Of a stretch of DNA of 64,000 nt, positions 1-64,000 are shown one piece after another. Position 1 is the stretch's first letter. Every line of letters starts with the position of its first letter. Source of the stretch: Mucilaginibacter geliditolerans (GTDB lineage Bacteria; Bacteroidota; Bacteroidia; Sphingobacteriales; Sphingobacteriaceae); NCBI RefSeq assembly GCF_014200495.1, contig NZ_JACHBY010000004.1, positions 62,001-126,000 of the forward strand, read 5' to 3'. The position numbers and the translations under genes were made by a program. Below the pieces are notes generated by a model. The model worked only from the letters and a program-made list of their open reading frames with translations. It was not told the DNA's origin and made no database searches.

Positions 1-3000
1 GGCTGGCCAATGTTAGGGGAAAATGGAAAAGGAGTAGATACCTTTAAAAAGCCCAATGTAGGTGGCATTTACCCTATCACAGTTCCCGCCACATCTGATG
101 AATTTAATTCACCCAAGCTTGGTTTGCAGTGGCAATGGAACCATAACCCCGATCCACAAAAATGGTCACTTACTGAACATAAGGGGTATATGCGATTAAA
201 AGCGAACAACGCCAAAAATTTGGCCAGTGCCCGTAATACACTTACCCAGCGTGTGCAAGGCCCGTATTCCGAAGGCTCGGTTGAAATGCAGGTGAACGGT
301 ATAAAAGATGGTGATGTGGCAGGTTTTGGTGTGTTTCAATTCCCTTATGCCTTTGTCTCGGTACAACAAAAAGGGACGAAAAGAACAATCGTAATGGTCA
401 ATAATGACACCACTATTACCACTGTAAATTTTACGGGCAATACGGTTTGGTTTAAAGCCAGTGTTACACACGTCGGTTTTACAGCATCATTTGCTTATAG
501 TATTGATGGGAAAAACTATCAGCCTATAGGTAATGAATTGAAAATGGGACTGGGGTTAGATTGGACAGCTAATCGCTTTGCATTGTTTAACTATAATACC
601 AATAAAGCTGGCGCGGGTGGTTACGCTGATTTTAACTGGTTCCATTACACGAATATTGAACCGGCAAAAAGCTCCGCCAGCGTTCCTGTGATTAAGCAGT
701 TCGCCCATCCCGACCGTATTAGATACGACGGAAACAGCATGAAGATTGAAGGCAAAGATTTTTTCATGTATAGTGCGGCCTTCCATTATTTTAGATGCCC
801 GAAAGAACTATGGCGCGATAGATTTAAGAAAATAAAGGAAGCCGGTTTTAACACGGTTGAGACTTATGTGCCATGGAACTGGCACGAACGTGACATGCCT
901 GCCAGCATCTCGGATACATCTAAATTTGATTTTACCGACCTGAAGGAGTGGCTAAAAATGGCGCAGGATGAATTTGGATTATATACCGTAGTTCGTCCGG
1001 GGCCATTTATTTGTGCCGAATGGTCTGGTGGTGGTTATCCGCAATGGTTAGCAAAATATGGCCCGGGTAAGGGCGACTTTTGGTTACGTAGCGCCGATCC
1101 GGAACATATTAAATGGTCGGAGCACTGGTATAATGCAGTGTGCAAGGTGCTTGCCAAAGAGCAGCTTACCCAAAAGCCAAAAGGCAGTAAAGGGATTATT
1201 ATGGTGCAGATTGAAAATGAGTATGATGCTTTTGATGGACCAGGCAAAGAGGATTTGTTGAGAGCCCTTTATCGATCTGCAAAAAACAATGGTATTGATG
1301 TACCGATATTTACCTGCTTAACTGCTGAATGCCGCGAGAGTAAAAAACCGGAGCTTTCACAGGTGTTCGATTGTGATAATTACTATGTCGGGTTAAATGA
1401 AGCACCGAGCTGTGCCTATCGTATGGCACAATTGCGGCACGACCAGCCTGATGCTCCTGGGTTTGTTACGGAACTACAGGGTGGATGGTTTTCGCTGGTA
1501 AGCGGCAGGCTTAGTGATGAAAACTATTCCGATGCCCGCCACTTTAACGCTATTGGGTTAATGAGTTTATTGGGTGGTGCCTCCGGCCTGAATTATTATA
1601 TGTTTTATGGCGGAACCCATTTTGCTGGCTGGGGTGCGCGTGGCATGACTACCAGCTATGATTATAATGCTGCAATACGTGAGAATGGAGAATTATCACC
1701 TAAATATTTTGCCGCTAAAGGTATTGGCGAATTCATTAAAAAATATGGTGATAAACTTTTGTATACCCAGGGAGGTCCTTGCGAACTTAAAGTTGCGGGA
1801 AATGCTGCTCCCAAAGAACTTTTTGGTGGCGTGCGTATAGCACCCGATGGAACCAAGTTTGTTTTCCTGCATAATACCGATGCAAAAAAATCACTATCAG
1901 GTACAATAACAATTGTGCCCGGAAAAATTGTTCGTCCCGCTGATCCGATCTATAACATTAATCAGAATGGAGAGAAAGTACTTATCAGTACAACAGGTGC
2001 AGATACTTCGGCAAAGCTTACTATAAGTCCATTTGAAGTAAACTATGAACTTGCGGACCTTGGCGCTAAGGTGCTGGTAATTCCCCCGGGTGCTGCTGCC
2101 GATAAAGGTGAATGGTGGCCCAAAAACCAAACTACTGAAACTCATTTAAGCCAAGTCCCTGCTACCGTTCGTATTGCCAATGCTGTTAAGCGCAATGACC
2201 CTTTTGCAGAAGCAAAATGGCAACCATTGGCAGAGGGAGAATCGTTGTCGGAAATCGGTGTTAATGATTTTCGGTATAGCTACTATCGCTGCCGGGTAAA
2301 TCTTAATGCTGATCAGGTGGTAATTGAAACCAGATTACTATTCAATATGTTTACGCGTGATATTGTTATGGCCCAGGTAAATGGAAAGCTTGCCAAACGT
2401 ATCTTCCCCGATAAAGCGGATGCGCAATCATGGCCTACCCGTGATTGCTTTACCCGAATAGACTCAAATACATTCGATAATCAGTTTGATGTAACCGGAT
2501 TGCTAAAAAAGGGCGATAATGAAATTGTGGTGGTTTATGAAAATTTAGGTCATGCCCATGGCTACATACCAATGGAAGAACTTGCCGGTATTAAGAAAGG
2601 TGGTTTATCAAATACAACAAAAAGCATTACGCAGCCGCTTCAATGGCAAGTAGCTCAGGATTTGGCCGGAGTTACTAACGGTTGGACACTTCCTGATTTC
2701 AATTCGAAAAAATGGGAAAAAGTTACGCTTGATACAATTAGCGTTATTCCACGGAAAGGAAATAGAATTCAACCTAAAGATAATCCAACGGCATTGGTTA
2801 CCTGGTATAGAGTAGAATTTGAGTTGCCGGCTTCTGCTAATCAATCAACATGGATGGCTCGTATCAACGCATCCGGGAATGGTTATATGTGGCTCAACGG
2901 GAACAATATCGGCCGGCATTGCGAAGTAGGTCCACAGCGTGAATTTTACTTGCCGGAATGTTGGCTGAAATTTGGGAAAGGTGAAAAGAATGTGCTGGTA

Positions 3001-3087
3001 TTTGGACTACGACAAACAGATTCCGGTGCCTTTATAAAAGCATTAGAAATTGCACCGTATTCAATATCATCAATAACTGCATTGTAA
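1..3087 (+). CDS. GH43-GH35 fusion glycoside hydrolase, 5' end outside window
   Basis: The reading frame is open to the left edge. Its first residues (GWPMLGENGKG) and the following roughly 210 residues match the end of a GH43 catalytic domain and its concanavalin-like GH43_C2 domain, so the ATG at 10 is not the real start. Numbering from that ATG, a GH35 beta-galactosidase domain begins near residue 235. It has the acid/base Glu404 in QIENEY and a likely nucleophile Glu488 in TELQGGW. A galactose-binding jelly-roll domain closes the protein (YMWLNGNNIGRH near residue 960). The protein probably removes terminal arabinose or xylose and beta-galactose from plant side chains; the substrate is inferred. 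It is probably exported, but the signal peptide would lie outside the window. It heads the visible part of a three-gene GH operon. Confidence 0.85.
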   Translation, partial: GWPMLGENGKGVDTFKKPNVGGIYPITVPATSDEFNSPKLGLQWQWNHNPDPQKWSLTEHKGYMRLKANNAKNLASARNTLTQRVQGPYSEGSVEMQVNGIKDGDVAGFGVFQFPYAFVSVQQKGTKRTIVMVNNDTTITTVNFTGNTVWFKASVTHVGFTASFAYSIDGKNYQPIGNELKMGLGLDWTANRFALFNYNTNKAGAGGYADFNWFHYTNIEPAKSSASVPVIKQFAHPDRIRYDGNSMKIEGKDFFMYSAAFHYFRCPKELWRDRFKKIKEAGFNTVETYVPWNWHERDMPASISDTSKFDFTDLKEWLKMAQDEFGLYTVVRPGPFICAEWSGGGYPQWLAKYGPGKGDFWLRSADPEHIKWSEHWYNAVCKVLAKEQLTQKPKGSKGIIMVQIENEYDAFDGPGKEDLLRALYRSAKNNGIDVPIFTCLTAECRESKKPELSQVFDCDNYYVGLNEAPSCAYRMAQLRHDQPDAPGFVTELQGGWFSLVSGRLSDENYSDARHFNAIGLMSLLGGASGLNYYMFYGGTHFAGWGARGMTTSYDYNAAIRENGELSPKYFAAKGIGEFIKKYGDKLLYTQGGPCELKVAGNAAPKELFGGVRIAPDGTKFVFLHNTDAKKSLSGTITIVPGKIVRPADPIYNINQNGEKVLISTTGADTSAKLTISPFEVNYELADLGAKVLVIPPGAAADKGEWWPKNQTTETHLSQVPATVRIANAVKRNDPFAEAKWQPLAEGESLSEIGVNDFRYSYYRCRVNLNADQVVIETRLLFNMFTRDIVMAQVNGKLAKRIFPDKADAQSWPTRDCFTRIDSNTFDNQFDVTGLLKKGDNEIVVVYENLGHAHGYIPMEELAGIKKGGLSNTTKSITQPLQWQVAQDLAGVTNGWTLPDFNSKKWEKVTLDTISVIPRKGNRIQPKDNPTALVTWYRVEFELPASANQSTWMARINASGNGYMWLNGNNIGRHCEVGPQREFYLPECWLKFGKGEKNVLVFGLRQTDSGAFIKALEIAPYSISSITAL

Positions 3088-3175
3088 ATTCACTCTTATT
3101 AAGCTTATTTTTATTGATAGTCGGTGGCCAAATTAAATGATGGTAAACAATTTATAAATCTATAATATTAACCGT

Positions 3176-5251
3176 ATGCTGCAATTTGTATCAAACTCTT
3201 ATTCAAAAAGTTTAGGCCTTTTATTATTGGGTTTGCAGCTAATGCTAGCTAACTACACATTAGCGCAATCGCGCCAGGTTTTAACAATTAACCAGGACTG
3301 GAAATTTAAGAAAGCATCCTATAATACCAATATTGCTTTTGCCGATGGTAATTGGGAAAATGTGACTATCCCGCATACCTGGAATAATAAAGATATGCAA
3401 AGTGGCAAAGGCTTTTATACAGGTGATGCTTTTTATAAGAAAGAGCTTATTGCAAAAAATGAATGGAAAGATAAACGGGTTTTTATCCGCTTTGAGGGGG
3501 TAGGCACGGTTGCTGATTTATATGTGAATAATAAATTTATAGGTGAACATAAAGGCGCTTATTCGGCCTTTTGCTTTGAGATCAGCAATTCATTAAAATA
3601 TGATACTACCAATACCATCTTAGTAAAAGTTAATAACGAGGAGCGCCCCGACGTTATCCCAACCAATAATAAACTGTTTGGCGTGTATGGCGGAATTTAT
3701 CGCCCTGCGGAACTGATTATTACCAATAAGATCAATATCACCACAACCGATTACGCCTCGCCGGGCATTTATATTAAACAAAATACCAGTAATAAAAATG
3801 CTGGGATTACAGTAACGGCCAAAATAGAAAACAAAGAAGGCCACACACGGCAAGTAATTGTGCAAACAGTGATCCGTGATAAGGATGGGAAAATAGTAAA
3901 ACAAGTACAGCAACAGGCAACAGTAAGGCCACAGGGCATCAATATCATCGATCAGCAGCTTCAATTAACAAACCCGCATTTGTGGAATGCCCGTAAAGAC
4001 CCTTATTTATATTCGCTTACCACTTCCATCATTCAGGATGGCAAGATAACAGACGCAGTTACCCAGCCGCTGGGCTTACGGTATTTTGCGATTGTCCAGG
4101 GGAAAGGGTTTTACTTAAACGGACAGCCCTATCGCCTATACGGTGTTTGCCGCCACCAGGAATGGCAGGACTATGGCAGCGCGTTAAGTAATAAACAGCA
4201 CGAAACGGATTTGGATATGATCTATGAAATAGGTGCTACCTCTATCCGCTTTGCGCACTATCAGCAGGCTGAATATATTTACTCCAAATGCGATAGCCTG
4301 GGATTTGTGATCTGGGCCGAAATACCGTTTGTAAACGCCGTTACTACGCACGAGGGCGATAATGCCAAACAACAGCTTACAGAATTGATCAGGCAAAACT
4401 ATAATCATCCATCCATTTATAATTGGGGCTTGCACAACGAGGTTTATTCCAGTACGCCCGATGGTTTTGTCCCTGTTTTAACCCGGCAGCTTAATGATAT
4501 CGCCAAAACGGAAGACCCCGGCAGGTTTACGGCCAGCGTAAGTGGCTATGGTGAACTCAACCGCCCATCAAACCTGGCGGCAGATATACAAGGCATTAAC
4601 CGCTATTACGGTTGGTATGAAGGCAAAATACCTGATCTGGAAGGATGGGTAAGCGGCCTGGAAAAAAATTACCCGGATTATAAAGTTGTACTTTCAGAGT
4701 ATGGAACAGAAGCCAATGTGAATCAGCAACAGGAAGATGTTGGGGATGCGGGTGACCCGGATAGCCAGTTCTGGCCCGAAACGTTTCAAACCAAATTTCA
4801 TGAAATACAATGGGGTATTATAGCCAAACACCCATACCTGGTGGCTTCTTACGTTTGGAATATGTTTGACTTCTCTGTGCCGTCTGCTCATGGCGGCGGC
4901 GTGCCTGCACGTAACATGAAAGGCCTGGTAACCTATGACAGGAAAACAAAAAAGGACGCGTTTTATTGGTACAAAGCCAATTGGAGCCAGGACCCGGTAC
5001 TTTACATTGCCGGCAGGCGCGACTCAGACAGAACAGCCGCTACAACCACTGTAAAGGTGTTCTCCAATCTGCAAAAGGTTACTTTGTTTGTTAACGGCAA
5101 TAAAGTTGCCCAACCTGAAACGGGTACTACCCCATGTGATTTTGTGTTTAAAGAGATCCACCTGAATAAAGGCGAAAATAAACTAAAGGCAGAAGGATAT
5201 AACAATGGCAAGTTAATCACGGATAATATTACCTGGTATTTGAAAAACTAA
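3176..5251 (+). CDS. GH2 family glycoside hydrolase (beta-galactosidase type), exported
   Basis: This 691-residue protein has an N-terminal signal peptide ending near LAQS (about residue 31). The GH2 order follows: sugar-binding jelly roll (about 35-185), Ig-like domain (about 190-300) and TIM barrel from about 305. The catalytic residues are visible: acid/base Glu422 in GLHNE after NHPSIYNW, and nucleophile Glu508 in LSEYGTE. The length fits short Bacteroidota beta-galactosidases. Known family activities are beta-galactosidase, beta-glucuronidase and beta-mannosidase; the substrate cannot be fixed here. The gene lies 88 nt after the GH43-GH35 fusion and 22 nt before a second GH2, so the three are probably cotranscribed and act in the periplasm or on the cell surface. 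Confidence 0.88.
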   Translation: MLQFVSNSYSKSLGLLLLGLQLMLANYTLAQSRQVLTINQDWKFKKASYNTNIAFADGNWENVTIPHTWNNKDMQSGKGFYTGDAFYKKELIAKNEWKDKRVFIRFEGVGTVADLYVNNKFIGEHKGAYSAFCFEISNSLKYDTTNTILVKVNNEERPDVIPTNNKLFGVYGGIYRPAELIITNKINITTTDYASPGIYIKQNTSNKNAGITVTAKIENKEGHTRQVIVQTVIRDKDGKIVKQVQQQATVRPQGINIIDQQLQLTNPHLWNARKDPYLYSLTTSIIQDGKITDAVTQPLGLRYFAIVQGKGFYLNGQPYRLYGVCRHQEWQDYGSALSNKQHETDLDMIYEIGATSIRFAHYQQAEYIYSKCDSLGFVIWAEIPFVNAVTTHEGDNAKQQLTELIRQNYNHPSIYNWGLHNEVYSSTPDGFVPVLTRQLNDIAKTEDPGRFTASVSGYGELNRPSNLAADIQGINRYYGWYEGKIPDLEGWVSGLEKNYPDYKVVLSEYGTEANVNQQQEDVGDAGDPDSQFWPETFQTKFHEIQWGIIAKHPYLVASYVWNMFDFSVPSAHGGGVPARNMKGLVTYDRKTKKDAFYWYKANWSQDPVLYIAGRRDSDRTAATTTVKVFSNLQKVTLFVNGNKVAQPETGTTPCDFVFKEIHLNKGENKLKAEGYNNGKLITDNITWYLKN

Positions 5252-5273
5252 AGCGAACAAAAAATAAAAAACT

Positions 5274-8200
5274 ATGAAAAGGATACTGGTTGTTCTGTTT
5301 TATATGGTTTGCATATTAAGTGTGTTCCAAACACATGCCCAACAAATTTCCCTTAAACCTGGCGTAAACCAAAGCAATACCCAGGAAACCATACCACTAC
5401 AGGGACAATGGAACTTTGCCTTAGATATTAACGACGAGGGCATCCATAAAAAATGGTTCCTGGGGAGTATGACTGATGAAATTGCCCTGCCGGGAACAAC
5501 AGATATAGCAGGCTGGGGTACGCCCGACCAATCGCCATGGATCAATTACCTGCAACGCAAGCATAAATATATAGGCGCCGCATGGTACCAAAAAACCATT
5601 GACATACCGGCCACATGGAGCGGCTATAATACTGAATTGTTTTTAGAACGGGTAAAATGGGAAAGCCGTGTTTGGGTTGACGGTAAGGAACTGAGTAAAG
5701 CCGATGATGGCCTGGTGGTATCACATACACATAATTTAGGCAAGCTAAGTCCGGGTAAACACCTGGTCAGCATAAGGATAGATAACCGGATGATACACCC
5801 TATAGGTGATAAAGGCCATAATTACACAGAGCAAACCGAAAGCATCTGGAATGGTATTGTTGGCAAGATTGAATTAAGGCGACGAAATATCATTAGCTTG
5901 AACAGGATGCGATTATTCCCTGATAATAAGGGTAAAGCAGTCTCGGTTGAACTCAATATTGATAACCCAGCCAAATTAACCAATGAGGTCAATCTTAATG
6001 TTAGTATTAAGGATGATGCGCAAAAGACAATAGGTACACTATCCATTAAAAAACAATTGGATCCCGAAACGCTGGCCAGCTACAAAATATCAATCCCGGT
6101 TACTCAATTGAAACGCTGGAGCGAATTTCAGCAGCCACTTTATACAGCAACCTGCACGGTTACCGCAGGGCAGCAAACTGAAACATCCGACCCGGTTACA
6201 TTCGGCTTCCGCGATCTTAAAACCACACGGTATAAGATAGTGGTGAACAATGTACCCGCGTTTATCCGCGGCAACCAGGAAACCCTGGACTATCCCTTAA
6301 CGGGCTATCCGCCAATGGATGTAGAGACATGGAAAAAGATATTTAAAATTTATAAATCGTACGGTTTAAACCAGGTACGTTTCCACTCGGCTTGTCCTCC
6401 TGACGCTGCTTTCCAGGCGGCTGATGAAGTGGGTATATACATGATGGTTGAACTGGTTTGGATGACCTCAAGAAATGCAATAGCCGACATACGGCCCATT
6501 AGTGCTACCATGGGCTTGCCTAAAGGTATCGGTAACCATGACCGTACCATTGATAGCTTTGTGATGAAAGAAACCCGCCGCTTATTAGACCAATACGGTA
6601 ATCATCCATCATTTTGTTTTTTTGCTTTTGGCAATGAGATGGATAATCTGAATAAACAGGTAGTGAACCAATGGCTCGGCGATCTTAAAAAAGATGATCC
6701 CCGGCATTTATATGCAGGTACAACAGCCCGGATGGTTTTACCTAATGACGATTTCCAGGAATCGCACATGGTGCCCGGCAAAGGTTTGGTAGTTAACGAA
6801 ACAGGCAATCCATCTACTATCACTAATTACGACTCAGCTTATATTTATACCAAAGTGCCGGTAATTGCACATGAGTTGGGCCAGGTCCCGGTTTATCCAT
6901 CATGGAAAGAAATAGCTAAGTATGATAAAACACCATTTCGTTTTATCAACCTTGAAAAAAGCCTGGCGTTGGCTAAGCAAAATCATATAGATATGCAGGC
7001 GGAAGATTTCAGGAAAGCATCCGGTTATTTGCAGCAACTGTTATATAAAGATGATATTGAACGTGAGTTCCGGTCACGCTACAGCGCCGGATTTAACCTT
7101 TTGGAGATGAATGACTATACCGGTCAGGGTGAAGCGCTGATTGGCTGGTTAGATGCTTTTTATGATAGTAAGGGCATTACCACCCCTGCACAGTTCCGTA
7201 ATTTTTGCAATAACGTTGTGCCGTTGGCAAAATTCCCTAAAAGAGTGTACAAAACTACCGAGGAGTTGAAAGTATCTTTTCAATTGGCCTGCAATACACA
7301 AACTGTTTTAAAAACAGGTTTAAAATGGGAGTTGGTCGCTAAAAACGATAAACATGTTATTTTATCGGGTAAATTTAATACCCGTAATTTAAGTCCGGGG
7401 ACACTTGCAGATTTTGGAACCGTAAATATAAAATTCCCTGCCATTGATAGTGCTGCAGTTTATACATTGGCACTTTCAACAACCGATGGAAAGTATGCGA
7501 ATAGCTGGAATTTCTGGGTTTTCCCGGATGATGTTATTGCTCCTTTTAACAAAAGCAATGTTAAAATATGCAATAACATAACCGATGCGATGACAATGGC
7601 CCGGCAGGGAAACAAAGTGCTGTTTATGGCAAGCGATGCGGGTGATCCTTTACAAAAAGATTATTCGGCATTTCTACCGGTATTCTGGTCAACCATATTC
7701 TTCCCCGGGGAGGGTTCGCAAACATTAAGTGCTTTGATAAGAAATGATCACCCTACGTTAAAAGGGTTCCCAACTGCCAATATGCTTGATTGGCAATGGC
7801 AAGACCTTTGCGACCACTCGAGGGGAACAGTCTTGGATGGCGAAGCACTGAACATCGATCCTATTGTTCAGCCCATTGATGATTTTCATGCCAATAAAAA
7901 GCTGGCATCACTCTTTGAAATAAAGTTTGGCAAAGGCAGCATATTGGTTTGTGATTACAACATAGTTGATGATTTGGATAACCGGCCAGCTGCAAAACAA
8001 CTGAGATATAGCTTATTGAACTACATCGGATCGGATAATTTTAAACCTGTTAAAGAGCTTAGTGAAAAATGGCTACAGGATAAATTTTACAAGGCAAAAA
8101 CAGATTCGACAAAAATCAATTCGAAAGATGAAGATAAATCGGCATTTCATTTACTGGCCGGTACCAAATCAGCTCCGGGTGAAGGTATGTGGCATAAAGA

Positions 8201-8573
8201 TGCTGATGAATTGCTGGCCAACAAATTCAATGTTACCTGGAACCTGCTTCAGGGCGATGTTGTTAATGACAATAAAAACCATCAAACCGGCTGGACCAAT
8301 AATAAGAAAGATGCCCTTAAGTTTGAACTGCACACTGCCATCACTTCCATTGGTTTTGTAAGCCTGAAAATAATGGCAAATAAAGCCACAACTGAAACCA
8401 TTGTTATAGATGGCCGCAAAAGCACATTTGCAGTAAGCAATGAGCCCCAGTGGATTAAACTGCAATATTTTAGAGAAGACTTTGATGACGGCAAGCTGAC
8501 TATAGAGATTTTACCAGAGCATGCCACTGCAATGGTAACAGTTGCTGAAATTAAAATGATCACAGATAATTAA
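5274..8573 (+). CDS. Large GH2 family glycoside hydrolase, exported
   Basis: This 1099-residue protein has a signal peptide ending near THAQQ (residue 23). It has a GH2 sugar-binding domain (about 35-200), an Ig-like domain (about 205-315) and a TIM barrel (about 320-600). The acid/base is Glu455 in FAFGNEMD and the likely nucleophile is Glu534 in VIAHELGQ. The AHELGQ form is found in long Bacteroidota GH2 enzymes acting on complex glycans. About 450 residues beyond the barrel include a glutamine-amidotransferase-like stretch (about 760-920) and a C-terminal beta-rich domain that resembles a carbohydrate-binding module; these two assignments are weak. The gene is third in the GH operon, 22 nt after the previous gene. 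The substrate is unknown. Confidence 0.83.
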   Translation: MKRILVVLFYMVCILSVFQTHAQQISLKPGVNQSNTQETIPLQGQWNFALDINDEGIHKKWFLGSMTDEIALPGTTDIAGWGTPDQSPWINYLQRKHKYIGAAWYQKTIDIPATWSGYNTELFLERVKWESRVWVDGKELSKADDGLVVSHTHNLGKLSPGKHLVSIRIDNRMIHPIGDKGHNYTEQTESIWNGIVGKIELRRRNIISLNRMRLFPDNKGKAVSVELNIDNPAKLTNEVNLNVSIKDDAQKTIGTLSIKKQLDPETLASYKISIPVTQLKRWSEFQQPLYTATCTVTAGQQTETSDPVTFGFRDLKTTRYKIVVNNVPAFIRGNQETLDYPLTGYPPMDVETWKKIFKIYKSYGLNQVRFHSACPPDAAFQAADEVGIYMMVELVWMTSRNAIADIRPISATMGLPKGIGNHDRTIDSFVMKETRRLLDQYGNHPSFCFFAFGNEMDNLNKQVVNQWLGDLKKDDPRHLYAGTTARMVLPNDDFQESHMVPGKGLVVNETGNPSTITNYDSAYIYTKVPVIAHELGQVPVYPSWKEIAKYDKTPFRFINLEKSLALAKQNHIDMQAEDFRKASGYLQQLLYKDDIEREFRSRYSAGFNLLEMNDYTGQGEALIGWLDAFYDSKGITTPAQFRNFCNNVVPLAKFPKRVYKTTEELKVSFQLACNTQTVLKTGLKWELVAKNDKHVILSGKFNTRNLSPGTLADFGTVNIKFPAIDSAAVYTLALSTTDGKYANSWNFWVFPDDVIAPFNKSNVKICNNITDAMTMARQGNKVLFMASDAGDPLQKDYSAFLPVFWSTIFFPGEGSQTLSALIRNDHPTLKGFPTANMLDWQWQDLCDHSRGTVLDGEALNIDPIVQPIDDFHANKKLASLFEIKFGKGSILVCDYNIVDDLDNRPAAKQLRYSLLNYIGSDNFKPVKELSEKWLQDKFYKAKTDSTKINSKDEDKSAFHLLAGTKSAPGEGMWHKDADELLANKFNVTWNLLQGDVVNDNKNHQTGWTNNKKDALKFELHTAITSIGFVSLKIMANKATTETIVIDGRKSTFAVSNEPQWIKLQYFREDFDDGKLTIEILPEHATAMVTVAEIKMITDN

Positions 8574-8650
8574 GAGATCCTGTTACAACAAAAATAAGGC
8601 AGTTAATTGAACTACAACAAAACTTACCAAAAATATTTGCCCCAGCAAGA

Positions 8651-8681
8651 AAGGCCCTATGTGTTTGTTTCATAAGGCCTT
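8651..8681 (-). terminator. Hairpin downstream of tRNA-Pro
   Basis: An inverted repeat (AAGGCC...GGCCTT with an AT-rich loop) lies about 12 nt past the 3' end of the tRNA-Pro gene on the minus strand. On the plus strand it is followed by GATTTTTC and could also end the GH operon transcript that finishes at 8573. Confidence 0.5.
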
Positions 8682-8692
8682 GATTTTTCAAG

Positions 8693-8766
8693 TCGGGATG
8701 AGAAGATTCGAACTTCCGACCTCCAGCACCCCATGCTGGCGCGATACCGGGCTACGCTACATCCCG
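8693..8766 (-). tRNA. tRNA-Pro (GGG)
   Basis: The minus strand folds into a full cloverleaf of 74 nt. The acceptor stem CGGGATG pairs with CATCCCG, the discriminator is A, and the T arm contains GTTCGAATC. The anticodon stem CCAGC/GCTGG encloses loop ATGGGGT, giving anticodon GGG (proline). No CCA end is encoded. Confidence 0.95.
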
Positions 8767-8980
8767 AAGGAGAAAATTGCCGGATAGCAAATATAAAAAT
8801 GAAGAAATAAATATAAAAGAAAGCTTTCATTTTCCGAAGCTGATGTATCCTGGAAAAGGGGCATAGGTGACCATTTATATCACACACGGTGCGCTTGCGC
8901 CAGCAGATGGGATTCTTTTATATACTATCTATTTATTATTTTTAAACAAAAACCACATCACAAACATCTTTTGCCATTCA

Positions 8981-9880
8981 ATGAAAAAACTTATTACAAT
9001 TACCTTGCTTGTTTTATTAGTAACTACAGCATCGTACAGCCAAGGTGACAAAGCCAACCATATCTTTAATTATCAAACATTTGATGTCGATATTTTTAAT
9101 TTTGTTCCTATTAAAAGGGAGGGGGTAACAGATCAAAAATTCAATTATGCATTGCGAATCTTAGACGACACAAAGTCAGTAACGAATAACGACCCAAAAA
9201 AGTTGACTGTTACTGACTTTTGGAATATTACGTCCGCCTTTGTTACGCTAAAAGAACCTGCAAAAAATATTGAAATAGCTTTCAAAAAAGCCATTGCTTT
9301 GGATGCTGAGAGTGTCTGTTCTTATATTCGAATGGCTGGCGCTACAAACCTCGAAAAAGCAATTCCTGAAACCTTCTTGCCCTTCTATGCGAATTGCCTG
9401 GAACACAGTAGTAGCAAAAATGATAAATTAGATGTGAAGCAATATGCTATTGATAATAAATTGGATATTACGCTGGTTACGTTAATAAATTCCATTGACT
9501 TAGATGACCAGAAATTCAGATTGGTAACACCTTTTGATCAAGTTAAGCAACGTCCGTTTGATATTAAGAACGAACAACGTATAGATTCCCTTTATGCCGT
9601 TTATAAGACATATATTGGAAAAACATTGGTAGGTAAAGACTACGAAAGTGTGATGTGGTCAGTAATTCAGCATTCGGATATTCGTATGATGGAAAAGTAT
9701 CTGCCCGAGATTAGTAAAGCCGTTGAGCAAAAAGAATTGTCCGCAGAGCCCTTGAAAATGCTTATTGACAGGATATACACCGTTAAATATCACTACCAGA
9801 TTTTTGGCAGTCAACTTGGTGTACCCGTGGCCGATGAAAAAACAAAATCAGATGTAATAAAAAACTATAAGATAGAATAA
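8981..9880 (+). CDS. Exported protein of unknown function
   Basis: I do not recognise the family. The ATG at 8981 is chosen over the upstream in-frame ATG at 8867. It opens a clean signal peptide (MKKLITITLLVLLVTTASYSQ), whereas the upstream extension is not signal-like and reaches back toward the tRNA gene. The mature protein of about 280 residues is charged and mostly helical by eye, rich in Lys, Asp and Ile. It shows no catalytic motif, lipobox or further membrane segment. It is a single gene with no obvious partner, followed directly by a hairpin. A role in the periplasm is all that can be inferred. Confidence 0.7.
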   Translation: MKKLITITLLVLLVTTASYSQGDKANHIFNYQTFDVDIFNFVPIKREGVTDQKFNYALRILDDTKSVTNNDPKKLTVTDFWNITSAFVTLKEPAKNIEIAFKKAIALDAESVCSYIRMAGATNLEKAIPETFLPFYANCLEHSSSKNDKLDVKQYAIDNKLDITLVTLINSIDLDDQKFRLVTPFDQVKQRPFDIKNEQRIDSLYAVYKTYIGKTLVGKDYESVMWSVIQHSDIRMMEKYLPEISKAVEQKELSAEPLKMLIDRIYTVKYHYQIFGSQLGVPVADEKTKSDVIKNYKIE

Positions 9881-9881
9881 T

Positions 9882-9898
9882 ATACGCCTTTGGCGTAT
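9882..9898 (+). terminator. Short hairpin after the secreted protein gene
   Basis: A perfect 7-bp stem (ATACGCC/GGCGTAT) with a TTT loop starts 2 nt after the stop codon at 9880. The T run after it is short, so termination is probable but not certain. Confidence 0.45.
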
Positions 9899-10053
9899 TT
9901 AGCTTGATAAAAAAATTAAAAAGCGCCTTTTATTTCAAATAATAAACCCCGCTATCCCTTTATAAGGGGTATGTAATTTTCTTGGATTACTTAATAACTG
10001 ATTGGGGTGTGATACGTATTCGTTTATAGGCTGTTGACATTCCTACTAATAGA

Positions 10054-10860
10054 CTAAAATCTTCCAATCTCCATTGACCCGACTGGAAGACCAAATGCTT
10101 CTACTGCATTTCCAAAAGCAACAAAAGGTGGACGAGCGCCCTCTAAAATAATGAATGCACTGGTGCCAGGTGTAACAGGTCCGCCACCTCCAACCACATC
10201 AATAGCATATTCATCTAAGTCACCCTGTATTCCTTGCACGACGTTAAATTGAGCCATACCAATTTGCCCTCCTCCTGCCGGCCCCGTGCCAAAATTTAAT
10301 ATGTTAGAACCCCGAGGTACCGCAACTCGCCAATAATGCACCTCATTGAACCTTGTTCTTATTTCTATTGTTGTTGTCTGACTAGTCCCATTAAACTCAT
10401 CCGTCACACTATATATGTATTGATTCTGCTGGTTATTAACTAAAGCAGGTGGTCGTAGTTCTAAAGCTGCTCGTACCTGGTCTTTCCAATTAAGGTTGGA
10501 TAGGGAGACGCATAAACGCACCTTTAACGACACTGGTATATCATCAAAGCACACACCAGGAACAACAAGACCTATTAGAGGAAATTGCCCATTCTTACTA
10601 CCCAACATTCTATTAATAGCATATGCTAATTCTTCTAAACAGGGCTGACTCGCTAAACTATTGGGGGTGATCAAATAAGCCCAAGCTTGGGTATCTGCTG
10701 CCGAAATGTGGTTTGCTATTTGATCCCATAATCTTTGCCCGGGAATGATCGCGACCTTATCATATCGCGTTTCTATCCCAACCGCATTTAACTCTTGTAC
10801 GAGATAATCAAAGTTACCTTCATCATTATCTTTCCAAGCATAAGTAAGCCACAAACTCAT
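10054..10860 (-). CDS. TIR-domain protein with unrecognised C-terminal domain
   Basis: Residues 1-130 of 268 read as a TIR domain. It starts LWLTYAWKDND, has alternating strands and helices, and contains LITPNSLASQPCLEEL, the position of the CxxE motif of NAD-cleaving TIR domains; Glu77 would be the catalytic residue. Bacterial TIR domains commonly cleave NAD+ or make cyclic ADP-ribose signals in antiphage defence (known for Thoeris and related systems). Residues about 140-268 form a Gly-rich, beta-strand-rich domain I cannot place; it could be a sensor or oligomerisation module. There is no signal peptide. The gene stands alone with 456 bp of non-coding, repeat-containing DNA upstream, and no Thoeris partner (ThsA/SLOG) is in the window. 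NADase activity and a defence role are inferences. Confidence 0.75.
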   Translation of the reverse strand: MSLWLTYAWKDNDEGNFDYLVQELNAVGIETRYDKVAIIPGQRLWDQIANHISAADTQAWAYLITPNSLASQPCLEELAYAINRMLGSKNGQFPLIGLVVPGVCFDDIPVSLKVRLCVSLSNLNWKDQVRAALELRPPALVNNQQNQYIYSVTDEFNGTSQTTTIEIRTRFNEVHYWRVAVPRGSNILNFGTGPAGGGQIGMAQFNVVQGIQGDLDEYAIDVVGGGGPVTPGTSAFIILEGARPPFVAFGNAVEAFGLPVGSMEIGRF

Positions 10861-11316
10861 ATGTCATATCATTTTGAGTAAACATACAGTTGCTAACTAT
10901 GAAATCAAATGTAATAGTTAATTCTATCGCAAGCTGATTAGGCAGCCACAAGAATAGTTCGTAAAGGAGTTATGATTCCGAAATAGAGGAATACTTTCCC
11001 CCGCTATCCGAAGTTTTTCAACTTCGGATGACTATGCTCGTAGTCTCAATCGGACTAAACCCGAACCAGTTACAGATTGAATTAAAGGTTTTGGCTCAAA
11101 TTTAAAGGGGATCGATTTCCCCATGGGATACAAAGCACACTCTTTTCATAAACGAAAAGTCCGGCAATGTCAATAGGCGAAAGATTAGCAGGGGCCAGAA
11201 GACTTTCAGCAGCTTAAACGGAAGCCATATCAGTATTGAGAAGACAGGCAATAACTAAAATCCTCATCGTCAGTGCTTTGAATCGAACAAAGCCTTAGTT
11301 GTTAAAGGTTTTGTTC
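10861..11316. other. Gene-free stretch with a dispersed repeat copy
   Basis: I see no credible gene in these 456 bases. The middle (11004-11067) carries one copy of a repeat also found at 12239-12311. The rest is AT-rich DNA between the starts and stops of minus-strand genes. It should contain the promoter of the TIR gene, but no clear box was identified. Confidence 0.5.
11004..11067. repeat. Dispersed repeat, copy 1
   Basis: It begins CTATCCGAAGT and contains a perfect 7-bp hairpin (CCGAAGT/ACTTCGG), then GGATGACTATGCTCGTAGTC and CGGACTAAAC. It closely matches 12239-12311 and, in part, 22618-22640. It resembles the tail of a mobile or structured element, but no open frame accompanies it. 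Confidence 0.6.
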
Positions 11317-11937
11317 TTATTTTTTCGTCAATTTGTATCTCAGGTGTGTTGTCAAGTCTGAGGGGATTACTTCTGCAATCTGAAGATCATATTTGTCTTT
11401 GTCAATGCCGTCAAAGAGCCGGATACCACTTCCTAAAAAAACAGGTGCAATGTGAATGAAAAATTCGTCCACAAGCCCTGCATTGAGAAATTGTTGAATA
11501 GTATTCGCCCCACCTTGTATCCTTATGTCCTTTCCTTTAGCTGATTGTTTTGCTTTTTCTAATGCACTTTGTATTCCGTCATTGATGAAATAAAAAGTTG
11601 TTGTCCCCTTTTGAACCCAGGGCTCGCGTTTTTCGTGTGTCAGCACATAAACATCCGCTTTGTATAAATCTTCTTCCCAATGGACTTCGCCTTCTTCAAA
11701 CATTCGCTTTCCCATAATGTAAGAACCTGTTCTTGCAAACACATCATCAATTAACTTACTGTCTGCACCGTACTCTTCACCGCCCTCCATATTGATGTGT
11801 TTCCAAAATGCTTTTTGTTTAAACATCCATGTGTGGATTTTTGGTGAAACGCCGCCCATTGGGTTGTCCGGACTCCTGTTATCGCCTGCGAAAAAGCCAT
11901 CAAGTGATATTCCGCTATCAAAGATAATTTTGCTCAT
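11317..11937 (-). CDS. Dihydrofolate reductase family protein (RibD C-terminal type)
   Basis: The 206-residue protein matches the RibD C-terminal/DHFR-like fold. It has an N-terminal SGISLDGFFAGD strand-loop, YIMGKRMFE, the Gly-rich nucleotide-binding segment IRIQGGANTIQQFL, and the C-terminal IAPVFLGSGIRLF. These proteins bind NADPH and reduce small heterocyclic substrates. Stand-alone members are common in soil bacteria and their substrates are mostly unknown; some confer drug resistance. It is cytoplasmic with no signal peptide. It stands alone, with 536 bp of repeat-bearing DNA upstream. Confidence 0.85.
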   Translation of the reverse strand: MSKIIFDSGISLDGFFAGDNRSPDNPMGGVSPKIHTWMFKQKAFWKHINMEGGEEYGADSKLIDDVFARTGSYIMGKRMFEEGEVHWEEDLYKADVYVLTHEKREPWVQKGTTTFYFINDGIQSALEKAKQSAKGKDIRIQGGANTIQQFLNAGLVDEFFIHIAPVFLGSGIRLFDGIDKDKYDLQIAEVIPSDLTTHLRYKLTKK

Positions 11938-12143
11938 AATTTTATTTATTGTTCATCAACGTTAATTTTCTCCGTTGGTTTAATTTTCGGATATGAATCG
12001 TTCTAAAATTGATTTTGTTTCTTCCTTCACAAATATCTGCAAACGGCCTATAATATTGTGGGGGTAATCAAGACAGAATGGGGGCCGATTTGCGCCAAAA
12101 CACAGGTAAGAAGTATTCGCAACGGATATATTCGTTTCGAACG

Positions 12144-12235
12144 GTCAAATCAAATAGCCGTAAAAATAACTATGCATCCGAATATTAGTTAGCTTTGTAA
12201 TTACGGATAACAGGTTTAAACTATCGCTTATAGCC
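12144..12235. repeat. 92-bp direct repeat, left copy
   Basis: It matches 14603-14694 in the same orientation, with the same length and six mismatches by hand alignment (86 of 92). It contains TTAGCTTTGTAATTACGG, which includes a TAGCTTTG promoter-like box at 12190-12197. Together with the right copy it brackets the 12474-14560 cassette. Confidence 0.9.
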
Positions 12236-12238
12236 CTT

Positions 12239-12311
12239 CTATCCGAAGTTTCTAACCTCGGATGACTATCCTCGTAGTCTCCGACTACTCCCAAACGGAC
12301 TAAATTCGAAC
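12239..12311. repeat. Dispersed repeat, copy 2
   Basis: It matches 11004-11067: CTATCCGAAGTTT, GGATGACTAT, CTCGTAGTCTC and CGGACTAAA are shared. This copy has about 7 extra bases and a weaker hairpin. It lies directly beside the left 92-bp repeat, on the inner side of the cassette. Confidence 0.6.
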
Positions 12312-12473
12312 GCTTACCGAAAGAGTTTAATTGTTTAATAATTCGATCCTGTTTAAGGCCAGAGTTACTTCCTTTAGCGAGGAGGCTTCCCGGAATAATG
12401 GGCAAAAGATAAAAATCCGGCGCCTATTTTTCTTACCTTAAGGTATGTAATCGCTTGGCAAACTCAGTTATAA

Positions 12474-13034
12474 TTAGTTTTTTTTCTTAGGATCGCTGAG
12501 TTTGCACGTACAAAATATGTGCTCTTTAAAAAACCGTACAATAAAAAAGCCTTTTTTATTGCATATGACGCCAAAATTTCTTTGGATCTCCCGCATAAGT
12601 GTGGTGACTTTTGTGTCGCCAGCCTCACTTATTTCAACCCGGTACAGCCGCACGATGATGTGCTCGTTCCTCCCTTTCACTTTTACGAACCAGATAATGG
12701 TGCCGGAGAAGTGGGCTTGGCTTAACGGGGTTTGCAGTATGGATACTTTAAACGGCCGGAACTTTTTGCCGTTGCCCCATAGTTGAACAAAATAATTGCC
12801 GGTGCCGGATGCTGCCATACGGACTGACACCGGGCTTACCTGCCCATCGGTCAGCACGGTATTTTCAACGGGGCGAAGGGTATCAAGCGCCCAGGTGGAT
12901 AGGGAATCATGCCCTGGAGATAAGGGTAAATTCTCGAATTTTTCTTGCTTGATTAAAGGAGCATGTTCCAAAGAACAGCCAAAGATAGCAACGGTCAAGA
13001 TCAGGATCGTACCGGTGAGTGTTTTCCGAAACAT
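12474..13034 (-). CDS. Putative lipoprotein, last gene of four-gene cassette
   Basis: I do not recognise this 186-residue protein. It starts with a signal peptide ending in a lipobox (VAIFGC, Cys near residue 20), so it is probably an outer- or inner-membrane lipoprotein. The mature part is mixed alpha/beta with no catalytic motif seen. Residues about 95-150 read as beta strands with many Val, Ile and Arg, and the last 30 residues are unusually rich in Phe, Cys and Lys. It starts 24 nt after the 220-residue protein gene and is the last of a tight minus-strand operon. Its role is unknown; it may anchor or receive the other products. Confidence 0.65.
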   Translation of the reverse strand: MFRKTLTGTILILTVAIFGCSLEHAPLIKQEKFENLPLSPGHDSLSTWALDTLRPVENTVLTDGQVSPVSVRMAASGTGNYFVQLWGNGKKFRPFKVSILQTPLSQAHFSGTIIWFVKVKGRNEHIIVRLYRVEISEAGDTKVTTLMREIQRNFGVICNKKGFFIVRFFKEHIFCTCKLSDPKKKN

Positions 13035-13057
13035 ATGCCCCTTCGTTTAAATAGTGA

Positions 13058-13720
13058 TTAGTTATTGACTGCATATAGCTGGCCAACGGATGGCAGCGTG
13101 TCCCCATCTGCTGTCTGCAGGTGAACGTTGGGCGCCAGGAAGCGCACTGTGTTCTGGTATTGGTCCTGCTGGATGACCGCATCCATCACGATGCCGAACA
13201 GGCTTCCGGTCACGTCATAATCGTAGTCCTGGTTATAGATTGTCCCGCTGTAATTAAATAGGGATGTTTGCTGAACGATTTTCACCATCGCGGCGATGAT
13301 AGTGGCCTGGTTGGCTTCGCTCAGCCCGAAGCTATTCATGGTTTGTTTCGTATCGCTGTAAGATGCCGATGCGCCGCCCCAGCCGAAAAATCCGAAAAAG
13401 CTGGCGCCGCCGGAAACCTCCGTTTTGGATAGCTCCGAATAAGATTGTTGGTACGAGGCATCCATCATAGACTTAATCAGGTTACTCAGCGTTTGAACAT
13501 CGTCCGGTGTGACGCACATCAGTTTGAGCTGGAAGTTGACATCGATTTGCCCATGGGCCGGGACAGTGTAGATGAGGCCGGTCACTTGACCCTGCCCGTA
13601 ACTGTTGATGGCCACCCCGCTTTGGGTCGACCCACCGCCCAGCGAGGTCAGTTTTGGAAGGATAAATTTTGATTTCCGGAGTCCTTCAACGGAGGTTTTG
13701 GTGCTTTCGTAAGTTTTCAT
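13058..13720 (-). CDS. Unrecognised 220-residue protein with Gly/aromatic-rich segment
   Basis: The start at 13720 (MKTYESTKTS) is chosen because the longer frame to 13870 would overlap the upstream gene by more than 100 nt and adds a basic, composition-odd extension. No signal peptide is present. Residues 1-75 are probably beta-rich, 73-102 helical, and 103-122 form a striking segment (SGGASFFGFFGWGGASAS). This is followed by a helix (132-152) and a beta-rich end with many Tyr, Asn and Asp. The middle could insert into a membrane or pack against another subunit; that is a guess. It lies between a membrane protein and a lipoprotein in an operon, and its DNA is GC-richer than neighbours (39 of 60 bases in 13081-13140). 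The function is unknown. Confidence 0.7.
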   Translation of the reverse strand: MKTYESTKTSVEGLRKSKFILPKLTSLGGGSTQSGVAINSYGQGQVTGLIYTVPAHGQIDVNFQLKLMCVTPDDVQTLSNLIKSMMDASYQQSYSELSKTEVSGGASFFGFFGWGGASASYSDTKQTMNSFGLSEANQATIIAAMVKIVQQTSLFNYSGTIYNQDYDYDVTGSLFGIVMDAVIQQDQYQNTVRFLAPNVHLQTADGDTLPSVGQLYAVNN

Positions 13721-13757
13721 AATTGTTTTTTTTGTTTTTGTATGATGAATGAAGCTA

Positions 13758-14219
13758 TTAATGAATTGAACCTGTTTTCTTTTTTTCCTCCAGGGCAGCG
13801 AATTGACTAGCGCCCGCCAGCTTTTCATTCTGGATTTTTTGGGTGTTGAGGGTCTTGACCGCCTGAACATACCCCAGTAAACTTGTCCAGAATGCCGAGC
13901 CCCCGCTGGCTAGCAGGCCGATGATCCATATCGGGATAAGCGTTTGCGGCGGCCCGATGTCACAGGAAGCAAAAGGGTCGAACTTCCCATCTTTTAAAAA
14001 GCTCGCGGTTAGCCATGCGGCCAGGAAAGCAATGATCATGACTAAAATCTGCCGTCTTTTTTCAGCGCCTTCAACGGGGAGCGGCGTAACAGTGGCCGGA
14101 TCATTGGTTTTACTGGCCAGGCCAGGGAATAACGTTTTGAGAAACGTAACCAGTCTTTCACTGGCGAGACTGACCGCTAAAACGATAGCAGCCAGTTTTG
14201 CGATAATGGTGATTTCCAT
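13758..14219 (-). CDS. Small three-helix membrane protein of unknown function
   Basis: The 153-residue protein has three hydrophobic segments: about 5-28, 58-76 and 91-116. A loop rich in Pro, Thr and Asp follows the first (about 34-55), and a charged C-terminal tail probably forms a helix (about 117-153). The first segment carries the SERLV pattern, and the third ends in FWTSLLGYVQAVK. Size and topology resemble phage holin-like or small scaffold membrane proteins, but I cannot assign a family. It lies 26 nt after the LuxR-type regulator and 37 nt before the 220-residue protein gene in the same operon. Confidence 0.65.
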   Translation of the reverse strand: MEITIIAKLAAIVLAVSLASERLVTFLKTLFPGLASKTNDPATVTPLPVEGAEKRRQILVMIIAFLAAWLTASFLKDGKFDPFASCDIGPPQTLIPIWIIGLLASGGSAFWTSLLGYVQAVKTLNTQKIQNEKLAGASQFAALEEKKKTGSIH

Positions 14220-14245
14220 AATGTGGCTTTTAATTTTTTACTAAA

Positions 14246-14560
14246 TTACCAGCCGGCAATATGGGCTAACAGGGTGAAATAGCCCTTTCTGAGTGGGTGT
14301 TTTTGCGGTATTTTGCGCCAGAACCGAAAGAGGTCGTTATGAATGGCATAAAGGGCGATGCTAGTCCGCGATTTTAGTTGGAGTCTGCTGAAAATTAATT
14401 CACGGTAATTGTCGACGGTTCTGAGGCTGATAATCATTTCGTCAGCAATTTCTTTATAGGTCAGTTCAGGGCAGCATAACTTCATAAACTCAAGCTCTTT
14501 CCTGGACAACAGTTGCTGCACTTTGATTTCTCTACTAATGTTTACTGTTTTCGCTGGCAT
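14246..14560 (-). CDS. LuxR/GerE-type helix-turn-helix regulator, no receiver domain
   Basis: This 104-residue protein contains a complete GerE/LuxR DNA-binding domain at about residues 16-80: LLSRKELEFMKLCC, then LTYKEIADEM and SLRTVDNYRELIFSRL, followed by KSRTSIALYAI. There is no receiver or ligand-binding domain, so it is a stand-alone transcription factor. As first gene of the four-gene minus-strand cassette it probably controls its own operon. The right 92-bp repeat lies 43-134 nt upstream of its start and would include its promoter region. The C-terminal 25 residues are basic. Confidence 0.8.
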   Translation of the reverse strand: MPAKTVNISREIKVQQLLSRKELEFMKLCCPELTYKEIADEMIISLRTVDNYRELIFSRLQLKSRTSIALYAIHNDLFRFWRKIPQKHPLRKGYFTLLAHIAGW

Positions 14561-14602
14561 GGAACATCATGGTCTTATATGCCCTAAATTAATCGTTTGG
14601 TA

Positions 14603-14694
14603 GTCAAATCAAATAGCTGTAAAAACAACTATGCATTCGAATATTAGTTAGCTTTGTAATTACGGCTAACAGGTTTTAACTACCGCTTATAGCC
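14603..14694. repeat. 92-bp direct repeat, right copy
   Basis: It matches 12144-12235 in the same orientation with six mismatches by hand alignment. It lies in the divergent region between the LuxR-type gene and the retropepsin-like gene and contains a plus-strand TAGCTTTG box. Confidence 0.9.
14649..14656 (+). promoter_or_regulatory. Bacteroidota-type -7 box upstream of retropepsin-like gene
   Basis: TAGCTTTG fits the TAnnTTTG consensus of the primary sigma factor in this phylum and lies 75 nt before the ATG at 14732. No TTG -33 box is found at the usual 19-20 nt spacing, so strength is uncertain. The same box occurs in the left repeat copy at 12190. Confidence 0.4.
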
Positions 14695-14731
14695 AGGATT
14701 TCCCTATTTGCACCACCTTAAAACACTTATC

Positions 14732-15895
14732 ATGAAGTATATTTTAGCCCTATTATTAGCTCTGATTTCATTTCGCGGTTCATCTCAAAATAAATTACCG
14801 GTTATCAATGCTAGTTCCAGCAAGGCTAAAATATATGAACAGGATAATCCTGTATCGAACTGGAATATCAGCCCCAAGATAAAACTGGATATTTTCACAA
14901 CCGGAAAACTGATCAAATCAAAAACCGTAAAGTTCAAAACAGATATTGATTCGGTCAGCTTCAGAATAGGGCCCGGACAGCAAAAAGATTTTATTGTCCT
15001 GCTCAATGGCAAAGATTCCTGTCTCACCAGGATTCAAAGTCCAGAGGTGAAAAACTATAGCAAACTGCCGGTAGAAATTCACGATACTATTCCCTTTTTT
15101 GTAAATCGATTCAATACTAACTTTTTACCGGTTGTCTTTAATAACGCTGATACGCTCATACTGAATTTCGATACAGGCGCAACCGATATTTCATTCACGA
15201 ATGATGCACTTAAACAAAAGGTCAAATCTCATCCCGAACTTTATAACACCCTCTACGGTATCAAGATTGGACACCAAAATTATAAAACTAAAATTTATGA
15301 TATACAGCTCGCCGGGAACGAAACAGATGGTCTGCTAGGATGGGATCTGTTTGACGGAATGATTGTAGAACTTGATTATGACCACAATCAGCTGATCGTG
15401 CACTCTAAAATGCCAAAGCAGATCTTACATGACAGCAAGTATTCGAAATTTAAGATACGTTATATTAAAAACAGACCCTTTATAGAAAGTGAAATTTCAC
15501 AAAGTGGAATAAAGAGTAAAGGCTGGTTTCTCTTTGACCTGGGTTACCAAAGAACAATTATGCTGGATAACGATCTGCTGCGGGAGGCCCGGTTTCCAAC
15601 TGAAAAAATGGAGGTTATCAAAAAAGTTATTATGCACGGAACAAGAGGTAACGAGATACCCGTCATCACGGCAAACCTGGAAACGTTAAAACTCGGGAAT
15701 TTTGAGCTAAAAGATGTGCCCGCTCAAATCATCGAACAAAACAAGCCGATGAGGGGCGTCAATATCCATTTCTTAGGAAACGACGTTTTGAAAAGGTTCA
15801 ATACGGTGTTGGACTTCCAGAAAAACGAAATTTATCTAAAACCAAATCATCTTTATGGCACTGGATATGCAGACCAGAAAAAAAGCGGTGCATGA
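14732..15895 (+). CDS. Exported retropepsin-like aspartic protease family protein
   Basis: The ATG at 14732 opens a signal peptide (MKYILALLLALISFRGSSQ). The ATG 24 nt upstream would only add eight residues to it. The mature part has two lobes. The first holds the aspartyl protease motif FDTGATD (near residue 150), followed by a hydrophobic flap-like region and GLLGWDLFDGM. The second lobe has FDLGYQ in the equivalent place and FLGNDVLKRF near the end. Bacteroidota have many such exported single-chain aspartic protease homologues with poorly known substrates. The second lobe lacks the Thr of DTG, so activity may need dimerisation or may be absent. It is divergent from the cassette. Confidence 0.75.
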   Translation: MKYILALLLALISFRGSSQNKLPVINASSSKAKIYEQDNPVSNWNISPKIKLDIFTTGKLIKSKTVKFKTDIDSVSFRIGPGQQKDFIVLLNGKDSCLTRIQSPEVKNYSKLPVEIHDTIPFFVNRFNTNFLPVVFNNADTLILNFDTGATDISFTNDALKQKVKSHPELYNTLYGIKIGHQNYKTKIYDIQLAGNETDGLLGWDLFDGMIVELDYDHNQLIVHSKMPKQILHDSKYSKFKIRYIKNRPFIESEISQSGIKSKGWFLFDLGYQRTIMLDNDLLREARFPTEKMEVIKKVIMHGTRGNEIPVITANLETLKLGNFELKDVPAQIIEQNKPMRGVNIHFLGNDVLKRFNTVLDFQKNEIYLKPNHLYGTGYADQKKSGA

Positions 15896-15966
15896 AACGG
15901 ATCTGGCAAAATATATTGGTTTCCTTTACGTTCACTGCTATTACACTTCGATTTTAAAATGTTACC

Positions 15967-16722
15967 TTAAACCGAAAACCCCTCCAACGCTAACCGTATT
16001 CTTTCACGGTTGGGACGTGAAACGGGGATTTTATCGCCATTGATTAATAATAGTCCCCCTCCATCTTCCTTAAGCCAGCTTTTCACAAAATTAATATTCA
16101 CCAGGTGGCTTTGGTGAACACGTAAAAAAATACCGGAAGGTAGCATGTCGGCATATTCTTTCAACCCTTTTGAAACCAGTATGCTATCGCCTGTCCTTAG
16201 ATAGAAAAACGTATAGGTATTATCTGCCTGGCAACGTACAATGTCGCTCACCGTCACGTATCTTATTTCTTTTTGCAGTTGCAGCGCTATTTTTGCAGGC
16301 TGGCTATCGCCCTTTTTAAGGTTGGTTAATAAAAAGTCAAGCTGCTGGTTATGTAATTTGGCTTTTAATTTGGCTTCAGCCTTGGCAACAGCAATTACCA
16401 ATTCATCAATATCAATGGGCTTTAACAGGTAATCGAGTGCTGCAAATTTTACCGCCTGTATGCCGTATTGATCATAGGCGGTAACGAAGATCACCTCGAA
16501 TGATCTGAGCTGCACGAGCTTTAATAAGTTCAGCCCCGAATCGCCTCCTAATTGAATATCCAAAAATACCAGATCGGGTTGGTGCAGGTTAATCAAATCG
16601 GCCGCTGCCTTGTTATTTGAAGCACTGCCGATAACATTAACCTGCGGACAATGCTTTGTAAGCAATGCCAGCAGGTTTTCGATGTTGGATATTTCGTCGT
16701 CAACTATTATTGCACGTATCAT
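15967..16722 (-). CDS. LytTR family response regulator
   Basis: The 251-residue protein has a CheY-like receiver (1-120) with acidic IVDDE near the N terminus, phospho-acceptor Asp55 in FLDIQLGG, Thr in FVTAYDQY and Lys in LLKPID. A LytTR DNA-binding domain follows (about 150-250: IRYVTVSDIVRCQADNTYT, HQSHLVN). It is encoded immediately after the histidine kinase: its ATG ends at 16722 and the kinase stop begins at 16723, with the kinase gene... the two genes lying tail-first on the minus strand so the kinase is translated first. The target genes are unknown. The retropepsin-like gene converges on it 71 nt away. Confidence 0.92.
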   Translation of the reverse strand: MIRAIIVDDEISNIENLLALLTKHCPQVNVIGSASNNKAAADLINLHQPDLVFLDIQLGGDSGLNLLKLVQLRSFEVIFVTAYDQYGIQAVKFAALDYLLKPIDIDELVIAVAKAEAKLKAKLHNQQLDFLLTNLKKGDSQPAKIALQLQKEIRYVTVSDIVRCQADNTYTFFYLRTGDSILVSKGLKEYADMLPSGIFLRVHQSHLVNINFVKSWLKEDGGGLLLINGDKIPVSRPNRERIRLALEGFSV

Positions 16723-18357
16723 TTATAACCAATGTGTTAAAATTATCTGCACCTTAGTGCCGCCTGAGCTAGATTGTATTTCAAACCCGATCGGCGAATC
16801 CTTATAGATCGCGTTCAACAAAGCTATGCGCTTTTTACTCAGTTGTAAACCCAGGCCGTCGTTTTGTTTGGCAGAATTAAAACCTTTGCCATTATCCACA
16901 ATGCTAAGTTCAATATCGGTATCTTTTTTTACGATACTGATAATAATTTTGCCAGCAACATCCGTATTTGTAAGGCCGTGTTTTACCGCGTTTTCAACAA
17001 AAGGCTGAAGCAGCATCGATGGTATTTGTATGTTTAATGTGTAAAGTTCCGGGTCCAGCACTATTTCATAATGAAACCCAAAACGCATTTGTTCCATTTG
17101 CAGGTAGTCATCCAGCAATGTTTTTTCTTCGCTTAAATTAATAAGATCGCTGTTATTTAGCACATTTCGGGTAAGGCGCGCAAATTTAGTGAGGTAACGG
17201 TTAGCCTGATCGATCTCCATCTTGTTCATCAGGTTTTGGATACCCGATAAGGCGTTGAATAAAAAGTGAGGATTTAATTGCGACCGAACCGCGTCCAACT
17301 GTAGTTGCGCTATATCCTTCTTTTGTTTTTGTTCGGCAAGCTGCGCTTTATTTCGGATCCTGATCACATAAAAAACAACAAATACCAGGCATGCAATAAC
17401 TGCAAGCCCGATAACCACGAACTTAATTACAATTTTTCCCTGGAAAACCGTGTCGGATGGTAGAACCGTGAAATGAAAGGTTGTAGTTTTTTCGGGGAAC
17501 GATTTGATACGGAACCCACCAGGTAGCTTGGGAATTATCTGTAATTCATAATTGCCCGGCTCATTAAAAAAGGATGCATTTACGGTTAAATACGGTAAAG
17601 CAGAATGCATACCCATACCGTAGAAGTAATCGTATAACCAATTGTTTGATACTAAAATGCTTCGTCCGGTCGCTGAGTTTTTTAAATAAACCGCATAAAC
17701 AAACGTTACATCGGTCGGTTTTATAACAATATTCAGCCCCGTAACGGTTAAGGTATCATGGATCTTAAATTTAAAACCATCTTTCAGGTGTTCCATCATA
17801 ACTGCTGCGCCGCCCTTTTTACCGGTTATCCCCCTCGTTACCCATAAAATTGCGGCGGGCTCAATTTCCTTGTTATAAATAGTAGTCGTGCTTACCCTGT
17901 TGCGTTCGGTAATTTTATAGGTTTCAATGCTGAGCTTTTTATTCTCAACATTAAAATCCCCAAGGTTTATTTCAGCAATGTAGTTGTGTTGTCCAATTAA
18001 TGCTGGCTTTCCTTTTAAATTTGGCGTTGCATCTGCAGCGAGCCAGTTTTTGTCATTTTCAATAACGTTGTAACGGTAGTATTTAAGGCTATCTTTCGGC
18101 AGGTATCCAAAAACGGTTATTGTTTTTGTCCCTTTCAAAAACACGTAATTGTTAAAAGGCTGATTAGGCATCATATTATGATACTCTATCCACTTGGTGC
18201 TTTTATCAATACTGATACCAATGCCAAAGGCAGCACTAACTGTTGATGCGGTGTACCTTACTGATTCATCAACCGACGGGCTAACAGGTTTTTTTTGTGC
18301 CTTACCAGCCATGGTGAAAACCATTAAAAGGATTAAAATGCTGATTAACTTTTTCAT
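16723..18357 (-). CDS. LytS-type sensor histidine kinase (His_kinase family)
   Basis: This 544-residue kinase has an N-terminal signal sequence (about 1-20), a large periplasmic sensor region of about 290 residues, and one transmembrane helix near 315-338. A short coiled region precedes the His_kinase domain with phospho-acceptor His364 in QLNPHFLFN. The HATPase domain contains NAVKHGL and DNGKGF, and ends GGTKVQIIL. Pairing of this kinase class with LytTR regulators is well established. The sensor domain is not one I can name. It is the first gene of the pair and abuts the regulator gene with no gap. Confidence 0.9.
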   Translation of the reverse strand: MKKLISILILLMVFTMAGKAQKKPVSPSVDESVRYTASTVSAAFGIGISIDKSTKWIEYHNMMPNQPFNNYVFLKGTKTITVFGYLPKDSLKYYRYNVIENDKNWLAADATPNLKGKPALIGQHNYIAEINLGDFNVENKKLSIETYKITERNRVSTTTIYNKEIEPAAILWVTRGITGKKGGAAVMMEHLKDGFKFKIHDTLTVTGLNIVIKPTDVTFVYAVYLKNSATGRSILVSNNWLYDYFYGMGMHSALPYLTVNASFFNEPGNYELQIIPKLPGGFRIKSFPEKTTTFHFTVLPSDTVFQGKIVIKFVVIGLAVIACLVFVVFYVIRIRNKAQLAEQKQKKDIAQLQLDAVRSQLNPHFLFNALSGIQNLMNKMEIDQANRYLTKFARLTRNVLNNSDLINLSEEKTLLDDYLQMEQMRFGFHYEIVLDPELYTLNIQIPSMLLQPFVENAVKHGLTNTDVAGKIIISIVKKDTDIELSIVDNGKGFNSAKQNDGLGLQLSKKRIALLNAIYKDSPIGFEIQSSSGGTKVQIILTHWL

Positions 18358-18825
18358 TTTGTTAGGTTTAATTTTCCATAAACCTGCAACTAATATATTG
18401 TTTACAAAACCATCAATTGGTATGCTGCATAAACTATCCTGTATTTGGCGGCTTTTAAACAGGATATGTTTTTGGGAAAGGTATTCTTTTGATAGCTGTT
18501 ATTTGTTTCTCAGACCTTTCCTAGCCTGGCGCAAGTGTGCAGCGCGGGGCTGTTGGCATACTTGTACTTTTATTTATGTTAGCGTAGTGTACTATTTGTG
18601 GTTAAGCCGGCATTTACCTGATCTCCAGCACACACACTGGTCCAAGTTTAACGAAGCGAACCTTCAACCTATAGTCTGCCAAGCAACTGCTTGTACACCA
18701 AACGCAAAAAAGCCTCTAAATTCGTTAAAGGCTTTTTTTCTCTAGAATGGGTTTAATAGTTATACAAATCTCATTTTTGTTACATCTGAATTTAAACCAT
18801 AAATCAATGGCATCATGCTCCATTT
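18358..18825. other. Gene-free stretch between kinase and Kelch lipoprotein genes
   Basis: No credible gene was found; a plus-strand frame of 183 codons (18194-18745) overlaps the kinase antisense and is rejected. About 18530-18690 has a mixed composition that looks like a decayed insertion or dispersed repeat, but I found no second copy in the window. A terminator lies at 18707-18737. Confidence 0.4.
18707..18737. terminator. Bidirectional terminator
   Basis: An inverted repeat of AAAGCCT.../...AGGCTTT type is flanked by A and T runs on both sides. It lies about 90 nt past the stop of the Kelch lipoprotein gene on the minus strand. Confidence 0.6.
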
Positions 18826-20619
18826 TTATGGGATAAACTGAAAAAATGATTGAGAGCCCTCACTATAAGGGTAAGTGTTTGACCAACCGCAAATAACATA
18901 ACCTATATTCCCTATACTGGTGTAGGCGGCACCATAAACAATAGGATCTAATATCTTTTCCTTCAGCGTCCATGTGTTAGCTGTTGGGTCATATTCGTAA
19001 ACAAACTGACTAATACCATCGGTATCATTATTATTCCCTCCACCAACATAACCTTTGTTATTTAATCCAAAAGCGAATACACCATTACTTCCCGCAACAA
19101 AAGGCATACTTGCAATCTGTTGCCAGGTTTCAGTAGCAAAATCAAATGACCAAGCTTCTGTTATTGCTGAATATGGCGCTTGAATGTCGCCACCAACTAC
19201 ATAACCCTTATTATTTAACGTGAAGCCAGTTGCCATTTCACGTGGAGTTCCCGGGAATGAATTAAGTTGCTTCCAGCTATTATTCGTAGGATCAAACTTC
19301 CAGACATTATTAACTTTAATAATTCCGGCACTGTTACTTTGTTGCCCACCTACAATATAGCCGTATTGATTAGAATTAAAGAAAGCTCCAAAAAGGGTTT
19401 GCGTACCCGGAAACGAACCAATAGCGGTCCAGATATTGTTGACAGGATCATAAGAATAAAATGCATTTGACGGATAATTGTCAAAAAAACCCATCCCTAT
19501 GTAGGCTTTATTGTTGATTGAAAAAACATTTACGTCAATAGCTGTTTGGGGACAATCCGCAACTCTTGTCCATGTATCTGTCGGCGGATCATATTTCCAC
19601 CAATCTTTTAACATTTGGTTGGTCGCCTTACTTTTACCAAGCCCCGTGTAAATAGCACCATTCAGTACTACAGCTACCGAACTTTCCCTTGCTTCGCCCG
19701 GGAAGTTTTTTTTGGGCTGTAAGTACTTATAAATAACGTAATTATTATACGTTGAAACGATTAAATTGGAGCCTGTTTGAACGGTTAAAGCACCGGATTC
19801 AGATATTGTAGCATTATTGCAATCCACTACAAGTTTACTGGTGGTTGCTGAAACTATGTTTAGTTTGCTTGTTCCAATAGTAACTATATTTTTAAAAAGG
19901 GTGGGATTAAAAAACTGGCCATTTATCGTAAGCGTATTTCCAACTATCAAACTAGCATCACCTCCGGCAGTAATTACAGGATTAGTTAATGATAGGCTTA
20001 TTGCGTTACTCTCTTGCCCGAGTATGGAGACAGATAGTGAATTATATGCATTTGTTACATCGTTAGGTATATTAAAATAAATATTCGACCCGCTTATTCG
20101 CGTTGGATGAACAATGATATTTGTATCAATGATAATATTAATACCGTTTAGATTATTCACATTAAGCGTATCCATTTTCAGTGCTACTTCATCTCCCCAG
20201 GTATAAGATTTTGTCAGATATGTCAGTTTTGGCTGTTTAGTTCCATCTGACTTAAAAGAAACCTGCTGGCTGTAGTGATAGACATTTGATTTATCAACGT
20301 AAAAAGCCTTCACATAATAGGTGGAATCTTTAGTAAAACCTGAAAGTGCATTTAAATTAAATTGAAGCGTTGAAGAAGCATTCGTGTAAACATAAATGTT
20401 CGCGGTACTTACAATCGGATCCGGCTTTCCTGACCAGAGAAAGCCTGTTTGCTTTACGTTATCTAATGATAAATTATTTATCTGACCCGAAAGCGTAACT
20501 AATTGCGCTTGTTGACTAACATTTAAGATAATAGATGATGATTGGTCTTCTTTTTGATTTTTTTTGCATGAATACACTATTGCAATAAGAATCAAAAAGA
20601 ACAAATAAAATTTATTCAT
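18826..20619 (-). CDS. Exported lipoprotein with IPT/TIG and Kelch repeats
   Basis: The 597-residue protein starts with a lipoprotein signal (AIVYSCKK, Cys near 18). A fibronectin-like region (about 30-125) and two IPT/TIG-like domains (about 130-295) follow. The rest (about 300-597) is a Kelch beta-propeller of six or so blades, each with patterns like WKYDPPTDTWTRVADCP, AYIGMGF and GYVVGG. Kelch lipoproteins of this kind are surface or periplasmic binding proteins in Bacteroidota; the ligand is unknown. It stands alone. A 14-bp perfect palindrome lies about 115-130 nt upstream of the start. Confidence 0.85.
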   Translation of the reverse strand: MNKFYLFFLILIAIVYSCKKNQKEDQSSSIILNVSQQAQLVTLSGQINNLSLDNVKQTGFLWSGKPDPIVSTANIYVYTNASSTLQFNLNALSGFTKDSTYYVKAFYVDKSNVYHYSQQVSFKSDGTKQPKLTYLTKSYTWGDEVALKMDTLNVNNLNGINIIIDTNIIVHPTRISGSNIYFNIPNDVTNAYNSLSVSILGQESNAISLSLTNPVITAGGDASLIVGNTLTINGQFFNPTLFKNIVTIGTSKLNIVSATTSKLVVDCNNATISESGALTVQTGSNLIVSTYNNYVIYKYLQPKKNFPGEARESSVAVVLNGAIYTGLGKSKATNQMLKDWWKYDPPTDTWTRVADCPQTAIDVNVFSINNKAYIGMGFFDNYPSNAFYSYDPVNNIWTAIGSFPGTQTLFGAFFNSNQYGYIVGGQQSNSAGIIKVNNVWKFDPTNNSWKQLNSFPGTPREMATGFTLNNKGYVVGGDIQAPYSAITEAWSFDFATETWQQIASMPFVAGSNGVFAFGLNNKGYVGGGNNNDTDGISQFVYEYDPTANTWTLKEKILDPIVYGAAYTSIGNIGYVICGWSNTYPYSEGSQSFFQFIP

Positions 20620-20732
20620 AAGTATGAGGCGTGATAAGGATTAAATAATATAATAACGCTAAACACCCGTCCTCTTAATAACGGCCTGATGACGGATCTA
20701 AGCGTATCAAAAGTACATCATTTCTCAAAATT

Positions 20733-20746
20733 ATAGTTTAAACTAT
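20733..20746. promoter_or_regulatory. 14-bp palindrome upstream of Kelch lipoprotein gene
   Basis: ATAGTTTAAACTAT is a perfect palindrome in the region between the Kelch lipoprotein gene start (20619) and the end of the AraC gene (20793). It could be an operator; no regulator is assigned. Confidence 0.3.
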
Positions 20747-20792
20747 GTATACATTTTGGATTTCCCTAAAACTTGCGGTGTAACGCAAGTGC

Positions 20793-21581
20793 TTAAAGTT
20801 GTGCTTTTTTTTGACTTGCCAGTTCCGTTGGTGCCACCCCGAAACGTTTTTTAAAGGCGTAAGAGAAATGTGGCAACGACTCAAAGCCTAGCTCCAAATA
20901 AATTTTAGCAGGTTTTTGTTTTTTTTTGTCGATAAGAAAGTATGCTTCCTGCAATCTTTTTTGTACTAACCAATGGCTTGGCGTATCATTAAATACCTGT
21001 TTAAAATCTCTTTTAAATGCGGATAAGCTCCGCCCCGTTAAATAAGCAAACCGGTCAATGCTGACATTGAATTGGTAATTGCGGTTCATAAACTCGTCGA
21101 TGTTTATTTTTTCGGGTATACCATAATCAAAAAATAAACCTGCCAGTTCTGGTTGTGCCTGCAGTAAAATGATGAGTAGCTCTTCTCGCTTTACATTTGC
21201 AAAGGCTTCCGTTATTTTTCCATGATCGTAGTAGGGTAGCAACGACTGAATGAAATTTGGTAATAACTTATTTTCAGGCAGGCGTAAAATCGTTTCGCCT
21301 GATTGGAATTTCGGCACCCCTGGTTGATGTTTTTCCTGAAATGTCCTAAGAAAGTGCTCATCAAAAAAGACGAATACTTTTTCCAGTTCACCATTTACTT
21401 TTTCCTTCTTAAATCTTACTAATCGGTTTTTACGGGCAAGCCCGGATTCCCCGGATTTCAGCACATAGTTGTTACTTCCGTCATACAAATGCATTTCGCC
21501 ATTGATAATATAGGTGAAAGTATATTCGGTAACGAATTGTTCGGGTGAGATCACCCCAATATGATAGTCTGATCTGGGCAT
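20793..21581 (-). CDS. AraC family transcriptional regulator
   Basis: The 262-residue protein has an N-terminal cupin-type sensing region (about 10-130: YIINGEMHLYDG) and a C-terminal pair of helix-turn-helix units (about 165-255). These include FAYLTGRSLSAFKRDF and YLELGFESLPHFSYAFKKRFG. AraC proteins of this form bind small organic effectors and act near their own gene. It starts 20 nt after the SDR oxidoreductase gene, so the two are probably cotranscribed and the regulator likely controls the pair. Confidence 0.9.
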   Translation of the reverse strand: MPRSDYHIGVISPEQFVTEYTFTYIINGEMHLYDGSNNYVLKSGESGLARKNRLVRFKKEKVNGELEKVFVFFDEHFLRTFQEKHQPGVPKFQSGETILRLPENKLLPNFIQSLLPYYDHGKITEAFANVKREELLIILLQAQPELAGLFFDYGIPEKINIDEFMNRNYQFNVSIDRFAYLTGRSLSAFKRDFKQVFNDTPSHWLVQKRLQEAYFLIDKKKQKPAKIYLELGFESLPHFSYAFKKRFGVAPTELASQKKAQL

Positions 21582-21601
21582 GTTGGCATTCCAAATTTAC
21601 C

Positions 21602-22507
21602 TTATTTGATGGTTGATAACAAGGCGCGGGTTTCTGCCACCACACGGGCCTGGAACCCTGGATCGCGAACCTGTACTGAACCAAGCATTGGCTGGCCTTT
21701 TTCGTCAAAATATACGCCTGTTTTACCCGACTCATCAATAAGGATCTTTGCGATCACTCTTGCTGATTTTTTGGGGGTGCTGCTGTAGGTAGAGAAAGGG
21801 GGGATGATTGCCATCAGATGACCAAACAAGAAGCGAATAAAAGCATTCGTACTTTCACCGCCAAGATTGGTTCCGCGGGTTATTCCCGGTTCTACGGCAT
21901 TGTACTGCAATCTTACATCTTCGCGGGCAAAGGCCATCGCAGCCGCAAGGATACACTGTTTTGATGTGGCATAGGCATCTATGCCGGGCATTTTAGCGCC
22001 TCCCGCTTTCCATTCGCCACGGGCACTGGCTTCGGCAGATAGATAACGACCGCCTTTCATCCCCATGATTTTTGCAGGTTTGCGTTCAGGGTCTTCAATC
22101 GCGGAAGTGATAAAAACTATGTTTGCTCCGTCGGTAAGATGGGGTGCGAGTGCTTCGGTCATTGCGAATGCACCAAGATGGTTGGTAGCAAACGTCATAT
22201 CCCAGCCCTGGGCACTTTTAGCTGCTTTAGCAGGCATAATTCCTGCGTTGTTCAGCAATCCTGCAATAGGAAGCTCAAGTGCTATAATTTGCTGAGCTGC
22301 GTTTTTTACACTTTTCATATCTGAAATATCGCATATGACCGACAATGCATCTTGTCCTCTGTCTTTTATCTCTTTTTGTAGCCGATCGAGTTTTTCCGGA
22401 TTTCTGCCGACAAGAATTACAGTACCGTACTTTGCAAGCTCAAGGGCTGTGGCATAACCGATGCCCGAAGTTGGCCCGGTAATTATATAAGCTTTATTAT
22501 TTTCCAT
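21602..22507 (-). CDS. Short-chain dehydrogenase/reductase (SDR)
   Basis: The 301-residue protein has the classical SDR layout: cofactor motif TGPTSGIG (residues 10-17), acidic-basic VGRNPEK, NNAG, the catalytic Ser in ITSAI and the YxxxK pair in YATSK. A substrate-binding tail follows that is longer than in classical 250-residue SDRs. Arg after VG suggests NADP(H) preference. The substrate is unknown; long SDRs of this type often act on retinol-like or aromatic alcohols. It is first in a two-gene unit with the AraC regulator. Confidence 0.9.
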   Translation of the reverse strand: MENNKAYIITGPTSGIGYATALELAKYGTVILVGRNPEKLDRLQKEIKDRGQDALSVICDISDMKSVKNAAQQIIALELPIAGLLNNAGIMPAKAAKSAQGWDMTFATNHLGAFAMTEALAPHLTDGANIVFITSAIEDPERKPAKIMGMKGGRYLSAEASARGEWKAGGAKMPGIDAYATSKQCILAAAMAFAREDVRLQYNAVEPGITRGTNLGGESTNAFIRFLFGHLMAIIPPFSTYSSTPKKSARVIAKILIDESGKTGVYFDEKGQPMLGSVQVRDPGFQARVVAETRALLSTIK

Positions 22508-22941
22508 GATATAAAAATTTACAGGACAAAGTTCGATGTAAATCTTCCGGTGAGGTTACCTGAAAAGTCCAGGTTTGGTATCTTGAAAAGTCCAAAATGC
22601 TTTCTTTTTCTCTGTGTAGCCCCAACAGGACTAAACTCCAACTATTTAATGAATGCCATAAGAATTCTATCACAAATTTACTTGGTTGTTTAAGGGTTTG
22701 ATTCCCCTAGAGGCTACGAAGCCTCTTTACGAAAGTAGAGCGGCTTTTTTTTCGATTTATTTGTGCGAGCGTGGGCACTCTTAAATATTTTCGGTTCGGG
22801 GGGGGCGAGTCGGTCCATTTGAGATTTTTATTTCATTGGCCAACGGGGCAGCAGCAGTAAAATTTTAATGACAGACAACCTGATTGCGCAAACTATCGTA
22901 GATTTGATAATAACACCATTAACAAATCAAAACAATCAATC
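22508..22941. other. Gene-free stretch with partial repeat and hairpins
   Basis: No gene is seen. 22618-22640 is a diverged partial match to the repeats at 11004 and 12239 (GGACTAAACTCCAACTA). At 22710-22752 a hairpin (GAGGCT-ACGA-AGCCTC) and a second stem are followed by a run of eight T on the plus strand. This looks like a terminator although no plus-strand gene precedes it. A TAGATTTG box at 22899-22906 may serve the peroxiredoxin gene. Confidence 0.45.
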
Positions 22942-23544
22942 ATGATCAAGAAATATTATTACCTGCCTTTTTTAATTCTTAGCTTTTCGCTCCTAACAAC
23001 CCGTTCCGGCCTTGCCCAATCGAAGATGTTGGGAAAAGGAGATGCAGCGCCTGTATTTACAGCTCAGGCCAGCCTGGCCGGTAGTGAATTTAATTTTTCA
23101 TTAAAAAAATCCCTTGCTAAAGGGCCGGTTGTAGTCTACTTCTATCCTTCTGCCTATACTGGCGGCTGTGATGCGGAAGCTCATGCATTCGCTGAAATGA
23201 AGGATAAATTTACGGCGGCAGGAGCCACTATTATCGGTGTATCAGGAGACGATATTCAGCGACTGAATGCATTTTCTGCTGACCCAAATTACTGTGCGGG
23301 CAAGTTCGCGGTCGCGTCAGACGCTGGAGGCAAAATTGCAGCGACATACGGCTTGATAATAAATCCACCGAAGCTTGGAATGAAAGACGTGCGTGGTATA
23401 GAGCTTAACCATGGTTTCATCCCGCGAACAACTTATGTCATCGGTAAAGACGGTAAAATTATAGCGGTCTTTTCATCAGAAACCGATCACATTTCACCTA
23501 CCGACCATGTTGAAAAATCACTGGCGATTGTAAAAGCGTTGTAA
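22942..23544 (+). CDS. Exported peroxiredoxin (AhpC/TSA, Bcp-like)
   Basis: The 200-residue protein has a signal peptide to about residue 26 (GLAQS). It then shows a thioredoxin fold typical of peroxiredoxins: KGPVVVYFYPSAYTGGCDAEA with peroxidatic Cys76, GVSGDD, and FAVASDAGGKIAATYG. A second Cys (Cys118, in NYCAGKF) may be the resolving residue. The motif has GGC where most relatives have PxC. It reduces peroxides in the periplasm, presumably using an exported thioredoxin-like donor not seen here. The gene stands alone and ends with a hairpin terminator. Confidence 0.88.
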   Translation: MIKKYYYLPFLILSFSLLTTRSGLAQSKMLGKGDAAPVFTAQASLAGSEFNFSLKKSLAKGPVVVYFYPSAYTGGCDAEAHAFAEMKDKFTAAGATIIGVSGDDIQRLNAFSADPNYCAGKFAVASDAGGKIAATYGLIINPPKLGMKDVRGIELNHGFIPRTTYVIGKDGKIIAVFSSETDHISPTDHVEKSLAIVKAL

Positions 23545-23645
23545 TTCATAGGCTTGGCCTCAAAATTCCTAATTTTGCTGTTTGTACCTCAACAAGTTTT
23601 AAGTGTACCTCAAAATTTACTCTTTTACCAACACTTCTAAACAAG

Positions 23646-23676
23646 AAAGCCTCTAACTTTCGTTAAAGGCTTTCTT
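23646..23676 (+). terminator. Terminator after peroxiredoxin gene
   Basis: An AAGCCT.../...AGGCTT inverted repeat is followed by CTTTTTCTC on the plus strand, 100 nt past the peroxiredoxin stop codon. It also lies just beyond the first tRNA gene on the minus strand. Confidence 0.6.
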
Positions 23677-23687
23677 TTTCTCTTGGG

Positions 23688-23760
<73 letters not shown>

Positions 23761-23856
23761 CTATTTTTTTATTTGGTATTACATTACGGGCATAACTCCG
23801 AAACGTTTTATTATTTAACTATTGCAATAGCCTTATCACGCTATTAGAAAACGAAA

Positions 23857-23880
23857 GCCTCAGGTCTTTCGACTCGAGGC
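23857..23880. terminator. Hairpin between the two initiator tRNA genes
   Basis: GCCTC...GAGGC forms a short stem between the two tRNA genes, followed by TTCTTATTT on the plus strand. On the minus strand it lies just after copy 2, so the two tRNAs may be separate transcripts or be cut apart here. Confidence 0.4.
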
Positions 23881-23896
23881 TTCTTATTTACCTGGG

Positions 23897-23969
<73 letters not shown>

Positions 23970-24052
23970 CTATTTTTTATTATTTCGATCCGCTTCATTA
24001 CTGCGAAAAGTGTGCCATTTAAACCAAAAATGCAATTTACATCCTGTTTAAA

Positions 24053-24091
24053 TTGGACTGCAAAGATATAATTCGTTTCTTTGCAGTCCAA
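24053..24091. promoter_or_regulatory. Perfect 13-bp hairpin just upstream of era
   Basis: TTGGACTGCAAAG pairs perfectly with CTTTGCAGTCCAA across a 13-nt AT-rich loop. It ends 22 nt before the era ATG. It is too close to the start to be a terminator of era and lacks a T run; it may be an operator or a 5' mRNA structure. Confidence 0.5.
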
Positions 24092-24113
24092 ATATTATTT
24101 CATTTATTTTTTT

Positions 24114-24989
24114 ATGACCCACAGAGCTGGTTTTGTAAGCATTATTGGAAAGCCCAACGCAGGGAAATCAACCCTGATGAACGCGCTGGTGGGCGAAAAA
24201 ATGTCCATCATCACACCCAAGGCGCAAACAACACGCCACCGTATTTTAGGTATTGTTAATGAGCCCGACTATCAGATCGTATTTTCTGACACGCCCGGCG
24301 TTATCAAACCGCACTATGCTTTGCACGAAAGCATGATGCACCAGGTAGATGGTTCCATCGTTGATGCCGACCTGATATTATTGGTGACCGATATTTACGA
24401 GGAGTACGATGAGGAAGATGTATTGAAAAAACTGGCAGGCACACAGGCACCGGTAGCAGTACTGATCAATAAGGTAGATCAATCCGACGAGGAAACCGTG
24501 AAAGCCAAGGTGGATTTTTGGCAAGAGAAATTGAATCCAAAAGCGATCTTCGCCATATCAGCACTAAAAGATTATAACGTGCTGGCGGTAATGAATTTCG
24601 TAATCGAGCATTTGCCCGAGCACCCCGCATACTATGAAAAAGACGCGCTAACCGATCGTAACGACCGCTTTTTTGCGTCGGAAATGATACGTGCGCAGAT
24701 ATTTAAACAATACAAAAAAGAGATCCCTTACAGCAGCGAAGTAATAGTGACCGCTTTTGTTGAGGGTGAAAAACTGCACCGCATCAGCGCCGAAATCATT
24801 GTAGAACGCGACTCGCAGAAGAACATTTTGATAGGCAAGGATGGCAGCATGCTTAAAATAGTAGGCACCTATGCCCGCAGGGATATGGAAGATTTTTTCC
24901 AGAAGAAGATCTTTTTAGAGATGTTTGTAAAAGTTATTCCCGACTGGCGCAGCAAAAAAAATTACCTGAAAAAATTTGGGTACGAGTAG
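24114..24989 (+). CDS. era: GTPase Era
   Basis: Era binds 16S rRNA and assists maturation of the small ribosomal subunit. The ATG at 24114 (MTHRAGFVSIIGKPN) is chosen; the upstream ATG at 24081 lies in the hairpin and adds an unusual hydrophobic tail. The 291-residue product has G1 GKPNAGKS (residues 12-19), G2 with QTTRH, G3 DTPGV, G4 NKVD and a C-terminal KH domain with ILIGKDGSMLK. Length is normal. It is followed by der 156 nt later, with a large imperfect inverted repeat between them. Confidence 0.97.
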   Translation: MTHRAGFVSIIGKPNAGKSTLMNALVGEKMSIITPKAQTTRHRILGIVNEPDYQIVFSDTPGVIKPHYALHESMMHQVDGSIVDADLILLVTDIYEEYDEEDVLKKLAGTQAPVAVLINKVDQSDEETVKAKVDFWQEKLNPKAIFAISALKDYNVLAVMNFVIEHLPEHPAYYEKDALTDRNDRFFASEMIRAQIFKQYKKEIPYSSEVIVTAFVEGEKLHRISAEIIVERDSQKNILIGKDGSMLKIVGTYARRDMEDFFQKKIFLEMFVKVIPDWRSKKNYLKKFGYE

Positions 24990-24997
24990 CAGACACA

Positions 24998-25136
24998 AGA
25001 ATCAGGAAGCAAGAGTCAAGATTTAACATTAAGACCAAGCAAAGATTCATAATAAATATTTAAATTAGAATTAGGAGAAAATTCAGGATTGCCACTATCG
25101 GCTTTCCCTGATTCTTGACTCTTAATTCTTGATTCT
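24998..25136. repeat. Imperfect inverted repeat between era and der
   Basis: The arms 24998-25021 and 25113-25136 are reverse complements at about 20 of 24 positions (AGAATCAGG...AGTCAAGA against TCTTGACTC...GATTCT). They are built from short repeated words, as is the element at 33099-33211. Confidence 0.6.
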
Positions 25137-25145
25137 AACACAAAC

Positions 25146-26447
25146 ATGAGCAATATAGTAGCCATAGTGGGCAGGCCCAACGTAGGCAAATCAACTTTAT
25201 ATAACCGTTTAACCGAGAGCCGCAAGGCTATCGTCGACGATTTTAGCGGCGTAACCCGCGACAGGCATTATGGCATATCAGAGTGGACCAACCATTCTTT
25301 TACCGTTATTGATACCGGCGGCTACGTAGCCAATTCAGACGATGTATTTGAAGCCGCTATCCGCGAGCAGGTAGTTATCGCCATTGAGGAAGCTACCGTT
25401 ATACTTTTTATGGTTGATGTAACCACAGGCATTACCGATCTGGATGATGAAATTGCTTCGCTATTGCGTAAAGGCAAAAAACCCGTATTTGTGGTAGTTA
25501 ATAAACTGGATAACACCTCGCTTTTAGCCGACTCCATGGTATTTTACAGCTTAGGCCTAGGCGAGCTATACAATATCTCATCCATGACAGGCTCCGGAAC
25601 GGGTGAATTATTGGATGATGTGGTTAAACACTTCGACGATGAACCAACCGAACCAAACACTTTGCCAAAATACGCCATCGTAGGCAGGCCAAATGTGGGT
25701 AAATCATCCATCATCAACTCGCTGATCGGCAAGGAGCGCAACATTGTAACACCAATTGCAGGCACCACGCGCGATTCCATCCACATACATTACAACCAGT
25801 ACGGTCACGATTTTATGCTGATTGACACTGCCGGGATGCGCAAGAAAACCAAGGTCAAGGAGAACATCGAATTTTACTCCGTAATGCGTACCATAAAGGC
25901 GCTGGAGGAAGCCGACGTAGTTATCCTGATGATTGATGCTGTTGAAGGTATCGAATCGCAGGACATTAATATCTTCCACCTTGCCGAAAAGAATAAAAAG
26001 GGCATCGTAATCGTAGTAAACAAATGGGATTTGATCGAAAAGAATAACAAAACCATTAAGGTTTTTGAAGAGATGATCAGGCAAAAGATAGCGCCGTTTA
26101 CCGATGTGCCTATCGTTTTCACTTCCGTAACCGAAAAACAGCGTGTGTTAAAGGTGATTGAAACTGCTAACCAGGTTTATGCCAACCGTGCAAAACGCAT
26201 CCCAACCTCAAAATTAAACGAGGTGATGCTACCTATTATAGAGGCTATACCGCCGCCATCTATCAAAGGCAAATACGTTAAGATAAAATACATCACTCAA
26301 ATTGCAGGCACATCGCCCATGTTCGCATTCTTCTGCAACCTGCCGCAGTATGTTAAAGAACCTTACTACCGTTTTGTAGAAAACAAACTAAGGGAAAACT
26401 TTGATTTCAACGGTGCACCGGTACAGGTTTGGTTTAGGCAAAAGTAA
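25146..26447 (+). CDS. der: GTPase Der (EngA), two G domains
   Basis: Der is an essential GTPase for large-subunit assembly. The 433-residue product has two tandem G domains, each starting GRPNVGKS (near residues 9 and 180), with DTGG and DTAGM in their G3 motifs and NKLD and NKWD in G4. A C-terminal KH-like domain follows (about 350-433). Length and motifs are all standard. It follows era in the same direction; the pairing of two ribosome-assembly GTPases is common in this phylum (known), though the intergenic repeat may separate transcripts. Confidence 0.97.
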
Positions 26448-26474
26448 TTTTTTGATGTGCAGATATTATCTCCT

Positions 26475-26553
26475 TTTGTCATCCTGAGGTACGAAGGATC
26501 TATCACGCGTTTGCATAGCGCAGAAGATTCTTCACTATCGTTCAGAATGACAA
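26475..26553. repeat. REP-like hairpin repeat
   Basis: TTTGTCATCCTGAGGTACGA on the left is matched by an imperfect complement ending GAATGACAAA on the right. It lies between the convergent der and ctpA genes and belongs to a family seen at 32744, 36936, 38095, 46280, 52771 and 63086. Confidence 0.75.
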
Positions 26554-26559
26554 AGGGGG

Positions 26560-28152
26560 CTACTGAACCGCTTCCACAGCTTTCCTAAAGGCTTCATCAT
26601 CGCCGTTAACAGTTTGATAGTATGCTTCATCGCCCCATTTAAAACGGGCCGCATAGGCTTTTAGCAGCGTTTCTATGGGTTCGCGGGATACCTTGATCTC
26701 ATAGGAGTCTATTTCCTTTATGGTTTGCGAGGCGTAAAGGATAAAATCACCGTATTGCAGGTCGTTCACTGCGTAATTATTAATAAACTTATCAGCCGAG
26801 GCATATTTGTTCAGCTCGGGCTGCAGCTTGTCAATCACATAAGCGGTAAACAACTGGTTGTCGGCAAGCTCCTGCACCAGGTTGGTATCCATGGTGGTGT
26901 CGGCAGGCACAAAAATATCAGGCATAATACCCCCACCGCTAAAAACCTTTTTACCACTGGCGGTATGGTAGGGTGATGATTTTTTAAACGCGCTATCATC
27001 CATATTACTTTGTGCCGAAAACAGTTCGCCTTTTTTCATACGCTCAGCCAGCTCATTGTGGTAGTTATCAATACCGCCCGCATATGATTTTTGTATCGAT
27101 CTGCCCGATGGGGTATAATACCTGGCCACCGTTAAATTAACTGCCGAACCATCCGCAAACGGGAACTGTTGCTGCACCAAACCTTTACCAAAAGACCGGC
27201 GACCAACAATAATGGCCCTGTCCAGATCCTGCAGTGCACCCGCCAGTATCTCACTTGCCGATGCGGAATATTCATCAATCAGCACCGCTAATTTACCATG
27301 TTGAAATTCACCCGAATCTGTAGCGAAGTAGTCCGTACGGTTTTCATGTATGCCTTTGGTATAAACGATCAGCTTGCCCTTGGTTAAAAACTCGTTAGCC
27401 AGCGCAGTAGCCGTATTCAGGTAGCCACCACCATTGCCGCGGATATCAAGCACAAGCTTGGTCATGCCCTGGCTTTTCAGCTTGCCCAGCGAATAACGAA
27501 AGTCATTATCGGTAGTGGAAGCAAATTTGCTTATCTTAATATAGCCCACATCATTGGTAACCATATATGCGGCATCCAAACTGCTTAGGTCAACATGGCC
27601 GCGTTGTATGCGGTAAAGCATCGGTGTTTCATCAGGCTCAACCACGTTAAAAGCCATTTCTTTCCTTTTCTCGTCGGTAAGTATCTTATCTATTTTATCA
27701 CCGGTGATCTTCGCGCCCGAAACTTTTTGATTGTTGATGGCTAGCACCCTGTCGCCCGTGCTTAAACCGGCCTTATTAGCGGGCCCGTTGGGATATATTT
27801 GGGTAATGTAAAGGGTATCGCGCAATAACTGGTACTCAATACCAAAACCATTAAAGCCGCCTTCCAGCTTTTCGTTAATGGCCAGTGCCTGCTGCGGGGG
27901 CAGGTACATAGAGTGCGGGTCGAGGTTTTGCAGCAGGTTGTTAACAGTTACGCCCTCAACACTATCCACGTTAACAGAGTCAACATAATTCTGGCGCACC
28001 AGTTGCAGCACTTTGGTAAGTTTATCGCCTTTTCCGGGTGAGGTATTGAGGTAATGGGAGGCAAAATTATTGTCGCCAACAAGCAAGCCGATAGCAATAC
28101 CCACCAAAATCAACAACACTGATCTGAAAATTATGCCCGCGCCCCTTTTCAT
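26560..28152 (-). CDS. S41 family C-terminal processing peptidase
   Basis: The start at 28152 (MKRGAGIIF) is favoured over 28179 because it gives a clean N-terminal membrane anchor; the longer form adds nine residues. The 530-residue protein has a single hydrophobic segment (about 8-25) and a PDZ domain (about 95-185, with GFGIEYQ and VLAINNQKV). The S41 protease domain has Ser298 in YSASASEIL and Lys323 in RSFGKGLVQQ, 25 residues apart as in CtpA/Tsp. It degrades or trims periplasmic proteins from their C termini. It stands alone, convergent with der. Confidence 0.93.
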   Translation of the reverse strand: MKRGAGIIFRSVLLILVGIAIGLLVGDNNFASHYLNTSPGKGDKLTKVLQLVRQNYVDSVNVDSVEGVTVNNLLQNLDPHSMYLPPQQALAINEKLEGGFNGFGIEYQLLRDTLYITQIYPNGPANKAGLSTGDRVLAINNQKVSGAKITGDKIDKILTDEKRKEMAFNVVEPDETPMLYRIQRGHVDLSSLDAAYMVTNDVGYIKISKFASTTDNDFRYSLGKLKSQGMTKLVLDIRGNGGGYLNTATALANEFLTKGKLIVYTKGIHENRTDYFATDSGEFQHGKLAVLIDEYSASASEILAGALQDLDRAIIVGRRSFGKGLVQQQFPFADGSAVNLTVARYYTPSGRSIQKSYAGGIDNYHNELAERMKKGELFSAQSNMDDSAFKKSSPYHTASGKKVFSGGGIMPDIFVPADTTMDTNLVQELADNQLFTAYVIDKLQPELNKYASADKFINNYAVNDLQYGDFILYASQTIKEIDSYEIKVSREPIETLLKAYAARFKWGDEAYYQTVNGDDEAFRKAVEAVQ

Positions 28153-28167
28153 ATTAAAATAGTAACG

Positions 28168-28175
28168 CAAAACTA
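28168..28175 (-). promoter_or_regulatory. -7 promoter box for the S41 peptidase gene
   Basis: Read on the minus strand this is TAGTTTTG, a perfect TAnnTTTG match, 16 nt before the chosen ATG at 28152. A TTT triplet sits 21 nt further upstream in place of TTG. The box overlaps the alternative start at 28179, which supports the shorter start. Confidence 0.5.
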
Positions 28176-28422
28176 ACAAATTCAGACGATTAGTTGAAAT
28201 TTTAGCGTTTAACTTTTACTTAAATTGTAATTTTTTGCCTGATTTATTAGTCTATTGATCAGCAATTAATGCCAAAGAAGCATTTATTAGTTTTATGGGC
28301 TAAGAAATAATTACCCAAGGCTTACAATTGAACTATATTTTAATAAATTTAACAATATTATAAACCATTGTTAGCCATCTGCTTTCTGTTGCTGAAAGGA
28401 TAGATCTTAAAACTACATTACT

Positions 28423-28989
28423 ATGCCACACATAACATTAGATGAAAATTTACCTGGCATTACCGGCCTGCTAAATTACCGGCAGGATACCGCCCTCCCA
28501 ATAAGGCAGCTCACGCAAATTTTGTTGCGCGGCGAATCAACATTAACAGAGGCCGAGCGTGAACTGATCGCTACCGTTGTGTCGCAGGGGAACGAGTGCA
28601 AATTCTGCACTGCCGCGCATACTGCAGCTGCTGATGTACTTTTGGGCGAACGTGAAACAGCCGAAAAGGTAAAACATGATCCTGAGAATGCACCTGTTAC
28701 CCCCAAGATGAAGTTTTTGCTGGAGATCGCCCGCAGAACACAAGCTGATGCCCGCACCGTAAGCGCTGAACTGGTGACCAGGGCCAAACAAGCCGGGGCA
28801 ACCGACCTGGAGATACATGATACCGTACTAATCGCGGGACTATTTTGCCTGTACAATAAGTATGTGGATGGCCTGGCAAGCGTTACACCAACCGAGCCCG
28901 CGTTTTACGACCGGCTGGCGAATATCTTAAAAACCAGCGGTTACATGCCTTCGGCCAACCGTTACGCAAGTTTAAATACCACCACCTGA
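28423..28989 (+). CDS. AhpD-like carboxymuconolactone decarboxylase family protein
   Basis: The 188-residue all-helical protein carries the AhpD-type redox motif CKFCTAAH: Cys59, Cys62 and His66. It belongs to the CMD/AhpD family, whose members act as peroxidases or disulfide reductases rather than decarboxylases. Its stop codon overlaps the ATG of the next gene by 1 nt (TGATG), so the two are translationally coupled. It probably works with the membrane DUF3179 protein encoded next; the shared role is unknown. Confidence 0.85.
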   Translation: MPHITLDENLPGITGLLNYRQDTALPIRQLTQILLRGESTLTEAERELIATVVSQGNECKFCTAAHTAAADVLLGERETAEKVKHDPENAPVTPKMKFLLEIARRTQADARTVSAELVTRAKQAGATDLEIHDTVLIAGLFCLYNKYVDGLASVTPTEPAFYDRLANILKTSGYMPSANRYASLNTTT

Positions 28990-30188
28990 TGAACAGTCAC
29001 ACCAAACCACTATTGTTCTGGGCGGGCATTGTATTACTGGTAGTCCCCGGGCTGGTGCATGCCTATTTGCTGATGCCTTTTCCCGGCAGTCAGGACCTGA
29101 ATGCCATAACTGCGGCCTATTATCTTGAAAAGATAGTAAACCCATTGCGCTTTATTGGCGCTGCTTTGCTGGTTTGGTACGGCATAAAATATTATGCTAA
29201 AAATTCAACAGGCGGTAAAATCACCAAAGCGCTGGTGTTGGCACTTTGCCTGGGCAGTTTTTACTTTACAGATATAATGTTTAAGGCTGAGACCATGTTC
29301 CAGGAGCCGCAGGTCATCAAATTTGCTAATGCCATGACCAACAAAGTCCCCATGAACATGGTGATAATCGGCGTGGTTAATAATGGTGTTGCCAAGGCCT
29401 ATCCGCTGGTATATCTTGGCTATCACCATAAAATACAGGACAATGTGGGTAATGAACCCGTGCTGATAACTTATTGCACCATGTGCCGCACCGGCAGGGT
29501 ATACAGCCCTATGATCAATGGCACGAGGCAAGCGTTCCGCCTGGTAGGGGCGCGGCATTACAATGCTGTTATTGAGGATCAGCAAACTAAAACATGGTGG
29601 TACCAGGCCACAGGCATTGCGGCTGTTGGTAAACTAAAAGGCAAACATCTGCAGGAGCTCCCTTATGAACAATCCACCCTTTCCGCATGGATCAGCAAAC
29701 ACCCCTCGTCGCTTATATTACAACCTGATACAAATTACGTTCAGGATTATAAGGACCTGAAAAATTATGACCGCTTACAGGCCGTTGATAAGGACAGCAC
29801 GCTGAAAAACAAGGATACCTTGATACGAAAGAGTTGGGTGATCGGCGTAATAGTAAACGGGCAGGCAAAGGCTTACGACTGGCGGCACCTGTTTAAAAAA
29901 CGACTGCTCAATGACAATCTTAACAAAACACCATTACTGGTAACTATTGAGAGCGACAGTCTTACTTTCCATACTTTTAATACCGATGTGAATGGCAAAA
30001 CACTCCATTTTAATCTGGATGCTAAAGGCGTATTAACCGACCAGGAAACCGCTTCATTGTGGGATTGGGATGGATTAGCTACCTCGGGAGTACTAAAAGG
30101 CAGCCGCCTCACTAAAATACAGGCTTACCAGGAGTACTGGCATTCGTGGAAACATTTCCATCCAAATACACTGTTCTGGAAAGATTAA
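28989..30188 (+). CDS. DUF3179 domain membrane protein
   Basis: The 399-residue protein has two or three N-terminal membrane helices (about 8-28, 52-68 and 76-94) and then a DUF3179 domain. The domain contains GVVNNGVAKAYPL, the cysteine motif YCTMCRTGRVY and repeated GVIVNGQAKAYDW. DUF3179 proteins have no settled function. Coupling to an AhpD-like gene and the CxxC-type motif hint at a thiol redox role, which is my inference. It starts inside the stop codon of the previous gene. Confidence 0.82.
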   Translation: MNSHTKPLLFWAGIVLLVVPGLVHAYLLMPFPGSQDLNAITAAYYLEKIVNPLRFIGAALLVWYGIKYYAKNSTGGKITKALVLALCLGSFYFTDIMFKAETMFQEPQVIKFANAMTNKVPMNMVIIGVVNNGVAKAYPLVYLGYHHKIQDNVGNEPVLITYCTMCRTGRVYSPMINGTRQAFRLVGARHYNAVIEDQQTKTWWYQATGIAAVGKLKGKHLQELPYEQSTLSAWISKHPSSLILQPDTNYVQDYKDLKNYDRLQAVDKDSTLKNKDTLIRKSWVIGVIVNGQAKAYDWRHLFKKRLLNDNLNKTPLLVTIESDSLTFHTFNTDVNGKTLHFNLDAKGVLTDQETASLWDWDGLATSGVLKGSRLTKIQAYQEYWHSWKHFHPNTLFWKD

Positions 30189-30303
30189 GTAGTTGCTGCC
30201 GCGGGTTTAGCGCAGCGTAACCCGTGGTGCGGCATTGTGACAGTTTCCAACTGTCACAACAATTGTAAAAAATCATGTAATTTTGCGGTATAAACATCCC
30301 GCA

Positions 30304-31113
30304 ATGGAATTCACAACCGAAAAAAGCTCAAACTACAACAACCTCGAACTGATGCCTGTTAAGGAGATCCTGCAGCATATGAACGAGGAGGACCAAACCG
30401 TACCGCTTGCCGTGGCAAAAGCCTTACCGCAGATAGAAAAACTGGTGGAAGTAACCGCTGCCAGAATGAAAGCGGGTGGCCGCCTGTTTTATATTGGCGC
30501 AGGCACTAGCGGCAGGCTGGGGGTGGTTGATGCCTCGGAGTGCCCGCCAACTTTCGGCGTACCCTTTGATATGGTAGTAGGTATTATTGCCGGTGGCGAT
30601 ACTGCCATTCGCAAATCAGTTGAATATGCAGAAGACGATATTGAGCAAGCCTGGGTAGATCTGCAGGAATTTAATATCAACGATAAAGATGTACTGGTAG
30701 GCATAGCAGCATCGGGTACTACGCCTTATGTTATCGGCGGCTTAAAAATGGCAAATCAGCACAATATTGCCACAGGCTGCATAGTTTGTAATAGTGGTAG
30801 TCCGGTTGCAGCAGAAGCTAAATATCCGGTTGAAGTGGTAACTGGGCCAGAGTTTTTAACCGGATCAACCCGTATGAAAGCAGGCACCGCCCAAAAACTG
30901 GTATTGAATATGCTGAGCACCGCGACCATGATACAGCTGGGTAAGGTTAAAGGCAATAGAATGGTAGATATGCAATTAAGCAATAACAAACTGGTTGACC
31001 GCGGCACCCGCATGGTAATGAATGAAACCGGCCTCGACGAACAAACTGCCGCCAAATTATTAAAGCAGGAAGGCAGCGTTAGGAAAGCTGTGGATTTTTA
31101 TAAAAGCAATTAA
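30304..31113 (+). CDS. murQ: N-acetylmuramic acid 6-phosphate etherase MurQ
   Basis: MurQ splits the lactyl ether of MurNAc-6-phosphate to GlcNAc-6-phosphate and lactate in cell-wall recycling, in the cytoplasm. The ATG at 30304 (MEFTTEKSSNYNN) is chosen; the upstream ATG adds seven residues and lies closer to the promoter-like TAATTTTG box at 30278. The 269-residue protein has the SIS-domain loop GAGTSGRLGVVDASECPPTF, AEDDIEQA with the catalytic Glu region, GIAASGTTPY and the C-terminal TGSTRMKAGTAQK. The length is typical. It stands alone here, without anmK or nagA. Confidence 0.95.
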   Translation: MEFTTEKSSNYNNLELMPVKEILQHMNEEDQTVPLAVAKALPQIEKLVEVTAARMKAGGRLFYIGAGTSGRLGVVDASECPPTFGVPFDMVVGIIAGGDTAIRKSVEYAEDDIEQAWVDLQEFNINDKDVLVGIAASGTTPYVIGGLKMANQHNIATGCIVCNSGSPVAAEAKYPVEVVTGPEFLTGSTRMKAGTAQKLVLNMLSTATMIQLGKVKGNRMVDMQLSNNKLVDRGTRMVMNETGLDEQTAAKLLKQEGSVRKAVDFYKSN

Positions 31114-31246
31114 TTGATGTGCGAATATGCAGATGTGCAAATGATAAAAATTGAACATTTGCTTAATACGCATATTAGAATAAATCCGCACATTTGTATA
31201 TAAAAACAAAAGTCTCACCCTTTAGGGGGAGATTTAGAGGGGGCTT

Positions 31247-31813
31247 ATGCACGAGATAGAACCATATTACCGGTGGAGGGATGACTACATTGCATCAGAA
31301 GACGAGTTTTCGCCTTTTTATGCAACGCAGTACAGTGAGTTTGAGTTTGATAAACAGGTATACAATTACCTGCTGCATCCGCAGTGGGATTCATTTGGCT
31401 CTAACACGCTTTACCTTAAAGTACTTTATACCGATTACGACCGCGGCTACACCATCATCGAATTGATAGGGGAATGGAACGATGCTATTAATAACGATAT
31501 CATGCTCATGAAACGGGAACTCATTGATCTGATGGTCGACCAGGGTATCACCCAGTTCATACTCATCGGCGAAAATGTGCTGAACTTTCATTCGTCGGAT
31601 GATTGTTATTATGAGGAATGGTTCCAGGAGGTAGAGGATGGCTGGATAGCAGGCATCAACTTCCGCGAGCATGTGATCGATGAGTTTAAGAGCAATAACA
31701 TTGATTATTATATCAATTTCGGCGGCGAATTGGATGAGCTTAACTGGCGCGGCTTAAAACCCCTGCAGGTATTTAAAAAGGTGGAGGAACAGCTGATAAA
31801 GAGATTGAATTAG
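31247..31813 (+). CDS. Conserved acidic protein of unknown function
   Basis: I do not recognise a named family. The 188-residue protein is strongly acidic and rich in Tyr, Trp, Asp and Glu, with no signal peptide or membrane helix. It has a predicted alternating alpha/beta pattern (LYLKVLYTDYDRGYTIIEL, ITQFILIGENVLNF) suggesting a compact cytoplasmic domain. The even codon pattern and start after a purine-rich stretch support a real gene. It lies between murQ and a Bax-inhibitor-1 gene without close spacing. Confidence 0.75.
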   Translation: MHEIEPYYRWRDDYIASEDEFSPFYATQYSEFEFDKQVYNYLLHPQWDSFGSNTLYLKVLYTDYDRGYTIIELIGEWNDAINNDIMLMKRELIDLMVDQGITQFILIGENVLNFHSSDDCYYEEWFQEVEDGWIAGINFREHVIDEFKSNNIDYYINFGGELDELNWRGLKPLQVFKKVEEQLIKRLN

Positions 31814-31894
31814 TTTTGATAATCACACTAAACTATTTAATTTCACGTTGGTCTAACACCTATAGTGTGATTTTAGCATATCACATTAAATGAG

Positions 31895-31902
31895 TAAATT
31901 TG
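31895..31902 (+). promoter_or_regulatory. -7 promoter box for Bax-inhibitor-1 gene
   Basis: TAAATTTG matches TAnnTTTG, 35 nt before the ATG at 31937, with TTT at 31872-31874 giving 20-nt spacing. Just upstream a 10-bp inverted repeat (AATCACACTA at 31821, TAGTGTGATT at 31863) flanks the promoter. Confidence 0.5.
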
Positions 31903-31936
31903 TATTAATAAAAAAAGAATAATTCTGAAATAAAAA

Positions 31937-32671
31937 ATGGAAAATAATAGTTCTAACTACGTTTATAATAGCGTAACACAATTAGACGATAGCGAAACCG
32001 CATCACGCAAATATTTAGCTAAAGTTTTTGCCTGGATGTTCGTGGCATTAGGTATCTCCGCTTTTGTCGCTTTTGAATTTTATCTTAATCAGGGTTTAAT
32101 GAGCCTGATACTTGACCCGGTTACAGGTGGCTTTACAGGTTTAGGCTATGTAGCTATATTTGCGCCGCTTGCTTTTTCACTAGTCATCAATTTCGGTTTT
32201 AACCGTATATCATACCCGGTTATGGTATTACTGTTTGTTGCATATTCAGCAACTATCGGTGTTACATTAAGCATCTTCGGTATCGAATACACTTCAGGCT
32301 CAATATTTACCGTATTCTTAAGCGCAGCCTTTGTTTTTGCTGTAATGGCTGTATCTGGCTACAAAACAAGTATGGACCTAACCAAGTTTGGTTCTATACT
32401 TTATGTGATATTTATAGGCATTTTGGGCGTAAGCCTTATTAACTTCTTTATGCACAGCCAGCAGTTGGATTACATCATCAGCTTCGTGTTTGTAGCAGTT
32501 ATGATAGGCCTTACCGCTTACTACATGCAAATGCTTAAACGCATTGGCGCAGGTGTTGAGTTTGGTACCGAAAGCACTAATAAATTAGTGATCATAGGCG
32601 CTTTTATCCTTTATACTACATTCATCAACCTGTTTATGTCGATGATGCGTATTTTCGGCAGAAGAAGATAA
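31937..32671 (+). CDS. Bax inhibitor-1/YccA family membrane protein
   Basis: The 244-residue protein has seven hydrophobic segments spread from about residue 30 to 240 and a hydrophilic N terminus. It carries the family-typical YLAKVFAWMFVALG opening, GYKTSMDLTKFG in the middle and NLFMSMMRIFGRR at the end. Bacterial members form Ca2+ leak channels or interact with FtsH; the specific role here is not shown. It stands alone with its own promoter and terminator. Confidence 0.92.
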   Translation: MENNSSNYVYNSVTQLDDSETASRKYLAKVFAWMFVALGISAFVAFEFYLNQGLMSLILDPVTGGFTGLGYVAIFAPLAFSLVINFGFNRISYPVMVLLFVAYSATIGVTLSIFGIEYTSGSIFTVFLSAAFVFAVMAVSGYKTSMDLTKFGSILYVIFIGILGVSLINFFMHSQQLDYIISFVFVAVMIGLTAYYMQMLKRIGAGVEFGTESTNKLVIIGAFILYTTFINLFMSMMRIFGRRR

Positions 32672-32691
32672 TCGTTAAACAACATTATTTG

Positions 32692-32725
32692 AAAGAGCTG
32701 CCTCATAAAAAGGCGGCTCTTTTTG
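32692..32725 (+). terminator. Terminator after Bax-inhibitor-1 gene
   Basis: AAAGAGC-TGCCT pairs with AGGC-GGCTCTTT around a short A-rich loop and is followed by TTTTG. It starts 21 nt after the stop codon. Confidence 0.8.
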
Positions 32726-32743
32726 TTTTAGTTCATCTCCACT

Positions 32744-32874
32744 GTCATTTCGACCGGAGGGAGAACTATCTCTTGAGCAGGACAGTGCCTGGAAGGTGTG
32801 AGCGAAAAAATCTTCTGCTACAAGCATGACCGCTGTGCATGGCGAAAAAGATTTCTCCCTCTGGTCGAAATGAC
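32744..32874. repeat. REP-like hairpin repeat
   Basis: GTCATTTCGACCGGAGGGAG at the left is mirrored by CTCCCTCTGGTCGAAATGAC at the right, enclosing about 90 nt that contain further imperfect pairing. Confidence 0.8.
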
Positions 32875-32940
32875 ATAGGGGTTATAGAGGGGTCAATCAC
32901 CCTATTGCATATTACAAGTTTATTACGCACCTTTGCAGTG

Positions 32941-33051
32941 CTTATAGAGAAAGATGGAGGGATTAGACCCTGCGATGTCTTAGCAACCTGTGCTTCACAA
33001 GGTGCTACATTCTACTTAACCAGCTTCAAAAATCGGTTAGGAAAGATAAGC
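32941..33051 (+). ncRNA. SAM riboswitch (SAM-I clan) upstream of metH
   Basis: The leader contains the SAM-I core order: GATGGAGGGATTAGACCCT, then GCGATGTCTTAGCAACCTG, a short hairpin (TGTGCTTCACA), GGTGCTACATTC, and a closing GATAAG that pairs with CTTAT at 32941. This is the conserved S-box pattern and lies 168 nt before metH, which fits control of methionine synthesis by S-adenosylmethionine. The expression platform is not obvious; an inverted repeat follows. Confidence 0.88.
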
Positions 33052-33098
33052 GAAAGTCAATATATCACCCGACTTTTCGATATAAGCGTGTTTTTATT

Positions 33099-33211
33099 TA
33101 GTATCAGGTAGCTAGTATCAAGTAGCAAGATAATTTTATTATCCGCATTTGAGTTTAGCCGTATCAGGTGATTTTTTCATACTTGATACTTGATACTAAA
33201 TACTTGCTACT
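33099..33211. repeat. Inverted repeat in metH leader
   Basis: Words such as AGTATCAAGTAGCAAG on the left and CTTGATACT/TACTTGCTACT on the right are imperfect reverse complements. It lies between the riboswitch and the metH start and could form a large hairpin in the leader. Confidence 0.6.
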
Positions 33212-33218
33212 CAACAAA

Positions 33219-36200
33219 ATGGATATTAGAAAAGAATTAGAGAAACGTATACTCGTTATTGACGGCGCAATGGGTACCATGATACAACGATACCAATTAG
33301 CCGAGGCGGATTTTCGTGGGGAACGTTTTAAAGATCATGCATCAGACCTGCAGGGAAACAATGACCTGCTGAACATCACGCGCCCCGATGTGATCAGGGC
33401 TATCCACGCTGAATATCTGGATGCCGGGGCGGATATCATCGAAACAAACACATTCAGCACACAAGTTATCTCACTGGCTGATTATCACCTGGAATACTTA
33501 GCTTATGAATTAAGCTTTGAAGGTGCGCGCCTTGCTCGCGAAGTTGCCGACGAATACAATAAAAAAACACCCGATAAACCACGCTTTGTAGCAGGCGCTG
33601 TCGGCCCTACAAACCGCACCGCGTCATTATCGCCTGATGTTAACGACCCGGGCTATCGCGCCGTTACTTTTGACGACCTTGCCGAAGCTTATTATGACCA
33701 GGTTCGTGGCCTGGTTGATGGCGGCTCGGATATGCTGCTGGTTGAAACCATATTTGATACCCTCAATGCCAAAGCGGCATTATTTGCCATAAACCGTTAT
33801 GCCGATGAATCGGGCAAGCATTTGCCCATCATGATCTCGGGTACTATTACCGATGCTTCGGGACGTACCTTATCGGGCCAAACAGTTGAGGCATTCTGGA
33901 ATTCTATCCGCCATGCTAACCTGTTATCCGTAGGTTTAAACTGCGCTTTGGGTGCAAGGGAAATGCGCCCGCATTTGGAGGAGCTTTCTAATATTGCCGA
34001 TGTATTCATTTCGGCCTATCCAAATGCCGGTTTGCCAAACGAGTTTGGTCAGTACGATGAAACTGCTCACGAAACCGCACATCAGGTTGATGACTTTATG
34101 CAAGCCGGACTGGTAAACATAGTAGGTGGTTGTTGTGGCACTACGCCCGAACACATCAAATGTATCGCAGATAAAGCCGCGCAATATCCCGCAAGGTTAA
34201 TACCCGAAATAGCGCCCAACATGCGCCTGAGCGGACTTGAAGCGGTTACCCTAACGCCCGAAAGTGTTTTCATGAACGTGGGTGAGCGTACCAATATTAC
34301 CGGTTCACCAAAATTCTCCAAACTGATTCTAGGCGAGGATTATGAAGCTGCCCTAACCGTTGCTTTGCAGCAGGTTGAAGGCGGTGCGCAGGTAATCGAC
34401 ATTAACATGGATGAGGGCATGATCGATTCGGAAGCGGTGATGGTTAAATTCCTGAACCTTGTTGCTTCTGAACCCGACATTGCCAAGCTGCCCATAATGG
34501 TGGATTCATCAAAATGGACGGTTATTGAAGCCGGATTAAAATGTCTACAAGGCAAGGGGATCGTTAACTCCATCTCGCTAAAAGAAGGTGAAGAAAAGTT
34601 TAAGGAATACGCCCGTAAAATATTAAGCTACGGCGCTGCCACGGTAGTAATGGCTTTTGATGAAACCGGACAGGCGGATTCATTGGAACGCCGTAAGGAG
34701 ATCTGCGAGCGATCATACAACATACTGGTTAACGAAGTTGGTTTCCCGCCACAGGATATCATTTTCGATCCGAACATATTAACCGTAGCCACCGGTTTAG
34801 AAGAACACAACAACTACGCGGTTGATTTTATTGAAGCCACCCGCTGGATAAAACAAAATCTGCCACACGCCAAAGTGAGTGGCGGGGTAAGTAATATTTC
34901 GTTCTCGTTCCGTGGTAATAACACCGTACGCGAGGCTATGCACTCTGCATTTTTATACCATGCTATACAAGCCGGTATGGATATGGGTATCGTTAACGCC
35001 GGGATGCTTGAAGTATACCAGGAGATCCCGAAAGACCTGCTTGAACTGGTTGAAGATGTTTTATTAAACCGTCGCCCGGATGCTACCGAGCGTTTGGTTG
35101 AGTTTGCAGACAATATTAAGAGTAAAGGAAAAGTAATTGTGCGCGATGAAGAATGGCGCAAAGATCCGGTTGAAAAACGTTTATCGCACGCCCTGGTAAA
35201 AGGTATTATTGAATACCTGGATGATGATGTGGAGGAAGCCCGCCAGAAATATGCCCGTCCGCTTGAGGTGATAGAGGGGCCGCTGATGGATGGGATGAAT
35301 ATTGTAGGTGATCTGTTTGGATCAGGCAAGATGTTCCTGCCACAGGTAGTAAAATCAGCCCGTGTAATGAAAAAGGCGGTTGCTTATTTATTGCCTTATA
35401 TCGAACTGGAAAAACAGCGTGTTCTAGCCTCCGGCGAAGACACAGCAGCCGATGCCCGCAGTAATGCCGGTAAAATTTTAATGGCTACAGTTAAGGGCGA
35501 TGTGCACGATATTGGTAAAAATATTGTGGGCGTAGTTTTGGCCTGTAATAACTTCGAGGTGATAGACCTTGGGGTGATGGTGCCTGCACAAAGGATCATC
35601 GAGGAAGCCATTAAACAAAATGTAGATATCATCGGCCTGAGTGGTTTGATCACGCCATCATTAGATGAAATGGTGCATTTCGCTAAGGAAATGGAGCGCA
35701 ATAACTTCAGTATCCCGTTAATTATTGGAGGTGCAACTACTTCACGCATACATGCGGCGGTTAAGGTGGCGCCAAACTATTCAGGTGCCGCCATACATGT
35801 ATTGGATGCATCACGCAGCGTTACTGTCTGTAGTAGTTTAATGAGTGAAACCGGTCGTGATGAATATATCCAGGGTATTAAAGATGAATACGCAAAAGCC
35901 CGTGAAGCGCATCTGAATAAAAAATCGGATAAGCGTTTCGTCAGCATTGATGCTGCGCGTAACCAGAAATGCCAGATCAACCTTAACGGTATGATGCCGC
36001 CAAAACCAACCTTTACAGGCACCAAGATTTTTGAAGCATTCCCGCTGGAGGATTTGGTACCGTATATCGACTGGACACCATTTTTCCATACCTGGGAACT
36101 GCGCGGCAGCTTCCCTAAAATATTTGATGACAAATATGTGGGCATCGAAGCGAAGAAACTATATGACGATGCGCAGGAACTGTTAAAACGCATAGTTAAG

Positions 36201-36911
36201 GACAAGCTGTTACAGGCGAATGCTGTTATCGGCTTTTGGCCTGCTAATAGTGTAGGCGATGATATTGAATTGTATACCGACGAAAGCCGTACACAGGTTT
36301 TAGAAACTATCTACACGCTGCGTCAGCAATCAGAAAAAGTTAAGGGCGAACCATATTATGCCTTATCAGATTTCATCGCACCTAAAGATAGCGGTGTGCC
36401 TGATTATTGGGGTGGGTTCGCGGTAACTGCAGGTGTTGGTTGCGATGAGCTGGTTGCCGAATTTGAGGCCGATCATGACGACTATAACAGCATCATGGCT
36501 AAAGCCCTTGCTGATCGTTTAGCAGAAGCTTTTGCTGAAAAAATGCACGAGCTGGTACGCAAAGATTACTGGGGCTATGCTAAAACAGAACAACTGGATA
36601 CCGAAAAGCTGATCAAGGAAGAATACCAGGGTATCCGCCCGGCACCGGGTTATCCTGCCTGTCCGGATCATACCGAAAAGATCACCTTGTTTGAACTGCT
36701 GAAAGCTGAAGATAACGCCCATATGCACCTTACTGAAAGTTTAGCCATGACACCGGCCGCCTCCGTAAGCGGGTTCTACTTCGCGCACCCACAGGCAAGG
36801 TATTTTGGTTTGGGTAAGATTAGTAAGGATCAGGTAGAGGATTACGCGAAGCGTAAGACAATGGATGTGGAAACCGTAGAGCGCTGGTTAGGGCCAAACT
36901 TAAACTATTAA
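33219..36911 (+). CDS. metH: Cobalamin-dependent methionine synthase MetH
   Basis: MetH transfers a methyl group from methyltetrahydrofolate through cobalamin to homocysteine. The ATG at 33219 ([10 protein letters not shown]) is chosen over 33168, whose extension is encoded by the intergenic inverted repeat. The 1230-residue product has all four modules. These are a homocysteine domain with zinc ligands Cys242 and Cys305-Cys306 ([10 protein letters not shown]), a pterin domain (about 345-610), a B12 domain with DVHDIGKN and cobalt ligand His763, and an activation domain (about 900-1230) with [12 protein letters not shown]. The length is full. It follows a SAM riboswitch and precedes metF. Confidence 0.98.
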
Positions 36912-36935
36912 TGAACACATAGCAACCATAACGAA

Positions 36936-37019
36936 GCGTCATTGCGAGGTACGAAGCAATCCCAAACTATACAGAGCGGATTTGCATATCGGGGATTGCT
37001 TCGTACCTCGCAATGACGC
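36936..37019. repeat. Perfect 28-bp inverted repeat between metH and metF
   Basis: The arms 36936-36963 and 36992-37019 are exact reverse complements (GCGTCATTGCGAGGTACGAA at the left end), separated by a 28-nt loop. It is a member of the REP-like family and lies 24 nt past metH and 45 nt before metF. Confidence 0.9.
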
Positions 37020-37063
37020 GCGGATTATTATATTTACAAAGGCTTTATCACCTAAAAACATCA

Positions 37064-38017
37064 ATGAAAATAACGGAACACATAACCAAAGCGGCAGGCA
37101 AAACACTCTTCTCATTCGAACTATTACCACCGGTAAAGGGGCGTAGCATACAGGAAATTTATGATGCTATTGACCCGCTGATGGAGTTTAATCCGCCGTT
37201 TATTGATGTTACTTATCACCGCGAGGATTATATCTATAAAAAGCACGAAAGCGGCCTGTTGGAGAAGGTGTCCTACCGTAAACGCCCGGGCACGGTTGCT
37301 ATTTGCGCCGCTATCATCAACCGTTATAAGGTTGATGCTGTTCCGCATTTAATATGTGGTGGTTTTACCAAGGAGGAAACCGAGAACGCGCTGATCGACC
37401 TTCAATTTTTGGGTATTGATAACGTACTGGTATTACGCGGCGATGCCCGCCATGCCGATCCTTCATTCGTACCAACTCCCGGTGGCCATGCCTACGCATG
37501 CGAGTTGCTGGAGCAGGTTACCAATATGAACAAGGGTAAATATTTATATGAAGACCATGATGTTGTTAATGCCGATTTCTGTATCGGTATTGCCGGATAT
37601 CCCGAAAAACACTTTGAATCGCCAAACCTGAAAACAGATTTCAGGTACCTGAAGAAAAAGGTAGACATGGGTGCCAATTTTATTGTTACCCAAATGTTTT
37701 ATGATAACAACAAATACAAAGAGTTTGTAAAGCTTTGTCGCGAGAATGGCATCAACGTGCCCATCATTCCCGGACTAAAGCCCATCACTTCATCAAAACA
37801 ATTGATCAACCTGCCAAAAATATTTCACATTGATATCCCTGAAGACCTGGCTGATGCTGTGCAGGCCTGCAAATCAGAAAAAGATGTAAAAGATGTAGGT
37901 ATTGAATGGATGATAAACCAATGCAAAGAGCTGATTGAGTTCGGCGCACCGGTATTGCATTTTTATACTATGAGTAACCCCGGGCCGACAAAAAGGATTG
38001 CTGAGGCGATATTTTAG
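37064..38017 (+). CDS. metF: 5,10-methylenetetrahydrofolate reductase MetF
   Basis: MetF makes the methyltetrahydrofolate used by MetH, using NADH and FAD. The ATG at 37064 (MKITEHITKAAGK) is chosen; the longer frame starts inside the repeat. The 317-residue protein is a TIM barrel with FSFELLPPVKG near the N terminus, DVTYH, VLVLRGDA and the C-terminal VLHFYTMSNP, all typical. Codirectional placement after metH suggests joint control by the SAM riboswitch unless the 28-bp hairpin between them blocks read-through. Confidence 0.97.
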   Translation: MKITEHITKAAGKTLFSFELLPPVKGRSIQEIYDAIDPLMEFNPPFIDVTYHREDYIYKKHESGLLEKVSYRKRPGTVAICAAIINRYKVDAVPHLICGGFTKEETENALIDLQFLGIDNVLVLRGDARHADPSFVPTPGGHAYACELLEQVTNMNKGKYLYEDHDVVNADFCIGIAGYPEKHFESPNLKTDFRYLKKKVDMGANFIVTQMFYDNNKYKEFVKLCRENGINVPIIPGLKPITSSKQLINLPKIFHIDIPEDLADAVQACKSEKDVKDVGIEWMINQCKELIEFGAPVLHFYTMSNPGPTKRIAEAIF

Positions 38018-38028
38018 TATTACTGCCA

Positions 38029-38059
38029 GACTTACGAAGTTTTAAAAACTTCGTAAGTC
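38029..38059. terminator. Perfect 14-bp hairpin after metF
   Basis: GACTTACGAAGTTT pairs exactly with AAACTTCGTAAGTC around a 3-nt loop, 11 nt past the metF stop. There is no T run, so it could be a terminator or a transcript-stabilising end. Confidence 0.55.
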
Positions 38060-38094
38060 GTTAATCATCATACCAACCGTTAATAATAAATCTG

Positions 38095-38179
38095 TGTCAT
38101 TGCGAGCGATAGCGTGGCAACCTCGTCGCGTTCCATATGCAGCGACGAGGTTGCTTCGTCGTTCCTCCTCGCAATGACA
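38095..38179. repeat. REP-like hairpin repeat
   Basis: TGTCATTGCGAGCGATAGCG on the left matches an imperfect complement ending GCAATGACA on the right; the inner part (CAACCTCGTCGC/GCGACGAGGTTG) pairs perfectly. It lies between convergent metF and the permease gene. Confidence 0.85.
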
Positions 38180-38249
38180 TTTTATTTATTATTCATCTTG
38201 CGCTCGTCTGCGACGATTGCTTAATATGGTTCAGCGATTGTATCGAGTC

Positions 38250-40640
38250 TTATTCACTCTTCAAATTCTTCACCGGATTAGCAATTGCTGCCTTTACCGA
38301 TTGAAAACTTATAGTAAACAGGGCTATAAATATGGCAGCCAGGCCTGATAAAACAAATACCCATACCGGTATATCGATACGATAAGCAAAGCTTTGCAAC
38401 CAATGGTTCATTAGCAACCATGATACAGGCGATGTTATTAATAGTGCTATAATAATAAGCTTAACAAAATCTTTAGACAACATCAGGGTTATGTTGCTTA
38501 CCGATGCACCCAAAACTTTACGTACACCGATTTCCTTTTTGCGTTGAGCTATGTTATAAGCTGATAAACCCACCAGGCCAAGGCATGATATTACAATGGC
38601 TACTACGGCAAAGCAAATAAAAAGCTGACCGAAACGTTCCTGGGCAATGTATTGTTGATTATAAGCCTCGTCGGCAAAGAAATATATAAATGGCAGGCCG
38701 GGCGCTATACTTTTCCAAGCGATTTGTAGCTTGTTTACGGTTGCGTTTACATTTTCTGCTGTTATATTGATAGTAATATTTGTTAAATGCTCAGGATCTA
38801 CGCGCAAGGTTAAAGGCTGAACGATTTCAACAAAGGAATGGTTATGAAAATCTTTGATAACCCCAACTATAGTGCCCTGGTGATGTAACTGGGTGAATTG
38901 CTTACCAATGGCATCATTAGCATTGGTAAAGCCCAACGCTTTTAACATAGATTGATTTATAAGCATGGATTTCATGGAATCGGCCGCCAGATTATGGGAG
39001 AAACCCCGGCCGGCAATCACATCTATGTGAAACTGTTTAAGAAAGGCATCATCAATAAAATAGGCATCGGTTTTCTGCTGTTGGTTTTCGCCCCTGCTGT
39101 TTTGAATTAAGGTAACAAACTGGTTATTTGATGTGCCGGGAATAGATGACGAAAAACTAACCATGCTAACACCCGGGATATCCATCAGCTGTTGCTTAAC
39201 CCCGTCTGCATGCTCGTTTATGTGGCTATCAAACTGGTAATCTATAACCAGCTTATGGTCTTTTTGAAACCCTAATTGCTTATTCTGCATAAAGTTAAGC
39301 TGCATGTACACTACACCTGTAGCGATAATAAGAAAGATGGATATACCAAATTGCGCAACCACCAGTGAACGGCGCAACACAAGGCCAGTACCCGACGACC
39401 CGGTTTTGCCTTTAAGGCTGCTGATGGGTTTAAAGCCCGACAGGAACAAAGCAGGATACGCCCCTGATAAAACACCTACAACTACCGCGATAAGGAACAA
39501 CCATAAAATATGCTGAAAATCAGTGAAAATATTACCAGCCACAATCGTCCCTACCAGTTGATTGAATAAAGGCAATAAAAGTGTAGCGAGCAGCAATACG
39601 ATCACAAAGGAAATGAGGCACAACATTAGCGCATCCATAAAAAACTGCAGTATTAGCTGGTATCTGGATGCGCCAAGTACCTTACGTACGCCTATTTCCT
39701 TAGTCCGTTGTAAGGAGAAAGCCGTTGTGAGATTAATGAAATTAAAGCAGGCAATAAACAGTACCAATATTGCCACTACAGAAATGATGTACACATTACT
39801 TATGCTCCCGGTTGCTGAAGTACCTGTACGGTGGCCACGGGGTTTACCATATAAATAAACTCTTTTTAAAGGTTCAAGAGCGAGTTGATATTTAAATTCG
39901 TCTTTATTAAAATTAGCGTTTACAAAAGCGGGGAGTTTTGATTTTAACGAAGCCGGAGACTGGCCATGCTGTAACAACAGGTAAGTATAGAAACCGAAAT
40001 GGTTCCATCTATGGTTCCAGCCTTCATCGTCCCATGAAATCAGCGTGGATATGGAAAAAATGAAATCGACCCGCAAGTGTGAGTTGTAGGGGATATCCTT
40101 CATTATCCCGGTTACTGTAGCTTTAACCTTACCGTTGATCAATAGGGTTTGCCCGAGTGGATCGCTATGCCCGAAATATCTTTTTGCCGCGGTTTCAGAG
40201 AGCACCACATTGCCTGGCGCATCAAACATATGACCAAGGTCACCACGCAGGAGCGGCCAGGTAAATATTTTAAATGCAGAAGAATCGGCGTAAGCTACCT
40301 CTTCTTTATTCGCATTGTTTGGATTGCTTTGGAGGATCATGTCATCCATAAAAACCCTTGCCATATCTTTTACTTCCGGAAAAGCGGCTTTCATTGCCGG
40401 GCCAACAGGGGCCGACGTACTTTCATAACTGATGCCTGTAGGTGTTTTAACATCAGTTACTACACGATAAATATTGTCGGCTTGCAGGTTATAAGTATCG
40501 TGGTTCAATTCGAAATGAACATACAGCAATGCAAAAAAACAAACGCATATGCCTGTAACTAAGCCAATAATATTGATGAAAGAAAATACCTTATTATTCC
40601 ACAAATATCTAAACGTAGTTTTAAAGTAGTTTCTAATCAT
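38250..40640 (-). CDS. MacB/FtsX-type ABC transporter permease
   Basis: The 796-residue protein has the duplicated architecture common in this phylum. It has an N-terminal helix (about 20-42), a periplasmic MacB_PCD domain (about 45-245), three helices of an FtsX domain (about 285-400), a second membrane segment and PCD domain (about 425-640), and three C-terminal helices (about 675-785). The motif TKEIGVRKVLGAS occurs in the first FtsX domain and KKEIGVRKVLGAS in the second. Such permeases work with a separate MacB-like ATPase, which is not in the window. The cargo is unknown, possibly lipoprotein or peptide export or drug efflux. Confidence 0.9.
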   Translation of the reverse strand: MIRNYFKTTFRYLWNNKVFSFINIIGLVTGICVCFFALLYVHFELNHDTYNLQADNIYRVVTDVKTPTGISYESTSAPVGPAMKAAFPEVKDMARVFMDDMILQSNPNNANKEEVAYADSSAFKIFTWPLLRGDLGHMFDAPGNVVLSETAAKRYFGHSDPLGQTLLINGKVKATVTGIMKDIPYNSHLRVDFIFSISTLISWDDEGWNHRWNHFGFYTYLLLQHGQSPASLKSKLPAFVNANFNKDEFKYQLALEPLKRVYLYGKPRGHRTGTSATGSISNVYIISVVAILVLFIACFNFINLTTAFSLQRTKEIGVRKVLGASRYQLILQFFMDALMLCLISFVIVLLLATLLLPLFNQLVGTIVAGNIFTDFQHILWLFLIAVVVGVLSGAYPALFLSGFKPISSLKGKTGSSGTGLVLRRSLVVAQFGISIFLIIATGVVYMQLNFMQNKQLGFQKDHKLVIDYQFDSHINEHADGVKQQLMDIPGVSMVSFSSSIPGTSNNQFVTLIQNSRGENQQQKTDAYFIDDAFLKQFHIDVIAGRGFSHNLAADSMKSMLINQSMLKALGFTNANDAIGKQFTQLHHQGTIVGVIKDFHNHSFVEIVQPLTLRVDPEHLTNITINITAENVNATVNKLQIAWKSIAPGLPFIYFFADEAYNQQYIAQERFGQLFICFAVVAIVISCLGLVGLSAYNIAQRKKEIGVRKVLGASVSNITLMLSKDFVKLIIIALLITSPVSWLLMNHWLQSFAYRIDIPVWVFVLSGLAAIFIALFTISFQSVKAAIANPVKNLKSE

Positions 40641-40875
40641 TCCAATATGCAGTTAATGAGGATTTATGCATATTTACCCATCAATATAATGCCACATTTA
40701 TAATTAACTGATTATAAAATATTTATGATCTAAAAAGACCAAATGTTGTATCGTATCCGAACAACAAAACGTTCGCTTTTGGGCGATAAAAAAGTATTTT
40801 TCCGGATGATGCAACAATTGCCAGCATTTGCAAATTCATATCTAAAAATTGACACTGGAAAACAAAATGCAATAA

Positions 40876-41757
40876 TTACATCCCCATCCGGTTATACCCA
40901 ACAGTTTCGCGGTATAACTGGGGCGATACCTCGGCATTGGTTTTAAAAAAACGACTGAAATAGCTTTCATCGTTATAACCCAGCTCGTAGGCTATTTCCT
41001 TTACCGTTTTATTGGTGAGGTAAAGCTCTCTTTTGGCCTCGATGATGATGCGCTCTGCGATCATATTGGTAAGCGTTTTATTAAAATGCGTTTTGGTGAT
41101 CTTTGCCAATGCCTTGGGCGATATGTTCAGCATATCGGCATAATTACTTACCGCATGCTTGGTTTTGTAATGCTGCTCGATATAATCCTTTAATTTTTGT
41201 AGGATAAAAGGCTCTTCGGTATCCGCTACCGCCAATTTAGCATCCGGCTGCTGATTGGTTTTTAAGCGTGACGCATTGATCAGGAATATTTTAAGATAAG
41301 ATACCAGCAACTCATATTGCGCCAGCGCGGGGTTTTGCATTTCGGCCTTTACCTGTTCCAAAATATTATTTAAGATGGCAGCGGCAACTTCGTCAACCAA
41401 TACATATGGTGGATTATAAATATTATTGAACAGCACGCCATTGCAAGCCACCTCTTGCTGATGCTTATGGATGCAGAAAAAATCCGGGTGGAATTGAAGG
41501 GCTATGCCCTCTATTTTTCCATCAGCCAAAAACATAAACGGCTGATAGATAGCAAAGGCAAATAAAGTATTTTCCTTAAATACATATTCAGAAAAATCCG
41601 CCTTTACTTTACCGCTGCCATTAGTAACCCAAATGAGCGAGTAATAGTTATTACGCTGCAGATGGTCGAAATAACTACTATCGCCAAAGGTAAACAGCTT
41701 AAATGCCAGGTTGCCCTTCTGCGGGTCAACTAAAGTAAAGGTGGATTGATCATTCAT
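40876..41757 (-). CDS. AraC family transcriptional regulator
   Basis: The 293-residue protein has an N-terminal cupin-like region (about 15-150) and a C-terminal AraC DNA-binding domain (about 195-290). The latter has YADMLNISPKALAKITK in the first helix-turn-helix and VKEIAYELGYNDESYFSRFFK in the second. It is the last of three minus-strand genes (CMD-like, DUF1348, this), 10 nt after the DUF1348 gene, and probably regulates that unit. The effector is unknown. Confidence 0.92.
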   Translation of the reverse strand: MNDQSTFTLVDPQKGNLAFKLFTFGDSSYFDHLQRNNYYSLIWVTNGSGKVKADFSEYVFKENTLFAFAIYQPFMFLADGKIEGIALQFHPDFFCIHKHQQEVACNGVLFNNIYNPPYVLVDEVAAAILNNILEQVKAEMQNPALAQYELLVSYLKIFLINASRLKTNQQPDAKLAVADTEEPFILQKLKDYIEQHYKTKHAVSNYADMLNISPKALAKITKTHFNKTLTNMIAERIIIEAKRELYLTNKTVKEIAYELGYNDESYFSRFFKTNAEVSPQLYRETVGYNRMGM

Positions 41758-41767
41758 TGTTTACCTC

Positions 41768-42184
41768 TTATAACTTTCGATCGGCCTCGGCAATAGGCAG
41801 GTCATTTATGCTGGCGTACCTTTTTTGCATGTAACCTTTTTCATCAAATTCCCAAAGCTCATTTCCATAACTGCGGTACCATTGCCCGGCAGCATCATGC
41901 CATTCATACTCAAATCTTACAGCCATGCGGTTTTCCTTAAAACCCCACAGTTCTTTCTTCAATTTATAATCCAGTTCCTTTTCCCATTTGCGGGTCAGGA
42001 ATTCCTTTACCTCTTCGCGGCCGTTGATAAACTCCGTGCGATTGCGCCATTCGGTATCAATGGTATAAGCCAGTGAAACTTTCTGGGGGTCCTTTGAGTT
42101 CCAGGCATCTTCGGCGGCCTGCACTTTTTGCAGGGCAGTTTCCATATTAAATGGAGGTATCGGGTGTCTGATCTCGTTTTCCAT
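41768..42184 (-). CDS. DUF1348 (NTF2-like fold) family protein
   Basis: This 138-residue protein matches DUF1348, a small NTF2-like domain. The pattern is [17 protein letters not shown] at 25-41, [35 protein letters not shown] and [10 protein letters not shown]. The function of the family is unknown; the fold usually forms a small-molecule pocket and dimerises. It lies 66 nt after a CMD-like gene and 10 nt before an AraC regulator gene, so these three are probably one operon handling a common compound or stress. Confidence 0.88.
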
Positions 42185-42250
42185 CGTTTTTGAAATTTGT
42201 TAATCAAACATACCAATTCAATATGCCGAATTGGTATGCTATAAGTAAAT

Positions 42251-42784
42251 TTACAGTGCGCTTGCCAAAGGGAAATCAACCGGGATATCGGTTAAATTAT
42301 GCAGGTAATTCATAGCTGTTTTATCACTGATCTGCAGGATCAGGTCAACCAGGTTTTCATTGGTGTATCCGTGCGCGTAAAAGGCATCAACCAGGTCGCC
42401 ATCTGCTTTGCCGCGTGTAGCGGTAACATTTGCAGCCAGGGCAACCAAGGCATTCAGTTTAGGATCAGTGCTGGTGCCTTTTCTTATATCCAGTAATTGC
42501 TCATCGGTAAAGCCGTTCATTTTACCCAGTACTAAATGGGCGCTCTGGCAGTAAACACATTCGTTCACCTGGCTCACAATTAAGTTAACTGCCTCTTTTT
42601 TCTTATTTGATAAAGATGTTTTTGCATTCTGATAAGCCAGAAAGCGGGCAAGGCCATTGTCAGAATAAGCTATGGTAGCATACAGATTTGGCACAAAGCC
42701 CAACGCTTTTTGCAGGTTATCAAATATGGCCTGGTTGGCAGGGCTTACTTCATCACGGGTTGGTACTGAAAATTGTGTTTTCAT
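42251..42784 (-). CDS. AhpD-like carboxymuconolactone decarboxylase family protein
   Basis: The ATG at 42784 (MKTQFSVPTRDEVSP) is chosen; the longer frame to 42934 would run into the start of alkB and lacks family similarity. The 177-residue helical protein carries the redox pair and histidine in CVYCQSAH, as in AhpD peroxidase-like proteins. Its neighbours are DUF1348 and AraC genes on the same strand. It is the second AhpD-like gene in the window (the other is at 28423) and is distinct in sequence. Confidence 0.88.
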   Translation of the reverse strand: MKTQFSVPTRDEVSPANQAIFDNLQKALGFVPNLYATIAYSDNGLARFLAYQNAKTSLSNKKKEAVNLIVSQVNECVYCQSAHLVLGKMNGFTDEQLLDIRKGTSTDPKLNALVALAANVTATRGKADGDLVDAFYAHGYTNENLVDLILQISDKTAMNYLHNLTDIPVDFPLASAL

Positions 42785-42933
42785 TTTGTTGAGTATTATG
42801 CTGTCGTTATTGACGATACAAATATTCAACATCTCCCATCCGCATAAAATGGACAAACAACGCATCATTATGGACAAATTTCCTACCCCTGTCAGCATAA
42901 AACTATGGCGTGAAAATTGTGTATAGATCAGCA

Positions 42934-43548
42934 ATGGAACAGTTAAGTTTTTTTCCTGAAACGGGGCAGAGTAAAGGCTTACCGACGGAGCTTTTAGATT
43001 ACCGGCCGGGTATATTCAGCCAGGAGCAAAGCGAATACCTGATGAATAAATTCATTGTGGAAATGCCCTGGCAGCAAAAGATCATAAAGATGTATGACAA
43101 GCATTTGCTTACGCCCAGGCTCACCGTTTGGGTAGGCGATCCGGATACGGCCTATTCCTTTTCGGGAGAGAAATATGACCCCCTACCATGGACAGATGAA
43201 TTACAGACCATCAGGGAGCACGTACAAATATTATCAGGCATTAATTTTAACAGCGTATTGCTCAATTACTACCGCGATGGCAATGATTCGGTAGCCTGGC
43301 ATAGCGACAATGAAAACGAGCTTGGCAAAAACCCGGTAGTGGCATCAGTTACCTTTGGGCAGGTGCGCAGCTTTGATATCCGCAATAAAAAAGATCATTC
43401 GCAAAAATATTCGGTAAAACTGGAGGATGGTTCCTACCTGCTAATGAAGGGCGACCTGCAGGAGAACTGGGAGCATCGCATAGCCAAATCAACCAAACCA
43501 ATGAAGGAACGGGTTAATTTAACTTTTAGGGTTATAAAACATAAGTAA
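42934..43548 (+). CDS. AlkB-like 2-oxoglutarate/Fe(II) dioxygenase
   Basis: AlkB-type enzymes remove alkyl groups from damaged DNA bases by oxidation. The ATG at 42934 (MEQLSFFPETG) is chosen; the ATG 24 nt upstream falls in the divergent promoter region. The 204-residue protein shows the iron ligands His123 and Asp125 (AWHSDNE) and His181 (ENWEHR), the oxoglutarate-binding end RVNLTFR and LNYYRDGNDSV. It is the short form similar to AlkB homologues 2 and 3. It is divergent from the CMD-like gene. Confidence 0.92.
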   Translation: MEQLSFFPETGQSKGLPTELLDYRPGIFSQEQSEYLMNKFIVEMPWQQKIIKMYDKHLLTPRLTVWVGDPDTAYSFSGEKYDPLPWTDELQTIREHVQILSGINFNSVLLNYYRDGNDSVAWHSDNENELGKNPVVASVTFGQVRSFDIRNKKDHSQKYSVKLEDGSYLLMKGDLQENWEHRIAKSTKPMKERVNLTFRVIKHK

Positions 43549-43571
43549 TAATGCCTATTAATCTTTTGAAT

Positions 43572-43763
43572 AGCGATGGGTTTGAAACTCCGGAGCGTTC
43601 GAAAGAAGCGGGGCCTTGTGCGATTCCCCTCTTGAGAGGGGTGTAGGGGTGTGTCATTATGCCTGCGGAATAACACACCCCTGCTACCGCACTATCAACG
43701 CGCCCCCTCTCAAGAGGGGAATTCTTAACGCTTCAAACACTCCGGAGTTTCAAACCCATCGCT
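43572..43763. repeat. 192-bp near-complete inverted repeat upstream of truB
   Basis: The outer arms AGCGATGGGTTTGAAACTCC (43572 on) and CTCCGGAGTTTCAAACCCAT (to 43763) pair perfectly over 24 bp. Inside, a second pairing joins TCCCCTCTTGAGAGGGG with CCCCTCTCAAGAGGGGA, and a third joins GGGGTGTGT with ACACACCCC. Nearly the whole element can fold into one long hairpin, like a MITE. It has no coding frame of its own. Confidence 0.9.
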
Positions 43764-43783
43764 GCAAATCTAACATTCCCATT

Positions 43784-43814
43784 ATTGCAGCAGGCAACTA
43801 AAACCTTACCTTTG
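43784..43814 (+). promoter_or_regulatory. Promoter for truB-ribF
   Basis: TTG at 43784-43786 and TACCTTTG at 43807-43814 are separated by 20 nt, matching the TTG-N19/20-TAnnTTTG consensus of Bacteroidota primary promoters. The start of transcription would be near 43820, leaving a leader of under 20 nt before the TTG start codon at 43838. Confidence 0.7.
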
Positions 43815-43837
43815 CCGTTTATTAAATAAATTAAATA

Positions 43838-44557
43838 TTGGATACGCCCAACCCTAAAAAAAAGGATTTTGATTTTGCCGCCGGCGAATTATTGCTGGTT
43901 AATAAACCCTATAAGTGGACCAGCTTTGATGTGGTTGGCAAAATACGTAACTCCTTTAAGCCGCTTAAACTAAAGGTGGGCCATGCCGGCACGCTTGATC
44001 CGCTGGCTACAGGCCTGCTCATCATCTGCACCGGCAAAATGACCAAGCAGATAGATACCTTTCAGGCTGAGGAAAAGGAATATACAGGCACGCTGATTTT
44101 GGGTGCTACCACGCCATCATATGATATGGAAACCGAACCGGATGAAAAGTTCGATATCAGCCATATTACCGATGAGCAAATAAAGGCCGCTTGCGCGCAG
44201 TTTACAGGCAATATTCAGCAATATCCTCCTGCACACTCTGCCATTAAAATTGATGGTGAGCGTTTGTATGAAAAAGCCCGCCGCGGTGAAGAAGTTGAGC
44301 TGCGCCTGCGCAATGTAACTATAACTGAATTTGAAATAACCCGCATTGAACTGCCTGAAGTTGATTTCAGGGTGGTGTGCAGTAAAGGTACTTATATCCG
44401 CTCGCTGGTAAATGATTTTGGCAAAGCATTAAACAGCGGCGCATACCTGTCGAGATTAAGGCGTACACGCAGCGGTAATTACAAAATTGCTGATGCCTGG
44501 GAGGTAATGGAGTTAGTTGGCACTATACGTGAGTTAAAAGCACAAACCGAAGCGTAA
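43838..44557 (+). CDS. truB: tRNA pseudouridine-55 synthase TruB
   Basis: TruB makes pseudouridine 55 in the T loop of tRNAs. No ATG is available; a TTG at 43838 begins the conserved protein (DTPNPKKKDF, then LLVNKPYKWTSFD), and the promoter immediately upstream supports it. The 239-residue protein has catalytic Asp54 in HAGTLDPLATGLL, YPPAHSAIKIDGERLYEKAR and CSKGTYIRSL. It lacks the C-terminal PUA extension of longer relatives. ribF follows 43 nt later in the same direction. Confidence 0.95.
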   Translation: MDTPNPKKKDFDFAAGELLLVNKPYKWTSFDVVGKIRNSFKPLKLKVGHAGTLDPLATGLLIICTGKMTKQIDTFQAEEKEYTGTLILGATTPSYDMETEPDEKFDISHITDEQIKAACAQFTGNIQQYPPAHSAIKIDGERLYEKARRGEEVELRLRNVTITEFEITRIELPEVDFRVVCSKGTYIRSLVNDFGKALNSGAYLSRLRRTRSGNYKIADAWEVMELVGTIRELKAQTEA

Positions 44558-44600
44558 ATTATTATTTTTGTTTTTCAATTCTCTCTCTGACCCCATATCT

Positions 44601-45533
44601 ATGAAAATCTATCATCACATTGATGAATTTAAAGCTGTAAATAATGCCGTTGTAACCATTGGCACGTTTGATGGCGTGCATCTTGGGCACCGCAAAATTA
44701 TAGCAAGGATAAAGGAACTGGCTGACGAAATTGGCGGCGAAACGGTGATTCTTACTTTTTTCCCGCATCCGCGGATGATATTACATCCGGAGGATGAAAG
44801 CATAAAGCTTATCAATACCATAAATGAGAAAGCTGCATTGCTGGAGCAATTGGGCGTTGACCATTTAATTATCACCCCATTTTCGAGGGATTTCTCTAAC
44901 CAAACAGCAGAGGGATATATCCGGGATGTGCTGGTAAATAAGATCGGCACCAAAAAAATTGTGATTGGGTATGACCATCGTTTTGGTAAGGACAGGCAAG
45001 GCGGGTTGGATGATCTTTTAAGACTGGGCCCTGTTTATGGCTTTGAAGTTGTTGAAATTCCTGAACAGGATATTAACGATGTTGCCGTAAGCTCAACCCG
45101 TATCCGCAATGCTTTATCAGAGGGCAAAATAGAACTGGCCAATACCTTTTTAGGCTATCCGTTCTATATCACCGGCAAAGTAGTGCGCGGTGATCAGATT
45201 GGCAGGCAAATTGGCTATCCGACAGCCAATATTGTGATTGAGGAACGCTACAAGCTCATCCCATCCGATGGGATATTCGCCGCTAAGATCAACATACAAG
45301 GCAAGCTATATAAGGGCATGGCCTATATCGGCAGCCGACCTACCATAAATGGTATTACCCGTAACATCGAGATAAATATTTTTGATTTTAACCAGGAGAT
45401 CTACAACGAACAGGTTACGCTGCATTTCTACAACTATGTTCGCGGCGATGTGAAGTTTACCGGACTTGATGAACTGAAAGTACAGCTGGCACAGGATAAA
45501 GTGGATGTCCTTGAATTATTAAGTGGGCAGTGA
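44601..45533 (+). CDS. ribF: Bifunctional riboflavin kinase/FAD synthetase RibF
   Basis: RibF converts riboflavin to FMN and FMN to FAD in the cytoplasm. The ATG at 44601 (MKIYHHIDEF) is chosen by family start. In 310 residues there is an N-terminal nucleotidyltransferase domain with GTFDGVHLGH and FSRDFSNQTAEGYI, GYDHRFGKDRQG and SSTRIRNAL. A C-terminal kinase domain has GDQIGRQIGYPTANI and GMAYIGSRPTING. The length is standard. It is linked to truB, a pairing common across bacteria (known). Confidence 0.97.
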   Translation: MKIYHHIDEFKAVNNAVVTIGTFDGVHLGHRKIIARIKELADEIGGETVILTFFPHPRMILHPEDESIKLINTINEKAALLEQLGVDHLIITPFSRDFSNQTAEGYIRDVLVNKIGTKKIVIGYDHRFGKDRQGGLDDLLRLGPVYGFEVVEIPEQDINDVAVSSTRIRNALSEGKIELANTFLGYPFYITGKVVRGDQIGRQIGYPTANIVIEERYKLIPSDGIFAAKINIQGKLYKGMAYIGSRPTINGITRNIEINIFDFNQEIYNEQVTLHFYNYVRGDVKFTGLDELKVQLAQDKVDVLELLSGQ

Positions 45534-45607
45534 GCAGTTTGCAGTGGGCAGTTAACAGTAATGAAATTTGAGAAAATAAATCAACCACTCACCTAATCAA
45601 CCCAAAA

Positions 45608-46231
45608 CTAGTGCTTGAAAAAATGCAGATAAACCTGTTTCACCACGTGGTAAGCAGCAAAAGCAAAGAATAAAACCGCAATGGCCGTATTAATAACACG
45701 GGTGCTCAGCGCGAACTTACTTTGTATGTATTTGGCAAATTTTGCATACAGAAACAGGCATATAAATGCTCCCGCTGCCGAGCCGATACTAAAAATAACC
45801 AAAGCCAGCTTGCCATCTTCAATCCACTCATGGGTAATTAAATAGGTGCCGGTTATCATCCAAAAGGGTATCTGCATCGGGTTTAAAAACCCTAAAAGGA
45901 TACCGTATTTTATACTATCACGTTCTGAATATGTTTTTTGAGGCGGCGTATTGCGGCTTCGCCAGGTTATTACACCCATTACAGTAAATAAAACCATCAT
46001 TACCCAGTCAATAATAACATCAAGCCTTACCTCGCCCGATAGCCACTTGGCCGCATGCATTATAAAGTAGGTAAAAAAGAATTCTACGCACGAAAAAGCG
46101 GTTATGAACTGCACCGCCTGCCTTAAACCACGGTTAATGGTTATCTGTACAAGGGTCAGGTTAATATTTCCCGGAGGTATATAACCAACAAAATTGGCTA
46201 TAAGCCCGATGAAAAAGGTAAGGAATATCAT
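45608..46231 (-). CDS. LysE family transporter
   Basis: The 207-residue protein has six hydrophobic segments (about 2-22, 38-60, 68-90, 108-130, 143-165 and 178-200) and the LysE-type motif GYIPPGNINLTLVQ near the N terminus, with GFLNPMQIPFW in the middle. The family exports amino acids or related small molecules, but the substrate here is unknown. It stands alone, convergent with ribF. Confidence 0.88.
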   Translation of the reverse strand: MIFLTFFIGLIANFVGYIPPGNINLTLVQITINRGLRQAVQFITAFSCVEFFFTYFIMHAAKWLSGEVRLDVIIDWVMMVLFTVMGVITWRSRNTPPQKTYSERDSIKYGILLGFLNPMQIPFWMITGTYLITHEWIEDGKLALVIFSIGSAAGAFICLFLYAKFAKYIQSKFALSTRVINTAIAVLFFAFAAYHVVKQVYLHFFKH

Positions 46232-46279
46232 TGCCGTAAAGATATGGTGCGGATATGCAGATATGCAAATTAAACCCCT

Positions 46280-46359
46280 ATGTCATTCGGAACGATAGTG
46301 AAGAATCTTCTGCGCCATACTCCCGCATGATTAGATCCTTCGTACCTCAGGATGACAAA
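46280..46359. repeat. REP-like repeat nested in a second inverted repeat
   Basis: ATGTCATTCGGAACGATAGT at the left pairs with a right end containing TCAGGATGACA. Outside it, GTGCGGATATGCAGATATGC (46249 on) is mirrored imperfectly by GCACATCCGCATATTTGCAC (about 46386-46405), so two unrelated hairpins are nested. Confidence 0.7.
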
Positions 46360-46414
46360 AAGTTTCACAACAAATCTGCACATTTGCACATCCGCATATT
46401 TGCACATTAAAAAC

Positions 46415-47341
46415 ATGCCTGTAGATAAAATTATTTCATTACTCCCTGCCGCTACCGAAATAGTTTGCGCGCTAGGCCTCGAAGATAAACTGGTGGGCCG
46501 TTCGCATGAATGTGATTACCCTGAAAGCATTAAACATTTGCCGGTGTGTTCCAAAGCTAATTTCCCTGATAATTTAAGCAGCGCCGCTATTGATGTTAAA
46601 GTAAAGGAGATTTTGGCCGATGCATTATCCGTTTATACTGTTAAGCGCGAAGTGATCAAAGAGCTTATGCCCGATGTAGTGATCACCCAGGCACAGTGCG
46701 AGGTTTGCGCGGTATCCTTAAAAGATGTGGAAGAAGCGCTGGATAACTTTTTGGATAAAAAAGCCAATATCGTATCGCTCCAACCCAATAATTTTCAGAA
46801 TATTTTTACTGATATAAAAGCCGTAGCTACCGCATTAAATGTAGAGGCTACCGGCAATACTTTGGTTGAAGATCTGGAGGAACGGGTTGATATTATCCGC
46901 CATAAATTAAAATATGTGGAAAGCAGGCCAACCGTAGCTTGTATTGAATGGCTGGAACCGCTCATGGTATCGGGCAATTGGATACCCGAGCTGGTGAGCA
47001 TAGCAGGTGGGACAAGCATTTTGGCTGAAGCGGGTAAGCATTCGCCATTTGTAAAGTGGGAAGATATTCAACAGCAGGATCCGGAGGTTATTGTGGTGAT
47101 GCCTTGTGGGTTTTCTATTGAACGTACCATAAGGGAGATCGACCTCCTGCTCAACCTGCCAGGTTTTGCCGCTATGAAAGCAGTAAAAAATAACCGTTTT
47201 TATATAGCTGATGGCAATCAGTACTTTAACCGCCCCGGCCCCCGGATAGTTGATTCTGTAGAGATCTTAGCAGAGATCATTCATCCCAAACTTTTTAACT
47301 TTGGCTATGAAGGTAGTGGCTGGATAAAATTTTCTTTTTAA
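46415..47341 (+). CDS. Cobalamin-binding/periplasmic-binding-fold protein without signal peptide
   Basis: The ATG at 46415 (MPVDKIISLLPAATEIV) is chosen; the longer frame is repeat DNA. The 308-residue protein has the BtuF-type fold: SLLPAATEIVCALG, a conserved RSHECDYP, a metal-like motif QAQCEVCAVS, and ACIEWLEPLMVSGNWIPELV. Its relatives are called cobalamin-binding proteins and lie in COG0614. No signal peptide is seen, unlike true BtuF, so it is probably cytoplasmic. It is not next to a BtuCD transporter. It might relate to the B12 need of MetH, but that is only inference. Confidence 0.8.
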   Translation: MPVDKIISLLPAATEIVCALGLEDKLVGRSHECDYPESIKHLPVCSKANFPDNLSSAAIDVKVKEILADALSVYTVKREVIKELMPDVVITQAQCEVCAVSLKDVEEALDNFLDKKANIVSLQPNNFQNIFTDIKAVATALNVEATGNTLVEDLEERVDIIRHKLKYVESRPTVACIEWLEPLMVSGNWIPELVSIAGGTSILAEAGKHSPFVKWEDIQQQDPEVIVVMPCGFSIERTIREIDLLLNLPGFAAMKAVKNNRFYIADGNQYFNRPGPRIVDSVEILAEIIHPKLFNFGYEGSGWIKFSF

Positions 47342-47422
47342 AATAATTTAAAAAGTATTGCAGTCATTTTAAAAATAGTATTTTAGTTTTTCTTTTCATA
47401 TTAAACTAATACTGAATTAAAT

Positions 47423-49951
47423 ATGCGCCGCTTATTTGTCCTGATTTTTGCAGTTGCTTTTTGCATTAAAGCCACAGCCCAAGCTCCTGTTCCAACTTTT
47501 GATGCCCATAAGCTGAACATCAGCTGGCAAGCCGTACAAAACAATTACCAAAACAAAGCCGAATCATTAAACGCTTTGGTTATTACCAATACCGGCAAAA
47601 CAACATTGCCGGCATCGGGTTGGAAATTGTATTTTAACTCGGCGCGTGGTATTGCCTCTGCCACGGTTAGCGGCAATGCGGTTATCACCAAATTAAACGG
47701 CGACTTATTCACCATCACCCCAACTGCAACTTTTACCGCTTTAAAGCCCGGCGCATCGGCAACCATTCAGTTTGTGAGCGATGAACTGGTCATCAATTTT
47801 ACCGATGCACCCGAAGGCATTTATCTCGTATGGGATACACAACCCGAAAAAGGCTATGCCACCGGTGATTTTACAGTATTACCATTTAAACCTAATTATC
47901 CTGGCCTGGTTACTCCGGCTATCATCTATAATCAGAACCAAAAAATACAGGATGTTCCCGAGCAACAGCTAACAAAAATATTCCCTACACCGGCAAACTA
48001 TAAGGAAACTACCGGCACTTTTAACCTTACGCCTGACGTTCAGTTTACAACCGATGGTAAGTTTTCCAAAGAAATACTGGGCTTTGAAGCTGACCTGCAA
48101 ACCCTGTTCGGCAAAAAACTGGCAAGTAAATCGGTGGCGAATATCATCAGCCTAAAATATAAAGACGGTCTTGGCGATGAGGGTTACGAGCTTAGCGTAC
48201 AACCAACCGCCATTATTATAAGCGCAACCAGCGCAGCTGGCGCTTTTTACGGCATACAATCGTTAAAAACATTAATACCGGCAGCGGCTTATGCCCATGC
48301 GGAAAAGATAGTAGAAATACCTTGTGTTGAGGTAAAGGATCAGCCACGTTTCCCGTACCGTGCCCTGCTGCTGGATGTTGCCCGTAATTTTCAAACCAAA
48401 GAGCAGGTGTTAAAACTTTTGGATGTGATGGCGCTGTACAAACTAAATGTATTTCACTTCCATTTATCGGATGATGAAGGCTGGCGTATAGAGTTGCCAA
48501 CTTTGCCTGAATTAACTCAAACCGGCTCACAACGCGGTCATACATTGGATAGCAAAAATTTTCTACCTGCATCACACGGCTCAGGTCCTGAAACCGGCAA
48601 ATTAGCAGGTAGTGGTTTTTATACCCGTGCCGATTACATCGAAATATTAAGATATGCTACCGCCCGCCATATTACGGTAATGCCCGAGATTGAAACACCG
48701 GGCCATGCCCGCGCATCAATCAAAGCTATGGATGCCCGTTATCGCCGTTTAATGGCCGAAGGTAAACAAGCCGAAGCCGTGAAATATTTACTGCATGACT
48801 TGAATGATAAATCAGAGTACAACTCAGTTCAGTACTGGAATGATAACGTGATCGATGTATCGCTGCCGTCAACCTATACTTTTTTCGAGACCGTGATCAA
48901 TGACATCGCAGGCATTTACAAAGAAGCCGGAGCGCCATTAAACACCATACATTTCGGCGGTGATGAAGTACCAGCGCATGTTTGGGAGCAATCACCCGCA
49001 TACTTAACCTTGAAGGCCACTCACCCTGAAATAACCGGTACCGGCGACCTGTGGTATTACTTTTATGGCCGCATTAACCAGCTATTAAAGGATAAAGGCT
49101 TTACCCTTGCGGGATGGGAAGAAATGGGCCTGCGCAAAACCGTGCTTGATGGAAAGGCTGATTATGTGCCCAACCCTGATTTTACCCCATACCACCTGCA
49201 AACCGAAGTATGGAACAACTCCATTGGCAGCGGTCAGGAAGATTTAGCATATAAACTGGCAAATGCGGGCTATAAAGTGGTGCTGTCGTCAGTAACCAAC
49301 TTGTATTTTGATATGGCGCACTACAAATCATTTGATGAGCCGGGCTACTACTGGGGCGCTTTTGTTGATATTGATAAACCTTTCTCGTTTATCCCTTATG
49401 ATTACTTTAAAAACACTTCGGTTGACCGCGATGGCTTGCCAATAAACAAGAACATTTTCATAGGCAAACAACGCCTTACCGATTATGGTAAAACCAATAT
49501 TGCGGGCTTGCAAGGCTGTTTATGGGGCGAAAACATTAAAACCCCTGAGCGCATGGAATACATGATATTCCCATCGGTGCTTGGCCTGGCCGAGCGTGCC
49601 TGGGCGCAGGACCCGCAATGGGCAACCGAGCCAGATACCGCTAAAAGCAGCGCGATGTACCAACAAGCGTGGACAAACTTTTTAAACGTATTGGGCAAAC
49701 GCGAGCTTCCCCGTTTAACTTATTTAAATGGTGGCTACAGTTATCGCATACCAAAACCGGGAGTGCTGATGCGCGGCGGCGAATACAAGGCTAACATGCA
49801 GTTCCCTGGCTTTATTATCCGTTATACAACTGACGGAAAAGACCCCGACATCAAAAGCAAAGTTTATAACGATGCTGTTACAGTGACCGGCAACAACGTA
49901 AAGTTCCGTGCTTTTGACAATAAAGGCCGAGGAGGCAACGTTTCGGAATAA
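47423..49951 (+). CDS. GH20 beta-N-acetylhexosaminidase, exported
   Basis: The 842-residue protein has a signal peptide to about residue 19 (KATAQ). It then has an N-terminal CHB_HEX carbohydrate-binding domain (about 25-160), a GH20b domain (about 190-310) and the GH20 barrel (about 310-710) with the catalytic Asp514-Glu515 pair in HFGGDEVPAHVW. The C-terminal domain (about 760-842: PGFIIRYTTDGKDPD) is the chitobiase-type end domain. It releases terminal GlcNAc or GalNAc from chitin fragments or glycans in the periplasm. It stands alone. Confidence 0.95.
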   Translation: MRRLFVLIFAVAFCIKATAQAPVPTFDAHKLNISWQAVQNNYQNKAESLNALVITNTGKTTLPASGWKLYFNSARGIASATVSGNAVITKLNGDLFTITPTATFTALKPGASATIQFVSDELVINFTDAPEGIYLVWDTQPEKGYATGDFTVLPFKPNYPGLVTPAIIYNQNQKIQDVPEQQLTKIFPTPANYKETTGTFNLTPDVQFTTDGKFSKEILGFEADLQTLFGKKLASKSVANIISLKYKDGLGDEGYELSVQPTAIIISATSAAGAFYGIQSLKTLIPAAAYAHAEKIVEIPCVEVKDQPRFPYRALLLDVARNFQTKEQVLKLLDVMALYKLNVFHFHLSDDEGWRIELPTLPELTQTGSQRGHTLDSKNFLPASHGSGPETGKLAGSGFYTRADYIEILRYATARHITVMPEIETPGHARASIKAMDARYRRLMAEGKQAEAVKYLLHDLNDKSEYNSVQYWNDNVIDVSLPSTYTFFETVINDIAGIYKEAGAPLNTIHFGGDEVPAHVWEQSPAYLTLKATHPEITGTGDLWYYFYGRINQLLKDKGFTLAGWEEMGLRKTVLDGKADYVPNPDFTPYHLQTEVWNNSIGSGQEDLAYKLANAGYKVVLSSVTNLYFDMAHYKSFDEPGYYWGAFVDIDKPFSFIPYDYFKNTSVDRDGLPINKNIFIGKQRLTDYGKTNIAGLQGCLWGENIKTPERMEYMIFPSVLGLAERAWAQDPQWATEPDTAKSSAMYQQAWTNFLNVLGKRELPRLTYLNGGYSYRIPKPGVLMRGGEYKANMQFPGFIIRYTTDGKDPDIKSKVYNDAVTVTGNNVKFRAFDNKGRGGNVSE

Positions 49952-50026
49952 GTTAAACCAACTAAGCGATAGGCATATTTTTTTCGTGAGATATGCCTAT
50001 CGCTATCCAATTAATCCCAACCCTCT

Positions 50027-50374
50027 TTATTTTTTTGTCTCGATGATGAGCACTTTCATAGGCAATTTGCCGCTGTTTATCACCTCATGGGTTTCGGCAT
50101 CGCTCCAGAACGAGGTTCCGGCAGGTACCTTTTGAGTGATCGTTTTTCCATCAGCCCCGGTTATGGTAACATCGGCATCAGTTAATAAAACGGTAAGGTG
50201 CGCCGGATGACTATGTTTGCCTTTCCCGCAAACACCTTCGCCCGGCAGACTGTAATATTGGGTTACTTTCATTTTATCGTTATCAACCAAAACTTTTGGC
50301 TGTTCGGTTTGCGCACTGGCACGCATCGCTATAAAACAAATAAACAAGCTGAAGAGGATTGCTATCTTTTTCAT
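50027..50374 (-). CDS. Small exported cupin-like protein
   Basis: The ATG at 50374 (MKKIAILFSLFICFIAM) begins a signal peptide ending near ASAQ. The longer frame to 50416 is not signal-like. The mature part of about 92 residues is a single cupin-type beta barrel: KHSHPAHLTVLL carries the conserved histidines and GTSFWSDAETHEVIN the second motif. Its role is unknown; metal binding is likely. It stands alone, convergent with the GH20 gene. Confidence 0.85.
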   Translation of the reverse strand: MKKIAILFSLFICFIAMRASAQTEQPKVLVDNDKMKVTQYYSLPGEGVCGKGKHSHPAHLTVLLTDADVTITGADGKTITQKVPAGTSFWSDAETHEVINSGKLPMKVLIIETKK

Positions 50375-50461
50375 ATCATTGGTAATTAATGCTTTAAGAT
50401 AAAGCAAATAATTCATTTGCCAATGCCGCGCAAAAATATTAATATGCCGCGTTCACAACTC

Positions 50462-50625
50462 TTGCTCCGTTAGGAGCAAAATATTGGTAGAAAAATCCAC
50501 GCTATATTCCCTTCGCGCCGTAGGTGCGAAATTAACACGCATTCAAGCGCAGGTGTTATGTGCCTACAGCACATACATCCATAACAATTTATTTTCTACC
50601 AATATTTAGCCCCGACGAGGCTGGT
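50462..50625. repeat. Composite inverted repeat
   Basis: AAATATTGGTAGAAAA (50478-50494) is mirrored by TTTTCTACCAATATTT (50592-50607). The flanks GCTCCGTTAGGAGC and GCCCCGACGAGGC form small hairpins on each side. Elements with this layout are widespread in Bacteroidota genomes as I recall; the origin is unclear. Confidence 0.8.
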
Positions 50626-50642
50626 AAGATGGAATATTAAGC

Positions 50643-52703
50643 TCAAATCGTCACCTTAATACCCACATAATAATTACGCAATGGCGCAGGATTATAATAG
50701 CGGTTGCCAACGGCGTTAAGGTCATCGCCCAGGCTATAATTCTCATTCAGGATATTATCAGCTCCGCCATAGATCTCAAATTTTGTTTTATGGTTGAACA
50801 AATGCTGCCAGCCGATCTTGGCCTCCAGCAAATTATAATGCGGCGCAAAAACAGTGTTGCCATCATTAAGCGGCAGGCGCGAAGTATAATTATGCTCAAT
50901 GAAAAAGTACAGTGATTCGGGGAATTTAACCTGAAAACTGCTGATCAGCACCTGCTGCGGTACACCGGTAAGCTGGTTATGCGTGCCGCTAAACGTGAAT
51001 TTATCCAGCGTTACCGACTCATTAAATTGCAGGCCACGGATAAAGCTATCGTCATTTTGCCTAATGATCCAGTCGGTAAAATACAATTCAAAACCGGGCT
51101 GGTTAGTACCGCCGGAGTTCAGGTAAGTTTCGGTTTCATTCGGGTTGATGTGCAGGATAATGGCATTTTGCAGTTTGTACAAAAACACCGAAGCATCTAA
51201 AAACATGCTCTCATCATCATTGCGCAGGCGGAAACCAGTTTCATAGTTCCATCCATACTCAGCCTGTAAACTGGTGTTGATCACATTATCCGTAGGGCGG
51301 ATCTCGGCGGTAGTCGGCGTTGAATAACCGCGGCTCACTGATGCACGCCAGGCAAAATTATTGGTGATCTGGTAGGATAGGGCAAGCCTTGGCATCAGTT
51401 GGGCGGTGAAAGGACGATTGGTAAAATCAGGCTCATCATTCGGGTATACGTTCCTGAATTTATAATCATAAAAATTCAGGCTCATGGCAGCTTCCACATG
51501 CAGGCGCTTGAAAAAGTCGGCGCTATAACGGGCGAAGAAGAAATGCTGGTTGGTATTTATCTTATCCAGTGTTTGAGCGGTGTCGCGCGCGCCCATGTTG
51601 TTCCCGTAATTGTTAATATCCGAGTTAGTTTGCTGCCATTCTAAACCTACGTTTGCTTTCCAGCTATATTTTGGGTGCTCTTGCCCGGTCAATTCAAAAT
51701 AGGTACGCATACCAAAAGTACCCTCATAACGCTGCTCATAATTGGTGATGAAAGGGTTATAAAAATCAACATAACTACCATAAATAGCCAGTACGTTCCT
51801 GATGTTATCAGTTATATGCGCCTCATTCACCAAACCACCCATCAGCATTTTTGTGCCGATGGCTATTTTCTGCTCAATAGCACCGGGTATGGTTGCTGTC
51901 GGCAGCCTTGCACTGCGCGGGTCGGCCTCCATTTGGCTCAACGTTAAACCTCCAGGCGTTTTATAAAAGAGGTCGGAGTAAAAGGCCAGTATTTTAAGGT
52001 TATCCTTTTGACTGATCTTCCACCTGTCAACCGCCTGAAAATAATTGCGGTACATGCTGCTGTTCTGCCGGTAGCCGCCATAAGTTTCATAAGCCTGGTT
52101 TATATTCAGCTGGTTATTGGCATTATGATCCTGGAAAGCGAAACTTTCATGCAGCAGTGAATAGGAGCCGCCATCAACCGCCGCGGATACAAAGCTGCTA
52201 TCGGCATAACGGTTTACCGGGCTTATCAACACTACACCACCTGAATTCGCGCCAAATAAACTGCCATCGGGGCCTTTTAATACCTCGATGCCTTGCACAC
52301 TGTTTACATCAATAGCGTTGAGGTAGGTGTTGCCCCCTGCATCCGTTAAAGGTATCTCATCAAAATAGATCTTCACATCGCGGATACCAAACGGCGAGCG
52401 CAGCAAGCTGCCACGGATCGACAAGCGGTAACTACCCGGCGACCGCTCCTCCATACGCACACCGGGTATGGTATTCATCGCCGATACTAAGGAGTTATCA
52501 GGCTGTAATTTTAATTGCGCCGGGGTGAGCACGCTAACCGATGCGGGCACAGCAAGTACTTTCTGTTCGGAGAGATAGCCCCTTACTGTAACCTGGTTTA
52601 ATTGCCGGGCGCTGTCTTTTTTTAACGAATCAGTGTTTTTTTGAGCGAACAAGGCGCCGTTGAACAGGAGAACAAGTAATAGTGTGGCGTAAAATCTTAT
52701 CAC
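50643..52703 (-). CDS. TonB-dependent outer-membrane receptor
   Basis: The 686-residue protein has a signal peptide to about residue 20 (GALFAQ). A plug domain of about 115 residues carries QVTVRGYLSEQ (a TonB-box-like start), PGVRMEERSPGSYRLSIRG and GIEVLKGPDGSLFGANSGGVV. A 22-strand-type beta barrel follows to the C terminus, ending in an aromatic-rich YYVGIKVTI. It imports a scarce nutrient such as an iron chelate or cobalamin; the ligand is unknown. It lacks an N-terminal CarboxypepD_reg domain and has no SusD neighbour, so it is not a typical glycan (SusC) receptor. Confidence 0.92.
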   Translation of the reverse strand: MIRFYATLLLVLLFNGALFAQKNTDSLKKDSARQLNQVTVRGYLSEQKVLAVPASVSVLTPAQLKLQPDNSLVSAMNTIPGVRMEERSPGSYRLSIRGSLLRSPFGIRDVKIYFDEIPLTDAGGNTYLNAIDVNSVQGIEVLKGPDGSLFGANSGGVVLISPVNRYADSSFVSAAVDGGSYSLLHESFAFQDHNANNQLNINQAYETYGGYRQNSSMYRNYFQAVDRWKISQKDNLKILAFYSDLFYKTPGGLTLSQMEADPRSARLPTATIPGAIEQKIAIGTKMLMGGLVNEAHITDNIRNVLAIYGSYVDFYNPFITNYEQRYEGTFGMRTYFELTGQEHPKYSWKANVGLEWQQTNSDINNYGNNMGARDTAQTLDKINTNQHFFFARYSADFFKRLHVEAAMSLNFYDYKFRNVYPNDEPDFTNRPFTAQLMPRLALSYQITNNFAWRASVSRGYSTPTTAEIRPTDNVINTSLQAEYGWNYETGFRLRNDDESMFLDASVFLYKLQNAIILHINPNETETYLNSGGTNQPGFELYFTDWIIRQNDDSFIRGLQFNESVTLDKFTFSGTHNQLTGVPQQVLISSFQVKFPESLYFFIEHNYTSRLPLNDGNTVFAPHYNLLEAKIGWQHLFNHKTKFEIYGGADNILNENYSLGDDLNAVGNRYYNPAPLRNYYVGIKVTI

Positions 52704-53162
52704 AAAAGGCTGTTAAGTATGCGTAAAAATACGATTTGTTTGAGATGTTTCCTGTAACATCTATTCATCATTGTCATCCTGAGGAACGAAGGATCTGTCC
52801 TGTTCTTAAGCATGGCGGATAGATCCTTCGTTCCTCAGGATGACAAATAGGATATAACTATGTGTTGTAATCTTAGCCCTCCTTTAAAAACATCACCTTT
52901 ACTGATCAGCCTTTAGTACCATCATTATAAATCACTTTATTTTGTAAACAAGTACAAAAATTATGACTTGATGTTATTAAAAATACTAGATTGCATCCGC
53001 TAACATCGCCACTGCCCTCATAATTAAATAATTAACCTATCGTGAGTTTTCTTGTTTTATCGAAATCTATCCATTTGTAACAAACGTTATATAGTAATTA
53101 GGATACCGTATCAATGAAAAAGAATATTTTTGAAGATAAACCATTGTGACCCCTGAACTTTA
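52704..53162. other. Gene-free stretch with REP-like hairpin
   Basis: No gene is seen. It contains a REP-like hairpin at 52771-52846 and must carry both divergent promoters for the TonB receptor and the T9SS-exported protein genes; no convincing TAnnTTTG box was found. Confidence 0.5.
52771..52846. repeat. REP-like hairpin with perfect 26-bp arms
   Basis: The arms 52771-52796 (TTGTCATCCTGAGGAACGAA at the left end) and 52821-52846 are exact reverse complements, with a 24-nt loop. Confidence 0.9.
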
Positions 53163-55106
53163 ATGCGCCTGATAATTTTTACTATTCTATTCCTATTAAT
53201 TGCTGCTACTTTACAAGTTCGGGCGCAGCAACCAACCAGCTGCAACGGCAGTTTAGGCGATCCGGTTATCAATCAAACCTTCGGTTCGGGCTCAAACCCC
53301 GGCGCTGCGTTACCGGCGGGTGTTACCAACATGAGCTACACCACCAGTGACTGCCCGGAGGATGGTTATTATACCATTGTTAACAGTATTAACCTCAATC
53401 AAAATTGTCATACTACCTGGCAAACTGTAACATCAGACCATACCGGGAACCCTAACGGCTATATGATGGTTGTTAATGCATCGGCCCAGCCAAGCGTTTT
53501 TTTTACACAAAGTGCACCAACGTTATGCTCCGGCACTACCTACCAGTTTTCTGCCTATATACTTAATCTCATAACACTTGCTGCCAGTGGTCCGGGGGTT
53601 AGTGAACCTAATATTACCTTTTCAGTATTAGCTCCTGACGGGACAGTGCTGGCAACGCATTCAACAGGTACAATTGACGCAACACAGGGCCCTGTTTGGA
53701 ACCAGGAAAGCTTATATTTTACTACACCCGATAATGTTTCATCGGTAACAGTTGTAATGACAAATAATGCACCCGGTGGCAATGGCAACGATTTAATTTT
53801 GGATGATATCACTTTCAGGGCTTGCGGCCCGGTAATTGACGCCGGGTTTGGTTCTGTTACCGGATCAGCAGCCCAACCGCTATGCCAGGGCGCCAATGCC
53901 ACACTTACTTTAGATGCCAAGGTTGAAGGCAATAATAACCCCACCTATCAATGGCAATCCTACCATACCAATGGAGGCTGGGTTGATACAGCCGGGCAAA
54001 CCGCCCCCTCACTTAATGTCGTTTTTCAGAATGCGGTACCGGGTTCGTATCAATACAGGGTGGGTATAACCAACGGAACCAGCACATTGGCCAGTTGCCG
54101 CACCTATTCGGCACCGTTAACTGTTAATGTTTCAACAAATCCGGTAATTGGGGGTGTTCCGCTAACTCAATCAGTATGCATGGGCGATACTGTAAGCATT
54201 TTAGCTACCGGCGGCGTAACGTACCAGTGGTCGGGGCCCAATTTAGCTCCAACCAGTGAAAATCCTTTAATTATTAATGGAATTACGTTGGCGGATGCTG
54301 GTAAATATACAGTAACCGCATACAATCAATATTCATGCTCTGCTACAGCATCAACACAAATTACGGTAAATCAAAAGCCTGTTCCATCCATAAGCAGCGA
54401 CAGTACAACTATTTGCATCGGCGAAAAAACACAGATTGTTGCTTCCGGCGGCGTAGCATACTCATGGTCGCCGGCAGGCACTTTGTCTGATGCCACAGTA
54501 CCAAATCCAATTGCCAGCCCAACAGACACTACAACTTATACCGTTAAGGTTTATAACGAGTTTGATTGCTATACTACTGAAAAATCTACCGTAAACGTAT
54601 TAAAAAAGCCTGTTGCCAATGCAGGTCCTAACAGGGTGATGGTTCAGGGGCAATCCATTAAGCTTAATGGCAAGGCCCAAAGTGGCAATATTTTTTACTG
54701 GACCCCTGATTATTCCATAACAGGAGCTAACACATTAGATCCTATTGTTAGTCCGAGCCATGATACTACTTATACGCTGTACGTTACTTCAAAACAAAAT
54801 TGCGGTATTGCCAGCAGCAAAGTATTTGTGAGGGTTTATCAACATATAGTGATCCCTAATACTTTTTCTCCTAACAACGATGGCATTAACGATGTTTGGA
54901 ATATCGCCGCTTTGAGCACCTATCCTGAAAGCTTGCTACAGGTTTTTAACCGTTACGGCCAACAGCTTTTTCAAAGCATCGGTTACGTTAAACCATGGGA
55001 TGGTAAATACAACGGACAGGTATTACCGGCCGGCACTTATTATTATATGATCGACCTGAAAAACAATACGCCCAAACTATCAGGCTGGGTGGTAATAGTG
55101 CGGTGA
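53163..55106 (+). CDS. T9SS-exported surface protein with Ig-like domains
   Basis: The 647-residue protein has a signal peptide to about residue 21 (QVRAQ). An N-terminal adhesin-like domain of about 200 residues contains paired cysteines. Three Ig-like or PKD-like domains follow (about 220-325, 330-410 and 415-485). A CHU_C gliding-motility-type C-terminal domain (about 560-647) carries PNTFSPNNDGINDVW, FNRYGQQLF and PAGTYYYMIDLKN. That domain is the known type B sorting signal of the type 9 secretion system, so the product is probably surface-attached or released. The binding partner is unknown. Confidence 0.9.
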   Translation: MRLIIFTILFLLIAATLQVRAQQPTSCNGSLGDPVINQTFGSGSNPGAALPAGVTNMSYTTSDCPEDGYYTIVNSINLNQNCHTTWQTVTSDHTGNPNGYMMVVNASAQPSVFFTQSAPTLCSGTTYQFSAYILNLITLAASGPGVSEPNITFSVLAPDGTVLATHSTGTIDATQGPVWNQESLYFTTPDNVSSVTVVMTNNAPGGNGNDLILDDITFRACGPVIDAGFGSVTGSAAQPLCQGANATLTLDAKVEGNNNPTYQWQSYHTNGGWVDTAGQTAPSLNVVFQNAVPGSYQYRVGITNGTSTLASCRTYSAPLTVNVSTNPVIGGVPLTQSVCMGDTVSILATGGVTYQWSGPNLAPTSENPLIINGITLADAGKYTVTAYNQYSCSATASTQITVNQKPVPSISSDSTTICIGEKTQIVASGGVAYSWSPAGTLSDATVPNPIASPTDTTTYTVKVYNEFDCYTTEKSTVNVLKKPVANAGPNRVMVQGQSIKLNGKAQSGNIFYWTPDYSITGANTLDPIVSPSHDTTYTLYVTSKQNCGIASSKVFVRVYQHIVIPNTFSPNNDGINDVWNIAALSTYPESLLQVFNRYGQQLFQSIGYVKPWDGKYNGQVLPAGTYYYMIDLKNNTPKLSGWVVIVR

Positions 55107-56540
55107 TCAGTTAAACCCGAAAAAGTAATTAAAGCCAAGCTCGTATTGTTTAAGCTTACCAGTATAGCCCGGGCTGCCGCTGGTTAAAGTAGCCGGGAAG
55201 GCATAACCCAGGTAAAACTCGTAATGGTTATCAATTACCACGCCTGCTTTTATGGGTATATTAAACCAAAAGGCCGATAACTTAGGGTATTTATCTTTTA
55301 CTGTTGTTGTATCGGATGATGTGCGGGTGAAGGTATATTTATTATAGGCCGATAGGTTTGCCGATACACCTATGTTAATGTATGCCTTAAATTCTATCGT
55401 GTTATACACGTTGTAAATCAATTGCGGTGCTACGGAAAACGTGTACTGCCTTATTTTACTCAAACTGTTAATAGCGCCCGATGTATCTTTTACATCAGGG
55501 AAAGTGTATTTATTTGCGGTGAGCGACAGTTCCGTTCGAAACACCATCCGCTCTGTTTTCTTGTTTAGGAACGCACTGTAACCAAACGATATTTTTGGGA
55601 AAATTGAACTGCTGTTAGGGAATTTAGCCGGGCCATTTAATGCTAAAACATTATCATTAACAGCCACCCCCGCAAACCACCAATGGCGCACGGTATCAAA
55701 CTTTTCCTTTGTATCACCATTAATTGCCTTTGCTATTTTTACCAGATCAATCCTTACATATTTTGATTTTGCTATCATGGTAGCAAGTGTATCGGCATTG
55801 GCAACCGAATCCCTTTCAGCTGCAACTCTTTGATTTTTGATCTTGGCTATAGCACTTTTACTAAGCGGCTTTACTCTATAGGTTGTTTTTGATTTTCGCT
55901 TAACCGCTTTACTTACACTCACCTGATTGGCGGCTGCTGCAGCTGCTATGGCAGCAGCGGCGGCTGCTTTAGCTTTTGCCGTATCAACAATGGGCTTGTA
56001 TTTTAGTGCCAGGTACCTGAACTGGTTACGGTACGTTGTATCGGTTTGTATCCCACCTATGGTTTTGCCCTGGTAGTAAACCCTATAAGCAAGTTCACGG
56101 GGCTCCTCATACATACTTTCCGAAACATAATACCTGGTTTTTATGCTATCGGTATAGCTAAATAGCGTAACATTATTGCCAGTGGTAAGTATCTGTAAAA
56201 ATACATTCTGCGCTATAAAGTTGGTGTCTATCCCTGTTTTCAGCTTAGCTTTGTCAACATGGTCCTGGCTAATGTTTATAATGTAGCGCCTGTAGGTATC
56301 AGCACCTTTTATGGCAAATTCCTTTGCCGTAAAAACCGTAAAGGTTTGAACCGGGCTATTATGAAGCTCTTTTTTAAAATTTATTGAATCGGGGTTCTTT
56401 TCCCATTTCTTATATTCAATAAAACCTTTTAACGTATCACCTTTTAAGCCTACTATGTACCCGCGTTTATAAGTTCCCTGGGCGTTTGAAAAAATTGGAG
56501 CAAGAAGAATTAAAACTATTAAATAGTATAAAAATTTCAT
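55107..56540 (-). CDS. Exported protein of unknown function, with an alanine tract
   Basis: I do not recognise the family. The 477-residue protein has a signal peptide to about 20 (IFSNAQG). A beta-rich N-terminal half follows (about 25-185). Residues about 188-206 form a nearly pure alanine tract, and a basic stretch lies near 212-240. The C-terminal part (about 290-477) has the alternating amphipathic strands of an outer-membrane beta barrel, ending in YELGFNYFFGFN with a terminal Phe-Asn typical of such barrels. The stop codon abuts that of the T9SS protein gene with no gap. Confidence 0.72.
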   Translation of the reverse strand: MKFLYYLIVLILLAPIFSNAQGTYKRGYIVGLKGDTLKGFIEYKKWEKNPDSINFKKELHNSPVQTFTVFTAKEFAIKGADTYRRYIINISQDHVDKAKLKTGIDTNFIAQNVFLQILTTGNNVTLFSYTDSIKTRYYVSESMYEEPRELAYRVYYQGKTIGGIQTDTTYRNQFRYLALKYKPIVDTAKAKAAAAAAIAAAAAANQVSVSKAVKRKSKTTYRVKPLSKSAIAKIKNQRVAAERDSVANADTLATMIAKSKYVRIDLVKIAKAINGDTKEKFDTVRHWWFAGVAVNDNVLALNGPAKFPNSSSIFPKISFGYSAFLNKKTERMVFRTELSLTANKYTFPDVKDTSGAINSLSKIRQYTFSVAPQLIYNVYNTIEFKAYINIGVSANLSAYNKYTFTRTSSDTTTVKDKYPKLSAFWFNIPIKAGVVIDNHYEFYLGYAFPATLTSGSPGYTGKLKQYELGFNYFFGFN

Positions 56541-56705
56541 TGTGATAGCAGATTGGCAGCCTTAAAAATACCAAATAATATTGGCATTGTAAATATGTTT
56601 AACAATGAAAACCAGGCAATTAACTCAAAATAAGTTAAAAATAGCCACACGGTTAAACCGCTCTTAATCCACTCTTAATAATAAACTAAAAGTTAAGTGT
56701 TAAAA

Positions 56706-57227
56706 TCAGAAGGCAATGAATTTCTCTATCTGCTCATCAGTAAAACGAAGGGTATCCTCTTTAAAAAAATTGCCGTTCTCATCCAGCTCTGTTTTAATAT
56801 TGGCTATGTGCAATTTTAACGGCATTACATGCAGGTTTATGTAATGGCAAACCCCTGTAAAATGGTCGATACCGCGAATGTTACCATATTTACCAGATGA
56901 CACACCTACCAAAGCCGCCTTTTTTTCATAAAAGCTTTCGGGAAAATCACAGGCATCAATAAACACTTTTAATACGCCGGGGAAACTGCCGTTATACTCA
57001 GGTATTACAAATAAAAACTTATCGGTTTGGGTAATAATATCCTGTATAGGCTTAAATGCTTCGCTGCGTTTGCCAAACAAATCGGTCTCCAATAAATTTG
57101 GCGGCAACTGCATTAATGATAGTAAACCGGCTTCGGCACCCATTTGCTGCATTCTTTTATGGTAATATTGCGCTACTTTAAACGTTGTGCTTCCGGGCCT
57201 GTTGGTTGATGAGATTATAGTGATCAT
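56706..57227 (-). CDS. NADPH-dependent FMN reductase family protein
   Basis: The 173-residue flavodoxin-like protein has the FMN-binding N terminus ISSTNRPGSTTFKVAQYY and the central VIPEYNGSFPGVLKVFIDAC that contacts the flavin. Members reduce FMN, quinones or azo dyes with NADPH. It is cytoplasmic. It stands alone, divergent from parA. Confidence 0.9.
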   Translation of the reverse strand: MITIISSTNRPGSTTFKVAQYYHKRMQQMGAEAGLLSLMQLPPNLLETDLFGKRSEAFKPIQDIITQTDKFLFVIPEYNGSFPGVLKVFIDACDFPESFYEKKAALVGVSSGKYGNIRGIDHFTGVCHYINLHVMPLKLHIANIKTELDENGNFFKEDTLRFTDEQIEKFIAF

Positions 57228-57344
57228 TTTTTATTTAAGCATTGCGGGCCATATGTTGCAGATTGTGTGTAAGTAAGGGTAAAAATGTGAGTAAAATATC
57301 ATTATTCAACCTTAACCTGCATCGCCAAATCGCAATCAATTAGT

Positions 57345-57352
57345 TAATTTTG
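57345..57352 (+). promoter_or_regulatory. -7 promoter-like box upstream of parA
   Basis: TAATTTTG matches TAnnTTTG and lies 100 nt before the parA ATG; no TTG -33 is present at the usual spacing. Confidence 0.35.
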
Positions 57353-57452
57353 TATCTTAGCGCGGGCTAAAAAAACTTTACGAAGTTAGAAATTTATGTT
57401 TCTGTTTTCACTGGTTATAATTCCTGGTTTTTAAATTTTTTGAATATACACA

Positions 57453-58256
57453 ATGAGTAAAATAATTGCTTTAGCCAACCAAAAAGGTGGCGTAGGAAAA
57501 ACTACATCATCCATAAATCTGGCTGCAAGTTTAGCCGTATTGGAATACCGTACGCTGCTTGTTGATGCTGATCCGCAGGCCAATTCAACATCAGGCATCG
57601 GGTTTGATCCACGCAATATTAAGAATAGCATTTACGAATGTATAATTAATGATATTGACCCGCACGATGCCATACAGCATACGGATACCCCAAATCTTGA
57701 TCTGCTGCCTGCCCATATCGATCTGGTAGGTGCCGAGATAGAGATGATAAACCTGGAGAACCGCGAGTTTAAAATGAAGCATGTGCTCAACAGCTTACGC
57801 GATGAGTACGACTTTATTATAATTGACTGCTCGCCATCACTGGGCCTTATCACCATAAACGCTTTAACCGCTGCCGATTCGGTAATTATACCGGTACAGT
57901 GCGAGTACTTTGCGTTGGAGGGTTTGGGCAAGTTGCTGAATACCATAAAAATTGTACAGTCGCGCTTAAATACCGAGCTTAAAATCGAGGGTATTTTATT
58001 AACCATGTATGATGTGCGCCTGCGCCTGTCAAACCAGGTGGTTGAGGAAGTGAAGACGCATTTTGAAGACATGGTATTTGATACCATTATACAACGCAAT
58101 ACAAGGTTAAGCGAAGCGCCAAGCTTTGGTGTATCGGTAATTATGCACGATGCCACTTGCAAGGGCGCCATAAATTACCTTAACCTTGCACGCGAAATTA
58201 TACGTAAAAACGGTTTGGTTGTAGATGAAACCACCGCAACTATAGAAACAGCATAA
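57453..58256 (+). CDS. parA: Chromosome-partitioning ATPase ParA
   Basis: ParA (Soj) is the Walker-type ATPase of the chromosome segregation system and works with ParB at parS sites. The 267-residue product has the deviant Walker A KGGVGKTTSSINL (from residue 11), DADPQANST, DCSPSLGLIT and PVQCEYFALEG. It is the chromosomal short form without an N-terminal helix-turn-helix. parB begins 2 nt after its stop. No match to the known parS palindrome was found in the window. Confidence 0.96.
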   Translation: MSKIIALANQKGGVGKTTSSINLAASLAVLEYRTLLVDADPQANSTSGIGFDPRNIKNSIYECIINDIDPHDAIQHTDTPNLDLLPAHIDLVGAEIEMINLENREFKMKHVLNSLRDEYDFIIIDCSPSLGLITINALTAADSVIIPVQCEYFALEGLGKLLNTIKIVQSRLNTELKIEGILLTMYDVRLRLSNQVVEEVKTHFEDMVFDTIIQRNTRLSEAPSFGVSVIMHDATCKGAINYLNLAREIIRKNGLVVDETTATIETA

Positions 58257-58258
58257 TA

Positions 58259-59164
58259 ATGAGTAATGAAAAACGAAACGCCCTTGGAAAAGGGTTAAGC
58301 GCGCTGCTGAATGATTCTGCTAGTGTAATGCCCGATAAGAACAGCGCTGTTTCTGCTCCTGCCGAAGTAAATAGCATGGGCTCTGTGAACGAGATAAAGA
58401 TTGCTGAGATTGAGGTTAACCCTTTTCAACCCCGTACCGAGTTTGACCAGCAGGCATTAAGCGAGTTATCCGACTCCATAAAATTACAGGGGTTGATACA
58501 ACCTATAACTGTAAGGCGTATAAATGCGCACAGCTACCAGCTAATATCGGGCGAACGCCGTTTGCGCGCCTCAAAACTGGCCGGCTTAACGCAAATACCA
58601 GCCTATGTACGTACCGCCAACGACCAGCAAATGCTGGAAATGGCGCTGATAGAGAACATACAGCGTGAAAACCTTAACGCTATGGAGGTAGCCTTAAGCT
58701 TTCAGCGGATGATAGAAGAGTGCAGCCTTAAACAGGAAGAACTTGGTGATCGCGTAAGCAAAAACCGTTCAACAGTAACCAATTATTTAAGGTTGTTAAA
58801 GCTACCACCCGCTATACAAGCATCCATCCGTGATGGGCAGATCAGTATGGGCCACGCACGCGCGCTCATATCTGTTGAGGACCCTGCAAAACAATTATTT
58901 ATACATCAGCATATTATAAAGGATGGTTTATCCGTTCGTAAGGTTGAAGAACTGGTACGTGATATACAAAAGGCGCCGGTAAAAAAAGAGGGCAAACAGC
59001 CCGAGCCCATATCATACTCGCTGCAAAAGATAGAGGATGATCTGGCTTCAAAATTTAGTACAAGAGTTAAACTCAAAGTCGGCAGCCAGGGAAAAGGCAT
59101 GATAGAAATACCCTTTTTATCGGAAGACGACCTTGGGCGGATCCTTGAAATGTTGGATTGGTAA
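58259..59164 (+). CDS. parB: Chromosome-partitioning protein ParB
   Basis: ParB binds parS and CTP and spreads to load the segregation machinery. The 301-residue product has an N-terminal GLGKGLSALL-type start, a ParB nuclease-like/CTPase domain (about 45-130: NPFQPRTEFD, ISGERRLRASKLAG, ENIQRENLNAMEVA), a helix-turn-helix KxN-SxVTNYLRLLKLPP region and a C-terminal dimerisation end. It is 2 nt after parA and 3 nt before the DUF5683 gene, so translation is probably linked. Confidence 0.96.
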   Translation: MSNEKRNALGKGLSALLNDSASVMPDKNSAVSAPAEVNSMGSVNEIKIAEIEVNPFQPRTEFDQQALSELSDSIKLQGLIQPITVRRINAHSYQLISGERRLRASKLAGLTQIPAYVRTANDQQMLEMALIENIQRENLNAMEVALSFQRMIEECSLKQEELGDRVSKNRSTVTNYLRLLKLPPAIQASIRDGQISMGHARALISVEDPAKQLFIHQHIIKDGLSVRKVEELVRDIQKAPVKKEGKQPEPISYSLQKIEDDLASKFSTRVKLKVGSQGKGMIEIPFLSEDDLGRILEMLDW

Positions 59165-59167
59165 AAA

Positions 59168-59857
59168 ATGTATAGACACCTGCTTATAATCATCCTGTTA
59201 ACGGGCTTTGCTTTTTCAGCAATGGCGCAAAAACCCCAGACAGATACCATAAGAAATAAAAAGGATAGCCTGAACATGAAGCGCGATTCTGCCACATCGA
59301 AGCGCTTTGTACCTAAAGTAACCAAAGAAGATAAAAAATATCACCCCGATAGTTTGCACGACCCGCATAAAGCGGTTGTACGCTCTTTAATGATACCCGG
59401 CTGGGGCCAGCTATACAATAACCAATGGTGGAAAGTGCCCATTATATATGCCGGCCTGGGCCTGTTGGTTGATGTGGTAATATTTAACCAGCGCCAGTAC
59501 GGGCCGCTCCTGATTGTGGCGCGTTATTATGAACGGGGGCAAACGCCCGGCACAGCTGATCCGCAATATGCTTTATATATGGCCTATTTTAACGCCGGTA
59601 TACCTGCTCAAACCGTGTATGATGAGGTGAATGGCTATATACGCAACCGCGACCTGGGCATATTAGGTTTTATGGCTGCCTGGGGCATACAAGCGGTTGA
59701 TGCCTATATTGATGCCAAATTTAAACACTCCTATACCATGGATACGGATTTCTCGTTCAACATCCAGCCAACAATAATTAACCAGCAAGCCTTTGCCATG
59801 CAAGGCTTTAACGGGCCAATTATTCCGGGGCTAAAGCTCACTTTCGTGCTTAAATAG
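59168..59857 (+). CDS. DUF5683 membrane-associated protein
   Basis: The 229-residue protein has a signal peptide to about 20 (SAMAQK), a charged linker and a DUF5683 domain from about 65. That domain has SLMIPGWGQLYNNQWWKVP, a hydrophobic helix (about 95-110) and FMAAWGIQAVDAYIDAKFKHS. The PGWGQ motif is typical of this Bacteroidota family, which lies between parB and dapB in many genomes (known). Its function is unknown; a link to envelope processes is suggested by context. Confidence 0.88.
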   Translation: MYRHLLIIILLTGFAFSAMAQKPQTDTIRNKKDSLNMKRDSATSKRFVPKVTKEDKKYHPDSLHDPHKAVVRSLMIPGWGQLYNNQWWKVPIIYAGLGLLVDVVIFNQRQYGPLLIVARYYERGQTPGTADPQYALYMAYFNAGIPAQTVYDEVNGYIRNRDLGILGFMAAWGIQAVDAYIDAKFKHSYTMDTDFSFNIQPTIINQQAFAMQGFNGPIIPGLKLTFVLK

Positions 59858-60021
59858 CAGGCTGTATAATGGTTTATTGAAACCTTGTAAACATCACTCA
59901 TCACCCTAAAAACAAATAGCCTTATTATATATGGGTATAAAACTTACCTTTACCCATAAATAGGTTTGGTTTTAAGCAGGATAATTCGCATTATCGCCAA
60001 ACAGAAATAAAAGATCAGCCG

Positions 60022-60774
60022 ATGAAAATTGCATTATTAGGTTACGGTAAAATGGGTAAAATAATTGAAAAAATAGCCATCGACCGCAAGCACGAAATTG
60101 TATTAACTATAGATCATGACAACATACATGAGCTCACCGCAGAAAATTTAAAAAAGGCCGATGTAGCCATTGAGTTTACTACGCCCTCATCTGTTTTAAG
60201 CAATATACATAAGTGTTTTGAGGCTGGCATACCTGTAGTTGTAGGCACAACAGGCTGGTATGAACATTTACCCGCATTAAAAGCGCAACATGAACCAAAC
60301 GGTAGTACTATACTTTATGCATCAAACTTTAGCATTGGCGTAAATATATTTTTTCATGTAAATAAGATATTGGCTAAGCTGATGAATAATTACCCTTACT
60401 ACGAAGTACAGGTTGAGGAAATTCATCATACTCAAAAACTGGATTCGCCAAGCGGCACCGCCATAACTATTGCAGAAGGCATTATTGAAAATCTGGATGC
60501 CAAAAGAGACTGGGCAAACATTTTAATAAACGATGAGAACAATACCGTTGATGATAATGTTAAAAATGAGCAACTGCTGATCGAATCGCACCGGATTGAC
60601 AGCGTGCCGGGCACACATACCGTAATTTATGATTCGGAAGTGGATACCCTTGAATTTAAGCATACCGCCCATAACCGTAATGGTTTTGCCCTTGGCGCCG
60701 TGCTGGCTGCTGAATGGATAAAGGATAAAAAAGGGTTCCACTCCATACAGGACATGTTTAACTTTAGCGTTTAA
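60022..60774 (+). CDS. dapB: 4-hydroxy-tetrahydrodipicolinate reductase DapB
   Basis: DapB reduces 4-hydroxy-tetrahydrodipicolinate with NAD(P)H in lysine and diaminopimelate synthesis. The 250-residue product has the N-terminal nucleotide motif GYGKMGK, VGTTGWY, the family signature EIHHTQKLDSPSGTA and a C-terminal GFALGAVLAAEWI. The length is normal. A TAGGTTTG box at 59961-59968 may be its promoter. lepB starts 30 nt after its stop, so the two are probably cotranscribed. Confidence 0.96.
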   Translation: MKIALLGYGKMGKIIEKIAIDRKHEIVLTIDHDNIHELTAENLKKADVAIEFTTPSSVLSNIHKCFEAGIPVVVGTTGWYEHLPALKAQHEPNGSTILYASNFSIGVNIFFHVNKILAKLMNNYPYYEVQVEEIHHTQKLDSPSGTAITIAEGIIENLDAKRDWANILINDENNTVDDNVKNEQLLIESHRIDSVPGTHTVIYDSEVDTLEFKHTAHNRNGFALGAVLAAEWIKDKKGFHSIQDMFNFSV

Positions 60775-60804
60775 TAAAATTTGCCTCCCCAATATTTAAA
60801 GAAT

Positions 60805-61950
60805 ATGAACTGGAAATTCTGGAACAGAAAAACTAAGAGCAAAACTGCCCCTAAAAAGAAAAAGAGCAAGACCCGTGAATGGACAGATGCCATAATTTTT
60901 GCCGTAATAGCGGCTACCATCATCCGTTCATTTTTTGTTGAGGCTTATACCATACCTACACCATCAATGGAAAGATCATTACTGGTGGGCGACTTTCTGT
61001 TTGTAAGCAAGTTGAATTATGGTCCGCGTGTACCCATGACGCCGATTGCTTTCCCGTTTGCGCACCATACTATGCCGCTTTTAGGCACCAAGGCTTATTG
61101 GGACGGTGTTGAATTACCATACTACCGTTTACCCGGCTTTAGCGATGTTAAAAAAGGCGATGTAGTGGTATTTAACTATCCTATGGATGCCGATTCGCCA
61201 TATTACCGCCCGGTTGATAAGCGCGAAAACTATATTAAACGCTGCCAGGGCGGCCCCGGCGATACGCTGAGCGTTGTGGACGCCCAGGTTTATGTGAATG
61301 GCAAGGCTATGCCAAACCCTCCAGGTGAGCAGATAGATTACAATTATTCTACTGTTGGGCAGCAGGTAAACCCTGAAATACTGAACGAACTTAATGTAAG
61401 CTATTATAACCCTAACGATATGGGTGATCCAACAATGACAGCAGCGTCTGCAGCTACGTTAAAGGGTTACTCTAACGTGAAAAACTTTATGCCCCGCATT
61501 GAGCAAAAAGGCGTGATTGATCCGTTTAACCCGGTTTATCCACGCAAATATCCAAAATATTCACTAGGCGATAAATTCCCACTGTTTAAATGGAACGTGG
61601 ATAATTATGGCCCTATCATTATCCCTAAAAGGGGTTGGACTGTTACTTTAGATAGTCTTACTTTCCCGGTATATGGTCGTGCTATTGAAATATATGAGCA
61701 TAATAAGGTAAGTGTTTCCGGCAATGATATTTTTATCAACGGTGTAAAAACCAATACCTATACCTTTAAAATGAACTATTACTGGATGATGGGTGATAAT
61801 CGCCATGATTCGGAGGATTCGCGCTACTGGGGCTTTGTTCCGGAGGACCATATTGTAGGTAAAGCATTGTTTATATGGATGAGCTGGGATGATAATGCAT
61901 CATTTTTTGGCAAAATACGCTGGAGCAGGTTATTCAATATCATACATTAG
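60805..61950 (+). CDS. lepB: Signal peptidase I, first of tandem pair
   Basis: LepB cuts signal peptides from exported proteins at the outer face of the inner membrane. The ATG at 60805 (MNWKFWNRKTK) matches the start of the next gene. The 381-residue protein has one membrane helix (about 31-49) after a Lys-rich N terminus. The catalytic Ser54 is in TPSMERSLLVGDF and the general base Lys145 in NYIKRCQGGPGD, followed by MMGDNRHDSEDSRYWG. An insertion of about 160 residues between the boxes is longer than in E. coli. It follows dapB and is followed by a paralogue 7 nt later. Confidence 0.94.
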   Translation: MNWKFWNRKTKSKTAPKKKKSKTREWTDAIIFAVIAATIIRSFFVEAYTIPTPSMERSLLVGDFLFVSKLNYGPRVPMTPIAFPFAHHTMPLLGTKAYWDGVELPYYRLPGFSDVKKGDVVVFNYPMDADSPYYRPVDKRENYIKRCQGGPGDTLSVVDAQVYVNGKAMPNPPGEQIDYNYSTVGQQVNPEILNELNVSYYNPNDMGDPTMTAASAATLKGYSNVKNFMPRIEQKGVIDPFNPVYPRKYPKYSLGDKFPLFKWNVDNYGPIIIPKRGWTVTLDSLTFPVYGRAIEIYEHNKVSVSGNDIFINGVKTNTYTFKMNYYWMMGDNRHDSEDSRYWGFVPEDHIVGKALFIWMSWDDNASFFGKIRWSRLFNIIH

Positions 61951-61957
61951 CAATTGA

Positions 61958-63067
61958 ATGAACTGGAAATTCTGGAAAAAGAAAAGTAGACCCAAAACAA
62001 GGAAGAGGAAAAGCGGGAAAAGGGAATGGGTTGATGCCATAATTTTCGCGCTTATTGCGGCACTAATTATCCGGGTATTTTTTATAGAGGCTTTCGTTAT
62101 CCCCAGCGGATCAATGGAAGGCACACTGCTGGTAGGCGACTATCTGTTTGTAAGCAAAGTTAATTATGGCGCACGCACGCCCATAACGCCTGTATCATAC
62201 CCTTTCGCCCAGCACACCATGCCACTTTTGGGCACCAAAGCTTATTGGAGTGGCTTACAGCTACCTTATTACCGTTTACCGGGTCTTGGCCATGTTAAAA
62301 GGGGTGATGTTATTGTGTTTAACTATCCCATGGATATTGATTCGCCGCTGTGCAGACCTATTGATAAACAGGAAAACTATATAAAGCGTTGCGAGGGTAT
62401 TGCCGGCGATACCCTATCCATCCTGAACGCTCAGGTTTACATCAACAATAAGCCGGAACCCAACCCCGTGAACTATCAGCCTTCCTATTTGGTACATACC
62501 TCTATAATAGGTGTTGATCCGCATATTATAAAAGATCTGGGCATTACCGAACGGCAACAGATCACTCCCGAAGATGTAGAGCTGCTCATGACGCCGCAGG
62601 CAGCCGAACACTTAAAGGGCTGTCCGGCAGTAAAAAGCATTCATCAGTATTACCAGCTAAGAGGTGTTTATGATCCCGATATTTTTCCGCATGATCCGCG
62701 CCTGAGATGGAACGTGGATAATTATGGCCCTATCATCATTCCTAAAAAGGGTTGGACAGTAAAACTCGACAGTATGAATTTTCCGGTTTACCGCCGTGCC
62801 ATACAGATTTATGAAAACAATAAGGTAGAGCTAATTGGTAATGACATCCTCATCAATGGCAAAAAAACCGATACTTATACCTTTAAAATGGATTATTACT
62901 GGATGATGGGCGATAACCGTCATAACTCCGAAGATTCCCGCTTTTGGGGCTTTGTACCCGAAGATCATATTGTGGGCAAGGCTTTGTTTACGTGGATGAG
63001 CGTGGATAGTAGTAAATCATTCCTGAGAAATATCCGCTGGAACAGGATTTTTAGGGGGATAAATTAA
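61958..63067 (+). CDS. lepB: Signal peptidase I, second of tandem pair
   Basis: This 369-residue protein is closely related along its whole length to the product of the preceding gene and arose by tandem duplication. It has a Lys/Arg-rich N terminus, one membrane helix (about 27-45), catalytic Ser52 in PSGSMEGTLLVGD, base Lys143 in NYIKRCEGIAGD, and MMGDNRHNSEDSRFWG. Its serine motif (PSGSM) is the canonical form, whereas the first copy has PTPSM, so the two may differ in substrate preference. It starts 7 nt after the first copy. Confidence 0.94.
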   Translation: MNWKFWKKKSRPKTRKRKSGKREWVDAIIFALIAALIIRVFFIEAFVIPSGSMEGTLLVGDYLFVSKVNYGARTPITPVSYPFAQHTMPLLGTKAYWSGLQLPYYRLPGLGHVKRGDVIVFNYPMDIDSPLCRPIDKQENYIKRCEGIAGDTLSILNAQVYINNKPEPNPVNYQPSYLVHTSIIGVDPHIIKDLGITERQQITPEDVELLMTPQAAEHLKGCPAVKSIHQYYQLRGVYDPDIFPHDPRLRWNVDNYGPIIIPKKGWTVKLDSMNFPVYRRAIQIYENNKVELIGNDILINGKKTDTYTFKMDYYWMMGDNRHNSEDSRFWGFVPEDHIVGKALFTWMSVDSSKSFLRNIRWNRIFRGIN

Positions 63068-63085
63068 ACTTCCGAATTCTATTTA

Positions 63086-63176
63086 TTGTCATCTCGAACC
63101 TAGTGAAGGAACTTCTGTGACTTGCATTTTCGCTATACAGAGCGAAGAAGACCCTTCACTACGTTCAGGATGACAA
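63086..63176. repeat. REP-like hairpin repeat
   Basis: TTGTCATCTCGAACCTAGTG at the left pairs imperfectly with a right end of CACTACGTTCAGGATGACAA. It lies between convergent lepB and the M23 peptidase gene. Confidence 0.8.
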
Positions 63177-63181
63177 ACTGG

Positions 63182-63889
63182 TTATATCACCAGCCCATCC
63201 GGAAACTGTAATAATATAGACGGGTCAGGGATATTTTGCAGATACTTATCTTTTTCTGATTTCCGGCATGCACCGAAATAATCACCTGCCTTGCCTTCCA
63301 TATCCAGCATCAGCTGAAAATGCAGGTGTGGTGCCCAGTTACCATTCTCATGAACTTCACCTAAATTAGCTATCTGTTGCCCCGATTCAATTTGTTGCCC
63401 AACGGTTAATCCAACCAAATTAGCGCGACTCAGGTGCCCATACAGACTGTACAACGTTAATCCGCCGAGGTTATGGGTGAGAATGATAGTCGGCCCATAA
63501 TCGCCGAAATTATCATTATCCTGAAAGCTATGTATAGTACCGGCTAGTGGGGCATAAACCGGCGTTCCTGCATCGCCCCAAATATCAACCCCTAAATGCA
63601 GGTTGCGGCGTTCTTCGCCGGTGGTATCAAATTGTGTACGGTTATCGTAAATGGTACGCAACTCCATATAACCGCCAATGCCATAGCGGCAATTATTGTC
63701 GGCCAGTTTTTGGTTTACCCAGGCACAAAACCTATCGGTATTATCAAGGATATCGATACTTAGTTCTTTGTTGGCTGATGTAAGTTCAAGCTTCAGCAGG
63801 CGGTCGGTATCGGTATCAATATCAACTACCTTACTAATATTTTGGGGGTGATCTTTAAGCCAGGCCGATAAACGGGCGGATGCATCCAT
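63182..63889 (-). CDS. M23 family metallopeptidase
   Basis: The 235-residue protein carries an M23 (lysostaphin-type) zinc endopeptidase domain at about 100-205: HLGVDIWGDAGTPVYAP with the first ligands, YGHLSRANLVG and HLHFQLM with the last histidines. These enzymes cut peptidoglycan cross-links. No signal peptide or membrane helix is evident at this start, which is unusual for the family; it may be exported another way or act on a non-wall substrate. It starts 13 nt after the preceding partial gene on the minus strand, so the two are probably cotranscribed. Confidence 0.88.
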   Translation of the reverse strand: MDASARLSAWLKDHPQNISKVVDIDTDTDRLLKLELTSANKELSIDILDNTDRFCAWVNQKLADNNCRYGIGGYMELRTIYDNRTQFDTTGEERRNLHLGVDIWGDAGTPVYAPLAGTIHSFQDNDNFGDYGPTIILTHNLGGLTLYSLYGHLSRANLVGLTVGQQIESGQQIANLGEVHENGNWAPHLHFQLMLDMEGKAGDYFGACRKSEKDKYLQNIPDPSILLQFPDGLVI

Positions 63890-63902
63890 AAAGCGGTATT
63901 AG

Positions 63903-64000
63903 CTATTCCTCAACATCTTTTTGGCGTTCCTCTTTGCTGATCTTATCAAAGATCTTATCCATACGCTCAACGTATTCGCTGGTATCATCAATAAAAAACT
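63903..64000 (-). CDS. 3' end of an unrecognised gene, cut by window edge
   Basis: The last 32 codons of a minus-strand frame run off the right edge and end in TAG at 63903-63905. The visible C terminus is charged and helical (FDKISKEERQKDVEE). It is too short to assign. It lies 13 nt upstream of the M23 peptidase gene. Confidence 0.6.
   Translation of the reverse strand, partial: FFIDDTSEYVERMDKIFDKISKEERQKDVEE

What the first reader, a model, noticed from the sequence alone, without database searches (positions are those of the whole stretch)
12144..14694. Four-gene cassette between 92-bp direct repeats: candidate undescribed system
A tight minus-strand operon (gaps of 26, 37 and 23 nt) encodes a stand-alone LuxR-type regulator, a three-helix membrane protein, a 220-residue protein with a Gly/Phe/Trp-rich segment, and a lipoprotein. 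None of the last three matches a family I know. The operon is bracketed by 92-bp direct repeats and is GC-richer than its surroundings by spot counts (39 of 60 bases at 13081-13140 against 20 of 60 at 15061-15120). The set could be a membrane-acting device: pore or holin-like protein, soluble partner and lipoprotein under its own regulator. Those roles are inferred.
Basis: partly seen in the sequence, partly recalled or inferred. Interest (0 to 1): 0.75.

Follow-up and report, generated by a model that had tools for sequence, protein, structure and literature searches.

The report
Modular membrane cassette, swappable effector-like partner
A four-gene bacterial unit, built around a small three-helix membrane protein whose relatives sit beside changing partner genes in other Bacteroidota, here carries a protein of unknown function that has spread between phyla and elsewhere often sits beside a protease gene; what the unit does is not known.

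Summary
In detail: four minus-strand genes (LuxR-type HTH, three-helix membrane protein, 220-aa protein, exported lipoprotein-like protein; gaps 26, 37, 23 nt) lie between 92-bp direct repeats (two copies in the genome) in a GC-rich island. The four families together were found nowhere else, but the layout recurs. Relatives of the three-helix (3TM) protein occur in other Bacteroidota; at 11 of 14 other loci an exported protein follows on the same strand (background 13 of 122 genes), and at 5 loci one or two signal-less soluble genes come first. A LuxR-type regulator is near in 9 of 14. Partners change between loci. The 220-aa protein is one such partner: its family is patchy across Bacteroidota, Pseudomonadota and Acidobacteriota, matches no library model significantly, and at 9 of 18 loci is followed directly by a peptidase gene (trypsin-like 8, C58 1). 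Best reading: a LuxR-controlled membrane protein serving a signal-less effector and an envelope partner, partly acquired horizontally. The mechanism is inferred, and the 3TM/220-aa link rests on this locus alone. Structure prediction was never available (25 tries). No phage or holin relative was found.

The parts
14246..14560 (-). Stand-alone LuxR/GerE-type HTH protein, 104 aa (P0004); likely transcriptional regulator of the unit
   Evidence: Pfam GerE E 5e-12, above cut-off; 57-64% identical over 60-77 aa to the HTH of response regulators near the 3TM gene in L039, L040, L041, 53% in L038; no tblastn match at E 0.01 in L042-L044, L055
13758..14219 (-). Three-helix (3TM) membrane protein, 153 aa (P0002); hub of the unit
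   Evidence: Three hydrophobic segments; relatives in 7 of 198 other relatives, 10 of 398 others of the family, two of them short partial matches, 8 of 374 others of the phylum, three of them weak; conserved SxAxERL and SGGSxFW-like motifs
13058..13720 (-). 220-aa signal-less protein with Gly/aromatic segment (P0001); effector-like cargo, member of a cross-phylum family
   Evidence: Family of 20 aligned rows; tree; peptidase gene directly downstream at 9 of 18 other loci
12474..13034 (-). 186-aa exported, probably lipoprotein-like protein (P0003); orphan; AT-rich 3' end
   Evidence: Hydrophobic N-terminus ending IFGC; no relative in 198 other genomes, none in plasmids, no Pfam match; GC 0.33 for 12474-12600
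14603..14694 (.). Right copy of the 92-bp direct repeat, between the regulator and the rightward aspartyl-protease-like gene; 25 nt of it resembles the region upstream of that gene's homologue in one related genome
   Evidence: (E 0.004)
12144..12235 (.). Left copy of the 92-bp direct repeat, downstream of the operon

Best explanation
The four genes are one instance of a modular Bacteroidota envelope unit whose constant part is the three-helix inner-membrane protein (3TM), usually near a LuxR-type regulator. The 3TM gene is followed by a changing signal-less protein (here the 220-aa protein) and/or a changing exported protein (here the lipoprotein-like one). Most likely mechanism: on a signal read by the regulator the set is made; the 3TM protein holds or lets through the signal-less protein at the inner membrane, and the exported protein receives, guides or neutralises it on the outer side. 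The 220-aa protein would be the effector. Shown: operon layout, recurrence of the layout with different partners, presence of LuxR-type regulators, patchy cross-phylum spread of the 220-aa family, and its frequent pairing with peptidases elsewhere. Inferred: that the set is co-regulated, that the 3TM protein anchors or passes the effector, that the 220-aa protein acts on membranes or is controlled by proteolysis, and that the cassette arrived as a block.
For: 3TM relatives in genus, family and phylum. At 14 other loci an exported protein lies within the next three same-strand genes in 11, against 13 of 122 other genes of the same loci (nominal p 5e-9, loci taken as independent); by eye L110 and L112 have one too. 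One or two signal-less genes follow the 3TM gene first in L038, L044, L058, L113 (all among the 11) and L110, in L058 a trypsin-like peptidase with H, D and GDSG motifs, below Pfam's cut-off. In L039-L042 the 3TM protein has an extra C-terminal stretch of about 100 residues. LuxR-type regulators: divergent kinase + response regulator in L039-L044 and L055, a response regulator near L038, a stand-alone GerE protein in L113: 9 of 14. 220-aa family: same-strand peptidase gene directly downstream in 7 of 10 Chryseobacterium loci, Agrobacterium L023 and Motilimonas L029. GC and GC3 outlier. Nearest relative from Acidobacteriota, 62% identity, support 86/89.
Against: The 3TM gene stands without such partners in L111, and L110 and L112 fail my rule. 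The 14 loci are not independent: four share one exported family and four another (L112 among the latter), and several are one genus. L058 and L114 are 3TM relatives by profile only: tblastn with P0002 did not find them at E 0.01; profile E 1.6e-7 and 1.1e-10. The 220-aa family was not found with the 3TM protein anywhere else, so their link rests on this one locus. No protease lies in the cassette. GC of the 3TM gene is near its surroundings at most other loci. Nothing shows transport, pore formation or toxicity, and the hydropathy of the 220-aa protein is below that of a membrane helix.
Confidence: 0.4

Rival explanations
1. The 220-aa family is a protease-controlled membrane-acting (gasdermin-like in logic) or otherwise protease-activated effector of bacterial conflict; in this genome the 3TM protein or the lipoprotein-like protein took the place of the protease as its keeper or as immunity.
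For: Trypsin-like peptidase gene directly downstream at 8 of 18 loci in two phyla and a C58 peptidase at a ninth; two sedolisin-type genes 0.7 and 1.8 kb from the Acidicapsa copy. Conflict-type genes near single copies: MmeI restriction enzyme 1.6 kb away (Massilia), HNH (C. cheonjiense), Imm49 (Motilimonas), Abi and VapBC about 4 kb away on Rhizobium plasmids, a TIR gene 1.3 kb left of the window's left repeat. No signal peptide by hydropathy; conserved Gly/aromatic segment.
Against: Seven of the nine peptidase pairs are one genus. Only two of the eight trypsin-like proteins were compared with Pfam, and both score below its cut-off; the other six are 68-96% identical to one of them. No PADLOC match for 20 members, no fold available; genes near single copies may be chance and were not tested against a background.
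Confidence: 0.25
2. An envelope-stress or nutrient-responsive regulon: LuxR regulator, membrane protein and exported proteins of housekeeping kind, with the 220-aa gene a passenger.
For: In L039-L044 and L055 the 3TM gene sits opposite a set of small protein, membrane protein, kinase and response regulator.
Against: Partner genes are variable, and peptidase or tyrosinase genes adjoin some 3TM genes; the distribution is sporadic (10 of 398 other family members).
Confidence: 0.25
3. A chance cluster: separately acquired genes landed together beside a promoter-containing repeat.
For: The four families were found together nowhere else; the lipoprotein-like gene is an orphan with an AT-rich end; GC differs gene by gene (P0004 0.435, P0003 0.46, P0002 0.50, P0001 0.52).
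Against: Tight spacing and the match to the recurring 3TM layout.
Confidence: 0.1

Closest known systems
Conflict systems with a constant component and variable partners (EACC1, NucA-trypsin; PMC8195603, passages seen; PMC7159879, search listings only)
   Same: A constant gene beside changing partners, some trypsin-like.
   Different: The constant part here is a three-helix membrane protein; the only Pfam domain above cut-off in the four proteins is GerE.
Bacterial gasdermin + protease pairs (features recalled; PMC9079055 seen in the search listing only)
   Same: A signal-less protein of about 220 aa beside a peptidase gene in several genomes (the 220-aa family outside the window).
   Different: No sequence match was found, the fold is untested, and there is no protease inside this cassette.
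Phage holins with three helices (features recalled)
   Same: Three hydrophobic segments and a charged C-terminus in 153 aa.
   Different: No phage or viral-contig relative; no holin model match better than E 0.31.

Membership tests
LuxR/GerE-type regulators | GerE HTH domain above the curated cut-off | tested here: met
   PF00196 45.7 bits against cut-off 23.5; no receiver or autoinducer domain listed
3TM family (defined here) | Three hydrophobic segments, SxAxERL motif in the first and SGGSxFW-like motif in the third | tested here: met
3TM modular layout (defined here) | Exported protein downstream on the same strand, optionally after signal-less genes | tested here: met
   P0001 scored without signal, P0003 with; 11 of 14 other loci by rule
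Phage holin | Relatives in phages or a holin model match | tested here: not met
   (Holin_SPP1 E 0.31 in 1 of 10 members)
Bacterial gasdermin | Sequence/profile match | tested here: inconclusive
   No significant Pfam, PADLOC or PDB-sequence match; I did not check whether these libraries hold a gasdermin model
Bacterial gasdermin | Adjacent activating protease | tested here: not met
   None inside the cassette; the divergent aspartyl-protease-like gene at 14732 occurs in relatives without the cassette. A peptidase gene adjoins 9 of 18 relatives elsewhere
Bacterial gasdermin | Gasdermin fold, autoinhibition, lipid modification | not tested
   Structure prediction was busy at all 25 tries (first, last)
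Integrative mobile element with att repeats | Recombinase gene within or next to the repeats | tested here: not met
   None recognised when reading the ORFs of 9-19 kb; not every ORF was searched by profile
Integrative mobile element with att repeats | Empty site with one repeat copy in a relative | tested here: inconclusive
   The flanking protease-like gene has different neighbours in 7 relatives; one 25-nt partial match

The most novel reading that the evidence does not exclude
The 3TM family defines an undescribed Bacteroidota trans-envelope system in which a three-helix inner-membrane protein and an outer-membrane or lipoprotein partner handle interchangeable signal-less effectors (a trypsin-like peptidase, small soluble proteins, the 220-aa family). 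The 220-aa family is itself a new protease-linked effector fold that moves between phyla.
Probability: 0.2. Interest if true: 0.8.

Novelty: new variant of a known kind. Interest (0 to 1): 0.5.

Why it matters
If the reading is right, a single constant membrane protein marks a set of interchangeable effector cassettes in Bacteroidota that the family libraries searched here do not name, and the 220-aa family gives a protease-linked effector candidate found in three phyla. Both can be tested with simple expression and deletion experiments.

Tried and rejected
Phage or holin origin of the 3TM protein: no match in phages, viral contigs or plasmids. The 220-aa family was not found in phages or viral contigs. 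Same four genes elsewhere: not found. Cassette as a repeat-rich genome feature: the 92-bp repeat has only these two copies; a different ~47-bp hairpin-like repeat near 11010 and 12240 is dispersed in the genome. Homology among the partners: hhalign between five sets (three exported families, the extra C-terminal stretch of L039-L042, the 220-aa family) and ten single proteins gave one pair above 40% probability (exported family of L058/L114 with the L043 protein, 89.6%), none with the 220-aa family or P0003. Integrase-like segment in P0003: a 60-aa tblastn match inside an integrase-like ORF of L110 (E 3e-4, filter off) was not supported by Pfam and I treat it as chance. Promoter and terminator scan: no more sites than in shuffles. 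A stable fold of the repeat as single-stranded DNA: z -0.8, not unusual. Literature: searches listed nothing that I recognised as describing the 3TM layout or the 220-aa family; this covers only the open-licence library, and apart from passages of one paper I saw listings only. 3TM rows dropped before counting: G781 and G754 (22-30-residue matches, perhaps remnants, beside the same regulator set), G368, G359, G459 (E 2e-4 to 5e-4, two of them inside ~465-aa proteins); the window itself is not among the 14.
Full report
WHAT IS THERE. The window is part of a 6.5-Mb genome in 26 contigs. The genus is not named by the tools; from recall its gene content looks like Mucilaginibacter or a close relative. 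The repeat has two copies in the genome; in 149 genus genomes the best match outside it is 41 nt at E 5e-4. The GC-rich core is exceptional for the window (0.3% of 1500-bp stretches reach it), and the 220-aa gene has a GC3 of 0.652, above every listed window ORF. Composition is uneven: regulator 0.435, 3TM 0.50, 220-aa 0.52, lipoprotein-like 0.46 with an AT-rich end.

THE REGULATOR. P0004 is a bare GerE helix-turn-helix. Its closest counterparts among the 3TM loci first fetched are the output domains of LuxR-type response regulators in L039-L041 (57-64% identity over 60-77 aa) and L038 (53%); those of L042-L044 and L055 gave no match at E 0.01 and are only 30-34% identical in the alignment for L042-L044. 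It could be a response regulator without its receiver, but I did not compare it with the other regulators of the genome.

THE THREE-HELIX PROTEIN. P0002 has no significant library match. Relatives were found in 7 of 198 other relatives, 10 of 398 other family members and 8 of 374 other genomes of the phylum; the three samples overlap. I dropped five weak or partial hits (see Tried and rejected) and examined 14 loci: L038-L044, L055, L058, L110-L114. L058 and L114 are relatives by profile only. By a fixed rule an exported protein lies within the next three same-strand genes in 11 of 14, against 13 of 122 other genes of the same loci. The 14 are not independent: four share one exported family (L039-L042) and four another (L038, L055, L110, L112). 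L110 (its exported gene starts inside the called ORF) and L112 (1.1 kb away) have one by eye; L111 has none. In L038, L044, L058, L110 and L113 one or two signal-less genes come first. L055 has an ORF of doubtful coding status in that place that I did not count. In L058 the signal-less gene is a trypsin-like peptidase with H, D and GDSG motifs, below Pfam's cut-off. Neighbours upstream of the 3TM gene include an astacin (L112, with a 106-aa ORF between) and a tyrosinase (L113), both above cut-off. Several exported partners end in an aromatic strand as outer-membrane barrels do (inference), while L044 has a lipoprotein by my rule. A divergent set of small protein, membrane protein, kinase and LuxR-type regulator faces the 3TM gene in L039-L044 and L055; L038 has a response regulator beyond its partner genes; L113 has a stand-alone GerE protein. 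So a LuxR-type regulator is close in 9 of 14. The window cassette fits this plan: GerE protein, 3TM, signal-less protein, exported protein.

THE 220-AA PROTEIN. Besides the own genome, one of 148 relatives and one of 394 phylum genomes carry a relative, the same genome in both (G110). A first pattern scan of the GTDB-species collection with the window protein alone found none; the scan with alignment A2 gave 18 loci, and the plasmid collection 16 Rhizobium records. Two subfamilies appear: A (window, Acidicapsa, Rhizobium, two tandem copies in Motilimonas) and B (ten Chryseobacterium loci, a Bacteroidales MAG, Agrobacterium, Jiella, Massilia, Rhizobium). The window protein pairs with the acidobacterial one (62% identity, support 86/89); the tree tool warned of long branches, so details of the deeper joins are unsure. 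The patchy cross-phylum spread, and GC unlike the surroundings in 3 of 6 loci checked (L012, L025, L027), point to horizontal transfer. A peptidase gene follows directly on the same strand at 9 of the 18 loci: trypsin-like in Chryseobacterium L015-L021 (gaps 101-345 nt) and Agrobacterium L023 (93 nt; 25% identical to the L015 one), and Peptidase C58 in Motilimonas L029 (15 nt). Of the trypsin-like ones only L015 and L023 were compared with Pfam (Trypsin_2 E 7e-4 and 4e-4, below cut-off); the others are 68-96% identical to L015. The remaining nine (L012, L013, L014, L022, L024-L028) show none directly downstream; Acidicapsa L026 has sedolisin-type genes 0.7 kb upstream and 1.8 kb downstream. 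Within Chryseobacterium the pair persists while the wider flanks differ between L015-L016/L019-L021 and L017-L018. Invariant residues of the family are mostly Gly; S120, N163 and R193 are the polar ones, which does not suggest a known catalytic set to me. The Gly/aromatic segment is conserved, but its hydropathy is too low for an ordinary membrane helix. Pfam and PADLOC were searched with 20 members and the PDB sequences with the family profile, all without a significant match; NCBIfam and PHROGs were searched with the window protein only.

THE LIPOPROTEIN-LIKE PROTEIN. P0003 has no relative in 198 other genomes or in plasmids, and no significant library or PDB-sequence match.

THE REPEATS. 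I recognised no recombinase among the ORFs of 9-19 kb. The rightward neighbour (14732-15895) is an aspartyl-protease-like gene (Asp_protease_2 above cut-off). Its closest homologues sit in different surroundings in seven relatives, none with the cassette. In one of them (L096) 25 nt upstream of the gene resembles the repeat (E 0.004). This hints that the right copy is the native upstream region and that the left copy came with, or was made by, the insertion. The evidence is weak.

VERDICT. The unit is real and fits a recurring, partner-swapping layout around an unnamed three-helix membrane protein. The particular partner here is a patchily distributed, peptidase-linked family of unknown fold. 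Whether the 3TM protein anchors, passes or restrains that partner is inference. The missing structure prediction is the main gap: the service was full at every one of 25 tries.

Noticed in passing
window 10054-10860 (-): TIR-domain protein (TIR_2 E 7e-10, above cut-off) with a C-terminal stretch matched by no listed family, 1.3 kb from the left repeat.
   Followed up: no
window 10999-11066 and 12239-12281: A ~47-bp hairpin-like repeat dispersed in the genome (11 matches to the query at E up to 1, itself included, several of them weak); one copy abuts the left 92-bp repeat.
   Followed up: partly
window 23710-23770: A roughly 60-bp direct repeat with 209-nt spacing (shared 20-mers).
   Followed up: no
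L006 and L027 (Rhizobium): Two members of the 220-aa family in tandem, separated by a ~92-aa protein with a HYH...HIFFG end; the second copy is frame-broken.
   Followed up: partly
L029 5439-7370 and 9222-9842 (Motilimonas eburnea): Imm49-type protein and a C58 peptidase flank two tandem copies of the 220-aa family.
   Followed up: partly
L056 and L057 near 7645-7876: 22-30-residue 3TM-like matches, perhaps remnants, beside the same kinase/LuxR regulator set.
   Followed up: no
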